IMG/VR virus record: IMGVR_UViG_3300010885_013533
Span: 1-64,000 of that record
Source: a virus
Reading direction: 5' to 3' (one strand)
Length of the DNA: 64,000 bases
The notes below the pieces were generated by a model that was not told where the DNA came from, made no database searches, and was given only the letters and a program-made list of their open reading frames with translations. The translations under genes and the position numbers were made by a program. Shown in pieces: positions 1 to 64,000 of this stretch. Positions within the stretch are counted from its first letter, which is position 1. Each line of letters begins with the position of its first letter.

Positions 1-497
1 CGATGTCCTTCACGATAGGCCATGTTTGATTGTGTTTCTCGAACTTCCACCCGAAAACACCAAAGCCTTTCAGCTTCACCTTTACCCCAATGCTCAGGAA
101 TAAACACTGCGTTGATGTATTTGTAGAGCATGTCAGCAAGAGCTTCACACCCCAGGGCTGGTAACACAGTCAATTTAGCTAATCCTCTAGATTCAGCTTC
201 TTTGAACCATGCAAGTTCCGGATCATCTGCAGAAACTAACAAACAATGATCTAGCTTATCTTCCAGAAAGTCTTTTAGAGGACGTAGTGAACCGTAATCA
301 ACTATCCAGTTGCGAGCATCCAGACTATTACTACCAAAGTAGACTTTGACAGTAAATGAATAACCGTGAATTTTGTTACAGCCAGGCATACCATTCGGTT
401 TATCATCTGCTCTCCATTGGCGATATGCACATGGGAAAGCATCATGATATTCCTTGGTCGAAACATATTTGTATGAATCATTTGGTAGTTGTGTCAT
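1..497 (-). CDS. queD: QueD/PTPS-like protein (6-carboxytetrahydropterin synthase family), cut by window edge
   Basis: Reads from ATG at 497 (with GGAGACAAGAG just upstream) to the window edge, about 165 codons without a stop. The family makes 6-carboxytetrahydropterin in the preQ0/queuosine pathway, which some phages use for 7-deazaguanine DNA modification. Visible family marks are a GCNKIHGYSF segment (Cys and first His of the Cys...HGH motif), a WIVDYG segment matching the V-x-DFG element, and a following LDHCLL segment. Oddly, the second His of HGH is Tyr, and the usual first zinc His (F-x-A-A-H) reads FPCAYR, so two of three zinc ligands appear lost. It may have altered metal use or be a diverged paralogue. 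The family assignment is fairly sure; the activity is not. Confidence 0.72.
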   Translation of the reverse strand, partial: MTQLPNDSYKYVSTKEYHDAFPCAYRQWRADDKPNGMPGCNKIHGYSFTVKVYFGSNSLDARNWIVDYGSLRPLKDFLEDKLDHCLLVSADDPELAWFKEAESRGLAKLTVLPALGCEALADMLYKYINAVFIPEHWGKGEAERLWCFRVEVRETQSNMAYREGH

Positions 498-632
498 CTC
501 TTGTCTCCAGTTGAGCGATGTTTGATGACTGTGCAGAATGTTTAGAGTGGGTTGAGACAGTCCATAGTCCACTACACATATTTAAATGTGTCATGCACAT
601 GATTGTCAACCTCATATTATATCCACTGTGTG

Positions 633-1037
633 TCATGTGTGGATCAAACTCATATACAGGATCACATCTTGTAGAACTTGAGTGTCCCCCACCCAAGTTA
701 CTTGGTCTGGTCGCAGTGGTTGTGTGTTATAGCCATTTTGTGGGAATGGATCTCTCATGTACACTGCCTGTTTAGATTTATATGATTCCAATCTATCCAG
801 CTGTGCCACACATTCTGTATGGCACACATAATATGATGACCAGCAGCCACCGCCCTTGGTCTTGAGACCAAATTTATTAAATGGTGTGCCCACAGGCACC
901 CAATGACGTTGTTTGATGATGGTCACATCACATTCACTCAGCACATATTTTTGGGCCCCATATGAGGGACTGCCCACACAGAACTCAGGCACACATACTC
1001 TTTCCGTCAGCAGAGTGATCAACATTTTATGGTCCAT
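633..1037 (-). CDS. Hypothetical protein, 134 aa
   Basis: An open frame starting at ATG 1037, on the same strand as the QueD-like gene and upstream of it. Cys- and aromatic-rich (a WSSYYVCHTEC segment) with no domain I recognise. No clear Shine-Dalgarno is visible. It is probably real because it fills the space between the plus-strand promoter at 1087 and the QueD gene. About 135 bases (498-632) separate it from QueD and show nothing clear. Confidence 0.5.
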   Translation of the reverse strand: MDHKMLITLLTERVCVPEFCVGSPSYGAQKYVLSECDVTIIKQRHWVPVGTPFNKFGLKTKGGGCWSSYYVCHTECVAQLDRLESYKSKQAVYMRDPFPQNGYNTQPLRPDQVTWVGDTQVLQDVILYMSLIHT

Positions 1038-1086
1038 GATTCAAATAATTCTCACCATAAAATTGTGCGGTGCAACGAACATATTG

Positions 1087-1094
1087 TATAAATA
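1087..1094 (+). promoter_or_regulatory. T4-type late promoter (TATAAATA)
   Basis: Exact TATAAATA, the T4 late-promoter -10 element read by a gp55-type sigma factor. It lies 35 bases upstream of the ATG at 1129, leaving room for a short leader with AAGGAG. Confidence 0.7.
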
Positions 1095-1128
1095 ACATGA
1101 ACAATTATTCTGTCAAGGAGTACATATC

Positions 1129-1317
1129 ATGACCAACAACTTATTTCAAGTTTATTCAGACTACCTGACCACCATTAACAACCAGGTGTACAACACCCAC
1201 ATGACCTTTGTAAAGAGCACACAGGAATTCATGACTGAAGTGGTCAAGAATAACCCATACAAAGATGCATTTGGCATCATGGAAACTTTCTCACAAACAA
1301 GTTCCAAGCAAAAGTAA
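1129..1317 (+). CDS. Small phasin-like or virion-associated protein, 62 aa
   Basis: Starts at ATG 1129, eight bases after AAGGAG. It has its own TATAAATA promoter and a strong hairpin terminator after it, so it is a monocistronic, probably well-expressed late gene. The predicted protein is mostly helical, Asn/Thr-rich and ends basic (SSKQK). The helical pattern recalls phasin-like small proteins, but I cannot assign a family. Confidence 0.7.
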   Translation: MTNNLFQVYSDYLTTINNQVYNTHMTFVKSTQEFMTEVVKNNPYKDAFGIMETFSQTSSKQK

Positions 1318-1334
1318 CTGCAGGATTTCCACAC

Positions 1335-1366
1335 AAAGGATCATGATCGTGAGATCATGATCCTTT
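1335..1366. terminator. Perfect hairpin terminator
   Basis: Fourteen-base perfect stem (1335-1348 with 1353-1366) and a GTGA loop. It is flanked by A and T runs, so it can work in both directions. It ends the transcript of the 1129 gene. Confidence 0.85.
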
Positions 1367-1384
1367 TCTGTGAGCATGAGATAA

Positions 1385-1391
1385 GTAAATA
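1385..1391 (+). promoter_or_regulatory. Late-promoter-like GTAAATA next to a start codon
   Basis: GTAAATA ends five bases before the ATG at 1397. If used as a -10 element, transcription would begin at about the ATG, giving a leaderless message. The same arrangement recurs in the window (4879, 22483, 54096). Confidence 0.4.
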
Positions 1392-1396
1392 ACCAC

Positions 1397-1741
1397 ATGA
1401 ATGATTATCAAAATCAATGCAGCGAGTTTATTGAATGGTGCAGACCCAAGCTGAATCTGCGCGGCAAGATTCATGTACACTTGATTAATAAAGACATTCA
1501 GGTGGGATCTCAGGTCAGTTTTGGTTATTATGATTCCAAAACTCACAAGATTGTGATAAGTTGCAAAGATCGTCATCCCATAGACGTGCTCAGAACGCTG
1601 GCCCACGAGCTGTGCCACCTGGCCCAGGCTCAGATCAGACCACTAACTGGTGCTGATGGTGTGACTGGAAGTCATATAGAGAATGAAGCCAATGCCTTGG
1701 CTGGCATACTCATGCGTTTATGGAATACCAAACACATTTAA
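1397..1741 (+). CDS. Small zinc metallopeptidase-like protein (HExxH)
   Basis: 114 aa. Residues about 66-75 read TLAHELCHLAQ, an HExxH zinc-binding helix. A downstream GSHIENEANAL segment supplies a plausible third ligand (Glu), as in gluzincin or SprT/ImmA-like small peptidases. Similar small HExxH proteins are common in large marine phages, with unknown targets. No Shine-Dalgarno is visible, and GTAAATA lies immediately upstream. It converges with the gene at 1874-2314. Confidence 0.75.
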   Translation: MNDYQNQCSEFIEWCRPKLNLRGKIHVHLINKDIQVGSQVSFGYYDSKTHKIVISCKDRHPIDVLRTLAHELCHLAQAQIRPLTGADGVTGSHIENEANALAGILMRLWNTKHI

Positions 1742-1779
1742 CTGATATTTTTAATACTTGGGTGCTGGCGAAAGGGGAC

Positions 1780-1807
1780 TATCTTCCTGGCATGAACCAG
1801 GAAGATA
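1780..1807. terminator. 11-bp perfect inverted repeat between convergent genes
   Basis: TATCTTCCTGG, a six-base loop, then CCAGGAAGATA. It lies between the convergent genes ending at 1741 and 1874. There is no U-run, so termination is only likely, not certain. The stem is too long for a tRNA anticodon arm. Confidence 0.5.
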
Positions 1808-1873
1808 AACCAGATCTTGGTATACAGTGATCCGGACACACGTGGGGTTCACTTGCATCACATTGAGCACAAG

Positions 1874-2314
1874 TCAGTCACCCATATAAGGACCCATGTG
1901 CAGATGACCATCCACATCTTCCAGCACTGCAAAGGCTACTGCGCCTTCTGATGGCTTGAGATCAAACTCTCGCACCCAGGTGATGCGTTCAATAGGGATT
2001 TCATATGTGCCATCACGATCCATACTGTATGCATCCACGCTCACATCACGCTTGCGGTTATAGTCATAATTGGTTGGGCAGTTATTGCTATCACTTGTGA
2101 TCAGATAACGCTGGGTGCGTGACCAATTACCAGGCTTGACAGCAGCCTGCATGAGCTGATCCAGCTCTTCCTGATCCTCAGGATATTCCGGCTCACCATA
2201 AATGCTCATGATCAGACTGGGATTGCGTGTGACAAAGTCCACAATAAACTTCTTGCATTGGTCAGTGGACACCTTGCTGGACACGGTAGGAGTCTTGAGT
2301 TGGCTACTACGCAT
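1874..2314 (-). CDS. Hypothetical protein, 146 aa
   Basis: Starts at ATG 2314 after AAGGATTATCCAT. Acidic C-terminal half with no family I recognise. It is preceded by a sigma-70 promoter (2342-2369), so it is transcribed separately from dnaK, whose terminator lies directly upstream. This suggests early expression. Confidence 0.65.
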   Translation of the reverse strand: MRSSQLKTPTVSSKVSTDQCKKFIVDFVTRNPSLIMSIYGEPEYPEDQEELDQLMQAAVKPGNWSRTQRYLITSDSNNCPTNYDYNRKRDVSVDAYSMDRDGTYEIPIERITWVREFDLKPSEGAVAFAVLEDVDGHLHMGPYMGD

Positions 2315-2341
2315 ATGGATAATCCTTGTGCTTACTAGGGA

Positions 2342-2369
2342 ATAGTAACATGATTTATCATATTGTCAA
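2342..2369 (-). promoter_or_regulatory. Sigma-70 promoter TTGACA-N16-TACTAT
   Basis: The -35 TTGACA is the complement of 2364-2369 and the -10 TACTAT the complement of 2342-2347, with 16 bases between. The 16-base spacer matches the four plus-strand early promoters at 59.3-61.6 kb. It drives the gene at 1874-2314. Confidence 0.65.
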
Positions 2370-2370
2370 C

Positions 2371-2400
2371 AAAAAAGGCAGCTGATTTCTCAGCTGCCTT
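2371..2400 (-). terminator. Rho-independent terminator after dnaK
   Basis: Eleven-base perfect stem AAGGCAGCTGA / TCAGCTGCCTT with a GAAA loop on the minus strand, followed by a T6 run. It lies directly downstream of dnaK. Confidence 0.9.
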
Positions 2401-2422
2401 GTGTGAGATATCCATGTTAAGA

Positions 2423-4251
2423 TCAAGCAGCCTTATCTTGAACAGGTGCCTCTTCTGTGGGCTTGTACAAGAATTCCCCAATCTTCATGCTCTTGTTCAG
2501 GAACTCTGTGGTGGCTGCCTGGATCGCCTGCACATCATCTGATGTGACACTTTCCTTTAGCTTGACCATAGCTTCTTGAACTTCTGTCTTGAGATCTTCA
2601 GGCAGCTTTTCATCATGTTCCTCAAGCTGCTTCTCAGTGCTTGCCAACATTTGATCGGCCTGGTTACGAGCTTCTGCAAGTGCCTTGCGTGCAGCATCTG
2701 CTTCTGCATTTGCCTCAGCAGATTTGATCATGTCTGCAATCTCTGCATCAGTCAGTCCACCGTTAGCCTTGATGCTGATCTCCTGCTTCTTGTTGGTGGC
2801 CTGATCAGTTGCACTCACAGTCACAATTCCATTAGAATCGATATCAAAGCTTACAAGGATTTGTGGCACACCGCGTGGAGCAGGTGCAATACCAGTGAGT
2901 TCAAACTGACCCAAACTCTTGTTGTCTGCTGCCATTGGCCGCTCGCCCTGGAACACCTTGATTGTGACAGCAGGCTGATTGTTTTCAGCAGTGCTGAACA
3001 CCTGTTCCTTGCGGGTGGGAATGGTGCTGTTCTTTTAATCAGACGAGTGAACACGCCGCCGAGAGTTTCAATTCCCAAACTGAGTGGTGTGACATCCAGC
3101 AGCAACACATCCTTCACATCGCCCTGCAACACACCTGCCTGCACAGCAGCACCCATGGCCACCACTTCATCAGGGTTAACACTGCGATTGGGCTCTTTGC
3201 CAAAGAAGTCCTTGATAGCCTGTTGTACCACAGGAATACGGGTGGTACCACCCACCAAGATGACTTCCTCTACCTGACTGATATCCAGTTGTGCATCACG
3301 CAAAGCCACCTTGCAAGGCTCAATCAGACGTTTGACCAGATCATCAGTCATACGTTCAAATTGGCTGCGTGTGATGCGGGTCACCAAATGCTTGGGACCG
3401 GATGCATCTGCTGTAATGTAGGGCAGATTGATTTCTGTGTCCTGTGCACTACTCAGTTCAATCTTGGCCTTTTCAGCAGCTTCCTTCACACGCTGCATGG
3501 CCATCTTGTCTGTGGTGAGGTCCATGTGTTCTGTTTTGCGGAATTCCGCCACAATGTGCTCCATGATGCGAGCATCAAAGTCTGAACCACCCAAGTGTGT
3601 GTCACCATTTGTGCTCAGCACTTCAAACACACCGTCTGCAATTTCCAGCACGCTCACATCATGCGTGCCTCCCCCTGCGTCCACGACAACCACTTTACCA
3701 CCGTTACGCTTGTCTAAGCCATAGGCCAGAGCAGCAGCAGTGGGTTCGTTAATGATGCGCAGAACTTCCAGACCTGCAATTGTGCCTGCATCCTTGGTGG
3801 CTTGACGCTTACTGTCTGAGAAGTATGCAGGCACTGTGACAATAGCTTGTGTGACCTTCTTGCCCAGATATGCTTCAGCAGTGTTTTTCATTTTGATCAG
3901 CACTTGAGCTGAAATCTCTTGTGGGCTATATTTTTTACCAGCCACTTCCACCCATGCATCGCCATTGTCTGCGGCCACAATCTTGTAAGGACTGGATGCA
4001 ACATCCTTTTGGATTACTTCATCGTCAAAACGTCTGCCAATCAGTCGCTTGGCTTCAAAAATGGTGTTAACAGGATTTGTTACCGCTTGGCGGCGGGCAG
4101 CTTGACCCACCAGTTGTTCGTCACCCTTGAATGCCACCACACTGGGCGTGGTGCGAGCACCTTCAGCATTCTCAAGCACTTTGGGTTGACCATTTTCCAT
4201 GATGGCCACACATGAATTTGTAGTCCCAAGATCTATCGCAATGATAGTCAT
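2423..4251 (-). CDS. dnaK: Hsp70 chaperone DnaK, interrupted by a one-base frameshift
   Basis: An ATP-driven Hsp70 chaperone. The start is ATG 4251, ten bases after AGGAG, which gives [13 protein letters not shown]. The nucleotide-binding domain is complete ([37 protein letters not shown]), followed by the [11 protein letters not shown] linker region. After LIKR (about residue 405) the frame breaks. One extra A in the A-tract at 3033-3036 would restore ...[16 protein letters not shown] and the rest of the substrate-binding domain, for about 609 aa, slightly shorter than E. coli DnaK. The second phosphate motif reads DAGGGTHD instead of DLGGGTFD. A DnaK is unusual in a phage. The break could be a homopolymer sequencing error, real inactivation, or -1 slippage. 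Confidence 0.9.
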
Positions 4252-4313
4252 AATATGTTCTCCTTTTAAAAGCAAGATGGATTTTTGATGGCCCATTAAG
4301 GCACCGTCTACAA

Positions 4314-4321
4314 TATTTATA
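4314..4321 (-). promoter_or_regulatory. Late promoter TATAAATA upstream of dnaK
   Basis: Exact TATAAATA on the minus strand, about 60 bases before the dnaK ATG. A TTGACG lies 15 bases upstream of it, so host sigma-70 could also use the site. Confidence 0.6.
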
Positions 4322-4439
4322 TGGTTTACTGTTGTGCGTCAATGTGTTTCATAATAAATTGACAATTATTATCATCTATCATAGCGGCAACTTAGTGTTG
4401 TGGTCCCTGCTATGTGCCCATTGAACTCTGTGTTGTTGA

Positions 4440-4874
4440 CTAAGTCAATGCTTCCCCTTGCCAAGCATTGCAGCAACCATGTGGATCCACATCTGGATCC
4501 AGATCAAACACCTCTGGCATCTTCTCACTCAACATTTTAAATAATGTACAGGTGTGACCATCCAACCAATTGCAGTTTTCACATCTGACCTGACCCAAGT
4601 TATATCCTGCATTTTCAGGGGTCACTTTGTTCAGTATCTTTTGATCATCATGTGGCTTACCTTGGATATACAGACCACAACTGGCATTGGCTACCACCTT
4701 GTCATGAGCACCAAACAATGAACATCGCTGTTTGCCAGGCATAAAAAAGGTGCAACTACCACATTGTGCAAACTGAGTTTTATCTCCTGAGGGAGGCAGA
4801 TATAAGAAGGCAGCACGCACAATGGGCTGCTCTTTTTGTTGTGATTGTTCTATCAGATTGATTAAATCGCGCAT
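4440..4874 (-). CDS. Cys-rich metal-binding protein with two HiPIP-like repeats
   Basis: 144 aa with two similar Cys modules. The first is QCGSC...RCSLFGA...SCG and the second RCENC...TCTLF...HGCC. Each gives a C-x2-C, C-x-LF, C pattern, enough for an Fe-S cluster or zinc site. The layout recalls the small high-potential iron-sulfur-like proteins found in proteobacterial phages, but the true cofactor cannot be told from sequence. TATAAATA ends four bases before its ATG. Confidence 0.65.
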   Translation of the reverse strand: MRDLINLIEQSQQKEQPIVRAAFLYLPPSGDKTQFAQCGSCTFFMPGKQRCSLFGAHDKVVANASCGLYIQGKPHDDQKILNKVTPENAGYNLGQVRCENCNWLDGHTCTLFKMLSEKMPEVFDLDPDVDPHGCCNAWQGEALT

Positions 4875-4878
4875 GTGA

Positions 4879-4886
4879 TATTTATA
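4879..4886 (-). promoter_or_regulatory. Late promoter TATAAATA abutting a start codon
   Basis: Exact TATAAATA followed by TCAC and then the ATG at 4874. Normal -10 spacing would start transcription at or just inside the ATG, which suggests a leaderless message. Confidence 0.6.
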
Positions 4887-5711
4887 CTAGATGATAACCT
4901 CAATTTCCACAGGATGCCAACTTGGGTTTTCACGAGGATAGCCTCTGGCATTGTTCACATATCTCACGCCCTGAATGTCCTGATCAAATCTAAAATGAGT
5001 ATGCCCAAAGCACCAAGTTTTCACACTGTGGTTCACACAAGACTCCAGATCAGTATTCAAAAAACTACCATTAAGCAGATTCCATGTGCGATTGGTGGTC
5101 ACCTTGACCAGGTCACGATGAGGAATATGATGCGAGACCACCACCTTAGGTAACTGGTTCCGGGAGACTGTCTGTCGCACATAATCAGCATCTGATAGTG
5201 CAGCTTCCATAACGCCTTTCCAGGCTGGTGTGGTGGACCAGTTTATATATTGTGCATCACTCATATGATCCTGCCAAGCTTGAACTTGATCTTCAAAACG
5301 AAACCCCGAATCAGCATCAAAGTTGTGCCAGCCTGTGACGCCCACAAACTGAACCCCGTCTACAACCACATGAGATCTATGCAGGAAGTGCACATCATGA
5401 GCCATACTCCATCTTGCATAATGATCATAAATTTCTGCCACATTGCGAGGATAAGGCCACTGCGCTTCCCATTCGCTATTATACGTTCTGGTCTGATGAA
5501 AGCCCAGGTTATACATGTCATGATTGCCTGCCACCCAGATCACTTTGGGGAACATGCTACGGAGATTTTTGATCCAGTGACTGGTTTCCATCACATCATT
5601 ACTGATATCCCCTGCAACCACCATGGGGATCATGGGATCACACTGCTGTAGCACACTCCAATCCCACAGATTGCTGTCCACATGCACATCAGATATTAGG
5701 GTGAATCTCAT
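4887..5711 (-). CDS. Calcineurin-like metallophosphoesterase
   Basis: 274 aa. All core two-metal phosphoesterase motifs are visible in order: SDVHVD (residues 7-12), AGDISN (about 33-38), AGNHDMY (about 61-67), SHHIPH (about 190s) and FGHTHF (about 232). The family hydrolyses phosphodiesters or phosphomonoesters, and large phages often carry members of unknown substrate. It lies between the Cys-rich gene and the repeat-protein array. Start ATG 5711 has only a weak GGAAC upstream. Confidence 0.88.
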   Translation of the reverse strand: MRFTLISDVHVDSNLWDWSVLQQCDPMIPMVVAGDISNDVMETSHWIKNLRSMFPKVIWVAGNHDMYNLGFHQTRTYNSEWEAQWPYPRNVAEIYDHYARWSMAHDVHFLHRSHVVVDGVQFVGVTGWHNFDADSGFRFEDQVQAWQDHMSDAQYINWSTTPAWKGVMEAALSDADYVRQTVSRNQLPKVVVSHHIPHRDLVKVTTNRTWNLLNGSFLNTDLESCVNHSVKTWCFGHTHFRFDQDIQGVRYVNNARGYPRENPSWHPVEIEVII

Positions 5712-5773
5712 AAAGGGTTCCAGTTATAGAATACAACTAGTAATATGGGTGGGAACACATGGTATGTCAATAC

Positions 5774-6382
5774 CTACCATCTGGCATTATCCTTATACCC
5801 TGCTCGGATCAGTTCTGCTGCCGCCTTGAGAGCTCCTGCTTTGCCTTGACCCAGATACTTGTGCATTATGTCTGCAACTGGTTGTGGTGCATCGTAGCCC
5901 AGCGACACAGATTGAGCAGTCAAACATCTCAACAAGGGTAGTTTGTGGCTGTAGGTTAAACTCAATTTTTTCACTCCATGTTCAGGCACACCTTGTAAAC
6001 TGACTAATTTATTGTAATAACATAAAAAGTCACCCCCCACATGTGTGGGTGCATGAATAAGATTGGTAAGTTTGTTGGCAAACACATGGAAGTTGTTGCC
6101 CACATGTGTGGGAGCACCTTCTAAACTCTGCAGATTGTTATACTGGACCCAGAAATCTCCGCGCACCCATTCAGGAGCCCCTAACAAAGATTCCAGACCA
6201 CATTCTTCGCCAAAAAAGTGACCTGTCACCTTGCCAAATTTCACAGGCAGTTGAGGCAGGCTTTTCACCTTTACACCCACGCTGCCGGTCACATTCACTG
6301 TGCCTGTATCATCTATGTGGACCACACCGTCTGTCTCAAAATGCTTCCTGAATAGCTGCTTGATCTGTTTTGTATCTACCAT
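5774..6382 (-). CDS. LRR-like repeat protein, paralogue 9 of the array (last gene)
   Basis: 202 aa. The N-terminal MVDTKQIKQLF head and a G-x-VNVTGSV strand are followed by about four 21-residue repeats (LxSLxGAPxxVGxxF pattern), then LPLLR and the conserved tail ending GYKDNARW. Its ATG is nested in the last codons of the upstream paralogue (AGATGGTAG encodes Arg-Trp-stop and contains the ATG), so translation is probably coupled. Function is unknown. The repeats look like an LRR or beta-solenoid binding surface. It is the promoter-distal end of the operon that begins with the AAA+ ATPase. Confidence 0.85.
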   Translation of the reverse strand: MVDTKQIKQLFRKHFETDGVVHIDDTGTVNVTGSVGVKVKSLPQLPVKFGKVTGHFFGEECGLESLLGAPEWVRGDFWVQYNNLQSLEGAPTHVGNNFHVFANKLTNLIHAPTHVGGDFLCYYNKLVSLQGVPEHGVKKLSLTYSHKLPLLRCLTAQSVSLGYDAPQPVADIMHKYLGQGKAGALKAAAELIRAGYKDNARW

Positions 6383-6918
6383 CTGGCGTTTTCCTTGTAT
6401 CCTGCTTTGATCAATTCAGCTGCTGCTTTGAGGGCACCCATTTTGTCCTGACCCACATATTTGTCCATTATTTCTTTGACAGGATCAGGTGCATGACTAA
6501 TTAGCACTCTATTATATATGACTAATCGCAACAAGGGTAAATGAGCATTATATGTGCACCAAAATTCCTCTCCCACATGGTCAGGAGCACCTTCCAAGCT
6601 GCTAAGGGGACTATCAGTGCACCAAAAATGACTCCCCACGTATGTAGGAGCCCCTTTTAAGTTGATGAGTTTGTTATGTTCACATAAAAAATATCCACCC
6701 ACACTGGTGGGGGATCCCACCAGTGTGGTGAGACTAGCACCATTGCACCAAAAATTACCTGAAACTGTGCCAAATTGTATGGGCAACTGGCTGACTTTTT
6801 TCGTTAAATCCACAGCACCTTTTACATTCACTATGCCTTTAGATGAGATTGTAACCTTGCCATAAACTTTGAAATTAGATTCCAGCAATGTTTTAATTTG
6901 TTCTTTATCTGTCACCAT
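6376..6918 (-). CDS. LRR-like repeat protein, paralogue 8
   Basis: 180 aa, one of the shortest members, with about three repeats (LTTLVGSP, LINLKGAP, LSSLEGAP). The head is MVTDKEQIKTLLESNF and the tail ends GYKENARW. Both ends use the seven-base overlap with neighbouring paralogues (6376-6382 and 6912-6918). Compared with neighbours it has lost one or two repeat units, so repeat number varies between copies. Function is unknown; a binding or adaptor role is inferred only from the repeat type. Confidence 0.85.
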   Translation of the reverse strand: MVTDKEQIKTLLESNFKVYGKVTISSKGIVNVKGAVDLTKKVSQLPIQFGTVSGNFWCNGASLTTLVGSPTSVGGYFLCEHNKLINLKGAPTYVGSHFWCTDSPLSSLEGAPDHVGEEFWCTYNAHLPLLRLVIYNRVLISHAPDPVKEIMDKYVGQDKMGALKAAAELIKAGYKENARW

Positions 6919-7589
6919 CTGGCATTGTCCTTGTATCCAGCTCGGATCAATTCAGCTGCTGCTTTGAGGGCACCCACTTTACCTTCTCCTGCGTATTTGT
7001 CTAAGATGTGATTCACCTTGTCCCCTCCATCCCTAAGATACACACTGGGATACATGAGGGTTCTCAACACAGGTAAATGTGGGTTGTATGTGCATTTGAA
7101 TTCTCTACCCACATGAGCAGGTGCTCCTTCCAAGCTGGTGAGATTTGGGCCATTCATCCATGAAAAAATCCCTCCCACATAATTGGGGGCGCCCTCCAAG
7201 CTGGTGAGTAATTCACCGCCCAGACCACCACCCCAAAAATTGCCCCCCACATGAGCAGGAGCACCCACCAAGCTCTCAAGTTTATTACCGCCGCATGAAA
7301 AACTACCTGCCACATGATCAGGAGCCCCTTGCAAAGTGGTTAGTGTGTTTTCCCAACAGGTAAAGTCTCCTCCCACACGACGGGGCGAACCTATTAAGGT
7401 GGTCAAAGATTTCTCATGGCACGCAAAAGCTTCTGACACATTACCAAATTGCACAGGGAACTGTTTGACCTTCTTCTTTAGGAAGACTTGCCCCTTAACA
7501 TCCACCACGCCATCAGGTTGTATGGTCACATTACCCAGTATAGTGAAGTACTTCTTGAGTAAGGCCTTAATTTCTTCGACATCTACCAT
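6912..7589 (-). CDS. LRR-like repeat protein, paralogue 7
   Basis: 225 aa with about five repeats, one of them expanded by a Gly-rich insertion (GGGLGGEL). The head MVDVEEIKALLKKYF and the strand VVDVKGQV match paralogues 6, 8 and 9, and the tail ends GYKDNARW. Cys residues recur at the same position of several repeats (FTC, FSC, FKC). The start is nested in the stop region of paralogue 6. The repeat expansion suggests recombination between units. Confidence 0.85.
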   Translation of the reverse strand: MVDVEEIKALLKKYFTILGNVTIQPDGVVDVKGQVFLKKKVKQFPVQFGNVSEAFACHEKSLTTLIGSPRRVGGDFTCWENTLTTLQGAPDHVAGSFSCGGNKLESLVGAPAHVGGNFWGGGLGGELLTSLEGAPNYVGGIFSWMNGPNLTSLEGAPAHVGREFKCTYNPHLPVLRTLMYPSVYLRDGGDKVNHILDKYAGEGKVGALKAAAELIRAGYKDNARW

Positions 7590-8185
7590 CTGGCGTTTTC
7601 CTTGTATCCAGCTCGGATCAATTCAGCTGCTGCCTTTATGGCCCCCACTTTGCCCTGACCCACATAGGTGTCCATTATTTGTTTGGCTTGTGCAGGAGCA
7701 TGGCCAATTGCCACATTATTATACATGCTCAATCGCAGCAAAGGAAGATGTGCATTATAAGTGCAAAAAAACGTGCCACCCACATAAGCAGGTGCCCCTT
7801 GCAAGCTGGTGAGTTTATTGGTATTACACCAAAAATTACCCCCCACATGATCAGGTGCACCTTCCAAAGTGCTCAGGTTATTTTCACTACAGTCAAAGTC
7901 GTAAAGCACATAACGAGGAGCGCCCTGCAAGCTGGTGAGTTGATTATTATTGCAAATAAAACTTCCATCCACATGATCAGGTGATCCCACCAAGCTGGCG
8001 AGTGCATTAAAATTACAGTCAAAATCTCCGTGAACAATACCAAAAGACACAGGCAGTTCACTTATTTGATTGGCTAAACCCACATCGCCATACACATTCA
8101 CCACACCCTCATCTGTGATTTTGACGGAGCCAGTGATTTCAAAATGTTCTTTTAATAAAGCCTTAACTTGTTTTATGGTTACCAT
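7583..8185 (-). CDS. LRR-like repeat protein, paralogue 6
   Basis: 200 aa with four regular repeats (LASLVGSP, LTSLQGAP, LSTLEGAP, LTSLQGAP), each with F-x-C-x-x-N after the GAP segment. This makes it the cleanest example of the 21-residue consensus. The head is MVTIKQVKALLKEHF and the tail ends GYKENARW. Seven-base overlaps join it to paralogues 5 and 7. No catalytic motif is visible. Confidence 0.85.
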   Translation of the reverse strand: MVTIKQVKALLKEHFEITGSVKITDEGVVNVYGDVGLANQISELPVSFGIVHGDFDCNFNALASLVGSPDHVDGSFICNNNQLTSLQGAPRYVLYDFDCSENNLSTLEGAPDHVGGNFWCNTNKLTSLQGAPAYVGGTFFCTYNAHLPLLRLSMYNNVAIGHAPAQAKQIMDTYVGQGKVGAIKAAAELIRAGYKENARW

Positions 8186-8886
8186 CTGGCATTCGCCTTG
8201 TATCCTGCTCTCACCAATTCAGCAGCACACTTGAGTTGACCCGTCCTGCCTTGCTTGGTATATTTGTTCAATATTTGTTCAATGGGTAAAAGTGTCAATC
8301 TGTTGGGGAAATCATTAGTGGTCTCTAGTTCAATCTTTTCCACACTCAATAATCCCAGTAGTGGTAGTGTGGCACCATAACTTATCACCACAGTGCCTAT
8401 GTGATCAGGTGTATATTTAAATGATTCCAAGGGATTGTCATGTGCATAAAGTTGTTCACATGGAGGAGCATGAAACAGATCGGTGAGCATGTTGTGGCTG
8501 CAATTCAATATACCCACAGCGGGACAATGTGCCAAACTTGTGATGTTATTATAGCTACAATCCAAATCATCATGCACTTTTGTGGGTGCATGAGCAAGAC
8601 TGGTCAATAAGTTTTTGCTACAGTTGAAGTCTCCAATCACCTCTGTGGGTGCGCCTTCCAGTGTGTTCAATCGGCTCTTGGTGAGTATAAAACTGCCACC
8701 CACTATACCAAACTTAACGGGCAACATGCCATTTGGTGCAGGTTTACGCATGTACAAATTATTATTGGGCACTTGAACGATGCCATCTGGCTGGATCAAA
8801 AATTCATAATCATTAAGGTGTTCTGTAGTCCAAATATCTGAAAAGTAGGTTTCGAACAATTGTTTTACTTGCTTTATATCTACCAT
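8179..8886 (-). CDS. LRR-like repeat protein, paralogue 5 (divergent)
   Basis: 235 aa, the longest member. The repeats are degenerate (LTSLAHAP, ITSLAHCP, LTDLFHAP, LESFKYTP), with AHAP replacing EGAP, and the head carries an insertion before the first strand. The tail is still recognisable (GYKANARW). Divergence in the repeats with a conserved tail fits repeats that choose targets and a tail with a shared role. Coupled by overlap at both ends. Confidence 0.82.
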   Translation of the reverse strand: MVDIKQVKQLFETYFSDIWTTEHLNDYEFLIQPDGIVQVPNNNLYMRKPAPNGMLPVKFGIVGGSFILTKSRLNTLEGAPTEVIGDFNCSKNLLTSLAHAPTKVHDDLDCSYNNITSLAHCPAVGILNCSHNMLTDLFHAPPCEQLYAHDNPLESFKYTPDHIGTVVISYGATLPLLGLLSVEKIELETTNDFPNRLTLLPIEQILNKYTKQGRTGQLKCAAELVRAGYKANARW

Positions 8887-9551
8887 CTGGCGTTACCCTT
8901 GAATCCAGCCTTGATCATAGCCACAGCAGCTTTCAGTGCGCCTGCTTTGCCTTGACCTATATAAGTATCAAAGATTTCAGTCAACTTTTTATTTTCGCCA
9001 TTCACATGAGGGTATCTCAAACTCACATGCAGCGTATGTTTGTGCTGTGTCAATTTGAGCAGAGGCAGATTTGGTGGTGCACTCATGGTCACATAGCTAG
9101 CGTTAAGGGGTATGCCATCCACACTTGTGAGGCCTGTGCCCATTTGTTCTGTACCTATAAAATGCCCTGAGAAATCTGTGGGTGCATGTTCAAAATTACT
9201 CAGTAAATTATAGGAACAATTGTATGTACCTCCTATACTGCTAGCATTACCCACACTTTTTGGCCCACCCTCCAAACTGGTCAGGTAGTTGTTTTGGCAT
9301 AAAAAGCTGCCCATCACAGTGTGAGGGGCATTGTGCAAGGATTCCAGTTCACATTCATGTGCCTCATAGGTGCCTGTGACCAAACCCATTTTGAAGGGTA
9401 TGGTTTTTTTAAATTTGGGCTTGATGGAAAAAGCTTTCACATTCACTGCATGTGTTTCTTCGTCCACCCAAACTCGCATCAGTTGCACAGTGTGATAACT
9501 GGCATAAAACCACTCTGTTAGTTCTTTCTTCTCTGCTTCAGTTACGGCCAT
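8880..9551 (-). CDS. LRR-like repeat protein, paralogue 4 (type-2 head)
   Basis: 223 aa. The head differs from the MV-type members: MAVTEAEKKELTEWFY, then a VWVDEETH strand, as in paralogues 1 and 2. Repeats LESLHNAP, LTSLEGGP and LSNFEHAP follow, and the tail ends GFKGNARW. The ATG lies six bases after the upstream stop rather than nested in it, and a TGATCAATC sequence fills the gap. Two head types on one repeat/tail body suggest domain shuffling. Confidence 0.84.
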   Translation of the reverse strand: MAVTEAEKKELTEWFYASYHTVQLMRVWVDEETHAVNVKAFSIKPKFKKTIPFKMGLVTGTYEAHECELESLHNAPHTVMGSFLCQNNYLTSLEGGPKSVGNASSIGGTYNCSYNLLSNFEHAPTDFSGHFIGTEQMGTGLTSVDGIPLNASYVTMSAPPNLPLLKLTQHKHTLHVSLRYPHVNGENKKLTEIFDTYIGQGKAGALKAAVAMIKAGFKGNARW

Positions 9552-9557
9552 GATTGA

Positions 9558-10103
9558 TCACCATTTCGCATTATCTTTGTATCCTGCACGGATCAGTTCT
9601 GCTGCGGCTTTGATGGCGCCGGGTTTACCTTCTCCTGCGTATTTGTCGATTATTTTTTCCACTTGTTCGGGGGCCCACAAAATATTCACACTATCATACA
9701 TGGTCAATCGTAACAGGGGTAGGTGGGCATCATATAAGCACAAAAATAAATCCCCCACATGATCTGGTGCACCCTCCAAACTTGTGAGTTTGTTATGGGA
9801 GCATGCAAAACGACCCCCCACATGACGGGGAGCACCCACCAAATTTGGGAGATGGTTATCATAGCACATAAAATTGCCATCCACATGATCAGGTGCACCC
9901 TGTAAGCTGGTGAGTTCATTGTCGCTGCAATGAAAATCACCAGAAACATGGCCAAATTGCACCGGTAACTGTTTGATCCAAGTCTTTTTCTTTAATTTTA
10001 CATCACCTTGCACATCCACCACGCCATTAGGCCGCATAGTCACCTGGCCCAGGACATCGAAGTATTGCTTAAGTAACGCCTTCACTTGTGATGTGTTCAC
10101 CAT
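9558..10103 (-). CDS. LRR-like repeat protein, paralogue 3
   Basis: 181 aa with type-1 head MVNTSQVKALLKQYF and about three repeats (LTSLQGAP, LPNLVGAP, LTSLEGAP). The tail ends GYKDNAKW, with Lys instead of Arg before Trp. Even so, the codon pair AAA-TGG keeps the nested ATG of the overlapping type. The start lies inside the end of paralogue 2 (10097-10103). Confidence 0.85.
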   Translation of the reverse strand: MVNTSQVKALLKQYFDVLGQVTMRPNGVVDVQGDVKLKKKTWIKQLPVQFGHVSGDFHCSDNELTSLQGAPDHVDGNFMCYDNHLPNLVGAPRHVGGRFACSHNKLTSLEGAPDHVGDLFLCLYDAHLPLLRLTMYDSVNILWAPEQVEKIIDKYAGEGKPGAIKAAAELIRAGYKDNAKW

Positions 10104-10756
10104 TTCGCATTATCCTTATACCCAGCTCGGATCATTTCCACAGCACACTTAATGGCACCTGGCTTGCCTGTTCCTGCATATTTTTCCAGGATTGCAGTCA
10201 CAGGATGTTCCTTGCCTGACCCTGCATATCTCACCATGACTCGTTTTTGGTTTAACAGTTTTAACATGGGTAAGTGTGCATGATAGGTTATATCCACCTG
10301 CCTTGCCTCTGATGGTAAACCATCCACACTCATCAGTTCCTCATTCATTTCATTGACAGCTATGAAGTACCCTGTGAACCGTTGTGGTGCACCTGTAAAG
10401 TTTATCAAATTGTTGTTGCTGCATGCGTATGTGCCTCCGCCCATTTCTGTCCTGCCCACATCTTGTGGTCCACCCTCTAAACTGGTCAACAAATTACCAT
10501 AACAACCAAAGTTACCTGTGACTGTGTGTGGTGCATTTTTCAAACTTGTGAGATTTTTGAATGCACACATAAAATGCCCTTGTACAAGACCAAACTTGAC
10601 AGGTATTTCACCCATGGTCATGAGAGTGATCATATGCGCCTTCACACTCAGTTCATGTGTCACATCATCTATCCACACATCCTGTAGATCCTTGGTGCTG
10701 AAATTGCGATGAAATTTATCAATCAGTTGCGTTTTTTGTGTTTCAGTTAAGGCCAT
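10097..10756 (-). CDS. LRR-like repeat protein, paralogue 2 (type-2 head)
   Basis: 219 aa with head MALTETQKTQLIDKFH and a VWIDDVTHELSVKA strand, close to paralogue 4. The repeats LTSLKNAP and LTSLEGGP are followed by a MGGGTYAC insertion like that in paralogue 4. The tail ends GYKDNAKW. Start six bases after the stop of paralogue 1. The shared insertion shows paralogues 2 and 4 are sister copies. Confidence 0.84.
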   Translation of the reverse strand: MALTETQKTQLIDKFHRNFSTKDLQDVWIDDVTHELSVKAHMITLMTMGEIPVKFGLVQGHFMCAFKNLTSLKNAPHTVTGNFGCYGNLLTSLEGGPQDVGRTEMGGGTYACSNNNLINFTGAPQRFTGYFIAVNEMNEELMSVDGLPSEARQVDITYHAHLPMLKLLNQKRVMVRYAGSGKEHPVTAILEKYAGTGKPGAIKCAVEMIRAGYKDNAKW

Positions 10757-10762
10757 TTATCA

Positions 10763-11413
10763 TCACCATCTGGCATTATCTTTGTATCCAGCCCTGATCA
10801 TCTCCATGGCTGCTTTTAAGGCTCCTGCTTTGCCCTGGTTGCGATATTTCATCAAAATGCCCTCTATGGGATGAACACCATCATATGTTTCAGTAAAAAC
10901 ATGAGGCTCGTGATTTATAAGTTTTAACATGGGTAGATCTTTCTGATAACTCAGTTCCACAGCCCTGCAATGCACTGGTAACCCATCCACATTTTCCAGA
11001 TGGTATTGTTTTTTAGACCCTTGATTAAGATAACTGAATGATCCTGTGAAATCCGCAGGAGCACCCTCGAAGTTTGTTAAAGGATTAATACCACACACAT
11101 ACCAAGCACCTTCCACATGTTGCGGACCACCTTTTAATGTGGTCAAGTTATTGTTAACGCACCAAAAACTTCCTGTCACAGTGTGAGGGGCATTTTCTAA
11201 AGAGGTTAATTCACATGAGATACAATAAAAATGACCCTCCACACGACCCAATTTCATAGGTATGTGCCCTTCGGCTGTTAGTTCCACAGTCTCTGCTGTA
11301 ATATTAATAGCCTGAGTGGTTGCATCCACACTCACTTCTGTAAGTTTGGTTAACTTAAAGTGTTGTTTGACTAATTTGATCAAATCTGCCTGTGCTTTTT
11401 TAGACATCTGCAT
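10763..11413 (-). CDS. LRR-like repeat protein, paralogue 1 (first of array)
   Basis: 216 aa, the promoter-proximal copy directly after the vWA gene (six bases apart). Type-2-like head (MSKKAQADLIKLVKQHF) with the start at ATG 11413 or the second Met at 11407. Repeats LTSLENAP, LTTLKGGP, LTNFEGAP and LENVDGLP; the tail ends GYKDNARW. Direct linkage to the AAA+/vWA genes is the main evidence that the array works with them. Confidence 0.84.
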   Translation of the reverse strand: MQMSKKAQADLIKLVKQHFKLTKLTEVSVDATTQAINITAETVELTAEGHIPMKLGRVEGHFYCISCELTSLENAPHTVTGSFWCVNNNLTTLKGGPQHVEGAWYVCGINPLTNFEGAPADFTGSFSYLNQGSKKQYHLENVDGLPVHCRAVELSYQKDLPMLKLINHEPHVFTETYDGVHPIEGILMKYRNQGKAGALKAAMEMIRAGYKDNARW

Positions 11414-11419
11414 GTGTGA

Positions 11420-12448
11420 TCACGTCAAATATGTGAATGTTCTGGGCACCACACCCAGCAGATTACAAGCAGTCTTGAAAGTGGGCTCATTTACTGCAAC
11501 CAAGAACATCTTGTCTTTGTGGTTTTGCCACAAGTGTTTCACATTCACAAAGTTACTGCTGTCCACAATATCCAGATCCGAGAACAACATGATGTTGTAG
11601 CCCTGTGCAGCCAGTTCACTCAGCTGGTTACTAATACTAACTGTGAATTGTGTACCACCTGTGGCTCCCAGATTGAACACATGCCTATACCCCTTTTTGA
11701 TACCATCTTTTGGTACCTGTTGACCTATGTCTGTGATTTTATCCACCTGGGCATATGTGTCTGTGCCCATGTTTACCACAAAGCTTTTGTTCTCCCCAGC
11801 AAAAAACACAACACCCATGTCCACATTCTGCTTGCCCAGTTGCTTGAGTAGGTTTTTAACCTCTGCCATCACACGTGGCACTTCGTCCCACATGCTGCCT
11901 GACGTATCAAACACAAACACCAGTTTAGCTTTGTGCTCTTCTAATGTCTTTTCACCAGGCTTGAGTGCACCTGCACCAGTTTGTGCAGCTATTGCTATGC
12001 CTGTGACTGCTCTACGGCTGGGCTTTGCATAAGTGATGTCTGTTTGTGGCACACTGGCTGTGACAAGATTCTTGATTAAAGTTTTCCAGTTAAACTTGGG
12101 TTTAACCTGTAAAATCTCAGATTCACGACTTTTTAGGTCAATGGCCCCGCCTTCGCCAGGTTTACCTGTGGATTTTTTACCTGGCCCGTGCACACTCTGG
12201 TCTTTCTGCTTGAGCTCTTCCTCAGTGCCAATTTCCTCACGACGAGCTAACTTGTCCTCTACCTCTTTGTGGATTTTGTCCATGTCTATTTCTGGCTCAG
12301 GTTGCTCATCTTTAGGGTCACCACCTGGAGGTTTCGGACCATCACCTGGTGGTTTAGGTGGACCACCACCAGGTCCTTCACCTGGACCTTCGCCGGGAGG
12401 AGGTGGTGGAGCCACAAGTTCAATTTCGGATGGATCAAATGTGGGCAT
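11420..12448 (-). CDS. vWA-domain protein with MIDAS motif, partner of the AAA+ ATPase
   Basis: 342 aa. The first 50 residues are a Pro/Gly-rich tether (repeated PPG/GPG), followed by a charged helical stretch. A von Willebrand A domain starts near residue 176: VFVFDTSGSM gives the D-x-S-x-S MIDAS (181-185), and ATGGTQF and LFSDLDIVD supply the other expected metal-site positions. MoxR-type ATPases typically act with vWA proteins. The ATG overlaps the stop of the metallopeptidase-like gene by one base (TGATG), so the two are made together. The repeat-protein array follows six bases later. Confidence 0.88.
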   Translation of the reverse strand: MPTFDPSEIELVAPPPPPGEGPGEGPGGGPPKPPGDGPKPPGGDPKDEQPEPEIDMDKIHKEVEDKLARREEIGTEEELKQKDQSVHGPGKKSTGKPGEGGAIDLKSRESEILQVKPKFNWKTLIKNLVTASVPQTDITYAKPSRRAVTGIAIAAQTGAGALKPGEKTLEEHKAKLVFVFDTSGSMWDEVPRVMAEVKNLLKQLGKQNVDMGVVFFAGENKSFVVNMGTDTYAQVDKITDIGQQVPKDGIKKGYRHVFNLGATGGTQFTVSISNQLSELAAQGYNIMLFSDLDIVDSSNFVNVKHLWQNHKDKMFLVAVNEPTFKTACNLLGVVPRTFTYLT

Positions 12449-13587
12449 CAGTAGCCTCCTGCTTGTGGTGTTCTGGCTGCTTCCACTTCTGCTTGTGTGG
12501 CTTCCACAGTTTCCACCTTACCGTCTTTGGTGATTTTTGTAACCTTATAAAACTTACCAGTCTTCTTCTCTTTTACCACATCACCCTCTTTCAATGGTTG
12601 GGGGGGCTCAGGCGGCTTGGGAGGTTGAGGAGGTTTGGGCGGTGTGGGTGGTTGCGGAGGTGGATGGTCATCCATGTCTGCAATATCCAGGAACACATCC
12701 TGTAGTGGCTTGGGCATCTTCTTGAGCTCTGAGTCCACTAATGCCACCATTTCTTTGTATTTGCCCTGACGATCATAGTTGATGTGATCTGAGAACAATC
12801 CTATGGGCAGCTGATCATAACCACTCTTAACCAACATGTAGTTGCTACGGTAATCGGATGCATAGTTGTGCACAGTGTGACTGAACTCAGGCATTCTCTT
12901 GCTTGCAGCAAAGTCTCCATATGTGTAATGCAAAAGTTCATGCACAATCAGGAACTCAATGTAAGCATATGCATCTGGGATGGATCCACCGTTGGATACA
13001 TACTTTTTACCTTGGGGTTTAAGCCCTTCCACTTCTGCAAAGGTCATTAGCTTTTGCATGAAGGGCACATTAAACAAAAATTCACCCTTGGCTGTGGCTG
13101 CTGCTGTTTTGATAACATCATTCCACTGTGCATATTCCTTCTTGTTGCTGGGAAGCAATATGGGACTAAAGTCAAAGATGTAATTGGTTTCACCTGGTGC
13201 CCTTAGTGGGAAAAATTGATCATGTTCCAGTTGAATCATCTTTATCAGCTTCATGAATATCACAGGATCAAATTTTTCATGATGTGCTTGATCAGAGTGT
13301 TCAATCATGTCAAATGCAGCACTCTCTGCTGCATTGCGGGCAGCAGTATCATACAACAGGTAACTGTATTGTTTCATCTCTTCAATCTTGCTGATATACT
13401 TTTGCATGTCAGCTTGAATTTTGGCCGCAGGCACACCAGTCTTTGCACTAGTATCATTTATGATCTGCTTGATGTGTGAATCTGTGAGTTGTGTTTGTTT
13501 GAAGCCCACTTGACCAGGGGCTGCTTTTTTGGTCACAAACGCCTCTTCCAGCGCCTTGCCCCATCGGCTACTTGGTGAATATGTCAT
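12448..13587 (-). CDS. DUF2201-type putative metallopeptidase, middle gene of the MoxR-vWA module
   Basis: 379 aa from ATG 13587, chosen for the GGAAAAAG just upstream (a longer frame starts at 13617). It carries VHELLHY near residues 215-221, an HExxH helix, with a following segment rich in His/Asp. This matches the metallopeptidase-like half of DUF2201 proteins, whose other half is a vWA domain; here the two halves are separate adjacent genes. Near residue 320 there is a Pro-rich linker (PPQPPTPPKPPQPP), then a basic/acidic tail with KVETVEATQAEVEAA. It overlaps the AAA+ gene by 20 bases. Whether it cleaves protein is unknown. Confidence 0.8.
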   Translation of the reverse strand: MTYSPSSRWGKALEEAFVTKKAAPGQVGFKQTQLTDSHIKQIINDTSAKTGVPAAKIQADMQKYISKIEEMKQYSYLLYDTAARNAAESAAFDMIEHSDQAHHEKFDPVIFMKLIKMIQLEHDQFFPLRAPGETNYIFDFSPILLPSNKKEYAQWNDVIKTAAATAKGEFLFNVPFMQKLMTFAEVEGLKPQGKKYVSNGGSIPDAYAYIEFLIVHELLHYTYGDFAASKRMPEFSHTVHNYASDYRSNYMLVKSGYDQLPIGLFSDHINYDRQGKYKEMVALVDSELKKMPKPLQDVFLDIADMDDHPPPQPPTPPKPPQPPKPPEPPQPLKEGDVVKEKKTGKFYKVTKITKDGKVETVEATQAEVEAARTPQAGGY

Positions 13588-16204
13588 GAACTTTTTCCAA
13601 CATTTGTGCAAACTCATCGTCTGAAATATCTTCTCCCATCAAATCACCCATTGCAGTGGTCACACTGTCTTCCATGCGATCCACCATGGCTGCATCCATG
13701 TCATGCGCTTGTGCAGCTTGTCTTAACTCGTTGACCAAGTAATACACCTTGTTAATTTTGTCCCCAGTGATCTGCACCTTGCCATCTTGCATGGTTTTTA
13801 AGGGTTGAGTGTTTGCCAATATGGCATCGGATGGACGCTTCTCCGCCTTGAACAATTTGCCCAAGTAGTTTTCAAAGTCTTCAGCAAACTGGTTCAACTC
13901 AAAGTTGTTCACATAGTTCACAAAATCCAAGTCATCTTTCAAATGCTTGCTGGGATCTGACACTACTATGTCCAACATGTCCTCCAAGGAGGCAGCCTGT
14001 CTGCTCTTGATCAGGAATTTGGCGCTGTAGTCTTTCAACCAACCTTTCACCATGCTCATGAATTGTGGACTGTCTATCTGATGCTTGTCCATGATCCAGC
14101 TGAGTGTGCTGTTCAACTTGGTCCATGCAGCCTCAAATAATGCTTGTTGATATTCGTCAGACTCCATGCTGGCAGCCTTGCGCACCACACGGTCCACACC
14201 CGCTATCAAATCTAGCAACAGGGTGGTGTATTCTCTAGGGCTAATGTACAATGTTTCATCGCCCATCTTGATGAAAAACTTTCTGCTTGCTGCATCATGA
14301 CCTGGCAATGGCTTCTTGGTGGCAAATGTGTCTGCAAATGCTTTCACCACGTCTAGTGCTACAGTCTTACTCTGATCTGCACGTGATGCCAGTTTGCCAC
14401 TGGGTAATACTGAATTTTCCCAATACTTCACGCTTGCATCCCAATCAGGGGCAGTATCCAGGTAATCAGTTGCATCCTTCAAGTGTCCTGTTAGCTCCAC
14501 AGTGCCCTTGTCATAAGGATTCATGGCTGCAATCACAATGGTTTCCTTGGGCAGATGTAATTCATCATTGAAGCTCTTTTCCAAGATCACTCGTCGCAGA
14601 CTGTTGAACACATTAGCACTTTTCACTCTGTTAAGTTCGTCAAAGAAGATCAGATACTTGTAAGGTGCATTTTGAAATGCCTTCTTTCTCTCTGCACTCA
14701 CACTGGGGTTTGCCATGTATGCAGCAGTATCTTCCTCTATCTCATTCATGATCTTTTGATACAAGCTGGGCTCACTGAACTGAACAGCCATCTTGTGACC
14801 ATCCTGCTTGGGTACTGGAATACCTGTGATCTCATCCACACTGAGTGTGGAACAATCCACATGCACCAATAACATGTTCAACTTTTGTGCAACATCTGCT
14901 GCTTGTGCAGTTTTACCAATACCAGGTAAACCAGCGATAACAGGAATATATGATCTTGCATCGCCCAACTTGATTTTGGCTTCAATCTGATGTTGTAAGG
15001 TGTCTCTCCATGATTTTGGTGCAAGAGCTTTAGCATCTGCAAATTGTCCACCGGATGTGGCTGTAATGATTTTTCTCACAGCATCTTGCGTGACCTTGTA
15101 CAGGCTGCTCACAGCTTCACCTTGCTGGAACTGTGCTTTGACATTGGCCATGAGTGCGGCAGCATCTGCTTCGGATTTAACAGGTACACTGGCATTCACA
15201 TACAGTATGATCTGTTCCCAGCGGCGGGGACTGGTTCTGATTTCTGTGTTCACATCATCATGACTGATGTGTTCATCTGTCAATGCTTCATCAAATGCTT
15301 GCACAACCTCAGGCTTGAGTACAACCCCAGTGTCTTTTTCAAATCGGGCAGTCAGATAATTCATGAACTCTGATTTGGTGGGTGCCTGGTATTCCATCTT
15401 CTTGAAGTCTGCGTTGAGTGGAATTTCTTCAATTGTCTGACCCACATCAGTCAAGTTACTGGCATAAATCACATAAGTGCCTGTGGGAATTCTGTCGTTA
15501 CCAATTCTGCCGTTCAGTATGCCTCTAAGAATGTTTCTCACATTGGCTGAGGTTTGGCGGAAGTATTCATCCAAGAACAGCACCACTCTATAGTGTGATC
15601 TTACTTGTGCAATTTCAGGAGGGATAGTGTTTTCATCGCCACCCATATTGTGCCACAACTGCTTGAGGTTGGCATCTGCACTTCTCATCAAGTTGATTAG
15701 TGTTTGATCAGGCACTGCCTTCTTTTGTGCAAGTTCACTAGCCAGATGACTTTGACCCAGTTGCACATGAAAATTTTGATCGCTCACATTCACACTTTGT
15801 GACTTGCCTGTTTTACTCACAGGATCAAACACAATAAAGGGAATGTTGATCAGATGTTCTTCTGTGATGTGTGGAGCCTCCACCAAGATCACAGGTAGAC
15901 CCATCAGTCTGCCCAACTGTTTCACAAAGGTGGTCTTACCAATACCTGTGGAACCTGCCAACATCAATCCTGTGCCATGGCTCAGCAGCATGTTGTCCAT
16001 GACCTGCTCCAGTTGCTTGGTTCTTGTGTCCAGGTTGCTGCTGGCTACTTGCACACGTTTAGTGACTTTTGCAGCTTTAGTGGTGGTTGTGGCTGGTGCT
16101 ATAGACTTCACAGGTGCTTTTGTGGGCGCTTGCGCTGTAACGCCTGTTTTAGCTGCAGGTTTTGCAGCAGCCTCTGTGAGTATCTGTCCAATTATACTTC
16201 TCAT
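13568..16204 (-). CDS. Double AAA+ ATPase, MoxR-like
   Basis: 878 aa with two AAA+ modules in one chain. Module 1 has Walker A GSTGIGKT (84-91) and Walker B VVLFLDEYFR (208-216). Module 2 has Walker A GLPGIGKT (425-432) and Walker B YLIFFDELNR (517-526). The first 50 residues are Ala/Lys/Thr-rich and probably disordered. The C-terminal 200 residues are helical. MoxR-family ATPases remodel protein complexes with vWA partners, and the next two genes supply a metallopeptidase-like protein and a vWA protein. Most MoxR proteins have a single module; the fused pair could form a lopsided ring. It leads the operon that ends with nine repeat proteins. Confidence 0.9.
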   Translation of the reverse strand: MRSIIGQILTEAAAKPAAKTGVTAQAPTKAPVKSIAPATTTTKAAKVTKRVQVASSNLDTRTKQLEQVMDNMLLSHGTGLMLAGSTGIGKTTFVKQLGRLMGLPVILVEAPHITEEHLINIPFIVFDPVSKTGKSQSVNVSDQNFHVQLGQSHLASELAQKKAVPDQTLINLMRSADANLKQLWHNMGGDENTIPPEIAQVRSHYRVVLFLDEYFRQTSANVRNILRGILNGRIGNDRIPTGTYVIYASNLTDVGQTIEEIPLNADFKKMEYQAPTKSEFMNYLTARFEKDTGVVLKPEVVQAFDEALTDEHISHDDVNTEIRTSPRRWEQIILYVNASVPVKSEADAAALMANVKAQFQQGEAVSSLYKVTQDAVRKIITATSGGQFADAKALAPKSWRDTLQHQIEAKIKLGDARSYIPVIAGLPGIGKTAQAADVAQKLNMLLVHVDCSTLSVDEITGIPVPKQDGHKMAVQFSEPSLYQKIMNEIEEDTAAYMANPSVSAERKKAFQNAPYKYLIFFDELNRVKSANVFNSLRRVILEKSFNDELHLPKETIVIAAMNPYDKGTVELTGHLKDATDYLDTAPDWDASVKYWENSVLPSGKLASRADQSKTVALDVVKAFADTFATKKPLPGHDAASRKFFIKMGDETLYISPREYTTLLLDLIAGVDRVVRKAASMESDEYQQALFEAAWTKLNSTLSWIMDKHQIDSPQFMSMVKGWLKDYSAKFLIKSRQAASLEDMLDIVVSDPSKHLKDDLDFVNYVNNFELNQFAEDFENYLGKLFKAEKRPSDAILANTQPLKTMQDGKVQITGDKINKVYYLVNELRQAAQAHDMDAAMVDRMEDSVTTAMGDLMGEDISDDEFAQMLEKVHDIFTK

Positions 16205-16208
16205 GTGT

Positions 16209-16400
16209 TCAATCCCAATTCTGAATTTTAGCCCACAGTGTGGGTTTGGCTTGCTTGATTCTCTTCATCACATGGCCATTGGGATCTTCCACCCCATATG
16301 GGGATATGTGGTTGTCTGATCTCCGCTTGGCCTGTGTCTTGGCAGCCTCAGAAATTGGTAGTGTGTTTTTAGGGGGAAGTTTTGCAACCGTGGGTTTCAT
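16209..16400 (-). CDS. Small basic protein, 63 aa, first gene of the AAA+/vWA operon
   Basis: Begins at ATG 16400 and ends four bases before the AAA+ gene. Rich in Lys/Pro/Ala with no domain I know. A GTAAATA late-promoter-like element lies about 25 bases upstream. The tight spacing to the ATPase gene suggests co-transcription. Confidence 0.6.
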   Translation of the reverse strand: MKPTVAKLPPKNTLPISEAAKTQAKRRSDNHISPYGVEDPNGHVMKRIKQAKPTLWAKIQNWD

Positions 16401-16424
16401 GATCCAGATCCTGTGATTTGTTTT

Positions 16425-16431
16425 TATTTAC
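16425..16431 (-). promoter_or_regulatory. Late-promoter-like GTAAATA for the AAA+/vWA/repeat operon
   Basis: GTAAATA on the minus strand, 25 bases upstream of the 16400 start. It is the only promoter-like element I find before the ten-kilobase operon, and it lies just beyond the hairpin at 16470-16498 that would end the preceding transcript. Confidence 0.5.
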
Positions 16432-16469
16432 ATGATCGTACAGGATCTGTTGAGTGGGATTTCAAAGAA

Positions 16470-16498
16470 TATCCCAAATGGATCAGTCCATTTTGGGA
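16470..16498 (-). terminator. Hairpin terminator after the DUF3563-like gene
   Basis: TCCCAAA(A)TGGA / TCCATTTGGGA, an 11-bp stem with one bulged A and CTGA loop, followed by TATTCTTT on the minus strand. An alternative stem ATCAGTCC / GGACTGAT overlaps it. Confidence 0.6.
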
Positions 16499-16513
16499 CT
16501 GATTGATGTTTTT

Positions 16514-16672
16514 TTACCAGACTTGATTCATGAATGATTTGGATCTATCTCGTTCCCATAGCCTCTGCCTGCGTTCGAAATCTGCCAGATCCACACTTCT
16601 GCTAAGGTAACATTCTTCAGGACTCAAGAACCAATCGTTCCATTTGTTTATGATTGCTGATAACAATTTCAT
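16514..16672 (-). CDS. Small DUF3563-like protein, 52 aa
   Basis: Reads MKLLSAIINKWNDWF..., with a core EECYLSRSVDLADFERRQR close to the short DUF3563 family (YL-x-S-V-D-L-x-D-x-ERR), which occurs mostly in proteobacteria. Function of the family is unknown. The start is ATG 16672, five bases after the stop of the 40-aa gene upstream; a terminator-like hairpin follows the stop. A host-derived origin is possible. Confidence 0.7.
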   Translation of the reverse strand: MKLLSAIINKWNDWFLSPEECYLSRSVDLADFERRQRLWERDRSKSFMNQVW

Positions 16673-16676
16673 AATA

Positions 16677-16799
16677 TTAGCTCCCCAGCCTGTGCTTGTT
16701 AATAGCTGTACGTAACATGATATCTCGCTTGGCCCTAACTTTTCCAGTTAGTAAGAGGAATTTCCAAATGGCTTTGCCAATTTTTTTAAGTTTGATCAT
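16677..16799 (-). CDS. Very small basic protein, 40 aa
   Basis: ATG 16799 lies eight bases after AAGGAG, a strong ribosome site, and the frame runs 40 codons to TAA. The product is Lys/Arg-rich with a hydrophobic centre (IWKFLLLTG), so it could be a membrane-active or nucleic-acid-binding peptide. It heads a two-gene unit with the DUF3563-like gene. Confidence 0.6.
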   Translation of the reverse strand: MIKLKKIGKAIWKFLLLTGKVRAKRDIMLRTAINKHRLGS

Positions 16800-16905
16800 G
16801 ATGCAGTCTCCTTGTGTGTATCATATACTTACTTGTTGCAGTGCACAAACACAATGGGTGTTTCCTACCACGCAGACCTGCATGAAGAACATGGCAAACT
16901 ATCAG

Positions 16906-18351
16906 CTATGCTTTGAGTAGTTGGGCTACTTCCTTACGATAAATCTGTCTGATCTTCACAGGATCAGCCAGGATAGCTTCGTATTCCACAATCTGCTCAC
17001 TGAGTGTTTGGATTTCGCCTTCCACTTTCTCCATGGCATCTTTTGCCCAGCGATAAGTGGGCAGGCTCACAATACGCTCAATTTGATCGTCTGTGAGCGC
17101 GATTTTTGCAGTTAGATCACGCACTTTCACATCCACCGCAGCTTTATTGTCTGCACTGGGTAGCCACTTGGGTAGACCACCCTTCAAACATGCCTGAATG
17201 CCACATGCAAAGTTGAGCTCTCGCAACAAGTCGTCTCTCATCTTTGTATAACGCAGGGCATAATAAGTCAAGCGCCAATCCACAAACGCTTTGACCAAAT
17301 CTTCTGCATGATCATATTGTTTGATGCTGGTGTTGTTGAAGTCCAGCACCACAATACGTTGTGTGGTCTTGCTCTTTAGTTTGAAGAATGCGATGGCATC
17401 TGCTTCTGTCCAAGCAGCCACGGCGGGAACTTTGACCTTCTTGCCATTCACAATTTCTGTGGAGGCAGGCTTACCACTAATCACGCCACGCTTGAATCTG
17501 ATTTCAATGTTGATCAGCTTGGTGCTGCGATCTGTGTAGCTGTGGATCTGGTCATCATCTTCCATTTGATTCAAACGTGCTTTGAACTTTTCCAAGCTCA
17601 TGTCTGGAGGAAGTTCTGTGACCCTGACCAGATTGTCACCTTCGATAGTGATCTTGCCCACAAACTCATATGCATTGTCACCCAGGGACTTTACTGTGGT
17701 TTGCAAATAGTCGAACTGTGGTATTAGCATGGGCACAGGCTTTCCATCAATCACAGCCAGTGTGGCTGACACAATATCTTTCAAGCTGTGTGGCAGGATT
17801 TCTGTGCTCCAGCCCACAGCAATACCACTCATGCCATTCAGCAATGTGAGTGGGATCAAGGGTAGGAAGTTGGCAGGTTCCATCACGCTGCCATCATAGT
17901 TGGGTTTGAGTGGCACAATGTCCAAGTCTGTGTACAGCAGTTGCTCTGAGGCCTTGTTCTTTTTCACATAGGTATAACGTGGGGCGCCCCAACCATCTGG
18001 TGACACCCTGGTGCCAAATGCACCCAGACCTTCCAGGAGTGGAATGTTGTTTAAGTAAGGGGCAGCCAGTCTGCTAATAGTGTCGCTTGCGCTCACATCT
18101 CCGTGGAGAAAAATATTGGCACTGATCATCTCGCCACTCAGACTCACAGTCTTTATCTTTTCAGATTTGTTACGCATCAGCCAGAGGGCCTTACGCTGAC
18201 CATCCTTGAGTCCATCACATGATGAGGGAATGGCACGGTTCTGCGCTGTGTAGATTGCGTACTCTCTGCTTGAGGTGTTAATATAGTCACTGGATGCGCC
18301 TGCAACCATATGAGGTTGCACCACAGTCACAGTTTTGGTCGTTTTTTTCAT
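16906..18351 (-). CDS. 52: DNA topoisomerase II medium subunit (T4 gp52-like)
   Basis: 481 aa from ATG 18351 (TAATG overlap with the large subunit). It is the breakage-reunion subunit of a type IIA topoisomerase. GLKDGQRKALW near residue 50 and GAPRYTYV near 127 are the family landmarks, and the Tyr in PRY is the catalytic residue that attacks DNA. ILPHS and later helices match the GyrA/ParC core, without the C-terminal beta-pinwheel, as in T4 gp52 (442 aa). An alternative start five codons earlier exists but lies inside the upstream gene. Confidence 0.93.
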   Translation of the reverse strand: MKKTTKTVTVVQPHMVAGASSDYINTSSREYAIYTAQNRAIPSSCDGLKDGQRKALWLMRNKSEKIKTVSLSGEMISANIFLHGDVSASDTISRLAAPYLNNIPLLEGLGAFGTRVSPDGWGAPRYTYVKKNKASEQLLYTDLDIVPLKPNYDGSVMEPANFLPLIPLTLLNGMSGIAVGWSTEILPHSLKDIVSATLAVIDGKPVPMLIPQFDYLQTTVKSLGDNAYEFVGKITIEGDNLVRVTELPPDMSLEKFKARLNQMEDDDQIHSYTDRSTKLINIEIRFKRGVISGKPASTEIVNGKKVKVPAVAAWTEADAIAFFKLKSKTTQRIVVLDFNNTSIKQYDHAEDLVKAFVDWRLTYYALRYTKMRDDLLRELNFACGIQACLKGGLPKWLPSADNKAAVDVKVRDLTAKIALTDDQIERIVSLPTYRWAKDAMEKVEGEIQTLSEQIVEYEAILADPVKIRQIYRKEVAQLLKA

Positions 18352-20234
18352 TAGATGCTCATCCATTCCTTACGAGAGTCAGCTAGGGTCTTATCGAAAA
18401 TTAACTTTAGTGTTTCTTCCAGTTTACCATCGTCTGTGAGGGGAATCAACCTGGGTTTAGCCAAGCTGTTCATCCAGTCCACTTCTTCCAGACTACCCAA
18501 GCCCTTGGCTCTAGTAGCTTTTGCACAACCTTTCCAGTCATCGCCATTGTAGTTCTGCCAGTCATCACTATACCAGTAATGGCGTTGCTTCTTTTTGTCC
18601 TCCTGGATGATGAAGGGTGTGCTGAACACCAGGAAAAAGGCAGGCAGGTTAGGATCAAACAGTTCGGGCCAGTGCAAGTAGAAGAAGTTGGTGAGCAGTG
18701 CCATGATGTTGGCCCCATCAGTGTCTGCGTCACAAGTGATCCACACCTGACCATACCTGAGTTCATCACGCTTTACTTTGGCCCCTAAGGTCAAACCAAT
18801 GCTGCTCATGATGTCCTGACAAATGGAGTTATCCAGGATGGTTTTGTTGCTCTCACCTCGCACGTTCAGGATCTTACCACGCAGCGGAAGACCACCATGT
18901 ACTTCAGGATCTCGCACAGCACTCACACTGCTCACAGCTGAGTCTCCTTCTGCAATGAGCAGGATGCACTGGGTCCGATCCTTTCCAGTGGCATCCATGA
19001 GCTTGGGCACCTTGGTGCGCAACACCTTGCGAGCCAGCTTGGCAGTGTCTGCATCATCCTTCTTTTGAGTTCTTGCAGCACACCGAGTATAAATCTGATC
19101 AATCCAGCTCTTGTTATCACGTAATATCTTTTTGTACAGTTTTTCATCATCCAGTGCAGTGCGAATGTATGCTTCCACTTCCTCATTGATGAGCCTGGTC
19201 TTGCTCTGGCTATCAAAGTCTGGCTTGAGCATGTTTGTCACGTTGTAGATGAGCAGGGTTTCCATGACATCACTGCGATTTGGGGTCAAACCACGACGCT
19301 TGCTTTCTCTAGTCAAGTTGTTGAGCAGATTGCTCACAAAATACTTTTTAAAGGAGTCAATTTGTGTTCCACCATTGAACACGGGTATATTGTTAACCAA
19401 ACTGTGGCTCATGTCTGCGCTATCAGTAAAGTTGGGTACCAGAATGAATTCACTTGCAAACTGCTTGTCCACCAAGTCCATGTTGATCACAATGGGTTCA
19501 TAGCCCGCAAACAAGGAATGACTGCCCTTGCGAGCCTTGATCAACTCCCCATTGAATTTAAACTTTATGGTGGGATTGGCACATGCAATCTCAACAATTC
19601 GACTGCGCAAAAATTCTGCGCTTAATGTGAGCACCTTGAATACTGATGCACTCAACTTGAATGTGATCTTGGTGCCTGTTTTGCCCTGCTTGCTAGTGAT
19701 CCTGGGTTCACCCATCTGCAAACTGTCCCCGAACATGGGATTACCCTCGCTGAAGTTTTGCTGAAAGCGTTTACCATCACGATGAATATCCACATTAAAG
19801 AACTCTGAACAGTAGTTCACACCTGATGCACCAATGCCATTCATACCTGCTGTGTTGGTGCGTTCATCAAAGTTTCTGCCACTCATGAGCTCACTGAGTG
19901 CAAGGGTGGCTTTGTGCATTTTGTGATCTTCATCCCAATCAATGGGGATGCCACGACCATCATCTTCCACACTGAATGTCATGGTGTCAGGATCAAATGT
20001 GATGTCAATCTTGGTGCCATGACCATGTGCCACCACCTCATCCAGCGCATTATCCCAAACCTCCCTGGCCGAAGTAAACACAGCTGGCACCCAGGAATAT
20101 TCTTTCACACATGCTTTTTCTTGGGTGAAATCAAGCACTGGTTGGGTGTGCAGTGTGGTTGACCCATAATATACTGTGGTTCGCAATCTCACATGTTGAT
20201 ATGGAGAGAGTTTTTTAATTTCGTCTTTGGCCAT
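18351..20234 (-). CDS. 39: DNA topoisomerase II large (ATPase) subunit (T4 gp39/60-like)
   Basis: 627 aa from ATG 20234 after TAGGTG (a GTG three codons earlier is less likely). GHKL ATPase marks are EVWDNALDE, VEDDGRGIP and MNGIGASG. The TOPRIM domain is intact with AEGDSA near 435 and ITCDADTDGAN near 535. It is equivalent to GyrB/ParE. In T4 this subunit is split into gp39 and gp60; here it is one gene. It is coupled to the gp52 gene. Confidence 0.94.
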   Translation of the reverse strand: MAKDEIKKLSPYQHVRLRTTVYYGSTTLHTQPVLDFTQEKACVKEYSWVPAVFTSAREVWDNALDEVVAHGHGTKIDITFDPDTMTFSVEDDGRGIPIDWDEDHKMHKATLALSELMSGRNFDERTNTAGMNGIGASGVNYCSEFFNVDIHRDGKRFQQNFSEGNPMFGDSLQMGEPRITSKQGKTGTKITFKLSASVFKVLTLSAEFLRSRIVEIACANPTIKFKFNGELIKARKGSHSLFAGYEPIVINMDLVDKQFASEFILVPNFTDSADMSHSLVNNIPVFNGGTQIDSFKKYFVSNLLNNLTRESKRRGLTPNRSDVMETLLIYNVTNMLKPDFDSQSKTRLINEEVEAYIRTALDDEKLYKKILRDNKSWIDQIYTRCAARTQKKDDADTAKLARKVLRTKVPKLMDATGKDRTQCILLIAEGDSAVSSVSAVRDPEVHGGLPLRGKILNVRGESNKTILDNSICQDIMSSIGLTLGAKVKRDELRYGQVWITCDADTDGANIMALLTNFFYLHWPELFDPNLPAFFLVFSTPFIIQEDKKKQRHYWYSDDWQNYNGDDWKGCAKATRAKGLGSLEEVDWMNSLAKPRLIPLTDDGKLEETLKLIFDKTLADSRKEWMSI

Positions 20235-20291
20235 CTTGATCACCTAACTGAATAAACTAGCTTATGGTGTGCTAGCATGTATTTCAAATGG

Positions 20292-20320
20292 ATGGGGCGG
20301 AGAACTATTCCCCGCCCCAT
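20292..20320 (-). terminator. GC-rich hairpin after the BI-1 gene
   Basis: Nine-base perfect stem ATGGGGCGG / CCGCCCCAT with an 11-base loop, between the BI-1 stop and the topoisomerase start. There is no U-run, so it is a probable but not proven terminator. Confidence 0.55.
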
Positions 20321-20344
20321 GTAATGATAATTTAGTGTGTGCAA

Positions 20345-21058
20345 TCAGTCTTGCCGATTTCCTAGCAGACTGAGCAGCATCTGAAAGATGTTCACAAAGT
20401 TCAAATACAAGCTGAGAGCGCCAAATAGTGCACTCTTTTCTGGTGAATCAAAACCATACACTTCACCGTTTGACAGATAATCATTCTTGAGATTCTGACA
20501 GTCATATGCTGTGAGTCCTGTGAAGATCACAACACCCAGTACACTCACAATGAATGCAAGCATGCTGCTGGCCAGGAATATGTTCACCACACTTGCAATC
20601 AGAATACCAATCAGGCCCATGATCAGGAACGTGCCCATGTTGGTCAAATCTCGTTTAGTGGTGTAGCCTATTGCACTAGCTGACGCAAATGTTGCGGCAG
20701 TGATAAAAAATGTGCTTGCAATACTCACACCCGTATAGGTGACAAATATGCTGCCCAAGCTGAGACCCATGCTCACAGCAAACAACCAGAACAACCAGTT
20801 TGCTGTGCCATAGCTGAGCTTGTGAATACCAAAACTGAGCACTAACACAAATGCCAGCGGAATAAGTGCAAATATGATGGGTAATAAACCTGTCTTAAGT
20901 GCCCCTCCCAAAAGTGCGGCTGTGAACCAGGCTGTGATGCCACTCACAACTAATGCAGCAGTCATGCGATTGAAAATGCTCATCATGAAGGTTCTGAGCC
21001 CTTGATCTAGGGCGCTCACAGATTGCGTGTGCAGTACTGAAGTAGTATATTGGTCCAT
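20345..21058 (-). CDS. Bax inhibitor-1 / YccA-family membrane protein
   Basis: 237 aa from ATG 21058 (MDQYTTSV), with AAAGGG upstream; a longer frame starts at 21091. Seven hydrophobic segments are visible after a 25-residue cytoplasmic head. The family signature at the end is present: TAYDCQ near 190 and LYLNFVNIFQMLL near the C-terminus. Bacterial relatives include YccA, which binds and restrains the FtsH protease. A phage copy might protect unstable phage proteins, as lambda CIII does, or act on calcium or pH leakage. The gene lies directly downstream of the tmRNA and probably shares its promoter. Confidence 0.9.
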   Translation of the reverse strand: MDQYTTSVLHTQSVSALDQGLRTFMMSIFNRMTAALVVSGITAWFTAALLGGALKTGLLPIIFALIPLAFVLVLSFGIHKLSYGTANWLFWLFAVSMGLSLGSIFVTYTGVSIASTFFITAATFASASAIGYTTKRDLTNMGTFLIMGLIGILIASVVNIFLASSMLAFIVSVLGVVIFTGLTAYDCQNLKNDYLSNGEVYGFDSPEKSALFGALSLYLNFVNIFQMLLSLLGNRQD

Positions 21059-21099
21059 GTGTATAACCCTTTCTGAGTTTAATGCCACCACTTCTGTTT

Positions 21100-21300
21100 C
21101 TAGGTGGGTGGCCCACCCAATGGAATTACGCTGCTAGCAACGCATTCTCAAATGCAACATTAGTGTTTGCATTTACAGTTTTCTTGCTGTAAGGTAGCTT
21201 GCGCACCAACACCTACTCTGACCCTTACTATTGCCAATCAAAATCTGCGTCGTCCCCATATGGTGGAGACGCTCGGTGCTGCCCCGAGGTCTTGGTCAAT
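21100..21300 (-). ncRNA. ssrA: Circularly permuted (two-piece) tmRNA
   Basis: The acceptor piece comes first: a CTCGG-7-base loop-CCGAG T-arm, CGTCTCC, and ACCA ending at 21261. After only three bases (TAT) the coding piece begins at 21257 with GGGGACG, which pairs with CGTCTCC over seven base pairs with a G.U at position 3, the alanine identity pair. A tag frame at 21126-21170 starts at the resume codon GCA and encodes ANTNVAFENALLAA-stop, a typical degradation tag ending in LAA/AA. A hairpin (TGGGTGG/CCACCCA) follows. tmRNA rescues stalled ribosomes and tags the nascent chain. The gene order shows the permuted form known from alphaproteobacteria. Outer ends are approximate. Confidence 0.9.
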
Positions 21301-21330
21301 TTATTTGATTAGTATCCACAGTGTTACTCA

Positions 21331-21359
21331 TATTTAGCTATAATAAAAGGGTATGTCAA
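21331..21359 (-). promoter_or_regulatory. Sigma-70 promoter TTGACA-N17-TAAATA for the tmRNA
   Basis: A perfect -35 TTGACA, 17-base spacer and TAAATA -10 on the minus strand, about 35 bases before the tmRNA acceptor piece. The -10 also reads GCTAAATA, so the phage late sigma could use it too. Confidence 0.7.
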
Positions 21360-21385
21360 GCCTACTCAGAATGAATCAATTGAGA

Positions 21386-22477
21386 TTACCTGCCTGCTGC
21401 ATACGCCCTAGCTTCAGCAGTAGCTAATTGCTCTCTGCTTATGCCCAAAGCATTAGCTCTAGCTTGTTGCGAAGCTAAAATATCGGCACCACTCGGTCCA
21501 AGACCATTATCAGCGATTCCAAACTGTACAAACAATCTGTCTCTGAAACTCAGGTTGTCGGGGGCGCCTGTGCCGGCCTGAGCCAAAGCTGGTTCAGTTA
21601 AACTGGGTGGCAACTGAAAGTTTGTTGAGTTGCTATCGCCCATGATGCTCTTCAAGCAAGGGTTCACATTTGGCACCACCAATCTGAAAGGATTGTTGGC
21701 CACATTGGCCAGTGCGCCTGCAACATTTTCTATTTCAGCTTTAATGGCTGATGCCACACCAGTTATGGCTGCACCCACACCTTTGATCAAGCCTGTGACT
21801 GCACTACCCAAACCCCCAAACAGTGCTGAACTGGCTTTACCCAGTGCGGAAATAGCTCCGTTAATCAGTTGTGACGCACCTGATTTTATGGCTGCCATGA
21901 GTGCTGTCATGGCGCCTGTGAATGTGCCAATAATGGCTTGTGGAATGGCCATTAATGCGTTTGTCACGGATCCCAGAGTGGAAGTCACACCTTTCAACAC
22001 ATCATTAAATGCTCCTTGCACACTGCCAATAAATCCGGACAAACTGTTGCATCTGTTTTCAGTGTTGCGTTGGGTGGGTTGGAAAGTGAGATCAATAGCT
22101 CTGAATATGCTAGCGCCATTTTCCAGCACATTGGTGGCATGTGCGCTCATGTTGGTGATTGTGGCTGGAATCTGACCCACTTGTTGCAAGCTGTTTAAAC
22201 TTTGTTCAATCTGCGTCAATTGTGCGGGAGACACACTCAGACTGCTTTCTGCTACAGCCATAGCCTGCGCGGCAGGATCTGCCAGTGTGGCCACAGTGGG
22301 GGCAGTAGGCACAGCTGAACTCAAGCTGGATGCGCCCACTGTGCTTCCTGTATAGGCCTGGGTTAAACTGGCTTGAATAGCTGTGTTGGGATCACCATAG
22401 TTGGGAGCAACCTCAGATTGCTCCATGCTGCTGGTCACATAATTGAATACTATGTATTTTTGTGTGGTAGTGCTCAT
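21386..22477 (-). CDS. Gly/Ala-rich putative virion protein, 363 aa
   Basis: Start at ATG 22477 (MSTTTQKY); a longer frame from 22501 is less likely because TTAAATA sits just before 22477. The middle (about 140-250) is a long Gly/Ala/Ile amphipathic stretch with glycine-zipper spacing (GAMTALMAAIKSG, GGLGSAVTGLIKG), as in membrane-penetrating or internal virion proteins. The ends are Ser/Gln-rich. No homologue recognised. Confidence 0.6.
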   Translation of the reverse strand: MSTTTQKYIVFNYVTSSMEQSEVAPNYGDPNTAIQASLTQAYTGSTVGASSLSSAVPTAPTVATLADPAAQAMAVAESSLSVSPAQLTQIEQSLNSLQQVGQIPATITNMSAHATNVLENGASIFRAIDLTFQPTQRNTENRCNSLSGFIGSVQGAFNDVLKGVTSTLGSVTNALMAIPQAIIGTFTGAMTALMAAIKSGASQLINGAISALGKASSALFGGLGSAVTGLIKGVGAAITGVASAIKAEIENVAGALANVANNPFRLVVPNVNPCLKSIMGDSNSTNFQLPPSLTEPALAQAGTGAPDNLSFRDRLFVQFGIADNGLGPSGADILASQQARANALGISREQLATAEARAYAAGR

Positions 22478-22482
22478 GTGAG

Positions 22483-22489
22483 TATTTAA
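22483..22489 (-). promoter_or_regulatory. Late-promoter-like TTAAATA abutting a start codon
   Basis: TTAAATA followed by CTCAC and the ATG at 22477, the same layout as at 1385 and 4879. Confidence 0.4.
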
Positions 22490-22507
22490 CACATGATTCA
22501 CATGATT

Positions 22508-22786
22508 CTAACGGGCAGTAAGTTTACCTGATTTTACTTCCTGTTCCAGTTGATCACACCCACCCACATGGCGACCATCTATCCAAATCTGGGGCACAGT
22601 CTTTGCAGTGGGTAACTTTTCTAATAGTTGTTCACGAGTCACATAATACTGATTAGCAGCAGGTTTAGATTCTCCCATTCCTGTGCTGATCTTGTATTCT
22701 GTATAAGGAATATTCAATTGTGCTAGGATCATTTTGGCTTTCACGCAATACGGGCACGGGTCTTTAGTCCAAATCTCAGCAGTCAT
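22508..22786 (-). CDS. grx: Glutaredoxin
   Basis: 92 aa with a thioredoxin fold. The CPYC redox centre is at residues 11-14; TVPQIWIDG (the cis-Pro loop) and HVGGCDQL (the glutathione-binding GG motif) follow. It most likely reduces the phage ribonucleotide reductase encoded just upstream by NrdA and NrdB. It has its own consensus sigma-70 promoter. Confidence 0.93.
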   Translation of the reverse strand: MTAEIWTKDPCPYCVKAKMILAQLNIPYTEYKISTGMGESKPAANQYYVTREQLLEKLPTAKTVPQIWIDGRHVGGCDQLEQEVKSGKLTAR

Positions 22787-22820
22787 ATGTTTTTCTCACT
22801 AGTTTAGGAATTTGTTTAAT

Positions 22821-22849
22821 ATTATAACACACCGTGTGTGAGATCTCAA
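22821..22849 (-). promoter_or_regulatory. Sigma-70 promoter TTGAGA-N17-TATAAT for glutaredoxin
   Basis: A perfect -10 TATAAT (complement of 22821-22826) and TTGAGA 17 bases upstream, between nrdB and grx. It overlaps a TGTGTGAG/CTCACACA inverted repeat that could be the nrdB terminator or an operator. Confidence 0.6.
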
Positions 22850-22869
22850 CCTCACACATGGAAATTGTC

Positions 22870-24003
22870 TTACAAACTGAACCCTTTAAAACTGTTCTCT
22901 GTGACATCCATTTTAGCGTCGCCAATCCGGTAAGTGGAAATTTCCGATTCTTGTGGAGCCACTTGTACTTCCTTACCACTTATCCACTTTTGTGTCCAAG
23001 GCAATGGATTGGGTTTGCGACCGTAAATGTTCTTGAGGCCCACGCTTTCCATTCGGACCCCTGCAATATATTCCACATATTCTTTGAGCAGATGAGAATT
23101 CAAACCAATCATGCTGCCATCCTTGAACAAGTAATCTGCCCAGGCTTTCTCTTGTGAAACAGCAGTTTCAAACAATTTCTGACAGTCTTGCATGAGTTCG
23201 TCTCTTATTTCTGCAAAATCAGGGTCATCCTTGGGTAACAGTTTGATTAAAGTCTGGGTGCTGCCCAAGTGTAGATTTTCATCACGGCATATAAACTTGA
23301 TGATCTTGGCATTACCCTCCATCTTTTTCAATTCAGCAAATGCAAACGAACATGCAAAGCTCACATAAAATCTCACACCCTCTAACGCATTCACACTATT
23401 GAGTGCCATCCAGATCTTCTTTTTGAGCTCACGCTTGTTCACAGTCATGTGCTTGCCATTCACCACATGATCACCTTCACCCAGGGTGTGGAACCACATG
23501 GTGTAGTTGATCAGATCGTCATAGTGACGAGTGATGTCTTGGGCACAGTCCACAATTTCCTGAATATCCAACAGTGTATCTAAAACCTTGCTGGGATCTG
23601 AGTATACATTGCGAATGATGTGAGTATAGCTTTTTGAATGAATGGTTTCTGAGAATGCCCAAGTTTGAATCCACACTTCCAGTTCTGGTAGAGAACATAG
23701 GGGCAGGAAAGCACTGTTGGGAGCTCTACCTTGCACACTGTCCAAGATTATTTGTCGCTTGAGATTGCTGGTAAAGATATGCTGCTCATGTGTGGTGAGA
23801 GCACGAAAGTCTTTAGCATCCTTGCCTAGATCAATCTCTTGGGGACGCCAAAAAAAGCTCAGCTGTTCCTCTGTGAGCCTGTCAAACACTCTGTATTTCA
23901 TACGGTCGTAACGGGCAACACCTGTTGTGCCGTGGGCATCCAGGAAAGCCAATGCCTGAGTATGATCTGTTTTATTTTTGATATCAAGTGTTTGAAAGGT
24001 CAT
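22870..24003 (-). CDS. nrdB: Class Ia ribonucleotide reductase small subunit
   Basis: 377 aa, the same length as E. coli NrdB and co-linear with it. Diiron and radical-site segments are present: LDSVQGR (Asp), AFSETIHSKSYTHI (Glu, His and the radical Tyr), EGVRFYVSFACSFAF and CRDENLHL (Glu, His). Together with NrdA it makes dNTPs for phage DNA synthesis. The C-terminal tail (...SFKGFSL) should bind NrdA. Order in transcription is nrdA-N, endonuclease, nrdA-C, nrdB, grx. Confidence 0.95.
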   Translation of the reverse strand: MTFQTLDIKNKTDHTQALAFLDAHGTTGVARYDRMKYRVFDRLTEEQLSFFWRPQEIDLGKDAKDFRALTTHEQHIFTSNLKRQIILDSVQGRAPNSAFLPLCSLPELEVWIQTWAFSETIHSKSYTHIIRNVYSDPSKVLDTLLDIQEIVDCAQDITRHYDDLINYTMWFHTLGEGDHVVNGKHMTVNKRELKKKIWMALNSVNALEGVRFYVSFACSFAFAELKKMEGNAKIIKFICRDENLHLGSTQTLIKLLPKDDPDFAEIRDELMQDCQKLFETAVSQEKAWADYLFKDGSMIGLNSHLLKEYVEYIAGVRMESVGLKNIYGRKPNPLPWTQKWISGKEVQVAPQESEISTYRIGDAKMDVTENSFKGFSL

Positions 24004-24071
24004 GGCGCTTCTCTATGTGAATACTTTATTGTTGTGTGAAATGTAGTTTAAATCAAGTATGTGCATGCTGA

Positions 24072-25157
24072 TTAAATTGTGCATGCATCACATTCAGCTT
24101 GGGCGGCAGTTTCATCCACATCGTCCTGGATCATCTTGTCTGTATCTAGTTCACCTTGTAAATCATTTGTGTTGAAATAATACGCCGTTTTGATGCCCCA
24201 CTTGTAGCTCATGAGCATGTGACGCAACAGCTCGCTCATGGGCAGCTGACGATCTGGATAGAACTGTGGATTATAGCTTGTATTAGTACTGATGGTTTGA
24301 TCCATCCAACGCTGCAACACAGCACAAATCTTTAGGTAACCCTCAGGCGACTTCTGATCCCACAAAAGTTCATATCGGTTCTTGAGACGGCGATATTCAG
24401 GCACCACCTGCTTCATGACACCATCCTTACTTTGTTTGACTGAAATAAGTGCACGAGGGGGTTCAATTCCATTTGTGCTGTTACTGATCAAACTGCTAGC
24501 CTCACTGGGCATACAAGCCAATAATGTGGTGTTTCTGACGCCGTGTGTGCGTAGGTCGTCTCTTAGCCTATGCCATGGCAGACGTTCATGGTAGCCCACC
24601 AATTCGTCAGTTTCCTGTTTGCGAGTGTCAATAGGTACGATGCCTTGACCATACTTGCTCAGCTTGCTGCCTTCAGGAGCACCTTTCTCTATGGCCAAAT
24701 CCACACTGGCTCTGATCATATAGTAACTCCAAGCTTCTGCATACTCATCCAGAGTGCTCAGTGCACTGTCATCGCTGTATTTGAAACCCATTTTGGCTAT
24801 CCAATAGGCCAGATTGGTAATACCGATTCCCAAAGGTCTAAACAACGTGGTGTGTGCTTGAGCAGCAGCCAATGGATAGTCTTGATAGTCCAATAGTGCA
24901 TCTAATGCTCTCACAGCCAGCTTGCAGGGCTTTTCAAAGTCCTTGGGCTCACGAATCTTGCCCCAGTTGATGGCAGCCAGTGTACACAGTGCCACGGCAG
25001 GATGGGTGTCGTCTATGCTCTGCAAGGGCATGGTGGGCAGTGTGATTTCTGCACAGTTGTGAACTACCAGGTTGTTGGCCACAAAGGCAGAAGTTTCTGG
25101 CACAGTGATGTCATACACATCAGTGGGTGCAACTTGAATTTTACGGATTTTAATCAT
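24072..25157 (-). CDS. nrdA: Split intein C-part fused to NrdA C-terminal half
   Basis: 361 aa. Residues 1-34 are a C-intein: VYDITVPETSAFVANN (block F) ending VVHN, followed by Cys35. From Cys35 the chain continues NrdA (CAEITLPT..., LCTLAAINWG) to the end, where CDAC provides the C-terminal redox Cys pair. The +1 Cys is the NrdA thiyl-radical Cys (E. coli Cys439), and Asn/Glu of the active site lie either side of the junction. The enzyme is therefore only active after trans-splicing with the product of 26133-27785. SD AGAGG lies nine bases upstream, and ATGA overlaps the endonuclease gene. Spliced NrdA would be about 769 aa, the usual length. Confidence 0.95.
   Translation of the reverse strand: MIKIRKIQVAPTDVYDITVPETSAFVANNLVVHNCAEITLPTMPLQSIDDTHPAVALCTLAAINWGKIREPKDFEKPCKLAVRALDALLDYQDYPLAAAQAHTTLFRPLGIGITNLAYWIAKMGFKYSDDSALSTLDEYAEAWSYYMIRASVDLAIEKGAPEGSKLSKYGQGIVPIDTRKQETDELVGYHERLPWHRLRDDLRTHGVRNTTLLACMPSEASSLISNSTNGIEPPRALISVKQSKDGVMKQVVPEYRRLKNRYELLWDQKSPEGYLKICAVLQRWMDQTISTNTSYNPQFYPDRQLPMSELLRHMLMSYKWGIKTAYYFNTNDLQGELDTDKMIQDDVDETAAQAECDACTI
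25056..25157 (-). other. C-terminal split intein (IntC), 34 aa
   Basis: Intein blocks F and G: VYDITVPETSAF and VVHN, ending in the required Asn before Cys+1. The short, directly initiated IntC is typical of phage split inteins. Confidence 0.92.
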
Positions 25158-26098
25158 AATGTTCTGCCTCTCTTATATGAAGGATTATTACTAATGAATT
25201 CATTTAATGTGTTTGAAGGAATCATAAGGCTATGGTGTCCGTCTGTAATCCACGATTTACTACTGGCTGCACCACGGAGTTTATCTCTGTGTTGCAACGA
25301 TTTATATTGGGAGTCATGAACAACAGACTGTTCACGCTCTTGATTGTATCTTTTGATAAGAGATTCATAGGATCCAAAGTTATTGACTATCCATACCTGT
25401 GATACCTTCTTGAACTCTGAGAATTCTTTTTTAAGATTGCTCACAAACAACTTGGGGGAGAAATAAAGTGCATCTGTTATACTTTTACCCACGCAATCAT
25501 AAACACGCTGTATTCTCTCAGGAGTCATGCTCTTATAGTTGTTGTTATTCACTCCATCTTGACGCTTGCCATTGTTATGGCCAGACACTCCCTTTGAGTG
25601 ATGAATCCACTCACCACTCACTACTTTGGGATGATCCACAGCCACACTACCTATAGATTGGCGTGTGATAGCATCCACAACTGGCATCTTACCTTTACGA
25701 GCTTTACTGATGCTGCTGATTCCTATCTGTCTCAAGTGTGCCATAGAGTTAAGGAACGCTTGATCAACTTCGGACAGATTGATCTGCCTTTTGTGATTTC
25801 CACCTGCCTTGGTGAAGAAGAATTGAAGAGCTGAGCCTGTTGAGTACCCATATCTGGAGTCCTTGTGCATCTCATACAAGTAATAGTGCGCCATGAGATG
25901 CTCCTGAAATGTTAACAGCACAAGGTTGTCCGGGTGGTTGGGATCTCCAGACAGATGGCCTATAGGCCCTTTGCGCTTGCGTTGTTTGAACATAAATTCG
26001 GGCACAATGTGATGCCATTCGTAATAAGCTCCTTGACCTTTTTGGCGATTCTGTTGTTTGGCTTGATCTATGATCTGTTTATACAGTTGTTGATACAC
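25154..26098 (-). CDS. HNH homing endonuclease between the NrdA halves
   Basis: 314 aa from GTG 26098, chosen because AAAGGAG lies seven bases upstream (a longer frame reaches 26146). An HNH core is visible: YYEWHHIVPEF, then HPDNLVLLTFQEHLMAHYYL. The C-terminal half has modules (SSISKARKGKMP; TDGHHSLM) like the DNA-binding repeats of phage-borne HNH/GIY endonucleases. Placed exactly where the intein is split, it is the likely agent of homing into intein-less nrdA. A CATAAATA element lies about 20 bases upstream of the GTG, so it can be expressed separately. Ends overlap nrdA-C by four bases. Confidence 0.85.
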   Translation of the reverse strand: MYQQLYKQIIDQAKQQNRQKGQGAYYEWHHIVPEFMFKQRKRKGPIGHLSGDPNHPDNLVLLTFQEHLMAHYYLYEMHKDSRYGYSTGSALQFFFTKAGGNHKRQINLSEVDQAFLNSMAHLRQIGISSISKARKGKMPVVDAITRQSIGSVAVDHPKVVSGEWIHHSKGVSGHNNGKRQDGVNNNNYKSMTPERIQRVYDCVGKSITDALYFSPKLFVSNLKKEFSEFKKVSQVWIVNNFGSYESLIKRYNQEREQSVVHDSQYKSLQHRDKLRGAASSKSWITDGHHSLMIPSNTLNEFISNNPSYKRGRTL

Positions 26099-26132
26099 AC
26101 AAAGTCTCCTTTGCGTGTATTTATGTAAGTAA

Positions 26133-27785
26133 TCAAATCTCAGCACATAACACGTCAGTTTCTGCCAAATCTTTGGCCATCACCCATCCTCTGTTCTGAG
26201 TCCAGATTTGATGATCTGGAGTGCAACGGATCACGTTACCCTTCTCATCCTCAATCTCCATGAGCTCAGTCACTGTTGCAGTCTTGGCAGCAGCACTCAC
26301 TTCACTCCACACAAACTCTCCAGTCTCTGTATTGTAGCTGCGCACCTTCACATTGTTCATACCTCCATATGACCAGGCTTCCACAAAGCTCGCCAAGTCA
26401 ATGGTCTTCTCAACACCATCTGTGTGGATAATCTTAAGTTGAGAATCACCTGTGAGGCACAGGTTGCTTTGTCTAATAGGGGCCAAGTGTTCCACATATG
26501 CTCCATGAGTGTTCACATGGTCCACATTCATCCAGTAAACTCTGCCTGTGTTTTTGCGTTCGCTCATGAACAGTGTGAACAGATCCACAGCTTTCATGGT
26601 CTTTTTACGGATCAGGGGATCAGCCTCATACTGTTCATACAACCTCTTGAACTCGTCCTGGTCCGCAAAGAAGGCATCATACATGCCAGGCACATCAGAT
26701 GGTGAGAACAATGTGAGGTTGCCACCTGTGAGCAGTCGCTCATATGCCAGTTTGTTGAACTGCACTGCATAATCCATATGACGTGCACGATTGTCATCAG
26801 TGCCCTTGTTGTTCTTGAGCACCACCAGATCTTCAAACTGCAAGTGCCAGAAAGGGAAGTAAGCTGTGGCTGCACCTCCGCGCACACCCCCCTGATTGCA
26901 GCTTTTCACACTTGCTTGTAGCAGCTTAACAAAGGGCACTACCCCTGTGTGATAAGCGTCTCCGCCTCTGATAGGGCTATTGATTGCCCTGATACGTCCA
27001 ATGTTTAATCCAATACCAGCCTTGCGGCTCACGTAGCGAACCACAGCATGGCTCACAGCACTGATACTGTCCAGACTGTCGTCTGCCTCAATTAACACAC
27101 ATGAACTGAATTGCTTTTGTGGTGTTCGCACACCTGCCATGATGGGAGTGGGCAAACTGATGTCATGTTGACTAATTGCATCGTAGAACTCCTTGACCCA
27201 CTTGAGGCGGGTGTGGTGAGGATAGTCATGGAACAGAGTGGCTGCAATCAACATGAGAGCCATCTGTGGGGTCTCAAACAACTGACCAGTCACACGATTC
27301 TTGACCAGATATTTGCCTCTCCATTGTTCCATGGCAGCATAGGTTAGGTCCAAATCTCTTTCGTGATCAATATATGTGTCCAGGACTGCAAACTCTTGCT
27401 CTGTGTACCAGGTCAACAGTTCAGACGTATAAAACCCTGTGTTGATCACAGTTTGCACATGTGCATGCAGAGTGGGCATGTCATATGCACCATAAGCTTC
27501 TTTTCGGATATGATGATTGATCAGTCTGGCAGCCACAAACTGGTAGTTGGGAGTTTCCAGTTCAATCAAATCCGCAGCAGCCTTGATCAAAGTCTCCTGA
27601 ATGTCCACAGTCTTGATGCCATTATAAAACTGAAGCTGGCTGCGAATCTCTAATTCACTTGCACTTACCCCACTCAAGCCTTCTGTTGCCCACAACACTT
27701 GCTGATGTATTTTTTCGATGTTCAATAGTTCTTGGGTGTTATCTCTTTTTGAGACAAAGACGGGGTCCCCGGGCCGTGAAGTCAT
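26133..27785 (-). CDS. nrdA: NrdA N-terminal half fused to split intein N-part
   Basis: 550 aa. Residues 1-95 are an ATP-cone (overall activity regulation by ATP/dATP). The catalytic barrel begins with TPQKQFSSCVL, and GLNIGRIRA and NQGGVRGGAATAYFPFWH are standard class Ia motifs. NrdA stops at IRQSNL (residue 442); residues 443-550 are an N-intein starting CLTGDS (block A) with block B IRCTPDHQIWT. The AAAGGA ribosome site lies ahead of ATG 27785. Inactive alone; needs trans-splicing to the 24072-25157 product. Confidence 0.95.
   Translation of the reverse strand: MTSRPGDPVFVSKRDNTQELLNIEKIHQQVLWATEGLSGVSASELEIRSQLQFYNGIKTVDIQETLIKAAADLIELETPNYQFVAARLINHHIRKEAYGAYDMPTLHAHVQTVINTGFYTSELLTWYTEQEFAVLDTYIDHERDLDLTYAAMEQWRGKYLVKNRVTGQLFETPQMALMLIAATLFHDYPHHTRLKWVKEFYDAISQHDISLPTPIMAGVRTPQKQFSSCVLIEADDSLDSISAVSHAVVRYVSRKAGIGLNIGRIRAINSPIRGGDAYHTGVVPFVKLLQASVKSCNQGGVRGGAATAYFPFWHLQFEDLVVLKNNKGTDDNRARHMDYAVQFNKLAYERLLTGGNLTLFSPSDVPGMYDAFFADQDEFKRLYEQYEADPLIRKKTMKAVDLFTLFMSERKNTGRVYWMNVDHVNTHGAYVEHLAPIRQSNLCLTGDSQLKIIHTDGVEKTIDLASFVEAWSYGGMNNVKVRSYNTETGEFVWSEVSAAAKTATVTELMEIEDEKGNVIRCTPDHQIWTQNRGWVMAKDLAETDVLCAEI
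26136..26459 (-). other. N-terminal split intein (IntN), 108 aa
   Basis: Begins with Cys1 (CLTGDS) right after NrdA IRQSNL. Contains TPDHQIW (block B Thr and His) and ends at the gene's stop, with no endonuclease domain of its own. Confidence 0.92.
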
Positions 27786-27899
27786 ATTTCAGTCCTTTAT
27801 TCTTTTGTGTTATGATATTTTGATAATACTTACTGAATGGATTTTTCAGTGCGATCTATTTAAAATACAGATATACATGTAAACGCTGTGGTTTACTAA

Positions 27900-28361
27900 C
27901 TATTTTGGTCTCCAGGTTTGCCAATTTTTGTTTATCCATATCCATGTGTGTTGCTTTATGGCATTTTTTACTTGGGAAATGGGCGTTTTGTCAACAAATC
28001 CCAAATTAAGATAATGGTCATGTGTGTGCACCACAATCTTCTGAATGGCTGAGTCTGGTTCCCAGATCAACACCAGTTGGACATGGGAAAATGTATCTGG
28101 ATCAGCCAACATAAGAGTGTATGCCAGTCCCAAACTGTGAGCACTGGTGCAATATGTGTTGTTGTGTATCAAACTCCAAGGATCAGGCCAGGCTGCATGA
28201 TTATCCCAGTCTATCACCCCGTTTTCCAAGGGTGCATGCTGCCACCAGGATAACGCCATGCCTATTTTTTCATCCACATGATGTGCCTGTTGTATATTTT
28301 GCCTCAGCTGTTTCCAGCATGCCAGTCTTTGAGAAGCACCAAGCAGAAATGGACTGTTCAT
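27900..28361 (-). CDS. Hypothetical protein, 153 aa
   Basis: Trp-rich (WDNHAAWPDPW, WIWINKNWQTW). A Cys near residue 71 (NTYCTSAH) and a later HTHDHYLNLG segment could form a Cys-His pair as in transglutaminase-like folds, but this is weak. It lies between nrdA and the tail spike, same strand. Gap 27786-27899 contains only TTTAAATA near 27860. Confidence 0.55.
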   Translation of the reverse strand: MNSPFLLGASQRLACWKQLRQNIQQAHHVDEKIGMALSWWQHAPLENGVIDWDNHAAWPDPWSLIHNNTYCTSAHSLGLAYTLMLADPDTFSHVQLVLIWEPDSAIQKIVVHTHDHYLNLGFVDKTPISQVKNAIKQHTWIWINKNWQTWRPK

Positions 28362-28384
28362 GATTCATGCACCTTTCTGTCCAT

Positions 28385-29599
28385 TTAAGCGTTGTTGATC
28401 AAGTTGCTTGTGCCCAAGTTTGTGATTGTGCTCACAGTGCTAAATGTGTCAGCCATGCTCACACATTTGGTGCTTACTGCAGACCAAAGCACAGGCACAA
28501 CTGAACTGGTTACACCCACATTCACAAACACATTGGCCATGCTCACAACACCAGGATTGCTGCTCATGACCTGAATAGCATGGTCGTCCACATTCTCAAA
28601 GCTGCTCTCACACACTCTAATGTAGTAAGGTCCTTGGTCCAGCGCAGACGTGGGTGATGTCCGTGTTTCTGTTAGAATACCTTTAAACAGATTCCTGAAT
28701 TGACACTGACTGAATAGTGTGACATTAATGGTATCGTTACTATAAAACGCCAGTTCAATATTTGTGAATATGCAATTTATGAAACGTAATTGACCACTGG
28801 ATGTGCCATCGCCCAAACTTTCTGCTCTCACTGCCACACTGTGGCTGCCTGGTATAACAGCTTCTGTGGGATTCCATATACCCTTGAATTCACATGTGTT
28901 AAACACCACATTACGGAATCTGGCCACCCAAACTAAGTCTATGTTTTGAGCACTGCTCAGAGTGAGATCTGTGATTTGAATGTGTTCAGGTAATGTGGCT
29001 TCGCCCACACCCATGTCCAGCTGTGTTTGGCCCAGACTGTCCACTAATTCTAATATATGATCTGCCAACATGTTGTCCATGTGGATCACAGTGTTTTGAT
29101 ATGCTTCTCCTTTTAAACACACAAAAGGATAAATGAGTATGGGCTGGGTGATCATATATTGACCACTGGGAAACCAAATAGTTTTTCTGGTTTGTTTCAC
29201 ATTCTCTGACGTGGTCAGCTGTTTGGTGTAGAGGTCTTCAATTGCCCTGTTGATGGCTGCGGTATCATCTGTAATACCATCACCTTTGGCTCCATATGCC
29301 TTCACATTCACCCATGCATCATCCAGTTGGGCTTGTAAGCTGCGCACAATGGGTTGATTCATGCTCTCACCAGTCTGACTGGGCACAAGAGTATCACTAA
29401 CAAACTCGTACTGAATTGCCTGCATGACCTGAGAGTACTCAGTAAGAACCTGTGTATTTCCTCCCAAAGCAGGAGAGTTTCCTATAAACAGCTCTTGGGT
29501 ATCCACACAGAAACCCAATTCCCCTTCTTTAAGGCTCACAGGTAAATCTGTTTTAAGACCTCTACGATGCTGAATTATACCAAATATTGTAACAGCCAT
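28385..29599 (-). CDS. Tail spike/fibre with pectate-lyase-like beta-helix
   Basis: 404 aa from ATG 29599 (AGAGGA eight bases upstream; a TTG three codons earlier is unlikely). The head has HRRGLKTDLPVSLKEGELGFCVDT, the short module that begins many phage fibre and tropism-determinant proteins. From about residue 95, VNVKAYGAKGDGITDDTAAI is the start of a Pectate_lyase_3-type right-handed beta-helix, followed by Asn/Val ladders to the end. It is likely to bind or cut host surface polysaccharide. No clear catalytic residues identified. Confidence 0.88.
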   Translation of the reverse strand: MAVTIFGIIQHRRGLKTDLPVSLKEGELGFCVDTQELFIGNSPALGGNTQVLTEYSQVMQAIQYEFVSDTLVPSQTGESMNQPIVRSLQAQLDDAWVNVKAYGAKGDGITDDTAAINRAIEDLYTKQLTTSENVKQTRKTIWFPSGQYMITQPILIYPFVCLKGEAYQNTVIHMDNMLADHILELVDSLGQTQLDMGVGEATLPEHIQITDLTLSSAQNIDLVWVARFRNVVFNTCEFKGIWNPTEAVIPGSHSVAVRAESLGDGTSSGQLRFINCIFTNIELAFYSNDTINVTLFSQCQFRNLFKGILTETRTSPTSALDQGPYYIRVCESSFENVDDHAIQVMSSNPGVVSMANVFVNVGVTSSVVPVLWSAVSTKCVSMADTFSTVSTITNLGTSNLINNA

Positions 29600-29636
29600 A
29601 ACAATCAAATCCTCTTGCGTGTGACATATTTATCAA

Positions 29637-29644
29637 GAGGGTGA
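29637..29644 (-). promoter_or_regulatory. Late-promoter-like GATAAATA for the tail-spike gene
   Basis: GATAAATA about 37 bases upstream of ATG 29599, with the AGAGGA ribosome site in between. Confidence 0.55.
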
Positions 29645-29656
29645 TGTGTGATCACA

Positions 29657-30328
29657 TCAAACTTGATCTATGTATCTGTTCACTCTCTCCAACCAATTCA
29701 TGAGACTGACATCGTAATCTGATTTGTTCCACACAAACTCTTGGTATTGCAGGTCCTGACTGCACATGAATATCACACACTTACGGATTTCAGTACCAAA
29801 TTGCCAGTCATGTGCGGCAGCATAGGCACATGTTTGTAATCGGTAATCGTCCACATATTCCAGCTTTTTGGGCTTGCGAGTGGTTTTAAAATCCATGATG
29901 GCAGGTTCTCCATCATGTACACCCACCAGATCAGTTGTGCCTGCCCAGAAGGTATCAAACATGAGAGGCACTTCCAGGCCCCAAATTTCATCCACTTTGC
30001 ACAGGCCTTTTTCTATGATCACATCAGCCATGTTTTTGGCTAACACTCTGCCCACGTTGGTGCCGCCAGGACGCTCTTTACCCTGCATGTGCATTTCCAA
30101 GTGCGTGTGCATGGTGGTGCCCAAGTCTGCACTTTCCTTTGTGATTTGTGTGGCAGCAGCGTCACCAATTCTTTTTTTCCAGGCCAACAAAGGGGCCAGG
30201 TCCTTGGTCTTGCTCAAAATCTGTGTCACACTGGGGGCTTTTTTGCCCTGTGCATCCATGTATGTGCGTTCATTTCCATTTTGCACTCTTTTGCAAGCTG
30301 AGTAGTCATACAACGGATTGATCTTCAT
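29657..30328 (-). CDS. RecB/Cas4-like PD-(D/E)XK exonuclease
   Basis: 223 aa. Nuclease core: EVPL...GTTDLVGVHDGEPAIMDFKTT gives the Glu, GxxD and D-x-K residues; a Gln/Tyr motif follows (RLQTCAYAAAH). APSVTQILSKT near the start is typical of this phage exonuclease group. A role in DNA processing or host DNA breakdown is likely. A TATAAATC element lies directly before the ATG. Confidence 0.82.
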   Translation of the reverse strand: MKINPLYDYSACKRVQNGNERTYMDAQGKKAPSVTQILSKTKDLAPLLAWKKRIGDAAATQITKESADLGTTMHTHLEMHMQGKERPGGTNVGRVLAKNMADVIIEKGLCKVDEIWGLEVPLMFDTFWAGTTDLVGVHDGEPAIMDFKTTRKPKKLEYVDDYRLQTCAYAAAHDWQFGTEIRKCVIFMCSQDLQYQEFVWNKSDYDVSLMNWLERVNRYIDQV

Positions 30329-30332
30329 GGAT

Positions 30333-30833
30333 TTATATCACAGCATGTTTCTGATTTAAATGAGTATACAGGATCTTATTGTATGTGTTCAAATCCCCTG
30401 TGCCTAATTTATGACTGTGTGACCATAATTCAGATACAGAGTGACACCAACTGTGATTGATCCATATCCTGCCTGGCACAGCCAAAAACACATCATTTTG
30501 AACCAACCATGACTGTTTTAGTAGGGAGCCTGGTCTGGGTATTATGGGCACCATGATCTGGTCTCCTGTGTACAAATAAATGTCACCTGTGGGTAATGGA
30601 GGGGACTCAGTCTTTATGGCTAACATTTGATCAGCTATCAGATTACTTACTGTTTGACTCTTTTCTTGATCACCAAACTGTTTTACAAACAACATGGCTT
30701 TTTTAAGATCAGGCTTGCAAGTTAAAGCGTGTATTTCACTCACTTGCATGTGAGCCGCTTGAGATAATAATTCTCTTATTTTGGGGTCTTTGTGGTTTTT
30801 ATACAGGAAGTAGGGACTACGATCTGATCTCAT
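30333..30833 (-). CDS. Hypothetical protein, 166 aa
   Basis: No recognised family. Basic helical first half, beta-rich second half (GDIYLYTGDQIMVPIIP) and a Trp/His-rich end. Starts three bases after the repeat protein at 30837 and ends just before the nuclease gene, so it belongs to the same operon. Confidence 0.55.
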   Translation of the reverse strand: MRSDRSPYFLYKNHKDPKIRELLSQAAHMQVSEIHALTCKPDLKKAMLFVKQFGDQEKSQTVSNLIADQMLAIKTESPPLPTGDIYLYTGDQIMVPIIPRPGSLLKQSWLVQNDVFLAVPGRIWINHSWCHSVSELWSHSHKLGTGDLNTYNKILYTHLNQKHAVI

Positions 30834-30836
30834 CGT

Positions 30837-31412
30837 TCACCATCGCGCATTTTCCTTGTATCCTGCTCGGATCAGTTCTGCCGCTGCCTTGATAGCACCC
30901 ACTTTACCCTCACCTGCATACTTGTTGAGTATGCCTTTCACTTTAAACATATCACCGTATTTGGCATTAGTGAAGGATAAATCACCTCTTAAGTCAATCT
31001 CTTTGGCCACCAGGCTTCTCAACAAAGGCAGTTTGGGATTCCAGGACACAAAAAACACGCCTTTGAGTGTTTCAGGCAGCCCTTCCAGACTGGTCAGTTG
31101 ATTGTTACCAACACAGTAAAAGTCTGTGCCCACATGCTCAGGTGCTCCCAATAATGATGTGAGCAGATTGCCTGAACAATAATACCTCTCGCCCACTTTT
31201 TTGGGCGAGCCCACCAAGGTCTCCAACATCTTGCTGCTGCATACAAAGTCGCCACTCACCTTACCAAATGTGACACCCAGTTGTTTGACTTGCCTGATCA
31301 AGCTCACATCACCTGTCACGTCCACCACTCCAGTCACAGGATGAATCTTGTATGTGCCTGTGATTCTGAATCGTTTCTTTAATCTGGTTTCAATGTCAGT
31401 GACATTCACCAT
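30837..31412 (-). CDS. LRR-like repeat protein, isolated tenth copy
   Basis: 191 aa with the type-1 head MVNVTDIETRLKKRF, three repeats (LETLVGSP, LTSLLGAP, LTSLEGLP) and the tail ending GYKENARW. It lies 19 kb from the nine-gene array, inside a virion operon. Its ATG is nested in the AGA-TGG-stop end of the fibre-like gene upstream, exactly as within the array, so it looks like a cassette moved to a site offering the same junction. Confidence 0.85.
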   Translation of the reverse strand: MVNVTDIETRLKKRFRITGTYKIHPVTGVVDVTGDVSLIRQVKQLGVTFGKVSGDFVCSSKMLETLVGSPKKVGERYYCSGNLLTSLLGAPEHVGTDFYCVGNNQLTSLEGLPETLKGVFFVSWNPKLPLLRSLVAKEIDLRGDLSFTNAKYGDMFKVKGILNKYAGEGKVGAIKAAAELIRAGYKENARW

Positions 31413-33940
31413 CTAATGGTCCATTGCAAGGTGGTGCCTGTGGTGGGATTAGTTTCCAGTACGGTGCTGTATCCCAGATCGTCAAAGTATTTCTTCACAC
31501 TGGCAATCTGATCCTTGTATGGACGCACTAACAGATCGCCACTGGGCGTCAAACCACAGTTTACCTTCCAATAATCTTGGCTGGCTTCATAAGCACGCAC
31601 ATAGAACAAGCCTTGCCCCGCGCTGAGTACAGCTACAGCAGTTGCTTGTATGCCTGTGCTCAAGGGGGCGTTTAACATGACACTGGGGGTACTTTGGTAA
31701 TCATCCCCAGCGGAGGTTATAACCACTTCTGCAACTGCAAATGATCGTTGTGCACGTACTATGGGTAACACAGGAAAACCAGTTTCCTCCAAAGGAATAA
31801 CAAATGTGATCACAGGGTCGCTAGCATAACCTTCACCAGTGGCTGTCACATTCACTTGTGAAACACTTGTGGTTTGCAACACACTTACTGCTTGAGATTG
31901 ACCTCCTTGAATGACAACTGTGGGAGGAAGCACATAATCATACCCTCCGTTTAGAAGTTCAATGCGATCTAATGGAGTGTCTATCAGGCTGGCTCTCCCC
32001 TGTGCATTACCTTCTATTACAACCTCTGGTAAACTGGTATACCCAAACCCTGGATCAGTCACAGTCACTAATGTCACTTGTCCATTTTCAATTGTGGCCT
32101 CTGCTTGTGCTCCTGCCCCATCACCACCTGTGATTACGACCCCAGGAGGATCCACATACCCTGATCCAGGATCAACCACACGCACATTGGCCACCCCTGT
32201 GGGAACCAAAATGGCAATTCCAGCAGCACCAAATCCGCAACTAAGCGAAACGTCTGGAATTATGTCATAACCCAAGCCAGGATCTATTATGTCCACTGCT
32301 GTGACCACACCAGCAATAATGCGAGAATTAGCTTTGGCTACTCTATAGCTATTACCCGGGGTAGTGATAGAAGGGTTTCCTGGCCCCCCGCTTATGATGT
32401 TGATGGAATCTATAATCACATTGGGCGGAACCTGATAACCTGTACCGCCACTAGATAACGTGATCTTATCTACGCCCATGCTGATATCCACAAAAGCATT
32501 TTGGCCTGTTCCGGAATAAACTGGATTATTTTGCAACACTGGTAGTGCAGTATAAGATCCACCGTTAACAATTTGTACACTCTGTATGCCGCCACCAGGG
32601 GTAATTGCAGTCACTTGTAACACGGCATTTTGTGTACCTGCACCACCACTAACATACAATTGATCATTTACTTGATAATTTTGGCCCAAGGATCTAATTT
32701 GTGTTTGTATCACTTTCATGTACACTGTTTGTACAGTAGCCCCGCCTCCAGGTGTTGTAAACGTGACAGTGGGCACATCCACATATATACTACCACCATT
32801 GTTGAGCACATCCACCCTGCTGACTACTGTGGGACGCAATTGCACTACTGCTGTGGCACCTGTGCCGTTGCTGATAATCATGTTGGGTGTAGAGATATAA
32901 CCTGATCCTGGGTTAGTCACAATAAATGCGCTTACTATACCACCTGACAATTGAGCTTGTACAGTTGCATTTGTGCCACCACCACCTTGCACAGTCACCA
33001 AGGGGGGTTGGGCATAACTTAGTCCACCAGTTCCCACACTCACACTTAATATACCCATACTCAAATTCAAACTGCAACCTGAGCCCACACCTGAGCCTGA
33101 TGTGGAACTTCCTGTCAAGTTAGGCAGTTGTGTGCTCAAGTAGCTACCTGAGTTAATAAGCACAACCTGAGTCACTGCACCACCATTAACTTGTGTGACC
33201 TGTACAGATGCAGCGGGTGAGCCACTGCCACTTATCAAAGTTAATGTGTCGCCCACATTATAACTGGACCCACCAAATGTGATGCCTGTGATGGAAGTCA
33301 CTTTAAATCTGATTGCACCTGCTGATGCACCTGACCCTGGTGAAGTCACTTGTACATCCGGAGTCCGAGTGAATCCTGAACCACCATCTAACACTGTTAT
33401 GGATTCCAATCTGCCCCGGATATTCAAATGTGCCACAGCTTGGGCATCAGATCTGGGGGACCCACCTGTGATCCTTACCAATGGGGCGGTCACATATCCT
33501 GATCCAGATTGTATTATGTTGATAGCGCCCACACCAAGCGCAATGTCTATGGGTATGGGTCTATTTGCTAGAGCATCTGCGCGGGTAGCAGCCAGTTTGA
33601 TATGATCTGCATCCACATAAATCACATAATAGTATGTGAGTGCTTGCAAAGGTGCTGGTAACTGGCTTGTGCTATAAACAGTGACTATGTCCCCTTGGCT
33701 GAAGCCATGCATGAGCACTTGTATAGTGTTTGAGGATACATCAACTGTGAACACTTTACTGGCTGTTGCAGGCAGCATGGTCATAGGGCTTTCACCACTC
33801 ACTGTGACTTGATAATCACCTCGCTGTACTGCCCTCATGATTTCCATCTCAACTGCACTGATTTCGCCATGCACTGCAATATCTTTAACTATATTGTTAC
33901 GGGCTTCTGTGGCTGTTACGAACCAATTAGCTGTTACCAT
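31406..33940 (-). CDS. Large repetitive fibre-like virion protein, 844 aa
   Basis: After a 130-residue head come about fifteen irregular beta repeats with the pattern GSGYxxPPxVxIxGG, as in long phage fibre or whisker-type proteins. The 51067 protein uses the same repeat. C-terminal 80 residues (YEASQDYWKVNCG...) form a distinct tip domain ending TIRW, which overlaps the next gene's start. Probably an external virion fibre. The DNA repeats would tend to recombine. Confidence 0.82.
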   Translation of the reverse strand: MVTANWFVTATEARNNIVKDIAVHGEISAVEMEIMRAVQRGDYQVTVSGESPMTMLPATASKVFTVDVSSNTIQVLMHGFSQGDIVTVYSTSQLPAPLQALTYYYVIYVDADHIKLAATRADALANRPIPIDIALGVGAINIIQSGSGYVTAPLVRITGGSPRSDAQAVAHLNIRGRLESITVLDGGSGFTRTPDVQVTSPGSGASAGAIRFKVTSITGITFGGSSYNVGDTLTLISGSGSPAASVQVTQVNGGAVTQVVLINSGSYLSTQLPNLTGSSTSGSGVGSGCSLNLSMGILSVSVGTGGLSYAQPPLVTVQGGGGTNATVQAQLSGGIVSAFIVTNPGSGYISTPNMIISNGTGATAVVQLRPTVVSRVDVLNNGGSIYVDVPTVTFTTPGGGATVQTVYMKVIQTQIRSLGQNYQVNDQLYVSGGAGTQNAVLQVTAITPGGGIQSVQIVNGGSYTALPVLQNNPVYSGTGQNAFVDISMGVDKITLSSGGTGYQVPPNVIIDSINIISGGPGNPSITTPGNSYRVAKANSRIIAGVVTAVDIIDPGLGYDIIPDVSLSCGFGAAGIAILVPTGVANVRVVDPGSGYVDPPGVVITGGDGAGAQAEATIENGQVTLVTVTDPGFGYTSLPEVVIEGNAQGRASLIDTPLDRIELLNGGYDYVLPPTVVIQGGQSQAVSVLQTTSVSQVNVTATGEGYASDPVITFVIPLEETGFPVLPIVRAQRSFAVAEVVITSAGDDYQSTPSVMLNAPLSTGIQATAVAVLSAGQGLFYVRAYEASQDYWKVNCGLTPSGDLLVRPYKDQIASVKKYFDDLGYSTVLETNPTTGTTLQWTIRW

Positions 33941-34284
33941 TACTTGATCCTCTGTGTAAGAGCGTTTTTAGCCATTTTCTGCACAGCTTTTGCACGGTCT
34001 GGCTTAACTGGTGCCTTGGGTGTGACAGCTGGTTCCGAATCAGGTAGATCTAGGACAATTTCTTCAGGTGTGCTGTTTTCCACATCCACCACAGACATGT
34101 CTTGCACCTGACCCCACAGCCAGTTTTTATCCATGAAGAAGTTTCTTTCTTCCAAACTTTTAAGTAGCTGGGATGTTTTGATAGTGGGTATGCCCATGGC
34201 ATGTTGAGTGGTGATCAGAGTGATCAGTGCATCGCGTGCAAGGTCTTCGTGTGATTGTTCGCAAAGGAATTCATGTGCTCTCAT
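33940..34284 (-). CDS. Hypothetical protein, 114 aa (virion-associated?)
   Basis: Begins MRAHEFLCEQ, resembling the short N-terminal tags of many T4-like head-internal proteins (MKxxEFIxE). Helical N-terminus, acidic centre (STPEEIVLDLPD) and basic end. Sits upstream of the fibre gene with a one-base overlap. GTAAATA lies seven bases before the ATG. Confidence 0.55.
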   Translation of the reverse strand: MRAHEFLCEQSHEDLARDALITLITTQHAMGIPTIKTSQLLKSLEERNFFMDKNWLWGQVQDMSVVDVENSTPEEIVLDLPDSEPAVTPKAPVKPDRAKAVQKMAKNALTQRIK

Positions 34285-34378
34285 AATGACATATTTACTT
34301 CATCCTGGATGGTTTTAATACAGAAACACCAGGATGTGGTGCATCCTGGTGTGTATTATGCGCATGTGTGCAGATGAT

Positions 34379-36205
34379 TCAGATTTGATCCAGCAATCTG
34401 TTTTTCACTGCCTTAACATGCTCAGGGTCAATTGTTTCCATGACTTTGATATGATCTTCGTTGTATCTGAGCCATGTGTCACGGGTCACTGCACTTTCAA
34501 AAAACTTACGGAAACGTTCGCCATATGTGTATTGACCTCTAACACCCCAAGGTTCACTTGTTAGTTGTTGATCCAGTTTGGCCACCTTGCGATGTGTTTG
34601 CGCTTGGAATCTGGCAGATTCCAGGAGTTCTCCTTTGAGCTGCTTGTGTGTTTCCACTAGTTCATGAATCTGAGTCCTAATCATGCGCATGTGGTTTTGC
34701 AACACAGCAGATTGTAAGTCACCTTGGTTTTGAATCCAGTTTTCACTAAGAGTGTGCACATGAGCTGAATAACTTTCTTTCACATTTTGAAAGCGTTCCT
34801 TGAGCTCTTGAACTTGATGCCTGATGTGAATCAGCTGTTGTTCTTTGAGGCCTTTTTCAACTCCACGTGCAATTTTGTGAGCAAGTGTGATTGTGCTCTT
34901 CTTGAGAGGAGGTGTATCACCAGTCTGCTCAATGGCTTGTGCCATACCAATTGCATATGGATTTTTGCCTTTGTTGGCCTCTGTCATTAGCTTTTTAGCA
35001 TCAGCCTTCTGTTTGGGTGTAGCCACCTTGCCATCAGGTGTCTTGCCTGTCTTGACCATTTGTTCAGCAGCACTTTTAGCTAACGCAATTTGTGCAGCTT
35101 GTTGGGTGGGATTAAGTGTGGCTTCAGCTACTTCCTTCTTGGCCCTACCCAAAGGCTCTTCTTCAGGGCCACTTCCTGCTGGGGTGGCTGCAAACTCTTT
35201 TTCGAAATCAATCTCACCCGTTGGTGCTGTGGCAGTTTGATCAGCTGGAGTAGCTGCTGGTGCCGCTAGAGTAGGGGCCCCCATGGGAGGCAATGGTTGT
35301 GCAATATCTACTGGAGCAGCAGGCATACCCCCAGCTTCCATGGTGTTGATAGCGTTGTCTGTTTGATCTTTGGCTGCAATGATGCTGTCCAGTACAGTTT
35401 GCAGGTTTTGCTTGACCACATTGTTGAATGCTGTAGCAGCTTCCATACCAAATTGATCCTTCATGGTGTCCACTAGTGGCATCAGATCATCCACAGCCAT
35501 CTTTGCTGCATCTTCCGCCATCTTTTGTAATCTGTCACTAATGTCTTGGGCAGCTAACAAAGTTTGTGCCTTGTCCAGGTTGGTATCTTCTTGAAGCACT
35601 CTGTCTTTAACCTTGATACTGGTGGGTTTAATTCCAGGTGCATCTGCACTTGCACTGCCAGTACGGCCCACATGCCCAGAACCTGGTCTGTGGAATTTGG
35701 CACCCTTGGCCACTCTGGTGTTACCATATGTGGGTGCCTTTTTGGCCATCCATTCATCTCTCAATCTGTCTGCTTCAGGATCCTGTTTGGCTTCATCAAC
35801 TTCTTTGTGTTTGGCCTGCTTGGCAGCTTGCTTCATGGATTCCTTGCGATCACCATCTTTGTCCAGATCCAGGAAGTCTGGTTTGGCAGCCTTGGCTTCA
35901 TTCAGAGTGGGCATACTTGTTTCCTTATGTTCTTTCACACGCTTGCGACGTCTGGGTGCAATCTCTGTGAGCATTTTCACAGCTTCCAGTATGAGACTGG
36001 CCCTCACATATGCAGGTTGCTGCATGTAGGAATTGAAATCTTGATCTTGCACAATTTGTTGTTTTTCAGCTATGGCATCTGATGCCCATTCTGAAAGTTT
36101 GTGAACATCATGCACAGGTAATTCACAAGCATGCACATGCTTGAGTGTATGCAAGATTTGATTCAGTCTGTGGTGAGGGGAAGCAGAGAGATGATCTACA
36201 AACAT
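34379..36205 (-). CDS. Scaffold/head-associated protein with EF-hand-like motif, 608 aa
   Basis: Start at ATG 36205 (a TTG two codons earlier is in frame). Mostly helical and charged. PDFLDLDKDGDRKESM near residue 110 is an EF-hand-like Ca-binding loop common in marine T4-like structural or core proteins. Ala/Pro-rich linker at about 290-340, then coiled-coil-like helices (VQELKERFQNVKES). A core/scaffold or internal head role is inferred, not proven. Confidence 0.65.
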   Translation of the reverse strand: MFVDHLSASPHHRLNQILHTLKHVHACELPVHDVHKLSEWASDAIAEKQQIVQDQDFNSYMQQPAYVRASLILEAVKMLTEIAPRRRKRVKEHKETSMPTLNEAKAAKPDFLDLDKDGDRKESMKQAAKQAKHKEVDEAKQDPEADRLRDEWMAKKAPTYGNTRVAKGAKFHRPGSGHVGRTGSASADAPGIKPTSIKVKDRVLQEDTNLDKAQTLLAAQDISDRLQKMAEDAAKMAVDDLMPLVDTMKDQFGMEAATAFNNVVKQNLQTVLDSIIAAKDQTDNAINTMEAGGMPAAPVDIAQPLPPMGAPTLAAPAATPADQTATAPTGEIDFEKEFAATPAGSGPEEEPLGRAKKEVAEATLNPTQQAAQIALAKSAAEQMVKTGKTPDGKVATPKQKADAKKLMTEANKGKNPYAIGMAQAIEQTGDTPPLKKSTITLAHKIARGVEKGLKEQQLIHIRHQVQELKERFQNVKESYSAHVHTLSENWIQNQGDLQSAVLQNHMRMIRTQIHELVETHKQLKGELLESARFQAQTHRKVAKLDQQLTSEPWGVRGQYTYGERFRKFFESAVTRDTWLRYNEDHIKVMETIDPEHVKAVKNRLLDQI

Positions 36206-36236
36206 GGCCAAACTTTTCTAAACTCGTGGTTTGAAT

Positions 36237-36243
36237 TATTTAG
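36237..36243 (-). promoter_or_regulatory. Late-promoter-like CTAAATA
   Basis: CTAAATA about 32 bases before ATG 36205; matches the element at 39201 and 50977. Confidence 0.5.
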
Positions 36244-36253
36244 CGGCGGAACA

Positions 36254-36556
36254 TTAGAACAAACTGAAGCTTTTTCCGCAGCCACATGCGCTTGTGGCTT
36301 CTGGCACAGTTAATAGGAATTGGCTACCACTCAAGTCCACATGATAATCCAGCACTGCGTTTTGTAATATGTCTGCACTTGTCAAATCCATGCAAACTTG
36401 TCCAATAGTTACATCTTGATCTGGATCCGGATGTGGAACCAAACTAAATGCATGTTCAAAACCAGAACAACCTCCTGCACGCACACTAACTCTGAACCAT
36501 TCAGTAGGGTCACAAATTAGTGAAATCTTTAATTGTGCTTGAGGAGTAATCATCAT
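36254..36556 (-). CDS. A-type Fe-S carrier (IscA/ErpA/HesB-like)
   Basis: 100 aa, normal for the family. The three cluster-binding Cys are present: GGCSGFEH near residue 30 and ACGCGKSF at the end (C-x-C). A-type carriers deliver Fe-S clusters to apoproteins. The window encodes likely Fe-S clients: a radical SAM enzyme and possibly the 8-Cys protein. ATGA overlap with the upstream gene. Confidence 0.9.
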   Translation of the reverse strand: MMITPQAQLKISLICDPTEWFRVSVRAGGCSGFEHAFSLVPHPDPDQDVTIGQVCMDLTSADILQNAVLDYHVDLSGSQFLLTVPEATSACGCGKSFSLF

Positions 36557-37218
36557 AGTTTAGCATAAATCCTTTTGACCTTAATTTTGGCATGTGCAGC
36601 TTTATCCATGCTGGCTGCTTTACGTGCTTCAAAAACGTCCACCTTGCTCAACTGCATTTGAGTACTTGCACGTTTTACCAATTTATGGTAATGAATGGCG
36701 TCAATACGATGACTGGTGTATGCAGCTTCTGCTTCAAGTAGTTCTCTCACCTGGGCATGGTTAACATACTTGCCGGAATTCAGCAACTTGACCAATCCAT
36801 GTGCAGCTTCATACAAGCTGAGTTCGGATGCCAGTTTTTCACCAGTGACACCATGCACCACATCATAATATTGCTTGCCTGCCACACGTTGTTCGTCCAT
36901 GCGTACTGCAATCTTATAGTGGCCAATTTTCACAGAATCATTTTGTTTTTCGGTAACCAACGCTTCTGCCACATGAGCATCATGCTTGCTTTCATACAGT
37001 AGGTGCACATTTGTTTGTTCCACAGCTTGGTTGAACTTTTGCAACACACTGGCCATGGCGTGAATATCTTGGTTTGTAACTTGACCAGCACCATCCAATT
37101 GTACAGGCATTTCATGTGTATTGGCTGCCAACGCCTGACGAGGGGCTGGGGTAATTTTGCCATTCATGATGTCAATTAAATGTGCCATGGCCAGTCTGTC
37201 TGTTTCGTTCACAACCAC
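36553..37218 (-). CDS. Hypothetical protein, 221 aa
   Basis: Helix-rich with a central beta segment (KIGHYKIAVRMDEQRVAGKQYYDVV) and a basic tail (AKIKVKRIYAKL). Its place between structural genes suggests a virion or assembly role. It overlaps the IscA-like gene by four bases. Confidence 0.6.
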   Translation of the reverse strand: MVVNETDRLAMAHLIDIMNGKITPAPRQALAANTHEMPVQLDGAGQVTNQDIHAMASVLQKFNQAVEQTNVHLLYESKHDAHVAEALVTEKQNDSVKIGHYKIAVRMDEQRVAGKQYYDVVHGVTGEKLASELSLYEAAHGLVKLLNSGKYVNHAQVRELLEAEAAYTSHRIDAIHYHKLVKRASTQMQLSKVDVFEARKAASMDKAAHAKIKVKRIYAKL

Positions 37219-37219
37219 A

Positions 37220-37447
37220 TTAAATCCTCCATACTTGTTCAGGGTCAGGTTTACAATAAGCTAGCTTATTCTGTACCATGCACCGTGTCAATGCTCCTTT
37301 ATGTACCAATTCGGTTGCCAAATATTGTTCTCTTTCTGTAAGCTGCTTTTTCAGAATGGGTTGACCATTTTGAAACTTGTCCAGTAGTTCAGATTGTTCA
37401 TTGCTGATAAGCAGTTGAAATCCCGTATTCAAATATAATATTTTCAT
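37220..37447 (-). CDS. Hypothetical protein, 75 aa
   Basis: Small two-domain-like sequence (MKILYLNTGFQLLIS...) ending PEQVWRI. Gaps of two bases either side place it in the same operon. Unrecognised. Confidence 0.6.
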   Translation of the reverse strand: MKILYLNTGFQLLISNEQSELLDKFQNGQPILKKQLTEREQYLATELVHKGALTRCMVQNKLAYCKPDPEQVWRI

Positions 37448-37449
37448 GA

Positions 37450-38313
37450 TTATGTCTTCATGTTACCAGCAGCTTTTTGTGCTTTACGGCCCAGTGCTTT
37501 AACATGCAACTGAATTTCTTCCTGAGTGTCTGCTGTCACAGGCTCATGTTGTAATTTTTCAATTTCTGCCATGTGCATGCGTAACTCTTGTAACCAGGCA
37601 GTTTCAGGTAGAACCTTGAGGTTCATATTGGCTAGCATGTGCATGAGGCTTGCTTTTTCACGTGTATCAGGCACTCCTGCTAACTGTTTGATCCTCACCA
37701 AGCTGGGCATATCAGTCATGCCCATCACATGCTCTTGTAGGGATTGCAAATGTCTGCGAGGCACCAAGATCATGTGATCTTGATTGCGGATGCCCACCAA
37801 GTTGTCAGGTGCTTGTGGAATTTGCACTTGCCACATGGTGTTCTCATACATGACCACACTTTCTTTAATATATGACTGAGCATAATCATGCAACATGGAT
37901 GCATCAGATCCACTTATATCTGATTTTTCTTTGTCTGTAGCCTCCTGATACAACTGCGATAACAGTTCTGAATCTAAACTGGGCCAAACCAGACGCCAAT
38001 CATCTTCATCCAGTTTACCAATCAGTGGCCAAAGATCAGTTAGCTCTTGATCATTCTTGATCAATTTGCGACCTAAACTTTTAATCTCTGTTTTAATTTC
38101 CTGAACGCCTTCTGGTTCTTCAGGGTTGTCAGAATCTGCATCGGCACTCACATCTGACAATATTTCATCTATGGCATCTGAATCTTCATCTGCCACAGCC
38201 GCAGTCAGGTTTATCACTTGATCTGCATTCATGAGATCCATGAGATCTTGAATTTCAGCTTCACTCTTGTCTGTGAGGTCAGCTGTCTTCTGAGCTAGCT
38301 CTTTTGTGTTCAT
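37450..38313 (-). CDS. Acidic hypothetical protein, 287 aa
   Basis: Start at ATG 38313, after GAGAGAC (a TTG five codons earlier is in frame). Very acidic at 40-75 (DEDSDAIDEILSDVSADADSDN). SLVRIKQLAGVP is a short element frequent in T4-like structural or minor head proteins. Function unknown. Confidence 0.62.
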   Translation of the reverse strand: MNTKELAQKTADLTDKSEAEIQDLMDLMNADQVINLTAAVADEDSDAIDEILSDVSADADSDNPEEPEGVQEIKTEIKSLGRKLIKNDQELTDLWPLIGKLDEDDWRLVWPSLDSELLSQLYQEATDKEKSDISGSDASMLHDYAQSYIKESVVMYENTMWQVQIPQAPDNLVGIRNQDHMILVPRRHLQSLQEHVMGMTDMPSLVRIKQLAGVPDTREKASLMHMLANMNLKVLPETAWLQELRMHMAEIEKLQHEPVTADTQEEIQLHVKALGRKAQKAAGNMKT

Positions 38314-38455
38314 GGGAAGGTCTCTCAATAGGGAACATGGGTTGGTTTATAACAGGCGTGTGCGCATGGTGTTTTGTGACCACTCTACGCAACAGACCCT
38401 TTTTACGCACAAATTGGATTCTGTGTGTGCCCACCGGTATTTGTTCTAGTTTCAT
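38279..38455 (-). CDS. Small basic protein, 58 aa
   Basis: MKLEQIPVGTHRIQFVRKKG..., Lys/Arg/His-rich. ATG 38455 lies six bases after the end of a CTAAATA element, so it could be leaderless. Overlaps the next gene by 35 bases. Probably real. Confidence 0.5.
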   Translation of the reverse strand: MKLEQIPVGTHRIQFVRKKGLLRRVVTKHHAHTPVINQPMFPIERPSHEHKRASSEDS

Positions 38456-38460
38456 GAACA

Positions 38461-38467
38461 TATTTAG
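38461..38467 (-). promoter_or_regulatory. Late-promoter-like CTAAATA
   Basis: CTAAATA directly followed by TGTTC and ATG 38455, and just past the 38487-38514 terminator. It starts a new transcript. Confidence 0.5.
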
Positions 38468-38486
38468 GTCAATTTGGTCACAGATG

Positions 38487-38514
38487 ACAAAAGGCGCATT
38501 GCTGCGCCTTTTGT
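38487..38514 (-). terminator. Strong hairpin terminator
   Basis: Perfect 12-base stem ACAAAAGGCGCA / TGCGCCTTTTGT with a four-base loop, just after the 38536 stop. A and T ends make it work in both directions. Confidence 0.85.
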
Positions 38515-38535
38515 GCATTGTATTGTAAAAAACTA

Positions 38536-39159
38536 TTACAGTTCGTTACGCACTTTGGCAATTATGTTTCTGTCATTGTCGCTGCCGCCAACCACAAAAC
38601 TGGTTGCTGCAATTGCAGTTGTTGCAACTGTTGGAGTGCCAGCCAAAGCTGCCAACAGCTGGTAGCCGTTTGCATTGCTTTCTGCTGTGCTGGTGTCCAC
38701 AACCCAAGCTGGATTACGCTCAGTGGCCAAGTTGATGTAGTAACCTGTCTGTGCACCGTTATATGTGCTGCCGAAGTCAACTGCATTCACACCGCTAGCC
38801 AACACTGTTGCACCGTTGCCATCAGCAATAGCTGCTGAGCTCACGCTCACAACCACTGGGTTTGCACGAGTTGCAAACACGTTGAGCAGGGTATTCAAGT
38901 TTTGCTGCTTGGTATATGCATCTGTGTATGATGCATCTGAGCTATATGTGGTGGTACCACCGTTACCATCAGTAACTGTGATGGTGCGGCTGCCGCTCAG
39001 GCTGGTCCAGTTACGGGCCTTAAGAGCTTGTGCAAGGGGTGTCTTCACACTGGTGGGGTAGCAAGGAACCACTGTGACGATTTGGAAAAAGTTAAGATTG
39101 CCAGTGAGGAATTCGCCACCGCGAGCTCCTGAATTGACGTCAGTTTGACCGTAGGCCAT
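38536..39159 (-). CDS. Probable abundant virion structural protein, 207 aa
   Basis: Has its own CTAAATA promoter, a strong AGGAGA site nine bases before ATG 39159, and its own terminator, as expected for an abundant late protein. Sequence is Thr/Ser/Asn/Gly-rich and beta-type, with repeated AVSSAAIADGNG-like segments and almost no charged residues in the centre. This fits a head decoration, tube or fibre-type protein. No close family recognised. Confidence 0.68.
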   Translation of the reverse strand: MAYGQTDVNSGARGGEFLTGNLNFFQIVTVVPCYPTSVKTPLAQALKARNWTSLSGSRTITVTDGNGGTTTYSSDASYTDAYTKQQNLNTLLNVFATRANPVVVSVSSAAIADGNGATVLASGVNAVDFGSTYNGAQTGYYINLATERNPAWVVDTSTAESNANGYQLLAALAGTPTVATTAIAATSFVVGGSDNDRNIIAKVRNEL

Positions 39160-39199
39160 AGTATTTGTCTCCTAAAAAAAAGAGTGCATGATTGCAAAA

Positions 39200-39643
39200 C
39201 TATTTAGGACGTGAGTGTTTTTTCTTGGGTTTCGCACTAGTTTTTGCGGGAGTCACATAACCAAACAAACTGGGTCTGCGCATCACAATGCCAAATGGAT
39301 TCACTGTGCTGGCCACAGCCCCGGAACTGGTTCCGCCACCACTGGCGAATTCCAGCAGGCTGTCCTTGTCCAAAACGCCCACCAGTTTGTTATCCACATA
39401 CAAGTTGTGACGGATATTTCTGGTTGGATTGAGTTTTACTATGCGATCATGGTATTCTTTGGCTTCTTTTTCTGTAGGATAGGTGGTGGTGGCATCGTGC
39501 ATCTTGCTTTCTGTACCATCCTTGTTTAGTTTTACCAGTTTGGAGGTGTGTTGCGCAGCAGATTTATCTGCACGCCACTTGGTTAGGTCTCTGCCAGCAT
39601 GTTTCCAGCCTTTGATGGCTTCTTGCAGTTCTGATATTTTCAT
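39200..39643 (-). CDS. Hypothetical protein, 147 aa
   Basis: Begins MKISELQEAI, a head-protein-like N-terminus. Basic throughout, with a Lys/Pro-rich end (KPKKKHSRPK) that may bind DNA. It overlaps the 39640 gene by four bases. Confidence 0.6.
   Translation of the reverse strand: MKISELQEAIKGWKHAGRDLTKWRADKSAAQHTSKLVKLNKDGTESKMHDATTTYPTEKEAKEYHDRIVKLNPTRNIRHNLYVDNKLVGVLDKDSLLEFASGGGTSSGAVASTVNPFGIVMRRPSLFGYVTPAKTSAKPKKKHSRPK
39201..39207 (-). promoter_or_regulatory. Late-promoter-like CTAAATA for the 38536 gene
   Basis: CTAAATA 41 bases before the ATG at 39159. It overlaps the last bases of the gene ending at 39200. Confidence 0.6.
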
Positions 39644-40401
39644 TTTTTACTTCCTCCGAATAATGCCTTACCCAACAAATATGCACCCACACCCAATCCA
39701 GCTCCCACTGCCAATTGCTTCAACAAACTGGGCTTCTTTTCCGCTGACCCCACGGTGGTTACTGTGCCGCCACAGTTTTTACCAGTCTCAGGATCACATG
39801 CATGATGGATTTCCCAATCACGATCTCTTGCCAATGTTTGTAATTTGTTTATCACATCGCCTTGTGCTGCTTTGGCTCGTATGGCCTGTAATAGTCTGGT
39901 CATCACCAAACACTGTGCTTCTGTGTGCACATGATCCAGGTGCCAGTCAGTCAAGATACGTCTCATGCTCTTGTAGTTGCTGGTGGTGATTTTTAAATCA
40001 CGCTCCATTTGTAGTAACAATCTGCCACTCAGTTCTGGATCAAAGTTCACATGTTGCAAATTGTGCAGAAATCTTTCCACAGTGTGTGGATCCACATGCA
40101 TCTGTTGCAATAGCAAATCACTAGCATCTGGGTTACGCAGATAGTGTGTCCAGGTGTGAGTTTGTGAAATCAACACGGTGAGAAACTGATATAAGTCTGA
40201 GCGGTTCAGATTGGTCATGTGCCAGCCATTTGTGCTCAACGTGGTGGTTGCATACTGTCTCACCCAAGGGGCTGTTTCAAACTCCTGCCTACACATGTGC
40301 AACGCCAACATGTAACAAAATGCCAAGTCTGCCACATCTCTGGCAGAGTACTTGTTGATCTTACTAAAGTTTTGCAGCAGCTTGCTTTCCACTATACTCA
40401 T
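39640..40401 (-). CDS. Hypothetical protein with C-terminal glycine-rich membrane segment, 253 aa
   Basis: Helical, His-rich protein. The last 30 residues (LAVGAGLGVGAYLLGKALF) form a short hydrophobic glycine-zipper segment before KK. Part of a run of four-base overlaps from 39200 to 43115, so it is translated together with presumed virion proteins. Confidence 0.6.
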   Translation of the reverse strand: MSIVESKLLQNFSKINKYSARDVADLAFCYMLALHMCRQEFETAPWVRQYATTTLSTNGWHMTNLNRSDLYQFLTVLISQTHTWTHYLRNPDASDLLLQQMHVDPHTVERFLHNLQHVNFDPELSGRLLLQMERDLKITTSNYKSMRRILTDWHLDHVHTEAQCLVMTRLLQAIRAKAAQGDVINKLQTLARDRDWEIHHACDPETGKNCGGTVTTVGSAEKKPSLLKQLAVGAGLGVGAYLLGKALFGGSKK

Positions 40402-41117
40402 GACAGTTTAGTTTTATGCTTATGCAACTTCATGCTTTCAAGGGCAGCTTGTGGTAATTCAATAGGCTTGTTGGCTTGAATAGATGTGGTTATCAGTCTC
40501 ACAAACTTATCACCAGGTGTGCTGGTGGTGCCAAACTTATCTTTGTGTGTGTTCAACAGTGTGATCAACTTTTGTGAATAGGGTATACCCTTGTCATCTT
40601 TCAAGTCCAATGCAGGAGTGGGTAATATGGTGTTCAATAGTTGTATCACATCCAGCATCTTGGTCCTCTTAGGTAGACTACCTGTTGCAATAGAGTTGAT
40701 AGTGTTGATAGCAGTTAACACAGGTTGGACTAATTTGCTGCTCACATCCACTGGTTTCGCAGCATCTGCAGGTTTTAATGCCTGGACTTGAGGAATCAAA
40801 GCCTGTTTGTCAGTATCACTTAGTGCTGCAATTGCAGCTTTCAGCTGTTCAGCTTTACTTGGATCGCCGGCCATATCCATTATTTGTGCTAAGGTGAGTT
40901 TTGCAGGTGCGGCGACCGCAGCACTTGTAGCTTTAACATCTGCAGGTTTGACATCTACGGTGGCCATAAATCCTGACAAGATTTTGGCTTGATCCTCCTT
41001 GCTTATGCCTGCAAGTTTAAACGCTTGCATTATGTTCGCAACAGGCACGGGCTTATTTGGCTCCACGCCCGTTTTCTGATTAATGTCTGCTATCTTTGCT
41101 ATCCATTTATCTGTCAT
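40398..41117 (-). CDS. Hypothetical protein, 239 aa
   Basis: Ala/Lys/Asp-rich and probably helical. Contains two short repeats (VKPADVKATS, LKPADAAKPVD). Basic end (MKLHKHKTKLS). Same operon as the LysM protein. Unrecognised. Confidence 0.58.
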   Translation of the reverse strand: MTDKWIAKIADINQKTGVEPNKPVPVANIMQAFKLAGISKEDQAKILSGFMATVDVKPADVKATSAAVAAPAKLTLAQIMDMAGDPSKAEQLKAAIAALSDTDKQALIPQVQALKPADAAKPVDVSSKLVQPVLTAINTINSIATGSLPKRTKMLDVIQLLNTILPTPALDLKDDKGIPYSQKLITLLNTHKDKFGTTSTPGDKFVRLITTSIQANKPIELPQAALESMKLHKHKTKLS

Positions 41118-41118
41118 A

Positions 41119-42189
41119 TTATCTGCCTCCCCTCCATCCTGCCCAGATATTTGTGGGACCGCCTGGAATAATGTTTGCTGCTGGTATTTTGAGTGTCATT
41201 CTAGGGCTGATCTTATTAGGATCAGATATTATATCCCGGTTAGCATCCCACAATGCTTGAACTGTCACATTTTTAGCTTGAGCGATTGCACCTAAAGTGT
41301 CACCAGCCCGAACGGCATATGGTGGCTGGATGGTGGGTGCCGGTGGAGGAGCTTCTGGGCTAGGTTCTGGAATATACGGAGCATCACTGACACGTGCATC
41401 TGCACCAGGAGCACCAACATCTGCTGTGCCTAAAGTAGTGGGTGGTGTAGCAGACAGTGCAGAAGTTATCATAGGCATAACATACTTGCCCAGTTCTGCG
41501 ACCCCATAGCCTGCACCCCACAGTGCAACAGCCTTCGTAAAGGCATAAGTCAAAGTTTTACCATTGACCAAGTCAGCCACAATTCTAGCCAAGATCATGA
41601 TCAGTGACAATAACCAGAGACCTCCTGGTATGTATGGGATTGCCAGCAAACTAGTAGCTATACCCAGCACCACCAGCACTAGGCTGGGTACCCACGTGCC
41701 TTTCATAGTGTCTGCAAGATTCTTGAGACCACGCAACACAGGGTTTAATGCCTTACCCCAGCCCTTGTCTTGAGCTTTGTCCATGGCTTTCTGGACAGTT
41801 TCTTGTATTTTGGCCTCCGTATCAGGAAATATGGATAACTTACCAAGACGTTCTATAGCCTTCTTGATCATATTCAAGAATCTGTTTAGTATTCCAGGAG
41901 GGGGAACATCTTTTGGTTTGCTTACGTGCGCTTTCAGTTTTTCATAGTCATCCGGGGACAACTCCCTCAGATTTTCAAATCGTTTTATAATATCTTCTGC
42001 GCTTTCTGCATCTGCCTCGAAAAGTCTGTGCTGGGCTGAATAGTACACATATATTTCGTTCAGGGCTTCTTCAAGCATCAGTCTGGTTTCTGTGAACATC
42101 ATCTTGTATTCCAGACTCCAAGGCTGGAAGCTTACTGATTCAAACAATGAATCCTTGAAGAAAATAGGATTTTGGTTATATTGCTTCAT
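41119..42189 (-). CDS. LysM-domain membrane protein, 356 aa
   Basis: N-terminal helical region, two hydrophobic segments at about 165-210 (SLVLVVLGIATSLLAIPYI; LSLIMILARIVADLV), a Pro/Ala linker, then a C-terminal LysM domain (YAVRAGDTLGAIAQ...WDANRD...LKIP) that should bind peptidoglycan. Together these suggest a virion-borne protein acting at the cell envelope. No lytic catalytic domain is visible. Confidence 0.8.
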   Translation of the reverse strand: MKQYNQNPIFFKDSLFESVSFQPWSLEYKMMFTETRLMLEEALNEIYVYYSAQHRLFEADAESAEDIIKRFENLRELSPDDYEKLKAHVSKPKDVPPPGILNRFLNMIKKAIERLGKLSIFPDTEAKIQETVQKAMDKAQDKGWGKALNPVLRGLKNLADTMKGTWVPSLVLVVLGIATSLLAIPYIPGGLWLLSLIMILARIVADLVNGKTLTYAFTKAVALWGAGYGVAELGKYVMPMITSALSATPPTTLGTADVGAPGADARVSDAPYIPEPSPEAPPPAPTIQPPYAVRAGDTLGAIAQAKNVTVQALWDANRDIISDPNKISPRMTLKIPAANIIPGGPTNIWAGWRGGR

Positions 42190-43115
42190 ATTGGTGGTAA
42201 CCCCATCAGAGATCTCACAAAGTTTATAGTATCTTTATCGTAAGTGGCTGCGGTTGGGGCAGAGCCACCACCACCACCTGCTGCACCTGCACCAGCACCT
42301 GCTGCACCTGCACCAGCACCAGCACCTGCACCACCTGCTGCACCACCTGCTGCACCTGCACCAGCACCTGCACCACCTGCTGCACCTGCACCAGCACCTG
42401 CACCACCTGCTGCACCACCTGCACCACCTGCTGCACCACCTGCTGCACCTGCACCAGCACCTGCACCACCTGCTGCACCAGCACCTGCACCACCTGCTGC
42501 ACCAGCACCTGCTGCGCCAGCCGGACCGGCAGGCCCGTTAAGATTGGGCGAGCCCTCACTCTTCTCTATCATTAGTCTCAACAACACTGTCATTAAACCT
42601 GTGATTAACTTCTGAGCTAAATCAGCAGCATTTTCACCTGGGCCACCCACAGGATTGTTTTGTGCCCCGCGGATATTCACAGGCATGAGGGTGTTTATTT
42701 TGCCTCTCTCATTCAACAGGTATTTAGCTATAGTTTCGCGGTTGACTCTGTCTTTGATTGCAGCTTCAACCTCAGCCATACTTAATTGTTGTGGTTCAAA
42801 TTCACCCAAAGGCAGTTGTAAGCTGGCTTTACCAATCAAGAACAACAATGTGTCTTTCCATGTAACTGTGTTCCAGTCTTTCCCCCTAATACCCATGTTA
42901 CGCACAAAGAATTTCAGATAGGGCACAAGGGCCTTTTGGATTACTGCTCTGCCTTCCATTCTGCCGCTAAATTTGCCTGCTAACCCCATTAGGGCGCCTT
43001 TGACTTTTTGTCCCAAAACTGGCAAAAGTTTTTCTTCTATGGGCTCTGCAACATGATGCGTTTCCATCAAGTTTAGCATGTGCCTCATGAGTTCTGCGTC
43101 ATTTTGTAGTTTCAT
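42186..43115 (-). CDS. Protein with long Gly/Ala tract, 309 aa
   Basis: The first 190 residues are a normal helical domain ([18 protein letters not shown]...). Residues about 200-285 are almost only Gly and Ala, then a short end ([15 protein letters not shown]). It overlaps its neighbours by four bases on both sides. Probable virion protein; the Gly/Ala part may be a flexible linker. Confidence 0.65.
42266..42522. repeat. CACCTGCTG/CACCAG-type tandem repeat coding Gly/Ala
   Basis: About 260 bases of imperfect tandem units built from CACCTGCTG, CACCAG and CACCTG. On the minus strand they code Ala-Gly-Gly runs. Very prone to slippage and to assembly collapse. Confidence 0.9.
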
Positions 43116-43375
43116 GATTTGATGTCCCCCTTTCTGAGCTGGGTTAGCTTTCTATGAAATTTCTGCGGATCTTCCTGTAAGATGGCTCGCATGAGTCTCT
43201 TGGTGAGGTCTTGTGCCTCAGCCTCAGGATACATCACTTTGAGTGTCTCAATCAGATTGATTGCACTGCTGATCACATGGGTGGCTCTGGCCTCCACCAC
43301 TGTGTGTTTATTTTTGATGGGAACCAGATCACCCAGTTCATCAATGATACTCTTGGCGTTCTTCAACTCACGCAT
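43112..43375 (-). CDS. Hypothetical protein, 87 aa
   Basis: Start set at ATG 43375 (MRELKNAKS), because the longer frame begins with TTG upstream of a TATAAATA promoter at 43393-43400. Helical; ends RKGDIKS. Overlaps the Gly/Ala gene by four bases and begins the operon that runs to 39200. Confidence 0.6.
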   Translation of the reverse strand: MRELKNAKSIIDELGDLVPIKNKHTVVEARATHVISSAINLIETLKVMYPEAEAQDLTKRLMRAILQEDPQKFHRKLTQLRKGDIKS

Positions 43376-43392
43376 CCTGATCAAGTTTGCAT

Positions 43393-43400
43393 TATTTATA
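43393..43400 (-). promoter_or_regulatory. Late promoter TATAAATA (minus)
   Basis: Exact TATAAATA, 18 bases before ATG 43375. With 43429-43436 it forms a divergent late promoter pair. Confidence 0.7.
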
Positions 43401-43428
43401 GCCAAATCGTTTCAAAAACAACTAGACT

Positions 43429-43436
43429 TATAAATA
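43429..43436 (+). promoter_or_regulatory. Late promoter TATAAATA (plus)
   Basis: Exact TATAAATA, 34 bases before ATG 43470; faces away from the element at 43393. Confidence 0.75.
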
Positions 43437-43469
43437 CCCTTAATCAAGTCATACACAAGGACATAACAC

Positions 43470-44048
43470 ATGGCAGAATATTTGGCAGAGCAGATGAGAA
43501 GCTTGGCTCGCAGACTGGAAGAGCTTGCGCACCAACCTCAAATGCCGGACACAGGTTTAGAAGGCAGTCTGAACGCCAAGCAGCTGGCAGAGCTTTTGGG
43601 TGTGAGCGACATGCCCACATTCACACGTTCCATTAACAAAATTCGTAAGGGTGATGCCAACAAACTTACCCGTGCAGAAATGACTGAACTTGCAGAAGCA
43701 TTTGTGCGTTTGTTGGCAGCAGAAGCTGAAGACACTCAGAAGGCCATGCTGGCCCTCAAGAGAGTGAGCGCCAAGGAAGAGCCTGTGATGGAAGATGCAG
43801 GTAAGGATCATATCACTATGACATACACCCCTACCCTACCATTGGTGAGGTTGTTGGATTACAATACATGGGAGCTAAAAAATGCCCCCCAGGAGATCAC
43901 AGATCTTTTAGACAAAATAAGTGGCACCCTTCCTCCCGTTATATCTCCTGACTGGAAAAAGAATAGCGGGAATCCAAGGAACAGAGCTGCAAAGCAATTT
44001 GCAATGGATTTGGTTAAGTTGGGTTTTAGGGGCAACGCCAAATACTAA
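43470..44048 (+). CDS. Coiled-coil protein carrying the C-terminal module of the LRR-like family
   Basis: 192 aa. The N-terminus is a charged coiled coil (MAEYLAEQMRSLARRLEEL) and a helical region, with no LRR-like repeats. From residue about 115 it matches the tail of the repeat-protein family: LPLVRLLDY, APQEITDLLDKI, then FAMDLVKLGFRGNAKY, equivalent to LPLLRL...AAELIRAGYKDNARW. This shows the roughly 70-residue tail is a separate module. Monocistronic, with its own TATAAATA promoter and divergent from the virion operon. Confidence 0.75.
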   Translation: MAEYLAEQMRSLARRLEELAHQPQMPDTGLEGSLNAKQLAELLGVSDMPTFTRSINKIRKGDANKLTRAEMTELAEAFVRLLAAEAEDTQKAMLALKRVSAKEEPVMEDAGKDHITMTYTPTLPLVRLLDYNTWELKNAPQEITDLLDKISGTLPPVISPDWKKNSGNPRNRAAKQFAMDLVKLGFRGNAKY

Positions 44049-44063
44049 TTTTAGGTTAATGCA

Positions 44064-45464
44064 TTACCTTCTGATCAAGCTGGTTAACTCTTTGAGGGTG
44101 GCCACACTTTTGACCGGATCTTGGGAAACAGGATCCGGTTTTCTGTCTGTGCCTGATGCAGCACCTGTGGCACTGTTCTTTCTGCGCAGATCAGCCATCA
44201 TGTCTGTGGCAGTTTTTACTGGAGGCATGTTGTCTTCTTCCATGTCAAAGATGCGCAACGTGTCTACATCAAATCCCATGATCACCTTGCTACCCACACC
44301 TGAACTGGAACGTGTTTTCAAAAACTGGAACTGATACTGACCTCGCTCCTTCATGGCTGGTGTGGCCAGAATACTGATCACATTGTCAGCAGTCTGGATC
44401 TTACTGATGCCACCTGCAATGTGACTGTGATCATGCTCCATTTCATTTACTGATTGGCGCCCAAGCTGACTGGCTGTCACACCCACCATGTTTTTCTCCA
44501 CACACAGGCCTCTCAGTTCCTCGCAGATAAATTTATCTTTTATGTAAAGGTTGGAAACATCAATCTTCTTGTTGTTGGGGAACATGATGTCCATGTAGTC
44601 CACCATGAGCACATCACACTTGTGACCAGTCTCAATCTCATAGTTCTTCAAGTATGCACGTAAATCATTTGTGGTGGTGCCCTGTGGCATCTGTTTCACA
44701 TGCAAGTCTTTTGCTCGTTTACCTGCCAGCAGCACCTTGATTTCCACATCATCCAGACGCTGAAATATGTCTTTGGAAGCCACACCGCTCACCATGCTGT
44801 CCAGTCGCATGCTGATCATCTCTTCGGAAAGCTCCAGGCTAATGTACACCACATTCAACCCTTCCTTGCTCATGTTCACAGCCTGATTCTGCATGGTCAA
44901 ACTTTTACCACCACCTGATCCTGCACACCAAATTGTGAGCTCTTTTCTGTTAAGTCCACCATACAACTTGTTGTCCACACTTTTCCAAGTGCTGCTCACT
45001 GTGCCATTGGAAGTCTTGATTTTCATGAGCCTGGCCCTGGGATCATCATAATACCTGATGCCAATATTGGAGTTCAATCCCACCAGAATGGCTTCTTTGA
45101 CCTTCTTCTCCACTTCTGCATAGTTACCTTTGGCAATCAGATCAGGAGCACTCAGTACAGCATCTGCTAGTGCACGATTCTTGCAAAACTCTTCAATTTG
45201 ATCCAAAAATGCTTGTTGCAATGCAGGGGGCATGTGATCCATCTTTTCAAAATCCATGCCAAATTGTGCCCGCATTTGTGCATGTGTGGGCAGAGTCTTG
45301 TATTCATCTGTAAACTGTAACAAGAATCGCACTGCTGGTCTCAGTTTGTTCACAAAATACTTCACATTCAGAATGTTCACACATCTGCTAAAAACTTCTT
45401 CATCACTCAACAGCACACTCACCAACAGCCGTTGAACATCTTCGCCATAATCTTTACCATCCAT
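44064..45464 (-). CDS. 41: Replicative DNA helicase (T4 gp41-like)
   Basis: 466 aa from ATG 45464, 12 bases after AAAGG (TTG 45476 overlaps the primase stop). DnaB/RecA-type core: Walker A GSGGGKS, YISLELSEE, VDYMDIM (Walker B) and QLGRQS, with a C-terminal Arg finger region. N-terminal helical domain as in T4 gp41 (475 aa). Unwinds the fork and partners the gp61 primase encoded directly upstream. No intein here, although gp41 often carries split inteins in related phages. Confidence 0.93.
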   Translation of the reverse strand: MDGKDYGEDVQRLLVSVLLSDEEVFSRCVNILNVKYFVNKLRPAVRFLLQFTDEYKTLPTHAQMRAQFGMDFEKMDHMPPALQQAFLDQIEEFCKNRALADAVLSAPDLIAKGNYAEVEKKVKEAILVGLNSNIGIRYYDDPRARLMKIKTSNGTVSSTWKSVDNKLYGGLNRKELTIWCAGSGGGKSLTMQNQAVNMSKEGLNVVYISLELSEEMISMRLDSMVSGVASKDIFQRLDDVEIKVLLAGKRAKDLHVKQMPQGTTTNDLRAYLKNYEIETGHKCDVLMVDYMDIMFPNNKKIDVSNLYIKDKFICEELRGLCVEKNMVGVTASQLGRQSVNEMEHDHSHIAGGISKIQTADNVISILATPAMKERGQYQFQFLKTRSSSGVGSKVIMGFDVDTLRIFDMEEDNMPPVKTATDMMADLRRKNSATGAASGTDRKPDPVSQDPVKSVATLKELTSLIRR

Positions 45465-45472
45465 GTGAGTAA

Positions 45473-46492
45473 TCAACCTTTGAACATTTTGCGTTTAACA
45501 CCAATCAGTAGGGCATCTGATGTGGCTGCTTGTATTGCACTTGTGATTGTGTACAGCATGCCATAACGAGCGCAAGCATCTGCTGCATCTTTTATTTCTG
45601 AATCCCATTCCGGAAAACTCACATGCCAACCAAATGTGAGAGCTTGGTCTATCATGTGCTGGTTTTGCATTTGCCTGTCAGGCAATATGATGGGCTGCTG
45701 TCCACTGTCCAGGATGGTTTTGATCTGATGCTCGCTCATGTGACTGCCCATGGCTGCCACTCCTTGGCATGCTATAGCATCAAATGGGCCTTCACAAATA
45801 ATCACAAATTTACGATTCTTTACAAGTTGATCCTGATTGAACAAATAACCAGGAGGTATGTCACTATTGAAATATTTGGGTTGGCGTCCTTGTTGTGGCA
45901 CACACAATCTGGCTGACCAACCCACAATCTGTGATTGATTATAAAAGGGCAGTATCACTCTATCACACATATCGTGTGTGGTGTCAGGGGTCCAATAATA
46001 GTCATAATTTTCCCAATTGAGTGCTTGACGTCCCTGAACATATTCACATGCTTGTAAAAACTTGGGTGCACACTCTTCCTGTTGTGCCCACACGTGAAAT
46101 GCTTGTGCATTTGGAGGCATGGGCGTGACCTGATGCCTTTTCAAATGAGTGGACATGATCATGTGGTCTGGTTTATGTGTGCCTGTGACTTGATCTTGCA
46201 ACAAGTGCAACTTCAACTTTTGCACTAAGCTGGGCTCCACGCCCAACCATGATAACCATTCTTGCAAACCATCACTCACATGATGGCCTGAAAATCTCCA
46301 TTTGCAGCCACAATTGAAACAATGATAGCCCACAGTATCATCTGTGCCAAACCATAAATTTCCTCGCTGTTTGGTGTCTGCGTTATGGCCTCTGTGAGAA
46401 CAGCATGGGGCATTAAACCATATCCAACCTTTACCAGTCACTTTGCGCTTGGCAGGCAGATGGTCCACAATCAATTGCTGTAATTCATGCAT
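45473..46492 (-). CDS. 61: DNA primase (T4 gp61-like)
   Basis: 339 aa, like gp61 (342). N-terminal zinc ribbon: APCCSHRGH...YHCFNCGCKWRF. TOPRIM core: FVIICEGPFDAIA and IILPDRQMQN. Makes RNA primers for lagging-strand synthesis. Ends four bases into the extended gp41 frame, so the two are coupled. Confidence 0.92.
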   Translation of the reverse strand: MHELQQLIVDHLPAKRKVTGKGWIWFNAPCCSHRGHNADTKQRGNLWFGTDDTVGYHCFNCGCKWRFSGHHVSDGLQEWLSWLGVEPSLVQKLKLHLLQDQVTGTHKPDHMIMSTHLKRHQVTPMPPNAQAFHVWAQQEECAPKFLQACEYVQGRQALNWENYDYYWTPDTTHDMCDRVILPFYNQSQIVGWSARLCVPQQGRQPKYFNSDIPPGYLFNQDQLVKNRKFVIICEGPFDAIACQGVAAMGSHMSEHQIKTILDSGQQPIILPDRQMQNQHMIDQALTFGWHVSFPEWDSEIKDAADACARYGMLYTITSAIQAATSDALLIGVKRKMFKG

Positions 46493-46511
46493 GTGTTAGT
46501 ATAACATGTGT

Positions 46512-47330
46512 TCAGCTGATTTTATATAGCACCTTTACAAAATCACCCTTGTTATTCAGGTCTGCATCATAGATAAATCTGATCCAACGGGCATTTATAC
46601 CAAAGTTAATGGGTGTCACATGAGGTGAATCTGGTGTTATGTGCAAATATTGGGTGCCATTAATAGCCACTTGAAACCAACTGGAATCTGTGGGACTCAA
46701 GTTTTCCAAGCTGGCCTGAATGGAAAATCTACCCGTCCATGATTGTGTATAAACAGCAATAGAATAAAATCCTGCATGTTGACCCACAGTGTTCCGAGCT
46801 GCAATGGCTCCTGATTTGTACACAGTATAGTGGTTGTCCCAATTGACAATCTGCGGTGTAAACTCTTTGGCCAAAATTTCTTGAGCGGCCACCAGTTCAT
46901 CGCCCAGTGCAGGCAGTAGTTCAAACAGACCTTGCACATGATTGTTCACATCCACAAACAGAAATTCATCCTGGAAACCAGGCTTTTTCATTTGCACACT
47001 AAACTGGTAACCTCCCAGTGGCCAACCTGCACATTCAGTGGGACTCACATACAATTGTGCTCTGCCTTTGATTTCGTTGGTGACCTGCGCCTGTTTTTGT
47101 AATACAGTTTGTCCTGTCTCCACAAATTGTATGGTGACTTGTAGCACACAATCCAACAATTTGACTGGCTTTTTGTCATTGTTACGAATCACAAAATCCA
47201 CCCTGTTGTGATTGTTCTTGTACAGTTTGGTCTGATAATTATACATGGGCCTGCTCAGGTTGGGTGCTCCATGATCTGTCTGACTCAATTGCACAGGCAA
47301 TACATAGTGATAAAGATAGACCAAACTCAT
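46512..47330 (-). CDS. Tail/baseplate-like virion protein with BppU-like N-terminus, 272 aa
   Basis: Beta-rich. N-terminal half has the form NNHNRVDFVIRNNDKKPVKL, resembling the BppU/fibre attachment domain. The second half (HAGFYSIAVYTQSWTGRFSIQASLENLSPTDSSWFQV) looks like a jelly-roll fibre tip. Late-promoter-like TTAAATA lies about 30 bases upstream (47358-47364). The exact virion location is not determinable. Confidence 0.65.
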   Translation of the reverse strand: MSLVYLYHYVLPVQLSQTDHGAPNLSRPMYNYQTKLYKNNHNRVDFVIRNNDKKPVKLLDCVLQVTIQFVETGQTVLQKQAQVTNEIKGRAQLYVSPTECAGWPLGGYQFSVQMKKPGFQDEFLFVDVNNHVQGLFELLPALGDELVAAQEILAKEFTPQIVNWDNHYTVYKSGAIAARNTVGQHAGFYSIAVYTQSWTGRFSIQASLENLSPTDSSWFQVAINGTQYLHITPDSPHVTPINFGINARWIRFIYDADLNNKGDFVKVLYKIS

Positions 47331-47370
47331 GGTAACACCGAAAGATTTCTCATATCATATTTAAGGAGAT

Positions 47371-47377
47371 CTAAATA
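47371..47377 (+). promoter_or_regulatory. Late-promoter-like CTAAATA overlapping a start codon
   Basis: CTAAATA whose last A is the A of ATG 47377. If active, translation would have to start at the next in-frame ATG (47389). AAGGAG nearby favours 47377, so the two signals conflict. Confidence 0.35.
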
Positions 47378-47769
47378 TGTTAATAATCATGACAAACACA
47401 CCCGCCCCTAGCTTGGCCAGATGGCCCTTTCTCACACACATCAAGTATCTGGCCAGAGATTATGTGGGTATTGTACAAAACAGTGATCAAAACTTTGTGC
47501 ACATGTATGTGATAGAGCACTCATGGAGCCCTGATCAAAAGGTGGAGTTCATGAGCTGTGGGGAATTATATTGGTGGGGCAGCAACAGACAGATCCCCAT
47601 CAATGTGTTCATGGGTGCCAGGTTCAAACCATATAGCGTATACCTCAAATCATTCAGTCAGAAAGAAGTTCAGCTAGTATATGGACCCATGCCCAGCCTG
47701 GACACACTCATCAACAAGCGCAGTAAAAAAAGAACTGTGCAGTTGGTTAAAGGTACACCCACAAACTGA
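47377..47769 (+). CDS. Hypothetical protein, 130 aa
   Basis: AAGGAG eight bases before ATG 47377; in-frame ATG 47389 gives a 126-aa form. Aromatic beta-rich protein (GELYWWGSN) with a basic end. Single plus-strand gene in a minus block, convergent with the broken gene at 47773. Confidence 0.65.
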   Translation: MLIIMTNTPAPSLARWPFLTHIKYLARDYVGIVQNSDQNFVHMYVIEHSWSPDQKVEFMSCGELYWWGSNRQIPINVFMGARFKPYSVYLKSFSQKEVQLVYGPMPSLDTLINKRSKKRTVQLVKGTPTN

Positions 47770-47772
47770 CCA

Positions 47773-48268
47773 TTAAACGTACTTGATATGGGCACTTTGC
47801 TTGTTGGCCATGTTTTGTGACTGTATGTCCTGCTTGAACACCAACTTACCTTCTGTGCTCAATTGGCTATATTTGATCTGGTATGCCAGATCACCTTGAC
47901 CAAAATAAACACAATAACAGTCTGAATCATACACAATCACAGTGTATGCAGTGGTCACAGCAGCACCACCCATGCCTCCATACCCTGTATGCAGTGGTCA
48001 CAGCAGCACCACCCATGCCTCCATACCCTAGCGCAGTGCTGCCCCAAGTTTGAGAAAACATGTGCACTTGTACCTCATCCTCGCAAGGACGGCGAGTTTG
48101 AAGGGTTTGCGGCACACAGTTAGTTTTAAGAGCCACACCTTGTGCGTGTGCATCCATTTTTCGCCATGCATCCCAGTCACGATTCATATATGTGATATCT
48201 GGTAAATGATTATGTATGGCCTGGCCCAGTGCTTTGTGTAATGCAAGCAGAGAACTTCCGTACCTCAT
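47773..48268 (-). pseudogene. Hypothetical gene broken by a 43-bp tandem duplication
   Basis: ATG 48268 opens a frame that reads to STALGYGGMGGAAVTTAY, then enters the second copy of a 43-base repeat and ends out of frame with a Cys/His-rich tail. Removing one copy restores one 150-aa frame continuing TVIVYDSDCYCVYFGQ to the stop at 47773. A fresh duplication is likely, or an assembly artefact. Domain unknown. Overlaps the upstream gene by four bases. Confidence 0.75.
47943..48028. repeat. 43-bp perfect tandem duplication
   Basis: 47943-47985 and 47986-48028 are identical. 43 is not a multiple of three, so it shifts the frame of the gene. Confidence 0.95.
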
Positions 48269-48714
48269 GGATCAGATATCTTACTCATGGTGACTTTGAT
48301 TTTGACCTGACCGTTCTTATTCACTTTTAGTTTTTGTGGCTTTTGCCCTTGATTCCAATCCTTTTCTTGCGTCTCGGACCATTTGGCCCAAATCTCTGTA
48401 TGACTCCAAGCCCACATGCTGGCATCCATTTCGTCTTTAATCTTAAGGCTGGCATCCAGCCCCTTATCTGACTGCCAAACCTTGAGTTCAAACTTGTGTT
48501 CCAGTAAGCCCAGATCTCGCATGGTGATCTGCAAGGCTTGTAATGTGATGTTGGGAGCGCGGAACCAAAAATAGGGTTTAGTAACACGCTGGTGCTTCAT
48601 GTGCCATGCATGCTCTGTATTTTCAATGACTGATATTTGTTTTTGATCTTTTTCATAAGAATAACTGTGACCAAACATGCTGGTAACATGAGTAAATTTG
48701 ACCAGTTCTCGCAT
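48265..48714 (-). CDS. Hypothetical protein, 149 aa
   Basis: Trp/Lys-rich (WAWSHTEIWAKWSE) with a basic beta-type end (KLKVNKNGQVKIKVTMSK). Overlaps the broken gene by four bases. Unrecognised. Confidence 0.6.
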   Translation of the reverse strand: MRELVKFTHVTSMFGHSYSYEKDQKQISVIENTEHAWHMKHQRVTKPYFWFRAPNITLQALQITMRDLGLLEHKFELKVWQSDKGLDASLKIKDEMDASMWAWSHTEIWAKWSETQEKDWNQGQKPQKLKVNKNGQVKIKVTMSKISDP

Positions 48715-48757
48715 GACTGTATCCTGTGATTTGTTTATGTGTACACTTTAACAACAA

Positions 48758-49354
48758 TCAGGTTAATGTCAACTGCTCAATTAACAGGTTGAGCTGGATC
48801 ACAATCGTCCATGATAAACTTATGGCATGAGACTTCTTGAATGTGTACCCATTACTATCCTGAAGCCACACCTCAGGTTGGATGGCTGCAAAGCCAGATT
48901 GTTCACATTTACGCACCAAATGACGTTTGCCTGGCCTGATCATGGCCAACACGCATGCCAAATCAGTCACCTGTGTGGGTTTTAATTTGCGAACCAGTTC
49001 ATAATGATTGTTGATGTGAGCCAATTGTGAAACCACTTCTGCATGTTGTAACAGGTCCCACATGGTGGGAGTGTGCATGAGTTGCTGTAAATGATTCTCG
49101 TCCCTCACCTTATCATAAATGCTGTTATTGAGCACATCAATCTTGTAACATCCCATTTGTTCTGCTTGTGTGTATGTGACAGAACAATACCTGGAAAATG
49201 GATTCACAGGTACGTCATGAAAATAAACTCCTGTGTTATGTTTGATCAATTCACCCTGCCTATTGATCACCGCAGGCACATGCTGCAAATGTTCCAACAA
49301 TGACTGCCGGTTACTAGTATCAATGTCAATATCACCCAATGTGATCTCTGTCAT
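48758..49354 (-). CDS. Mini DnaE-like protein (DNA polymerase III alpha palm fragment), 198 aa
   Basis: Start ATG 49354, ten bases after GGAGG. It matches DnaE pieces in order: GDIDIDTSNRQ (DnaE P-D-F-D-V-D-F with catalytic Asps), HNTGVYFHDVP (the HAGGVVIAP region), MGCYKIDVL (the LVKFDFLGL third Asp), then LKPTQVTDLACVLAMIRPG (DnaE LQP..FED..ALVALFRPG). The three catalytic Asps appear kept (residues 8/10 and 73). PHP, most of the fingers, the beta-binding and OB parts are missing. It sits with gp41, gp61 and gp62. It could be a regulator, a relic, or a minimal polymerase. Confidence 0.7.
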   Translation of the reverse strand: MTEITLGDIDIDTSNRQSLLEHLQHVPAVINRQGELIKHNTGVYFHDVPVNPFSRYCSVTYTQAEQMGCYKIDVLNNSIYDKVRDENHLQQLMHTPTMWDLLQHAEVVSQLAHINNHYELVRKLKPTQVTDLACVLAMIRPGKRHLVRKCEQSGFAAIQPEVWLQDSNGYTFKKSHAISLSWTIVIQLNLLIEQLTLT

Positions 49355-49361
49355 GAGTGTA

Positions 49362-49637
49362 CTAACCTCCCAGTTGGCTTTGAATTTGCGTGACCACACG
49401 TGTCAGCTGGGTATATTGTTGTTGTAGACGCTGGTGCCGTTCGCGTAGTTCTTGAAGATCCACACGCAACTGAGCACAGTCTGTGGCCAACTCTCGCACA
49501 TAAGCTGGATTGGGCACTTTGAGAATTTTGTCTTCCCACCTCAGTTCTGTCACTTGAGGTTGCACAACTGCCTGTAGTTGATGTGTGGTTTTTTGAGTGC
49601 TGGGTAACTCTTGATCGGATTGTGTGTATTGGTCCAT
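49362..49637 (-). CDS. Coiled-coil small protein, 91 aa
   Basis: Residues 45-88 are a Gln/Leu/Arg coiled coil (LRVDLQELRERHQRLQQQ). Ends seven bases before the DnaE-like start. AAGGTTAATCCC precedes the ATG. It may be an oligomeric partner or accessory protein of the replication genes around it. Confidence 0.6.
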   Translation of the reverse strand: MDQYTQSDQELPSTQKTTHQLQAVVQPQVTELRWEDKILKVPNPAYVRELATDCAQLRVDLQELRERHQRLQQQYTQLTRVVTQIQSQLGG

Positions 49638-49689
49638 GGGATTAACCTTGTGTTTGTGAGTTTAACTGAATGTGACACACAGTCAATGT

Positions 49690-50415
49690 TCACAGCCCTG
49701 CTTCTTTCAAAGTGGTTTTGATCACATGCATGTGCTCTTGCATGCGCAAAAATTTCACTTTCCATTTGGTTATGGGATAAACTTCCTGAATCATGTGTAA
49801 CTGTTCTGGACTACATCTGACAAAAAATGCTTCTGCGCTCACACTATTATATAGCAACCAAGCACTGATTCTGCCCTGTTGTATCCAACGCAGTAATTGG
49901 TTGGTGTTCACATGCGCAAAAAACTCACTATAAGGCTGTTGTGAATGTTCATGCCACACATGCACACATGTCAAACTCCTGCACAATGCTTGTTCAGCAC
50001 TTTCTGTGATCAATAAATCTTGTATGAACTGTTCATACACTCGCACATCACACCATGAGACCATCTTAACATTTTGTTTGATAAGATATTTCACAAATTG
50101 TGCAAACTCCTGCACCAATTGTTCTTCACACCAACTGGCAAACCTGACCAACGTGGGCCACATTTCACTAGTACAGAATTCCTGATATGTGGGTGTTTGA
50201 TGCACCTGTCTGGGATTCAGTTCTTTCCATACAATCTTGTAAGCTGTGTATGCTGCCTTCACATATGGTAAGTGCACACTTTGATGTCTGCGTTTGGGCT
50301 CACACACATGACTGATCAATGTGGTTTCCTGTGCAAATGGCTTTTTACAGAATTCACATGTGTGAGGTTTGTTCAGATCAATCACCGTCACTTTTTTGGA
50401 GCTTCTGGAGCTCAT
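49690..50415 (-). CDS. Protein with an N-terminal C2H2 zinc finger, 241 aa
   Basis: Start ATG 50415 after AAGGA (earlier GTG/ATG starts at 50451/50439 are possible). TCEFCKKPFAQETTLISHVC (C-x2-C ... H-x-C/H) near residue 20 is a single zinc finger as in T4-like and marine-phage transcription or DNA-binding proteins. The rest is helical, His/Gln-rich and unrecognised. Overlaps the gp62 gene by 38 bases. Confidence 0.65.
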   Translation of the reverse strand: MSSRSSKKVTVIDLNKPHTCEFCKKPFAQETTLISHVCEPKRRHQSVHLPYVKAAYTAYKIVWKELNPRQVHQTPTYQEFCTSEMWPTLVRFASWCEEQLVQEFAQFVKYLIKQNVKMVSWCDVRVYEQFIQDLLITESAEQALCRSLTCVHVWHEHSQQPYSEFFAHVNTNQLLRWIQQGRISAWLLYNSVSAEAFFVRCSPEQLHMIQEVYPITKWKVKFLRMQEHMHVIKTTLKEAGL

Positions 50416-50899
50416 TGCGGATTTCCTTGATGTGTTTGTCATCTGCCCCACTTTGTTTGACCATGTCCAGCCATTCAGTTTGTGGCTTGATCTTTTTTAA
50501 AATATCACGCTCTTGTTTGTTTGTGTGTGGCCAGTGCTCATGTATAAAATCATCCAATTTGGGTGTAGTGGTTGCAGATTTGGTCATGGGAATCCAGCCA
50601 TGATATTGTTTGCGACCTGTGCCACTCACACACATGAGCAGCCACAGCAGTTCAGGATGTTTGGTCAAACTCCACATGCCCAAGTTGACCAAATCATTAG
50701 TGGCCAAGATCTGATAATATTTGGCATCATTCTTATCACTCAGTGTGCTCATCCACCTGATCATGACTCTGGGTGTAAATGCCCTTTGTTCTTCCTCTGT
50801 TAAGTTAACATAAAAGGGCTTTACACCTTTGTCAGCAGCTTCTAACACTGTCTGAATATCCAGTTTATATGAGCGTTTGGCTTCAGTCTTTTTGACCAT
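50378..50899 (-). CDS. 62: Clamp loader small subunit (T4 gp62-like)
   Basis: 173 aa from ATG 50899 (a longer frame upstream lacks family sequence). FYVNLTEEEQRAFTPRVMIRWMS and HPELLWLLMCVSGTGRKQYHGWI are the conserved gp62 core. Works with gp44 (not in the window) to load the sliding clamp. T4 gp62 is 187 aa. Its neighbour order with the DnaE-like gene supports a replication cluster. Confidence 0.85.
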   Translation of the reverse strand: MVKKTEAKRSYKLDIQTVLEAADKGVKPFYVNLTEEEQRAFTPRVMIRWMSTLSDKNDAKYYQILATNDLVNLGMWSLTKHPELLWLLMCVSGTGRKQYHGWIPMTKSATTTPKLDDFIHEHWPHTNKQERDILKKIKPQTEWLDMVKQSGADDKHIKEIRNELQKLQKSDGD

Positions 50900-50976
50900 G
50901 TGTGCACGATTCCTGTTTAGTATGATATGATAACGTGAAACCACAATGTATTCAAGCTGGATATTCATCATACATC

Positions 50977-50983
50977 CTAAATA
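50977..50983 (+). promoter_or_regulatory. Late-promoter-like CTAAATA
   Basis: CTAAATA in the divergent gap, about 84 bases before the 51067 gene, which has AAGGAG ahead of its ATG. Confidence 0.55.
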
Positions 50984-51066
50984 CTCCTGAAAGATCACAG
51001 TAGTTGTGGTTTTATGGGGTTTAACCCACCCCGTATGGCCTAGAACGCCACAAGGAGACCAATCAA

Positions 51067-52011
51067 ATGGGAAGACCGTTAAACAAAAGATATTTTGATC
51101 CAGTACCTGCCTCAAATGGAGAAGGTGTAGGATCAGTCACAGTAGAAGACAGAGACAGAGGCAACTATAGCACTCTTCCTACTGTGACATATAGTGCTCC
51201 TGAATTAGCTGGTGGCGGGCTGCCCGCCAGCACCACAGTCATGAGACTGAGAGGCACAGTGAGTGTGAATGCAGGTGGCACAGGATATACTGCAGGCGAC
51301 ATACTCACCATATCAGGTGGTGGCACCACAGCAGGCACATACACCACACAGGCTGCCATCCGGGTGGCTACTGTGGACGGTAGCGGAGTCATAACAGGAT
51401 TTTCAGCATTAACTGTGGGCGCTAGCTCCAGAGGTGCATATACTGTGTTGCCTGCAAAATCAGGTAGTTCTACAACTGCCCTGAATCTGAGTTATGTGAC
51501 AGGCAGTGGCGGATCAGGAGCTACTGCTAACGTGACATGGGAAGTTAGTGCTATTACTGTAACAGACACAGGCTCAGGATATGTGGCTGCCCCCACTGTT
51601 ACATTTACCGGTGGAACCGGTGGTGACAATGCCAGCACATCCGCTGTCACGCTTACAACCACAGGCACAAATGTGATCTTGGCCAAAGCATTTGTTGTGG
51701 GAGGCACACAAGCACTGGACGCCGACATCATCAAGCAAGTTAGTACAAATGAATATGTGATGGTGACCACTGAAGGTCAGAGCGTGGTCACATTGGTGGC
51801 TAGTGACACACTCACAGAAGGGCAAGCCAGCATCACAGCTAACGATGCACTTGCTGACTTATATTGGGTCGTAAAACTGACTTCCAGATTGGCAGTTCTG
51901 GAGCGCAAGGGCGGCACAGGGGTCTATCGATCTGGTGAGGATGCACCTTGGACACTGGACAGTACTGACATTGATCCAACTGGTCAGACTGTGCAGATCA
52001 GAAGCGCATAA
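51067..52011 (+). CDS. Fibre-like virion protein, 314 aa
   Basis: Beta-rich, Gly/Thr/Ser-rich, with repeats of the type GTGYTAGDILTISGGG and GSGYVAAPTVTFTGG, as in the 31406 protein. N-terminus MGRPLNKRYFDPV is a typical short basic head of marine-phage structural proteins. Own promoter and own terminator suggest abundant late expression. Confidence 0.8.
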   Translation: MGRPLNKRYFDPVPASNGEGVGSVTVEDRDRGNYSTLPTVTYSAPELAGGGLPASTTVMRLRGTVSVNAGGTGYTAGDILTISGGGTTAGTYTTQAAIRVATVDGSGVITGFSALTVGASSRGAYTVLPAKSGSSTTALNLSYVTGSGGSGATANVTWEVSAITVTDTGSGYVAAPTVTFTGGTGGDNASTSAVTLTTTGTNVILAKAFVVGGTQALDADIIKQVSTNEYVMVTTEGQSVVTLVASDTLTEGQASITANDALADLYWVVKLTSRLAVLERKGGTGVYRSGEDAPWTLDSTDIDPTGQTVQIRSA

Positions 52012-52051
52012 CAAATCGGCCACGGGACTGGTAAAACCTGGCAGACTCAGT

Positions 52052-52089
52052 GACACCTTCAAGTAAGCCCGAGCGAACTTGAAGGTGTC
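52052..52089 (+). terminator. Hairpin terminator
   Basis: 12-base perfect stem GACACCTTCAAG / CTTGAAGGTGTC with a 14-base loop, then GCCTTCTTT. It separates the convergent genes 51067 and 52097. Confidence 0.8.
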
Positions 52090-52096
52090 GCCTTCT

Positions 52097-53530
52097 TTAC
52101 CATGAGTGATATGCCTGCCTAATACTCTGATCACAAGTTGTGATATCCAGGGGCACCATCTGGTCAGGCATATATGAGCTGGGTCCTTGAGAGAGGGTCA
52201 CGGAATCAATATACATGCTATACTTCCCCTCTTCGCAAGTCTTGAGCACAGGTGCAATACCCAAGGCTTCCAGAATGGGGTCAAACTGTTGCACAAAGGC
52301 AGTGTCCACACCCAGCATGCTCACCCTGGCACCATAATGTGCCTGCTTGTGTTGTCGCAGCTTGAGCAGGGTGTCCAGCCCTGTGAGATCATGTGGTGCG
52401 TGTGATGCCCCAAAGCCCACACTTTTGTAACCCAGCAGCAGCAGGTCCCAACCTTCCTCCCAACTGCGTTCCAGGATCTGGGCCGTCTCCTCCATGGGCA
52501 CGCTGCCCACCACATGCTGAGCAGTCACATGCACATAACGATCATCCCAGCGACCACTGGTTCTATCCACCGCCTGTTTGATCTTGACCACCTTGTTAAG
52601 ATCTTTGACCCCATGCACACTCACGCCAATAGCACCCACATGAGCTTTTACAGCTTTCATTAGTGGTTTATTTTTAAGCCAATCCACAAAAAAGGTGGTG
52701 AAGTTGGGCACAATGCCATGTGCAGCAGCATACTCCAGCACCTCCGCTAGGTGTGGGTAGTGAGTTGGCTCACCTCCGCCAACAGCCACTTCAAACACGC
52801 CCTGCTGGCCCAGGGCTTTCAGAATGGTTTTGATGTTGTTCAGATCTGCATGCTTACCTGATTTTGTGCTACTCTGATAACACCACTCACATCCGCCCTG
52901 GCAGTAGTCTGTTACTTTAAGGTCCACTAATTCAGGAAAGGTACTCTTCACATAAGGTGGGACCTGTTCATCAAAGCTCATGCGCACCTTTGTTCCAGAA
53001 TCAGTATTAAACAGTACCCAGTAGTCTCCATCTTGTCTGACCTTTCGGTTGCCCAGTTGAGTGAACATTCTGGTGCAATCGTTCTCGAATGAGTTTGCAG
53101 GTGGCAGCTGGCCCTCGCTGTTATCATTACCACCCAAGATTACAACATCGTCACGCTGCACAAAGTCCCACATGGCGCGAATCAGATCCGGTGTGCGCAT
53201 AATGCTATCTTGCATGCCATCCCACGTACTCTGATGATCCACACCCATATAGTCAGGTAGGTCATGTACATCCACATGATCTCCTAACACACCCTGAATC
53301 ACATGCAGGATCTCATCACGATTCATACTTGCATCGCTCAGAGCTTGATACATCTGTGCGATGAAGTAGGCTGACTTACTATGTGTATCAGCTAAGGTGA
53401 ACTGTTCCCAGTTGTAGCTGTATCGCGAATATTCGTCAGTGTGTTCTCGTTGACCCTGGGGAATCATCACAATGGAATGACTGCTGCTGGAGTTGGTGGC
53501 AAAACCTGCTCGCACATTATGGATCTTCAC
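52097..53530 (-). CDS. Radical SAM enzyme with N-terminal NSSSS-type leader, 477 aa
   Basis: CQGGCEWC near residue 210 is the C-x3-C-x2-C cluster motif, and VGGGEPTHYP matches the GGxP SAM-binding element. A barrel continues to about 400, with extra Cys near the end (LKTCEEG, DITTCDQ). The first 25 residues (RAGFATNSSSSHSI) resemble the GFxxNSSSS start found on many small bacterial proteins of unknown function. The 180-residue domain between it and the barrel is unrecognised. Substrate unknown. The A-type carrier at 36254 could supply its cluster. Confidence 0.85.
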   Translation of the reverse strand: MKIHNVRAGFATNSSSSHSIVMIPQGQREHTDEYSRYSYNWEQFTLADTHSKSAYFIAQMYQALSDASMNRDEILHVIQGVLGDHVDVHDLPDYMGVDHQSTWDGMQDSIMRTPDLIRAMWDFVQRDDVVILGGNDNSEGQLPPANSFENDCTRMFTQLGNRKVRQDGDYWVLFNTDSGTKVRMSFDEQVPPYVKSTFPELVDLKVTDYCQGGCEWCYQSSTKSGKHADLNNIKTILKALGQQGVFEVAVGGGEPTHYPHLAEVLEYAAAHGIVPNFTTFFVDWLKNKPLMKAVKAHVGAIGVSVHGVKDLNKVVKIKQAVDRTSGRWDDRYVHVTAQHVVGSVPMEETAQILERSWEEGWDLLLLGYKSVGFGASHAPHDLTGLDTLLKLRQHKQAHYGARVSMLGVDTAFVQQFDPILEALGIAPVLKTCEEGKYSMYIDSVTLSQGPSSYMPDQMVPLDITTCDQSIRQAYHSW

Positions 53531-53589
53531 TTCATATGTCCTGATCGTTTATGAGTTCAGTATATACAATGTGTCTGTTAAGTCAACAC

Positions 53590-54090
53590 CTAAACTAACT
53601 CTCTAATGTCCAATACATCTAAGTTTTTACCCACATCCTTGATAAAAAACACACATGCAGGATTGGGTTTATTTTCCACAGGCACAGCCAAAAAGTGACC
53701 CAGCTTCAATTTGGGAAAACACCATTTTACATCTGCAAACACATTCACAATCTCCACATGCAGAAAATCAGGCATGAACCCAGCTATGGGATTGAATGCA
53801 AATGCATCAAATTGTTTGTCCATGATATCCACCAATCGGATAACTTCCAGATCCCCTGCATGCTTATCACCCACCACCACATGCCAATCTAGCGGCATTT
53901 GTATGTTGTGATTACCTACTTTGAGATCAGCACATGGAGAATGGAATATGTCCAAAAACACCAAAGGGGGCCAATAATAGTCTATGCAATCACGATCACT
54001 ATAGTCTAACACACAGTATCTTAAATCGTCCACTTTGTCAGGCATGGTGTTCAAATTGAACACCTGGTTATCCACTGTCAATATTTTCAT
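53590..54090 (-). CDS. Conserved-looking hypothetical protein, 166 aa
   Basis: Aromatic beta-rich protein with DRDCIDYYWPPLVF and IAGFMPDFLHVEIVN segments. Cys positions scattered. Sits between the radical SAM gene and UvsW. The TTTAAATA element lies five bases before the ATG. No family assigned. Confidence 0.6.
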   Translation of the reverse strand: MKILTVDNQVFNLNTMPDKVDDLRYCVLDYSDRDCIDYYWPPLVFLDIFHSPCADLKVGNHNIQMPLDWHVVVGDKHAGDLEVIRLVDIMDKQFDAFAFNPIAGFMPDFLHVEIVNVFADVKWCFPKLKLGHFLAVPVENKPNPACVFFIKDVGKNLDVLDIRELV

Positions 54091-54095
54091 GTGGA

Positions 54096-54102
54096 TATTT
54101 AA
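54096..54102 (-). promoter_or_regulatory. Late-promoter-like TTAAATA abutting a start codon
   Basis: TTTAAATA followed by TCCAC and ATG 54090, the leaderless-type layout. Confidence 0.4.
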
Positions 54103-54114
54103 AGTGACTGACTG

Positions 54115-56685
54115 CTATAAGTGGATTTTTTTCACATCAAAAGGATACTCAGCGTTCTTGTAGAATTGTTTGCGTTTGAGCAGGTGGTTGTTGCTAAACT
54201 TCATCTTGCTACAAACATCAACCACAGCTACAGCATCCTTATCATCCGCCATGCGCAATCCTCTACCAATGCTCTGGATGGTTCTCACAAAGCTCTTGCC
54301 AGCTTCCACCAACACCAAATTGAAAATACGATTGATGCTGATACCTGTGCTGGTGGTGCCATATGTGGCAATCATGATCTTGTTGTCGCTGAAGTTGATT
54401 TCCTTGTAATGTTCACGACGATCAGAACTTTTCATTTCACCACTAATGAACACAGCGTCGCTGATTTGGTTGTACAGCTTCTGTCCAGTTTCAATACGAT
54501 CCACCAACACTAAGGTGTTCCCTGACCCTCCCAGTTTCTCAATCTCATCTGCCAGCCATTTGAGCCGCATGTCATTTGTTACCAAATACTTGAGCTCTTC
54601 CTGGTAGTTGTTGTATTGAGCAGTTTCCTGTGTTTGCCAAACTGTGACCTGACATTTGGCCAACACACCTTTGTCCTGCAACTCTTTGGCTGTTAGTTTG
54701 CCAATTTCTGGACCAATGGCTGTGAACAGACCCATCTGTTTGTAATCTTCTTCAGGAATGGTGCCTGTGAGACCCCACCTGATGGGTATGTTTTTGAACA
54801 CTGAGGTCATCAGCTTGTGTAGAATATTTGTATCCTTTATCGCGTGCGCTTCATCAACTATGACTGCCACAAGTCCTTTGAGGAACTTTTCCATCTGATC
54901 ATTATCCAGACAGTCCTTGTGCTTTTTTTCAAGCACATTCAAACTCTGCCAGGTGCAGATGGTGTGGGTGCAATCATATTCCTTGCGATCACCAAACAGC
55001 ACCCCCACATCCAGACCCAGGTTGCGATAATCCTCTTCTGTCTGTTGCACCAGATTCTTGTTGGGTACAATCACGATGGTGCGCCCATATGGTTCCACCA
55101 TCTTGCTGAGTGTGGCAGTCACCAGGGTGTTATGTGTCATCACAAAATCATCTGTCAGATACAAGTGATCAGGATCATCAATCATGATGCATTTGACAGG
55201 TTCATGTGATACCTTTTTGATATCAGTAATGTGGAGAACTGGAAGAGTCCTTGCGTTACGATTGCGGATTCGGTCTAACTTGCGTGGTAGAGACACTAAT
55301 AATTCAGGTGTGGGATGATATAACCTAATAGTATATGCATCTTTGGCAGGAATTCTGTCCCCAGATTTATTCACATAAGATCTGTTCTTTAATACCTTGG
55401 TATATGCTATACCTCCCACACTTCTGATCAGATGCACAAAGTCTGCTGCCAATTGTGGGCTAACAGTAGTAAATGAATAATCCCCTCTTTTACTCACATA
55501 ACCGTCTGTGTCCATGAGACCCTGAATTAATTCCACCCTCTGTGGGTAGGATGCATTCAAATAGATTTCAGGAATAAATTTTGTGTGGCTATATGCGCCC
55601 ATAAGACCTAGTTCAGCAATAATAGATTTATAGCGATGGTATGAAGGAATCTGTTGATCTCTAATGATCTTACCATGTGTGTCCCTCTTTTGAGTTTTTG
55701 TATATTCAGATCTATACATCATATGAGTTGAATAATCTTTAAACACCACGCTACAGTCAAGCCGGCCACAATATTTTAACACATAATCTGAATGAAGTAA
55801 GCTGGAAAACTTATCCAGAATAAATTGATCTTGTGATGTGAATCCAATGTTGTTTCTAAATGATCCGTCGCCCAACATAGCTCCCAACAGGTATGGTTCT
55901 AACGGCAGAGATCTAGGTTGGACATCTTGATTCATAGCTGCTAGTGGCACACCAATGCATCTCCTAGTTTTATTTTTTAATGCAATGACGTCTTTCAAAC
56001 TTAACAGTTTAAATTTATTCTGCCAGTCATGGTGAAAGATGGGCCAAATATGGTCTTCACAAGACCTCACCTTTCTGCCATCTTTGAATGTAAGTTCATA
56101 CACATCCTTGTGACCTGGATCAAATATTGCTTGAACTTGCACAGAGTTGCCTTTTGGGGTCATCACTTGATCCCCCACTTGCAGATCTCCCATAGTGGTC
56201 CAACCATTTGGTGTTTTAACTTTGGCATATAAGGGTTGACATTTACCCGCACTTGTGGGTAGTACCTGGACACCCTGTAAGTTCTGCAAACAGCAGTTGA
56301 CGGCATCTGCCTGATAGTCTCGCAATTGAATGGGTTCACCTGCAAAACGATGTCCATGAGGCCAAGTTTGGTCACACAAATATTGTTCATCTACTGTGTC
56401 AAATTCAAACTTGTGATATGCACGCTGGTCATCAATTTCAAATTCATAACCCTTCTCTTGCAATACGCCCATGAGTACATCCAGGCAGTTAAGATAGGTC
56501 TTGCCACCTTGTGTCATGAAGCTTGTGGTTCCGTCCCATTTACCTATTTTATAGGCAGGGGAATATCTAGCCGAAGGCAGGAAAAACTGAACCTTCTTGA
56601 TCATGGCTCTCTTGGTGGCCAAGTCCACATTCTGAATGTGCACATTAACTTCATCCTCAATCACAATCTTGGCTACTTGATCCAT
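54115..56685 (-). CDS. uvsW: UvsW-like DNA helicase interrupted by an intein
   Basis: 856 aa precursor. Residues 1-148 (wing domain, QLRDYQADAVN Q-motif-like, then LPTSAGK) and 520-856 (TLVTATL..., IVDEAHAIKD, LTGTIPEE, IGRGLR) form the SF2 helicase of about 485 aa, close to T4 UvsW (503). The intein sits inside the Walker A motif, between Lys148 and Thr520, so no ATPase exists before splicing. UvsW drives recombination-dependent replication and fork regression. Confidence 0.93.
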   Translation of the reverse strand: MDQVAKIVIEDEVNVHIQNVDLATKRAMIKKVQFFLPSARYSPAYKIGKWDGTTSFMTQGGKTYLNCLDVLMGVLQEKGYEFEIDDQRAYHKFEFDTVDEQYLCDQTWPHGHRFAGEPIQLRDYQADAVNCCLQNLQGVQVLPTSAGKCQPLYAKVKTPNGWTTMGDLQVGDQVMTPKGNSVQVQAIFDPGHKDVYELTFKDGRKVRSCEDHIWPIFHHDWQNKFKLLSLKDVIALKNKTRRCIGVPLAAMNQDVQPRSLPLEPYLLGAMLGDGSFRNNIGFTSQDQFILDKFSSLLHSDYVLKYCGRLDCSVVFKDYSTHMMYRSEYTKTQKRDTHGKIIRDQQIPSYHRYKSIIAELGLMGAYSHTKFIPEIYLNASYPQRVELIQGLMDTDGYVSKRGDYSFTTVSPQLAADFVHLIRSVGGIAYTKVLKNRSYVNKSGDRIPAKDAYTIRLYHPTPELLVSLPRKLDRIRNRNARTLPVLHITDIKKVSHEPVKCIMIDDPDHLYLTDDFVMTHNTLVTATLSKMVEPYGRTIVIVPNKNLVQQTEEDYRNLGLDVGVLFGDRKEYDCTHTICTWQSLNVLEKKHKDCLDNDQMEKFLKGLVAVIVDEAHAIKDTNILHKLMTSVFKNIPIRWGLTGTIPEEDYKQMGLFTAIGPEIGKLTAKELQDKGVLAKCQVTVWQTQETAQYNNYQEELKYLVTNDMRLKWLADEIEKLGGSGNTLVLVDRIETGQKLYNQISDAVFISGEMKSSDRREHYKEINFSDNKIMIATYGTTSTGISINRIFNLVLVEAGKSFVRTIQSIGRGLRMADDKDAVAVVDVCSKMKFSNNHLLKRKQFYKNAEYPFDVKKIHL
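55129..56241 (-). other. Intein in UvsW with LAGLIDADG endonuclease, 371 aa
   Basis: Residues 149-519 of the precursor. Starts with Cys (CQPLYAKV), block B around RSCEDHIWPI, two LAGLIDADG motifs (LLGAMLGDG, LIQGLMDTDG), and ends VMTHN before Thr+1. A complete cis-splicing mobile intein. Confidence 0.93.
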
Positions 56686-56761
56686 GTGGTTCTTTCTCTA
56701 TTAGGATAAACAATCCTGTATGTTAATTTATACCAAACTGGAACTCAACACATACAGTCAT

Positions 56762-56786
56762 AAAAAACCCCACCAATTTGGTGAGG
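56762..56786 (-). terminator. Rho-independent terminator
   Basis: Minus strand CCTCACC / GGTGGGG stem with a five-base loop (one G.U), followed by T6. It ends the MazG-like gene transcript ahead of uvsW. Confidence 0.85.
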
Positions 56787-56821
56787 CGTTGTACAATTAC
56801 ACATGGTAATTTTGGGATCAC

Positions 56822-57130
56822 TTACGGTGTGTCTCCCAAATGTTTTGAATACAGTTTGAGCTTATCGAATTTTCTCTGTTTAGCAAGCTCTATTTCAAGT
56901 GTGCCTATTTGATAGTGTCTGCAAACTAGATCAGCTAATGCCAATACATCCCCTATCTCTTGAATCAGACGTTGCCGAGCACTAACACCAGGCTGCTCAG
57001 GATTTTCGCTTATCAAACCAAAACGTTTGACCTTGCTCAAGATAACAATCAGCTCACCGCATTCCTCTTGCAGAATGTCCAGGGCTTCAGTTTGTGCATT
57101 TTCCATGATCAGATTATGATGTATGTGCAT
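56822..57130 (-). CDS. MazG-like nucleotide pyrophosphohydrolase, 102 aa
   Basis: ILQEECGELIVILSK (E-x-x-E) and RLIQEIGDVLALADL (E-x-x-D) form the all-alpha NTP-PPase metal site. Phage MazG-like proteins hydrolyse dNTPs or may alter ppGpp. The start could be ATG 57130 or 57106; neither has a clear Shine-Dalgarno. Confidence 0.78.
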   Translation of the reverse strand: MHIHHNLIMENAQTEALDILQEECGELIVILSKVKRFGLISENPEQPGVSARQRLIQEIGDVLALADLVCRHYQIGTLEIELAKQRKFDKLKLYSKHLGDTP

Positions 57131-57197
57131 ACAGATTTCAAATGAGATCTAATCCCAATATGAAGAATTTTTATCCCATGTGGGAAAACCAGGATGG

Positions 57198-57662
57198 TCA
57201 AGTTACTATGACCACCCTATCAAAACCTTCAGACTGGTGGGGAGGTTCCAACTGGCTCTTCATGGCCATGACCACATTCACAGGAATCATCTTACCAGGA
57301 CGACTGGCCAATCGCCTCTGGAGTTCTGCGTCACCAGGTGTGGGGAAATACACAGCCACCTTTTCATAGGTGAGAGGAATTTGTGCAAACTTGGGTGCAC
57401 GAGCCTTGGCTGTTACGTTAGTTTGATCCCAATACACATCTTTCTGATCTGCGATAGCCTTACGCAGATCTTCCTTCATGAGGCGAGTGGCTTCACCAAT
57501 CACCTTCTTGAAGATGAGTGTGTAGGTGGTGTTGTTCAGCTGGGCAAAGTGCTCCACATAGTTGTCTGTGCTGAGCACGACAGCATTGGTCTGAACCTGC
57601 TTGCTGAGCCAAAAACTTTTTCCTGAGCCAGGGACGCCAATCAGCATATAAAGAGTGGGCAT
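57198..57662 (-). CDS. P-loop kinase (polynucleotide kinase/Zeta-like), 154 aa
   Basis: IGVPGSGKSFWL at the N-terminus is a Walker A; LSTDNYVE follows as the usual D of the T4 Pnk-like kinase, and YWDQTNVTAKAR matches its D-x-T-N helix. RPGKMIPVNVV resembles the LID region. Substrate could be RNA/DNA ends or a nucleotide. One-base overlap with the 57662 gene. Confidence 0.8.
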   Translation of the reverse strand: MPTLYMLIGVPGSGKSFWLSKQVQTNAVVLSTDNYVEHFAQLNNTTYTLIFKKVIGEATRLMKEDLRKAIADQKDVYWDQTNVTAKARAPKFAQIPLTYEKVAVYFPTPGDAELQRRLASRPGKMIPVNVVMAMKSQLEPPHQSEGFDRVVIVT

Positions 57663-57838
57663 CAGCGGTTTTCGCAGCTCACAAGATACTGAGTTTCCAC
57701 ACCAGCCGCACGGTTGGCGCGGTTGATCACCTGTACCACACGGATCTCATCTATGCAGTCACCATGTTTGGCAACAATTTCCATACGACCAGGCTGGATC
57801 ACACCAGCCACCATCATGATCACAACTAGCACGTTCAT
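57662..57838 (-). CDS. Small protein with hydrophobic N-terminus, 58 aa
   Basis: AAGGAG 8 bases before ATG 57838. MNVLVVIMMVAGVIQPG looks like a short signal or membrane anchor, followed by a beta/alpha segment (HGDCIDEIRVVQVINRAN). TGATG overlap couples it to the kinase gene. Confidence 0.65.
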   Translation of the reverse strand: MNVLVVIMMVAGVIQPGRMEIVAKHGDCIDEIRVVQVINRANRAAGVETQYLVSCENR

Positions 57839-57880
57839 GTTATTTCTCCTTGTATGTTTGATACACTAGCAGGAAGTGGT

Positions 57881-58075
57881 TTAGTTGTCAACCTGTTTAT
57901 TTTCACATTCCTGCACCTGCAACTGAATCACCTTCACACTGCCATATTCTGCCAGCCCGCGATGCTCATGCTCTATAAGATATGCCAGGGACGCTATCAG
58001 CTCAGGTTGCGTCATCTGGTCCACACCATCCTTGTCAGTGGGTGTGAACTCCATGTGCACCACAACTTTCTTCAT
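57881..58075 (-). CDS. Small protein, 64 aa
   Basis: ATG 58075 two bases after the AAA ATPase stop (TGATCATG). MKKVVVHMEFT... with acidic C-terminus. A longer upstream frame is only read-through of the ATPase region. Confidence 0.6.
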   Translation of the reverse strand: MKKVVVHMEFTPTDKDGVDQMTQPELIASLAYLIEHEHRGLAEYGSVKVIQLQVQECENKQVDN

Positions 58076-58077
58076 GA

Positions 58078-59118
58078 TCAGCGGCCCCCATTCTTGAACA
58101 GGGTCTTGCTGGCCCGGCTCTGCCAGTTCTGCGGCATTGCCTTCATGAGATCTGCACACTTCTTAACCGTGCGCAGATCCATCTGCGCAATGCGATCCAC
58201 ATTATCCATGATCCAGCTCAGCAGCGTCTCACGCTCGCGCTTGCTGAAATCATATTCCTCCAGCATGTCCGAGTTCAGGGCCACATTGCGGATGTGGATC
58301 AGTCGCTCACGCATGGTGGTGATCATCAAGTCCAAATAATGGACTCGACTTACAATAGCCTCACAATGTGGTGCCAGCTTGCCGCTCTTGACCTGGTTCA
58401 GCTTCATGTTGGTGAGGAAGATCACACCACCATGGAATTCAAAGCTAGTGGGCACTTCCATCTTTTCCAGCGCAAATCCAGCACTGCCCCAGGTGATCTT
58501 GCGAGTTTTTTTCGTGTCCAGGGCAGCTTTCAGAATGTTCAGCGCATCAATGTCTTCCAGCACATCACAGTCATCCAGCACCAGCACACTGCCCTTGTCA
58601 GCCATTTCGTACAGCTTGGTGTACAGCATGATGGGAGTGATGTGACCACAAATCACATCAAACTTGGGCTTAACGCCCAGCAGCTTGGCTTGCATGCCCA
58701 GGGTCTCATCAAGCTCTGTGAGCACAGTCTGGCTCTTGCCAATGCCAGCAGGCCCACTCACCACCAAGCCCTTGATCACACCTGAAGCCACGGCCGCAGT
58801 CATCTCTGCCAGGATCTCAAAAGTCTCCTTGAGGTCCGTGGCAATCTCGTCGTCTGTGCGAGTGGGCACTTCTTCCTGCGCAACCGTAGCAGCACCCTGC
58901 TTGGCATCAATCAGCTCAAAGTCAGTGCCGCTCTTGATGAAGATGCGGTTCTTGCCCTGACGCAGGCCTTCCTGTCCTTCGCCCTCCACAGTGATGTACA
59001 GCCCCAGGTTGGGTTCACGCTGCATGTGGCCCATAAGGCGCAGCACGCGGTTCTCAATGTGCACACCGGCCTTGGTGTGGCCCTGGATAACACGGACAAA
59101 AGTGTTGTTCAGTTCCAT
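58078..59118 (-). CDS. Phage AAA-type ATPase, 346 aa
   Basis: Walker A GPAGIGKS near 124-131 and Walker B VLVLDDCDV near 180; then IFLTNM (sensor 1) and an Arg-rich helical end. This is the kind of stand-alone AAA ATPase found in many phages, with a possible role in helicase loading or assembly. Preceded by a TAGACA-N17-TATAAA promoter and followed by three small genes. By eye the 57.2-59.1 kb block has higher GC than neighbours, so it may have been acquired separately. Confidence 0.85.
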   Translation of the reverse strand: MELNNTFVRVIQGHTKAGVHIENRVLRLMGHMQREPNLGLYITVEGEGQEGLRQGKNRIFIKSGTDFELIDAKQGAATVAQEEVPTRTDDEIATDLKETFEILAEMTAAVASGVIKGLVVSGPAGIGKSQTVLTELDETLGMQAKLLGVKPKFDVICGHITPIMLYTKLYEMADKGSVLVLDDCDVLEDIDALNILKAALDTKKTRKITWGSAGFALEKMEVPTSFEFHGGVIFLTNMKLNQVKSGKLAPHCEAIVSRVHYLDLMITTMRERLIHIRNVALNSDMLEEYDFSKRERETLLSWIMDNVDRIAQMDLRTVKKCADLMKAMPQNWQSRASKTLFKNGGR

Positions 59119-59147
59119 GTGGTATGCTTCCTTGTTGCTATGTGGCT

Positions 59148-59176
59148 TTTATAACATGGTATCTGCAAGCTGTCTA
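59148..59176 (-). promoter_or_regulatory. Sigma-70 promoter TAGACA-N17-TATAAA
   Basis: The -10 TATAAA complements 59148-59153 and the -35 TAGACA complements 59171-59176. It faces left toward the AAA ATPase gene. A further AAAAAAGGT/ACCTTTTTT hairpin lies upstream of it (59177-59213). Confidence 0.55.
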
Positions 59177-59340
59177 CCAAAAAAGGTGCCTTTTGAACCT
59201 TTTTTTCGCAGCCTGTGTCAAGTGTGATCGTCGTCTTCATGTGCATGATAGCATGATTAGCCCAAATGTCTAGCTAAATCTCATGTGAAAATCATGCAGA
59301 AATTGGGTAAAATTTGTAATAAAATTACGCGAGAATTTGG

Positions 59341-59368
59341 TTGACAGAGTGGCTCATCGTGTTACACT
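59341..59368 (+). promoter_or_regulatory. Early sigma-70 promoter 1 (TTGACA-N16-TACACT)
   Basis: Consensus -35, 16-base spacer and TACACT -10. The leader CACATAAAGCAAGGA recurs before the next two genes. Confidence 0.8.
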
Positions 59369-59396
59369 GGCCACATAAAGCAAGGAATTTGGACAC

Positions 59397-59750
59397 ATGA
59401 CATATGTGGGATATCACAAGGTGCTGCCCATCCATCCTGGTGATGTTGTCGTCATCCCCAAGGGCACTAGGGTCAAGAGCATGCATCCTGGTCGTGCCAG
59501 TTATGTGACCACTCGTGCTCAACGTGTGAAGGTCAACCACATGATGCCTGGTTGCTCCTGGCACTACAGTATGATTGGTGAGCGTGAGGCCCGTGACTTT
59601 GGTCTCAACTTGGACACACTCCAGGAATTGCGACGCACAGATGGTCTCAAGTACATGGACTCCTACCACCATGTGAGCAATCCTGCTGTGGTGTGGGCCG
59701 GTACCGGTGGTTACTGGTGTGAAGTGGACATCAATCTGGTGCTGAGTTAA
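59397..59750 (+). CDS. Early hypothetical protein, 117 aa
   Basis: AAGGA upstream of ATG 59397. Compact basic beta-rich protein (GDVVVIPKGTRVKSMHPG), SH3/cupin-like look, ending GGYWCEVDINLVLS. First of four genes each with its own early promoter. Unrecognised. Confidence 0.65.
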   Translation: MTYVGYHKVLPIHPGDVVVIPKGTRVKSMHPGRASYVTTRAQRVKVNHMMPGCSWHYSMIGEREARDFGLNLDTLQELRRTDGLKYMDSYHHVSNPAVVWAGTGGYWCEVDINLVLS

Positions 59751-59758
59751 CAACTTGG

Positions 59759-59786
59759 TTGACAACCAATATCGTCATGCTATACT
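59759..59786 (+). promoter_or_regulatory. Early sigma-70 promoter 2 (TTGACA-N16-TATACT)
   Basis: TTGACA, 16 bases, TATACT, then the CATAAAGCAAGGA leader shared with promoter 1. Confidence 0.85.
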
Positions 59787-59813
59787 AACATCATAAAGCA
59801 AGGACCCACACAC

Positions 59814-60134
59814 ATGACACTTCCCAAGCCTGTATATCCCTACATTGGTCGCTTGTATCAGGCTGCTGTGAATGCGGGAGTCAGTCCAGGCACCCTGAAC
59901 CGTGAAAGTGCTGACAGCCTGATTCGCATTCTGCAACGAGGCAATTGGGCCAAGGATAATGAGGACATCATCAACATGTGGAACCGTGGTGGCGACACCT
60001 ATGGTGATATGATCAAGGCAGTACGAGCTTATCACAACCAGGTCAATCAGGCAGCTCGTGCACAAAAGGCTGCGGAACGTGCACAAGCCAAAGCAGATGC
60101 TCAGGCTGCCAAACTGGCTGCCAAAGCTGTGTGA
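59814..60134 (+). CDS. Early hypothetical protein, 106 aa
   Basis: Globular head (PVYPYIGRLYQAAVNAG) and an Ala/Lys/Gln-rich helical tail (AQKAAERAQAKADAQAAK) that may be a coiled coil or DNA-binding tail. AAGGA upstream. Unrecognised. Confidence 0.65.
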   Translation: MTLPKPVYPYIGRLYQAAVNAGVSPGTLNRESADSLIRILQRGNWAKDNEDIINMWNRGGDTYGDMIKAVRAYHNQVNQAARAQKAAERAQAKADAQAAKLAAKAV

Positions 60135-60141
60135 AAAACAG

Positions 60142-60169
60142 TTGACAGGCTGCATGATCAAGTTATAGT
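60142..60169 (+). promoter_or_regulatory. Early sigma-70 promoter 3 (TTGACA-N16-TATAGT)
   Basis: TTGACA, 16 bases, TATAGT, then CACATAGAGCAAGGAG. Confidence 0.85.
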
Positions 60170-60196
60170 GACCACATAGAGCAAGGAGATTGCATT

Positions 60197-60502
60197 ATGA
60201 CCGTGAACCGTGAACGTAAGAAGGTTTGGCGTGAAGTAACCAGCTTGGACATGGAGTATATGAGTCTGGATAGTGTGATTGCTGAACTTCAGTCATATCG
60301 CAATCAGTATGGCGCCCACACTCGTATAGAGAAGAGGCAATATGATTATAGTGATGGTGAGTACTATGCTGTCATGTGTGAGCGTGACGAGACCGATTAT
60401 GAAATGACCAAGCGTATTGGAAAGGAAGAGCGATGGGAAGCTGAAAAGACTGCTCGTGATCTAGCAGAACTGGCACGTTTGAAGAAGCAGTATGGAGGCT
60501 AA
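60197..60502 (+). CDS. Early hypothetical protein, 101 aa
   Basis: Charged helical protein (MTVNRERKKVWREVT ... KEERWEAEKTARDLAELARLKKQ). AAGGAG eight bases before ATG 60197. May act as a nucleic-acid-binding or host-takeover protein; unassigned. Confidence 0.65.
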   Translation: MTVNRERKKVWREVTSLDMEYMSLDSVIAELQSYRNQYGAHTRIEKRQYDYSDGEYYAVMCERDETDYEMTKRIGKEERWEAEKTARDLAELARLKKQYGG

Positions 60503-60506
60503 CAAA

Positions 60507-60725
60507 ATGCGATATCTGGTATTTGGTGGTAGTGAATACTACCCTGGCGGTGGCATGCAGGACCTTGTGGGCTCCTTTGATGATCTGGCTCCGGCGGTGG
60601 CTCGCATGCGTGAATTGCGTGAGCCAGACAAGTGGTCATATACATCATGTGATTGGGTGCATGTGTATGATGTGCAAGCAGGCACCACCCATTATCTGAG
60701 TGACTTTGATTCACATGAATCCTGA
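60507..60725 (+). CDS. Small early protein, 72 aa
   Basis: ATG 60507 with GGAGG eight bases upstream, inside the end of the previous gene; an earlier ATG (60492) is less likely. MRYLVFGGSEYYPGGGMQDL then an acidic Trp/Tyr-rich end. The pattern looks like small phage proteins that describe host data items (YYPGGG), function unknown. Confidence 0.6.
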   Translation: MRYLVFGGSEYYPGGGMQDLVGSFDDLAPAVARMRELREPDKWSYTSCDWVHVYDVQAGTTHYLSDFDSHES

Positions 60726-60873
60726 ACTGCTCCAGCTCAAGCTAGCCTACCATGAAGCCATGGTGACCAAGCTACAAGACACGCATCCTGAACTGGCCCT
60801 GATCTGGTTACAGGGTGTGGAACTTTTGATCAAACAGATGGAATCCTTGGGCGGATCCGCCTCAAAATCATGA
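60715..60873 (+). CDS. Very small protein, 52 aa
   Basis: Overlaps the previous gene by 11 bases and the next by four (ATGA). Helical, Leu/Gln-rich (LLQLKLAYHEAMVTKLQD). No ribosome site, so coupled translation is likely. Confidence 0.5.
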   Translation: MNPELLQLKLAYHEAMVTKLQDTHPELALIWLQGVELLIKQMESLGGSASKS

Positions 60874-61055
60874 TTTATGCACATGGATTCGCTTGTGATG
60901 CCGATAGCTCACAATTGTGGTGGGTGAACGGACAACGTCTCACCAATCAGATCACCTCTTGGATGCAGCAGCGAGATATCAAGTGGCCCTGGGCGAATCT
61001 GCACACATGGAGTTTGTGCTCACATGGAGCTAGAACAACCAACTATGACCACTGA
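60870..61055 (+). CDS. MORN-like repeat protein copy 1, C-terminus shifted
   Basis: 61 aa. WWVNGQ followed by ITSWMQQRDIKWPW matches the end of copy 2. The last part differs because the DNA lacks one base relative to copy 2 (GGGCGAATCTGCACAC against GGGACGCCGCCGCACAC). In the paralogue frame it would end EFVLTWS; here it runs on to a stop at 61055. Likely decaying copy. Confidence 0.55.
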   Translation: MIYAHGFACDADSSQLWWVNGQRLTNQITSWMQQRDIKWPWANLHTWSLCSHGARTTNYDH

Positions 61056-61467
61056 TGCCGATGGCACACAGTCATTGTGGGTGAATGAGCGCCTGCATCG
61101 AACAGATGGGCCGGCGGTGATACATGCAGATGGTGTTCAGGTATGGTTTTTGGACGGCCGATGGCATAGAACAGATGGGCCTGCGGCGATACATGCAAAT
61201 GGCACACAGGAGTGGTATGTGAACGGCCAACGGCATCGCACAGATGGACCTGCGTTGATAGATGCCCATGGCACACAGAGATGGTATCTAAACAACCAAT
61301 TGCATCGAACAGATGGGCCTGCTGTGATTTATGCAGATGGTGAACAGGGGTGGTATGTGAACGGACTAGATCTCACCAAGGAAATCACCTCCTGGATGCA
61401 GCAGCGAGATATCAAATGGCCCTGGGACGCCGCCGCACACATGGAGTTTGTGCTCACATGGAGCTAG
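61024..61467 (+). CDS. MORN-like repeat protein copy 2, 147 aa
   Basis: Four to five 23-residue repeats of the type G-x-x-x-WYVNGxxHRTDGPAxI, a pattern known from large viruses and phages and thought to bind protein or lipid. Ends EFVLTWS; TGG-AGC-TAG at the end holds the ATG (ATGGAGCTAG) of copy 3. The same overlap links copies 1 and 2, as in the LRR-like array. Confidence 0.75.
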   Translation: MELEQPTMTTDADGTQSLWVNERLHRTDGPAVIHADGVQVWFLDGRWHRTDGPAAIHANGTQEWYVNGQRHRTDGPALIDAHGTQRWYLNNQLHRTDGPAVIYADGEQGWYVNGLDLTKEITSWMQQRDIKWPWDAAAHMEFVLTWS

Positions 61468-61577
61468 AACAACCAACTATGACCACTGATGCCTATGGCA
61501 CACGGTCATGGCGTGTGAACGGACTATTGCATCGCACAGATGGGCCTGCGGCGATAGATGCCGATGGACCCTTTTAA
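61458..61577 (+). CDS. MORN-like copy 3, short, 39 aa
   Basis: Starts MELEQPTMTTDAYG like copy 2, then one repeat (WRVNGLLHRTDGPAAI), and stops at ADGPF. Probably a truncated copy; nested start inside copy 2. Confidence 0.5.
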   Translation: MELEQPTMTTDAYGTRSWRVNGLLHRTDGPAAIDADGPF

Positions 61578-61580
61578 TGG

Positions 61581-61608
61581 TTGACAAGCTGGTTAACCAT
61601 GCTATAAT
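61581..61608 (+). promoter_or_regulatory. Early sigma-70 promoter 4 (TTGACA-N16-TATAAT)
   Basis: Perfect consensus boxes with a 16-base spacer; drives the SprT-like gene. Confidence 0.9.
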
Positions 61609-61635
61609 GGCGCTACAACGACGGAGATGCTGTTC

Positions 61636-62403
61636 ATGATGGACCGTTTTGAAGCTGTACGCACTCGCACCCAGGAGGTTTTGGCCAAGGCTGAACTCAT
61701 GTATGGTGTGCAGATTGATCCCAAGATCCTGTTCAATCTGAAAGGTCGTGTGGCCGGGTGGGCTGGCTGCAAGTTTTGCCGCATCACCCGTAAGGCACAA
61801 GACTTCACCTTGCGTTTCAACAGCGAGCTCATTCAGGGCAAGCATTTCGATGACATGATGAACCTCACAATTCCTCATGAAGTAGCCCACTTGGTGTGCT
61901 ATGCTCGTCCTGACCTGGGTGCCAATCATAACCCAGGCTGGAAGCGGGTGTGTGTGAGCCTGGGTGGAAGTGGTGACAGAACTCACAGCTATGATACAAC
62001 CCCTGCACGTGGCGATGGGTTCACTTACCGCGCAACGTGTGGCACTGAGATCACGGTGAGTGCTGTGATCCATGGTAAGATCCAAATGGGTCAAGGTCGT
62101 GTGCTCCGTAAGACCAAGGGACGTATCCATAAGGATTGTGCATGGGTCCCTTATGGACAGCCCATACTCACTGCGCCTGTGGCACCCACACCCACAGTGC
62201 AACCTGTGATGCCTGCACAGAAAGTGGTGCACACTCGCAAGCAGGGTGAGCTCACGTGGGCTGGGAAGGTGCGGCGCTTGATCCGGGCGCACAAGCCGCA
62301 GGGCATCAGTCAAGAAACTGTGATCTGCTTGGCTATTATGGAACTGGGTATGACCCGGGAACGTGCCAAAAGCTGTGTGAAGGCGCATTGGGACAAATTT
62401 TAA
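61636..62403 (+). CDS. SprT-like zinc metalloprotease, 255 aa
   Basis: ATG 61636, nine bases after GGAG. NLTIPHEVAHLVCY holds HExxH, with a later AxxxGGSGDRTHSY segment. A FTYRATCGTE/HKDC region resembles the SprT zinc ribbon. The C-terminal 60 residues (AGKVRRLIRAHKPQG...) are a helical domain with MTRERAKSCVKAHWDKF. SprT/Spartan proteins can cleave DNA-bound proteins. A phage copy under a strong early promoter is notable. Confidence 0.8.
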   Translation: MMDRFEAVRTRTQEVLAKAELMYGVQIDPKILFNLKGRVAGWAGCKFCRITRKAQDFTLRFNSELIQGKHFDDMMNLTIPHEVAHLVCYARPDLGANHNPGWKRVCVSLGGSGDRTHSYDTTPARGDGFTYRATCGTEITVSAVIHGKIQMGQGRVLRKTKGRIHKDCAWVPYGQPILTAPVAPTPTVQPVMPAQKVVHTRKQGELTWAGKVRRLIRAHKPQGISQETVICLAIMELGMTRERAKSCVKAHWDKF

Positions 62404-62418
62404 CAGGAGATAAGCAAC

Positions 62419-62679
62419 ATGGAAAACAACATGAATATCAAGCAGCCCAAAATGGTGGAAGTTAAGTATGGCGATCATAGTGACTATTGGCATCCTGATC
62501 CTGCAGTTCGAGCAATGCTGATAGACGCCATGCGAGCTGTGGCAGCACAAAATGACATGAATGTCACCAAGATTGTGGATCCTGTTAATGAAATGGATCG
62601 CCTTGCAGATTTGGATGCTCAAGTTCAAGGTGATCATCATGCACAAGCCTTGTCCTGGATCCTCAATGCTCGTCCATGA
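62419..62679 (+). CDS. Hypothetical protein, 86 aa
   Basis: AGGAGA upstream of ATG 62419. Acidic helical protein (HPDPAVRAMLIDAMRAVAAQND). Follows the SprT-like gene, likely same transcript. Confidence 0.6.
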   Translation: MENNMNIKQPKMVEVKYGDHSDYWHPDPAVRAMLIDAMRAVAAQNDMNVTKIVDPVNEMDRLADLDAQVQGDHHAQALSWILNARP

Positions 62680-62714
62680 ACATTGTAACATAGCAACATG
62701 CAAGGCTGAGTAGT

Positions 62715-63116
62715 ATGATGGAATGTGTGATCATGGGTGACAGCATTGCACAAGGTGTGGCTCGTTTTCGCCCCACTTGTGCGCAAATCACTCAACAGGG
62801 GGTAAACTCACTCACCTTCAATAACAGTCTGATTCAGTCTGTTAATGCTCGTTATGTGTTGATCAGTCTGGGCAGCAATGACGTGGGCACACCAGATCTG
62901 CCACGCCATCTGGCAGCAATCAGGAGTCGCATTCAGAGCAGGGAAGTCACCTGGCTGTTGAGCGTGAACAACCCACAAGCTGCTGCACAAGTGCAGCAAA
63001 TTGCAAGAGCACATGGTGATCGTGTGGTTCATGTAAGGGCGGTGGTGGGACCAGATGGTGTGCACCCCTCCACATCTGGATATCATCGGTTGAATCAAAT
63101 GTGGCGTCCACTATAA
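62715..63116 (+). CDS. SGNH/GDSL-family hydrolase, 133 aa
   Basis: Blocks GDSIAQG (catalytic Ser, residues 8-14), LGSND (about 52) and DGVHPST (Asp/His near 114-117) make the SGNH triad. Very small for the family. Esterase or deacetylase on surface glycans is possible. Confidence 0.82.
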   Translation: MMECVIMGDSIAQGVARFRPTCAQITQQGVNSLTFNNSLIQSVNARYVLISLGSNDVGTPDLPRHLAAIRSRIQSREVTWLLSVNNPQAAAQVQQIARAHGDRVVHVRAVVGPDGVHPSTSGYHRLNQMWRPL

Positions 63117-63152
63117 TCAAACTGTCACTCATTCACAGGAAGATCAAGCCCA

Positions 63153-63530
63153 ATGACCATGGATAACACAGCGCCCATTTGTATAAACTTGGGTTGTGGC
63201 AAACCTTGTGTGGTTGATGGCAAACGGTTTAGGCCCGTGTGTGCTAGTTGTCACAAACATGGAGGGGCTAGACCAGGCATCATGAGGAGGAGAAACTTCC
63301 GCTGTGAAAATTTAGATGGCAGACTGGGGTTCACATGTCCTGTTAACTGGGATCTTGCACAAGATTGGTGGAGAGTCACACATCTGGATCACATTGATGG
63401 CAACCACTTTAATAACACTATTGACAATATACAGGAACTATGTAGTATATGCCATAGTGTTAAAGGACAAATGCAAGGTGACCATCGTGGTCACAGGTAT
63501 GCAAGTTCACAACCAGGAGATGTATCATGA
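63153..63530 (+). CDS. HNH endonuclease, 125 aa
   Basis: Zinc ligands CGKPC and CASC, then HLDHIDGNHFNNTIDNIQELC with HNH layout. AGGAAG precedes ATG 63153. Homing or packaging-related nuclease cannot be told apart. ATGA overlap with the next gene. Confidence 0.8.
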   Translation: MTMDNTAPICINLGCGKPCVVDGKRFRPVCASCHKHGGARPGIMRRRNFRCENLDGRLGFTCPVNWDLAQDWWRVTHLDHIDGNHFNNTIDNIQELCSICHSVKGQMQGDHRGHRYASSQPGDVS

Positions 63531-64000
63531 GTGCAAGTCAGTCTGCCATGCATACCAATCAGTTGGCCCTTATTGTGAGGCCTCATGCACAAACTGTGAA
63601 TGCCACATATAAGAATTTGGCCAGTAACTATGTGACCTTGGATAATCGCATCCAACATTACATGCAGGATGCTCAATATAACAGAATGATCATGCTAGCC
63701 CAAGTGCACTGGAAGATAAGGCACCCAAGTATTACTAGTTGGAATCAGATTAGGCTGGGGCAGGCCGTGTCTGTGCCTCTCAGCAAAATTCAAATTGACT
63801 CCACACTACAACGTGAAGCGATTGTGCACTGGCTGTGCAACATTTTGCAGGATTGGAAGGCAGTACGTGTGATGCCCATTAATGTGTATCAGGACTCCAA
63901 GCAGTCCAGACCAGACTTTTATACTTGTTGGGATGGCCAACACACTGCTCTCTCACTGTGGGTGATTGCCACACAAATTCTCAAGCTGGATCCAGACACC
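63527..64000 (+). CDS. ParB-like protein, cut by window end
   Basis: AGGAG eight bases before ATG 63527; 158 codons to the edge. VPLSKIQID ... RVMPINVYQD ... CWDGQHTALSLWVI is the ParB/sulfiredoxin-like pattern (V-P-x-x-x-I, then DGQHxxxA). Many phage ParB-like proteins act as nucleases or modify partners. Full length unknown. Confidence 0.6.
   Translation, partial: MSASQSAMHTNQLALIVRPHAQTVNATYKNLASNYVTLDNRIQHYMQDAQYNRMIMLAQVHWKIRHPSITSWNQIRLGQAVSVPLSKIQIDSTLQREAIVHWLCNILQDWKAVRVMPINVYQDSKQSRPDFYTCWDGQHTALSLWVIATQILKLDPDT

Follow-up and report, generated by a model that had tools for sequence, protein, structure and literature searches.

The DNA analyzed here, a 64-kb stretch referred to below as the window, comes from a virus record that is a 65.7-kb linear contig. 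On its minus strand, at approximately 21325-21081, Rfam models and a reading of the sequence together identify a complete circularly permuted tmRNA gene. A promoter-like element, TTGACA-N17-TAAATA (21331..21359, minus strand), lies 5′ of the gene, and a gene for a Bax-inhibitor-1 (BI-1)/YccA family membrane protein (20345..21058, minus strand; Pfam PF01027, E 1.8e-50) lies directly downstream of it and upstream of topoisomerase II. The BI-1 gene starts with ATG at 21058, and a GTG at 21091 is likewise open. The topoisomerase II is of the two-gene T4 type, and the region also encodes ribonucleotide reductase, a DnaB-like helicase, primase, tail and baseplate proteins, HSP70, and glutaredoxin. 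The large subunit of the ribonucleotide reductase (24072-27785, minus strand) is divided: its N part (26133-27785) ends in an intein-like N segment, its C part (24072-25157, minus strand) begins with an intein C segment, and the two parts are separated by an ORF of 330 aa (25154-26146) in which an HNH-like motif occurs; the arrangement resembles a split intein whose halves flank an endonuclease gene. Approximately nine neighboring, similar-looking proteins of 180-235 aa with a motif like LPVKFGxVxGDFxC (5774-11413 and 30837-31412, minus strand) apparently constitute a tandem-duplicated family. The Pfam match of the HSP70/DnaK-like protein (481 aa; 2851-4296, minus strand) ends at profile position 423 of 599, so that the part that binds substrate seems to be missing or divergent.

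When the 64-kb window was compared with all 4227 Rfam families, RF04321 (tmRNA_permuted) matched over its full model length at 21325-21126 (minus strand; 78.4 bits, E 2.5e-13; curated threshold 47) and RF01849 (alpha_tmRNA) matched at 21363-21081 (minus strand; 50.5 bits, E 3.8e-11). The alpha match is marginal against its curated threshold of 50, and alpha is the best clade-specific model for this RNA. ARAGORN detected neither a tRNA nor a tmRNA in the 64-kb window. Calibrated Rfam E-values, together with the covariation found in relatives, exclude a chance match. An earlier note on this DNA had proposed a phage-encoded circularly permuted tmRNA at 21095-21360 and a search with the Rfam permuted models as a check; the significant matches to RF04321 and RF01849 bear the proposal out and assign the gene to the alpha type. 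The strand, on which the note was silent, is minus, and the gene extends somewhat beyond 21095 at its 3′ limit, since the RF01849 match ends at 21081.

Along the minus strand, the acceptor piece precedes the coding piece in one transcript unit (CTCCACCA-TAT-GGGGACG), which is the order of elements described in the note. The acceptor piece (21261..21325), covered by the RF04321 match, carries the 5′ strands of the H2 helices, the T arm CTCGG-GGCAGCA-CCGAG (21288-21272; T stem 5/5 pairs), the acceptor 3′ strand CGTCTCC (21271-21265), the discriminator A (21264), and the encoded CCA (21263-21261). After the intervening segment TAT (21258..21260), the coding piece runs to the stop (21126..21257, likewise within the RF04321 match) and comprises the acceptor 5′ strand GGGGACG (21257-21251), H2 and outer helix strands, including the H2 strand TTGGCAAT (21237-21230; RF04321 match and covariation), the PK1 region (about 21211-21173), and the tag. 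A 3′ extension of the coding piece (21081..21125), to the end of which the RF01849 match extends, contains the conserved motif AACAGAA (21098-21092). The seven-base acceptor pairing with G3.U70 and the encoded CCA, both previously noticed, were confirmed: GGGGACG and CGTCTCC form 7/7 pairs, and G3.U70 occurs in 5/5 sequences compared (alignment A1). The T loop, GGCAGCA, is one base away from the usual alpha GGCAGTA. T loops of two kinds occur in phage tmRNAs that are close relatives, the canonical TTCRANT-like form (L383, L385, L127, and L130) and the alpha form GGCRGYR (window, L386, and L387), and the L383 gene (1501-1700) does not encode its CCA. The tag frame (21126..21170, minus strand) opens at a GCA resume codon, closes at a TAA stop, and translates as ANTNVAFENALLAA, in agreement with the tag and stop recognized earlier. 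Homologous tags are present in relatives (ANDNVAFENVAQAA in L383, AANDNVAFEDIRLAA in L387, and ANDNVVIEDIRLAA in L385), with the common core ANDNVAFEN..., and the frame is open and AA-terminal in all relatives compared. The C-terminal ends are LLAA in the window and QAA, RLAA, and VAA in relatives.

Relatives were recruited via the topoisomerase and via the BI-1 gene. In seven phage lineages (the window, G017/L383, G018/L386, G020/L387, G021/L385, L127, and L129-L133), a permuted tmRNA adjoins or lies near BI-1 on the same strand; BI-1 is directly downstream in four relatives, and one opposite-strand gene intervenes in L127 and the L129-L133 group. L127 and L130 share with the window the order of tape-measure-like gene, tmRNA, BI-1, and topoisomerase II large subunit. 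The pattern of the promoter-like element is also conserved, with TTGAC[ACT]-N16-19-AT-rich hexamer found 50-88 bases upstream of the acceptor strand in 11 sequences (that of the window and ten from relatives or phages). A generic sigma-70 scan of the window did not score the element because its second hexamer is imperfect. At least 150 stretches of viral contigs carry a BI-1 homologue. A sister group (e.g., L122 and L124) has a BI-1 gene, ~58% identical, and no tmRNA match in the available record parts, indicating that gain or loss of the tmRNA occurred within the clade. L122 and L124 are relatives with a closer topoisomerase, and the lack of a tmRNA match in the available parts of these two shows the tmRNA to be dispensable.

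Covariation was assessed in two alignments with the spacers omitted, using 27 pairs from the structure of the window (acceptor stem, T stem, and two H2 segments). In alignment A1 (five sequences), 84.6% of cells pair, both sides have changed in 19 of the 27 pairs, and none of 500 shuffles reached the covariation score. In alignment A3 (six closer relatives), 87.7% of cells pair, with both sides changed in 18/27 pairs and 0/500 shuffles reaching the score; sliding the partners by 1-3 columns as a control reduced pairing to 33-47%. These figures are lowered by the L385 row, which is one base out of register in the acceptor and T stem. Conserved pairing in homologues, on which the earlier note had made its proposal depend, was therefore found, and the H2 helices that join the pieces (AUUG-a-CCAA/UUGGCAAU and UACU-a-AUC/GGU-cag-AGUA) are kept by covariation. 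All six aligned relatives have AACAGAA unchanged close to the 3′ end. The common position, promoter-like element, tag, AACAGAA, and 27 covarying pairs in relatives indicate that the tmRNA is under selection.

In the PK1 region, the best H-type pseudoknot in the window was no better than shuffles (z 0.01) in an automated search that gave no signal even where the relatives' knots are visible. By eye, a weak GCU/AGC pseudoknot is an option in the window and pseudoknots are clearer in L127, L383, and Phosso; two plain hairpins, GGU-GC-GCAA-GC-U-ACC and UUACAG/CUGUAA, are favored in the window. The stretch GGUGCGCAAGCUACCUUA is identical in the window and L387 and is thus conserved. Folding the RNA as a whole gave an unexceptional free energy (z -1.2) and a structure that lacks H2; cofolding the acceptor and coding pieces was also uninformative (z -1.4). 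An unclear PK1, a low alpha-model score, the ARAGORN miss, and a T loop of GGCAGCA instead of GGCAGTA are what one might see if a captured host ssrA had survived by chance as an inactive or decaying relic. Such a history is very unlikely, given that the stems are all intact with compensatory changes, the tag frame is open and homologous to the tags of relatives, the promoter-like element is conserved, and the locus itself is conserved in several diverged phages. With the exception of a clear PK1, the sequence shows every required part of a tmRNA to be present and conserved, and the window tmRNA is genuine and probably functional.

The three-base spacer between the pieces had been called unusual, and this claim was not supported. 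Alpha-type genes with spacers of 1-6 bases were sought across 85,000 prokaryotic species, and 20 loci with spacers of 2-3 bases (14 host and 6 viral, among the matches listed) were checked with Rfam; all 20 are permuted tmRNA genes. The 14 host loci are alphaproteobacterial, two of them with exactly TAT, and their confirmation makes the short spacer an ordinary form in Alphaproteobacteria. Since spacers of 2-6 bases are common in host genes (many alphaproteobacterial tmRNA genes have them, among the matches listed), the spacer was dropped as an oddity. L386 (AAC) shares the three-base length, as do ten confirmed host loci from Alphaproteobacteria. Within the phage clade, the spacer measures 3 bases in the window and L386, 5 in L130, 6 in L383, 76 in L127 and L387 (clearly the same insert), and 101 in L385, indicating that its length varies freely; in more remote phages it reaches 46 (L145) and 410 bases (Phosso). 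This wide range among orthologous phage tmRNAs seems to be unreported in the available literature. The exact DNA pattern of a three-base spacer with the window acceptor was absent from every other viral contig searched, which reflects sequence divergence and not spacer length. The activity that separates the pieces would thus tolerate a loop of just seven bases (ACCA-TAT) closing the acceptor stem.

Among named phages, two jumbo phages come closest to the window when topoisomerase II large subunits are compared: the Sinorhizobium phage Phosso (469 kb; 55%) and the Agrobacterium phage Atu_ph07 (490 kb; 50%). The window is therefore likely to be part of a far larger genome, that of a phage of Alphaproteobacteria. 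The earlier note had also envisaged capture from a host lineage with two-piece tmRNA. An alphaproteobacterial origin fits, as the best clade model is alpha and the two closest phages with names have Sinorhizobium and Agrobacterium as hosts, but the two-piece form is no surprise in a phage. Phage tmRNAs are indeed mostly of the one-piece kind, and yet 53 of 402 tmRNA-bearing phages had been counted with two-piece tmRNAs by 2022, 50 of the 53 from marine or aquatic samples, and an alphaproteobacterial origin was argued for one of these tmRNAs (PMC9004378). A tmRNA has also been reported in the Sinorhizobium jumbo phage AP-J-162, and none in Atu_ph07 (PMC11242549). The window gene is therefore a further example of something reported already. 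A blastn search of INPHARED phages with the window tmRNA and two other viral tmRNAs gave no match, as expected for a short, diverged RNA.

The gene resembles the alphaproteobacterial permuted tmRNA (RF01849/RF04321) in its piece order, G3.U70, encoded CCA, short spacer, GGCRGYA-type T loop, UAAAUGCAAAC before and into the tag, and AACAGAA in the 3′ extension. It differs in being phage-borne, in its low alpha score (50.5), in its unclear PK1, and in its tag, ANTNVAFENALLAA. Methylophage Melnitz and other marine phages likewise encode a permuted alpha-type tmRNA (PMC9004378), but the context in Melnitz is a glutamine riboswitch and curli genes, whereas the window tmRNA neighbors BI-1/YccA. AP-J-162 is, like the carrier of the window tmRNA, a large T4-like alphaproteobacterial phage, and has a reported tmRNA (PMC11242549). 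The same type of phage is represented by Phosso (PV764938.1), which has one permuted tmRNA and a topoisomerase II large subunit 55% identical to that of the window; unlike in the window, its tmRNA lies elsewhere in the genome and has the 410-base spacer. The Phosso gene (L139; 349596-350198, minus strand; 113.3 bits) is unannotated, and its spacer holds a CAGCCCCAT-like copy (AAGCCCCATCATAACAACATG); as this copy is complementary to the CATGTTGTTATGATGGGGCT that opens the coding piece, an alternative pairing with the acceptor strand is possible. ARAGORN misses the phage permuted tmRNAs L002, L047, L127, L139, L145, and that of the window, and L002, L127, L139, L145, and the window gene were found by Rfam models; counts of phage tmRNAs based on ARAGORN are therefore too low. 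The window tmRNA is a diverged, ARAGORN-invisible addition to the two-piece tmRNAs of phages.

Our main reading, to which we assign a probability of about 0.9, is that the locus holds a functional ssrA gene, circularly permuted as in Alphaproteobacteria and carried by a large T4-like phage. According to the literature (PMC11915505; PMC9004378) and general knowledge, the precursor of a two-piece tmRNA is cut by tRNA-processing enzymes and both RNAs remain paired; the molecule receives alanine via G3.U70, enters the ribosome with SmpB, adds its tag, and ends at UAA. In the window, the conserved sequence suggests that a single precursor would be transcribed from its own promoter-like element. By comparison with known permuted tmRNAs, RNase P would cut just before GGGGACG, and a 3′ activity would trim the TAT that follows CCA. 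The two pieces would be held together by the H2 helices and the acceptor stem, as the covariation supports, host AlaRS would charge the tmRNA via G3.U70, and host SmpB and EF-Tu would bring it to stalled ribosomes, where addition of ANTNVAFENALLAA with its -LAA end would direct the tagged proteins to Clp-type proteases of the host. A search for SmpB genes was negative for the record, its relatives, and two complete genomes (Phosso and Atu_ph07), so that host SmpB must serve. The RNA most likely acts as a spare tmRNA that rescues ribosomes during infection via host SmpB, AlaRS, RNase P, and proteases, and the likely benefit would be to sustain rescue as damaged mRNAs accumulate and the host gene may be lost.

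A need to draw on host SmpB, given the lack of its gene in the record and in the complete Phosso genome, would also suit a decoy that occupies SmpB and thereby blocks host trans-translation, a role suggested for the tmRNA of mycobacteriophage DS6A, which has no tag and whose inhibitory action is described in tmRNA reviews. Both phages encode the tRNA-like domain of a tmRNA, but the window tmRNA has what DS6A lacks, a full conserved tag frame with a stop and an AA end, and we regard the decoy as highly improbable. The tmRNA could also be chiefly a re-targeting device, its own tag steering proteins to other proteases than the host tag does, or at another rate, as the LLAA end of the tag and the QAA, RLAA, and VAA ends of relatives might suggest. 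The adjoining BI-1/YccA family gene would be in keeping with this, as YccA of E. coli is a modulator of FtsH. However, the core ANDNVAFEN is similar to host tags such as ANDN..., and gene order by itself shows no functional link; re-targeting is accordingly an unlikely explanation.

A working tmRNA for ribosome rescue remains the preferred reading. The recurring tmRNA-BI-1 neighborhood seems to be unreported, with no report joining phage, Bax inhibitor, and YccA in the literature searched. It is conceivable, if quite unlikely, that the two genes form a proteostasis pair, in which the tmRNA would free ribosomes and tag their products while BI-1/YccA would tune the FtsH-type breakdown of membrane proteins that are jammed or tagged; if so, the phage would control tagging and destruction alike. 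The orthologous phage tmRNAs with spacers of 3, 5-6, 76, and 101 bases offer a natural series for the study of permuted tmRNA cleavage, and the stable tmRNA-BI-1 neighborhood provides a testable lead on why phages carry tmRNA genes.
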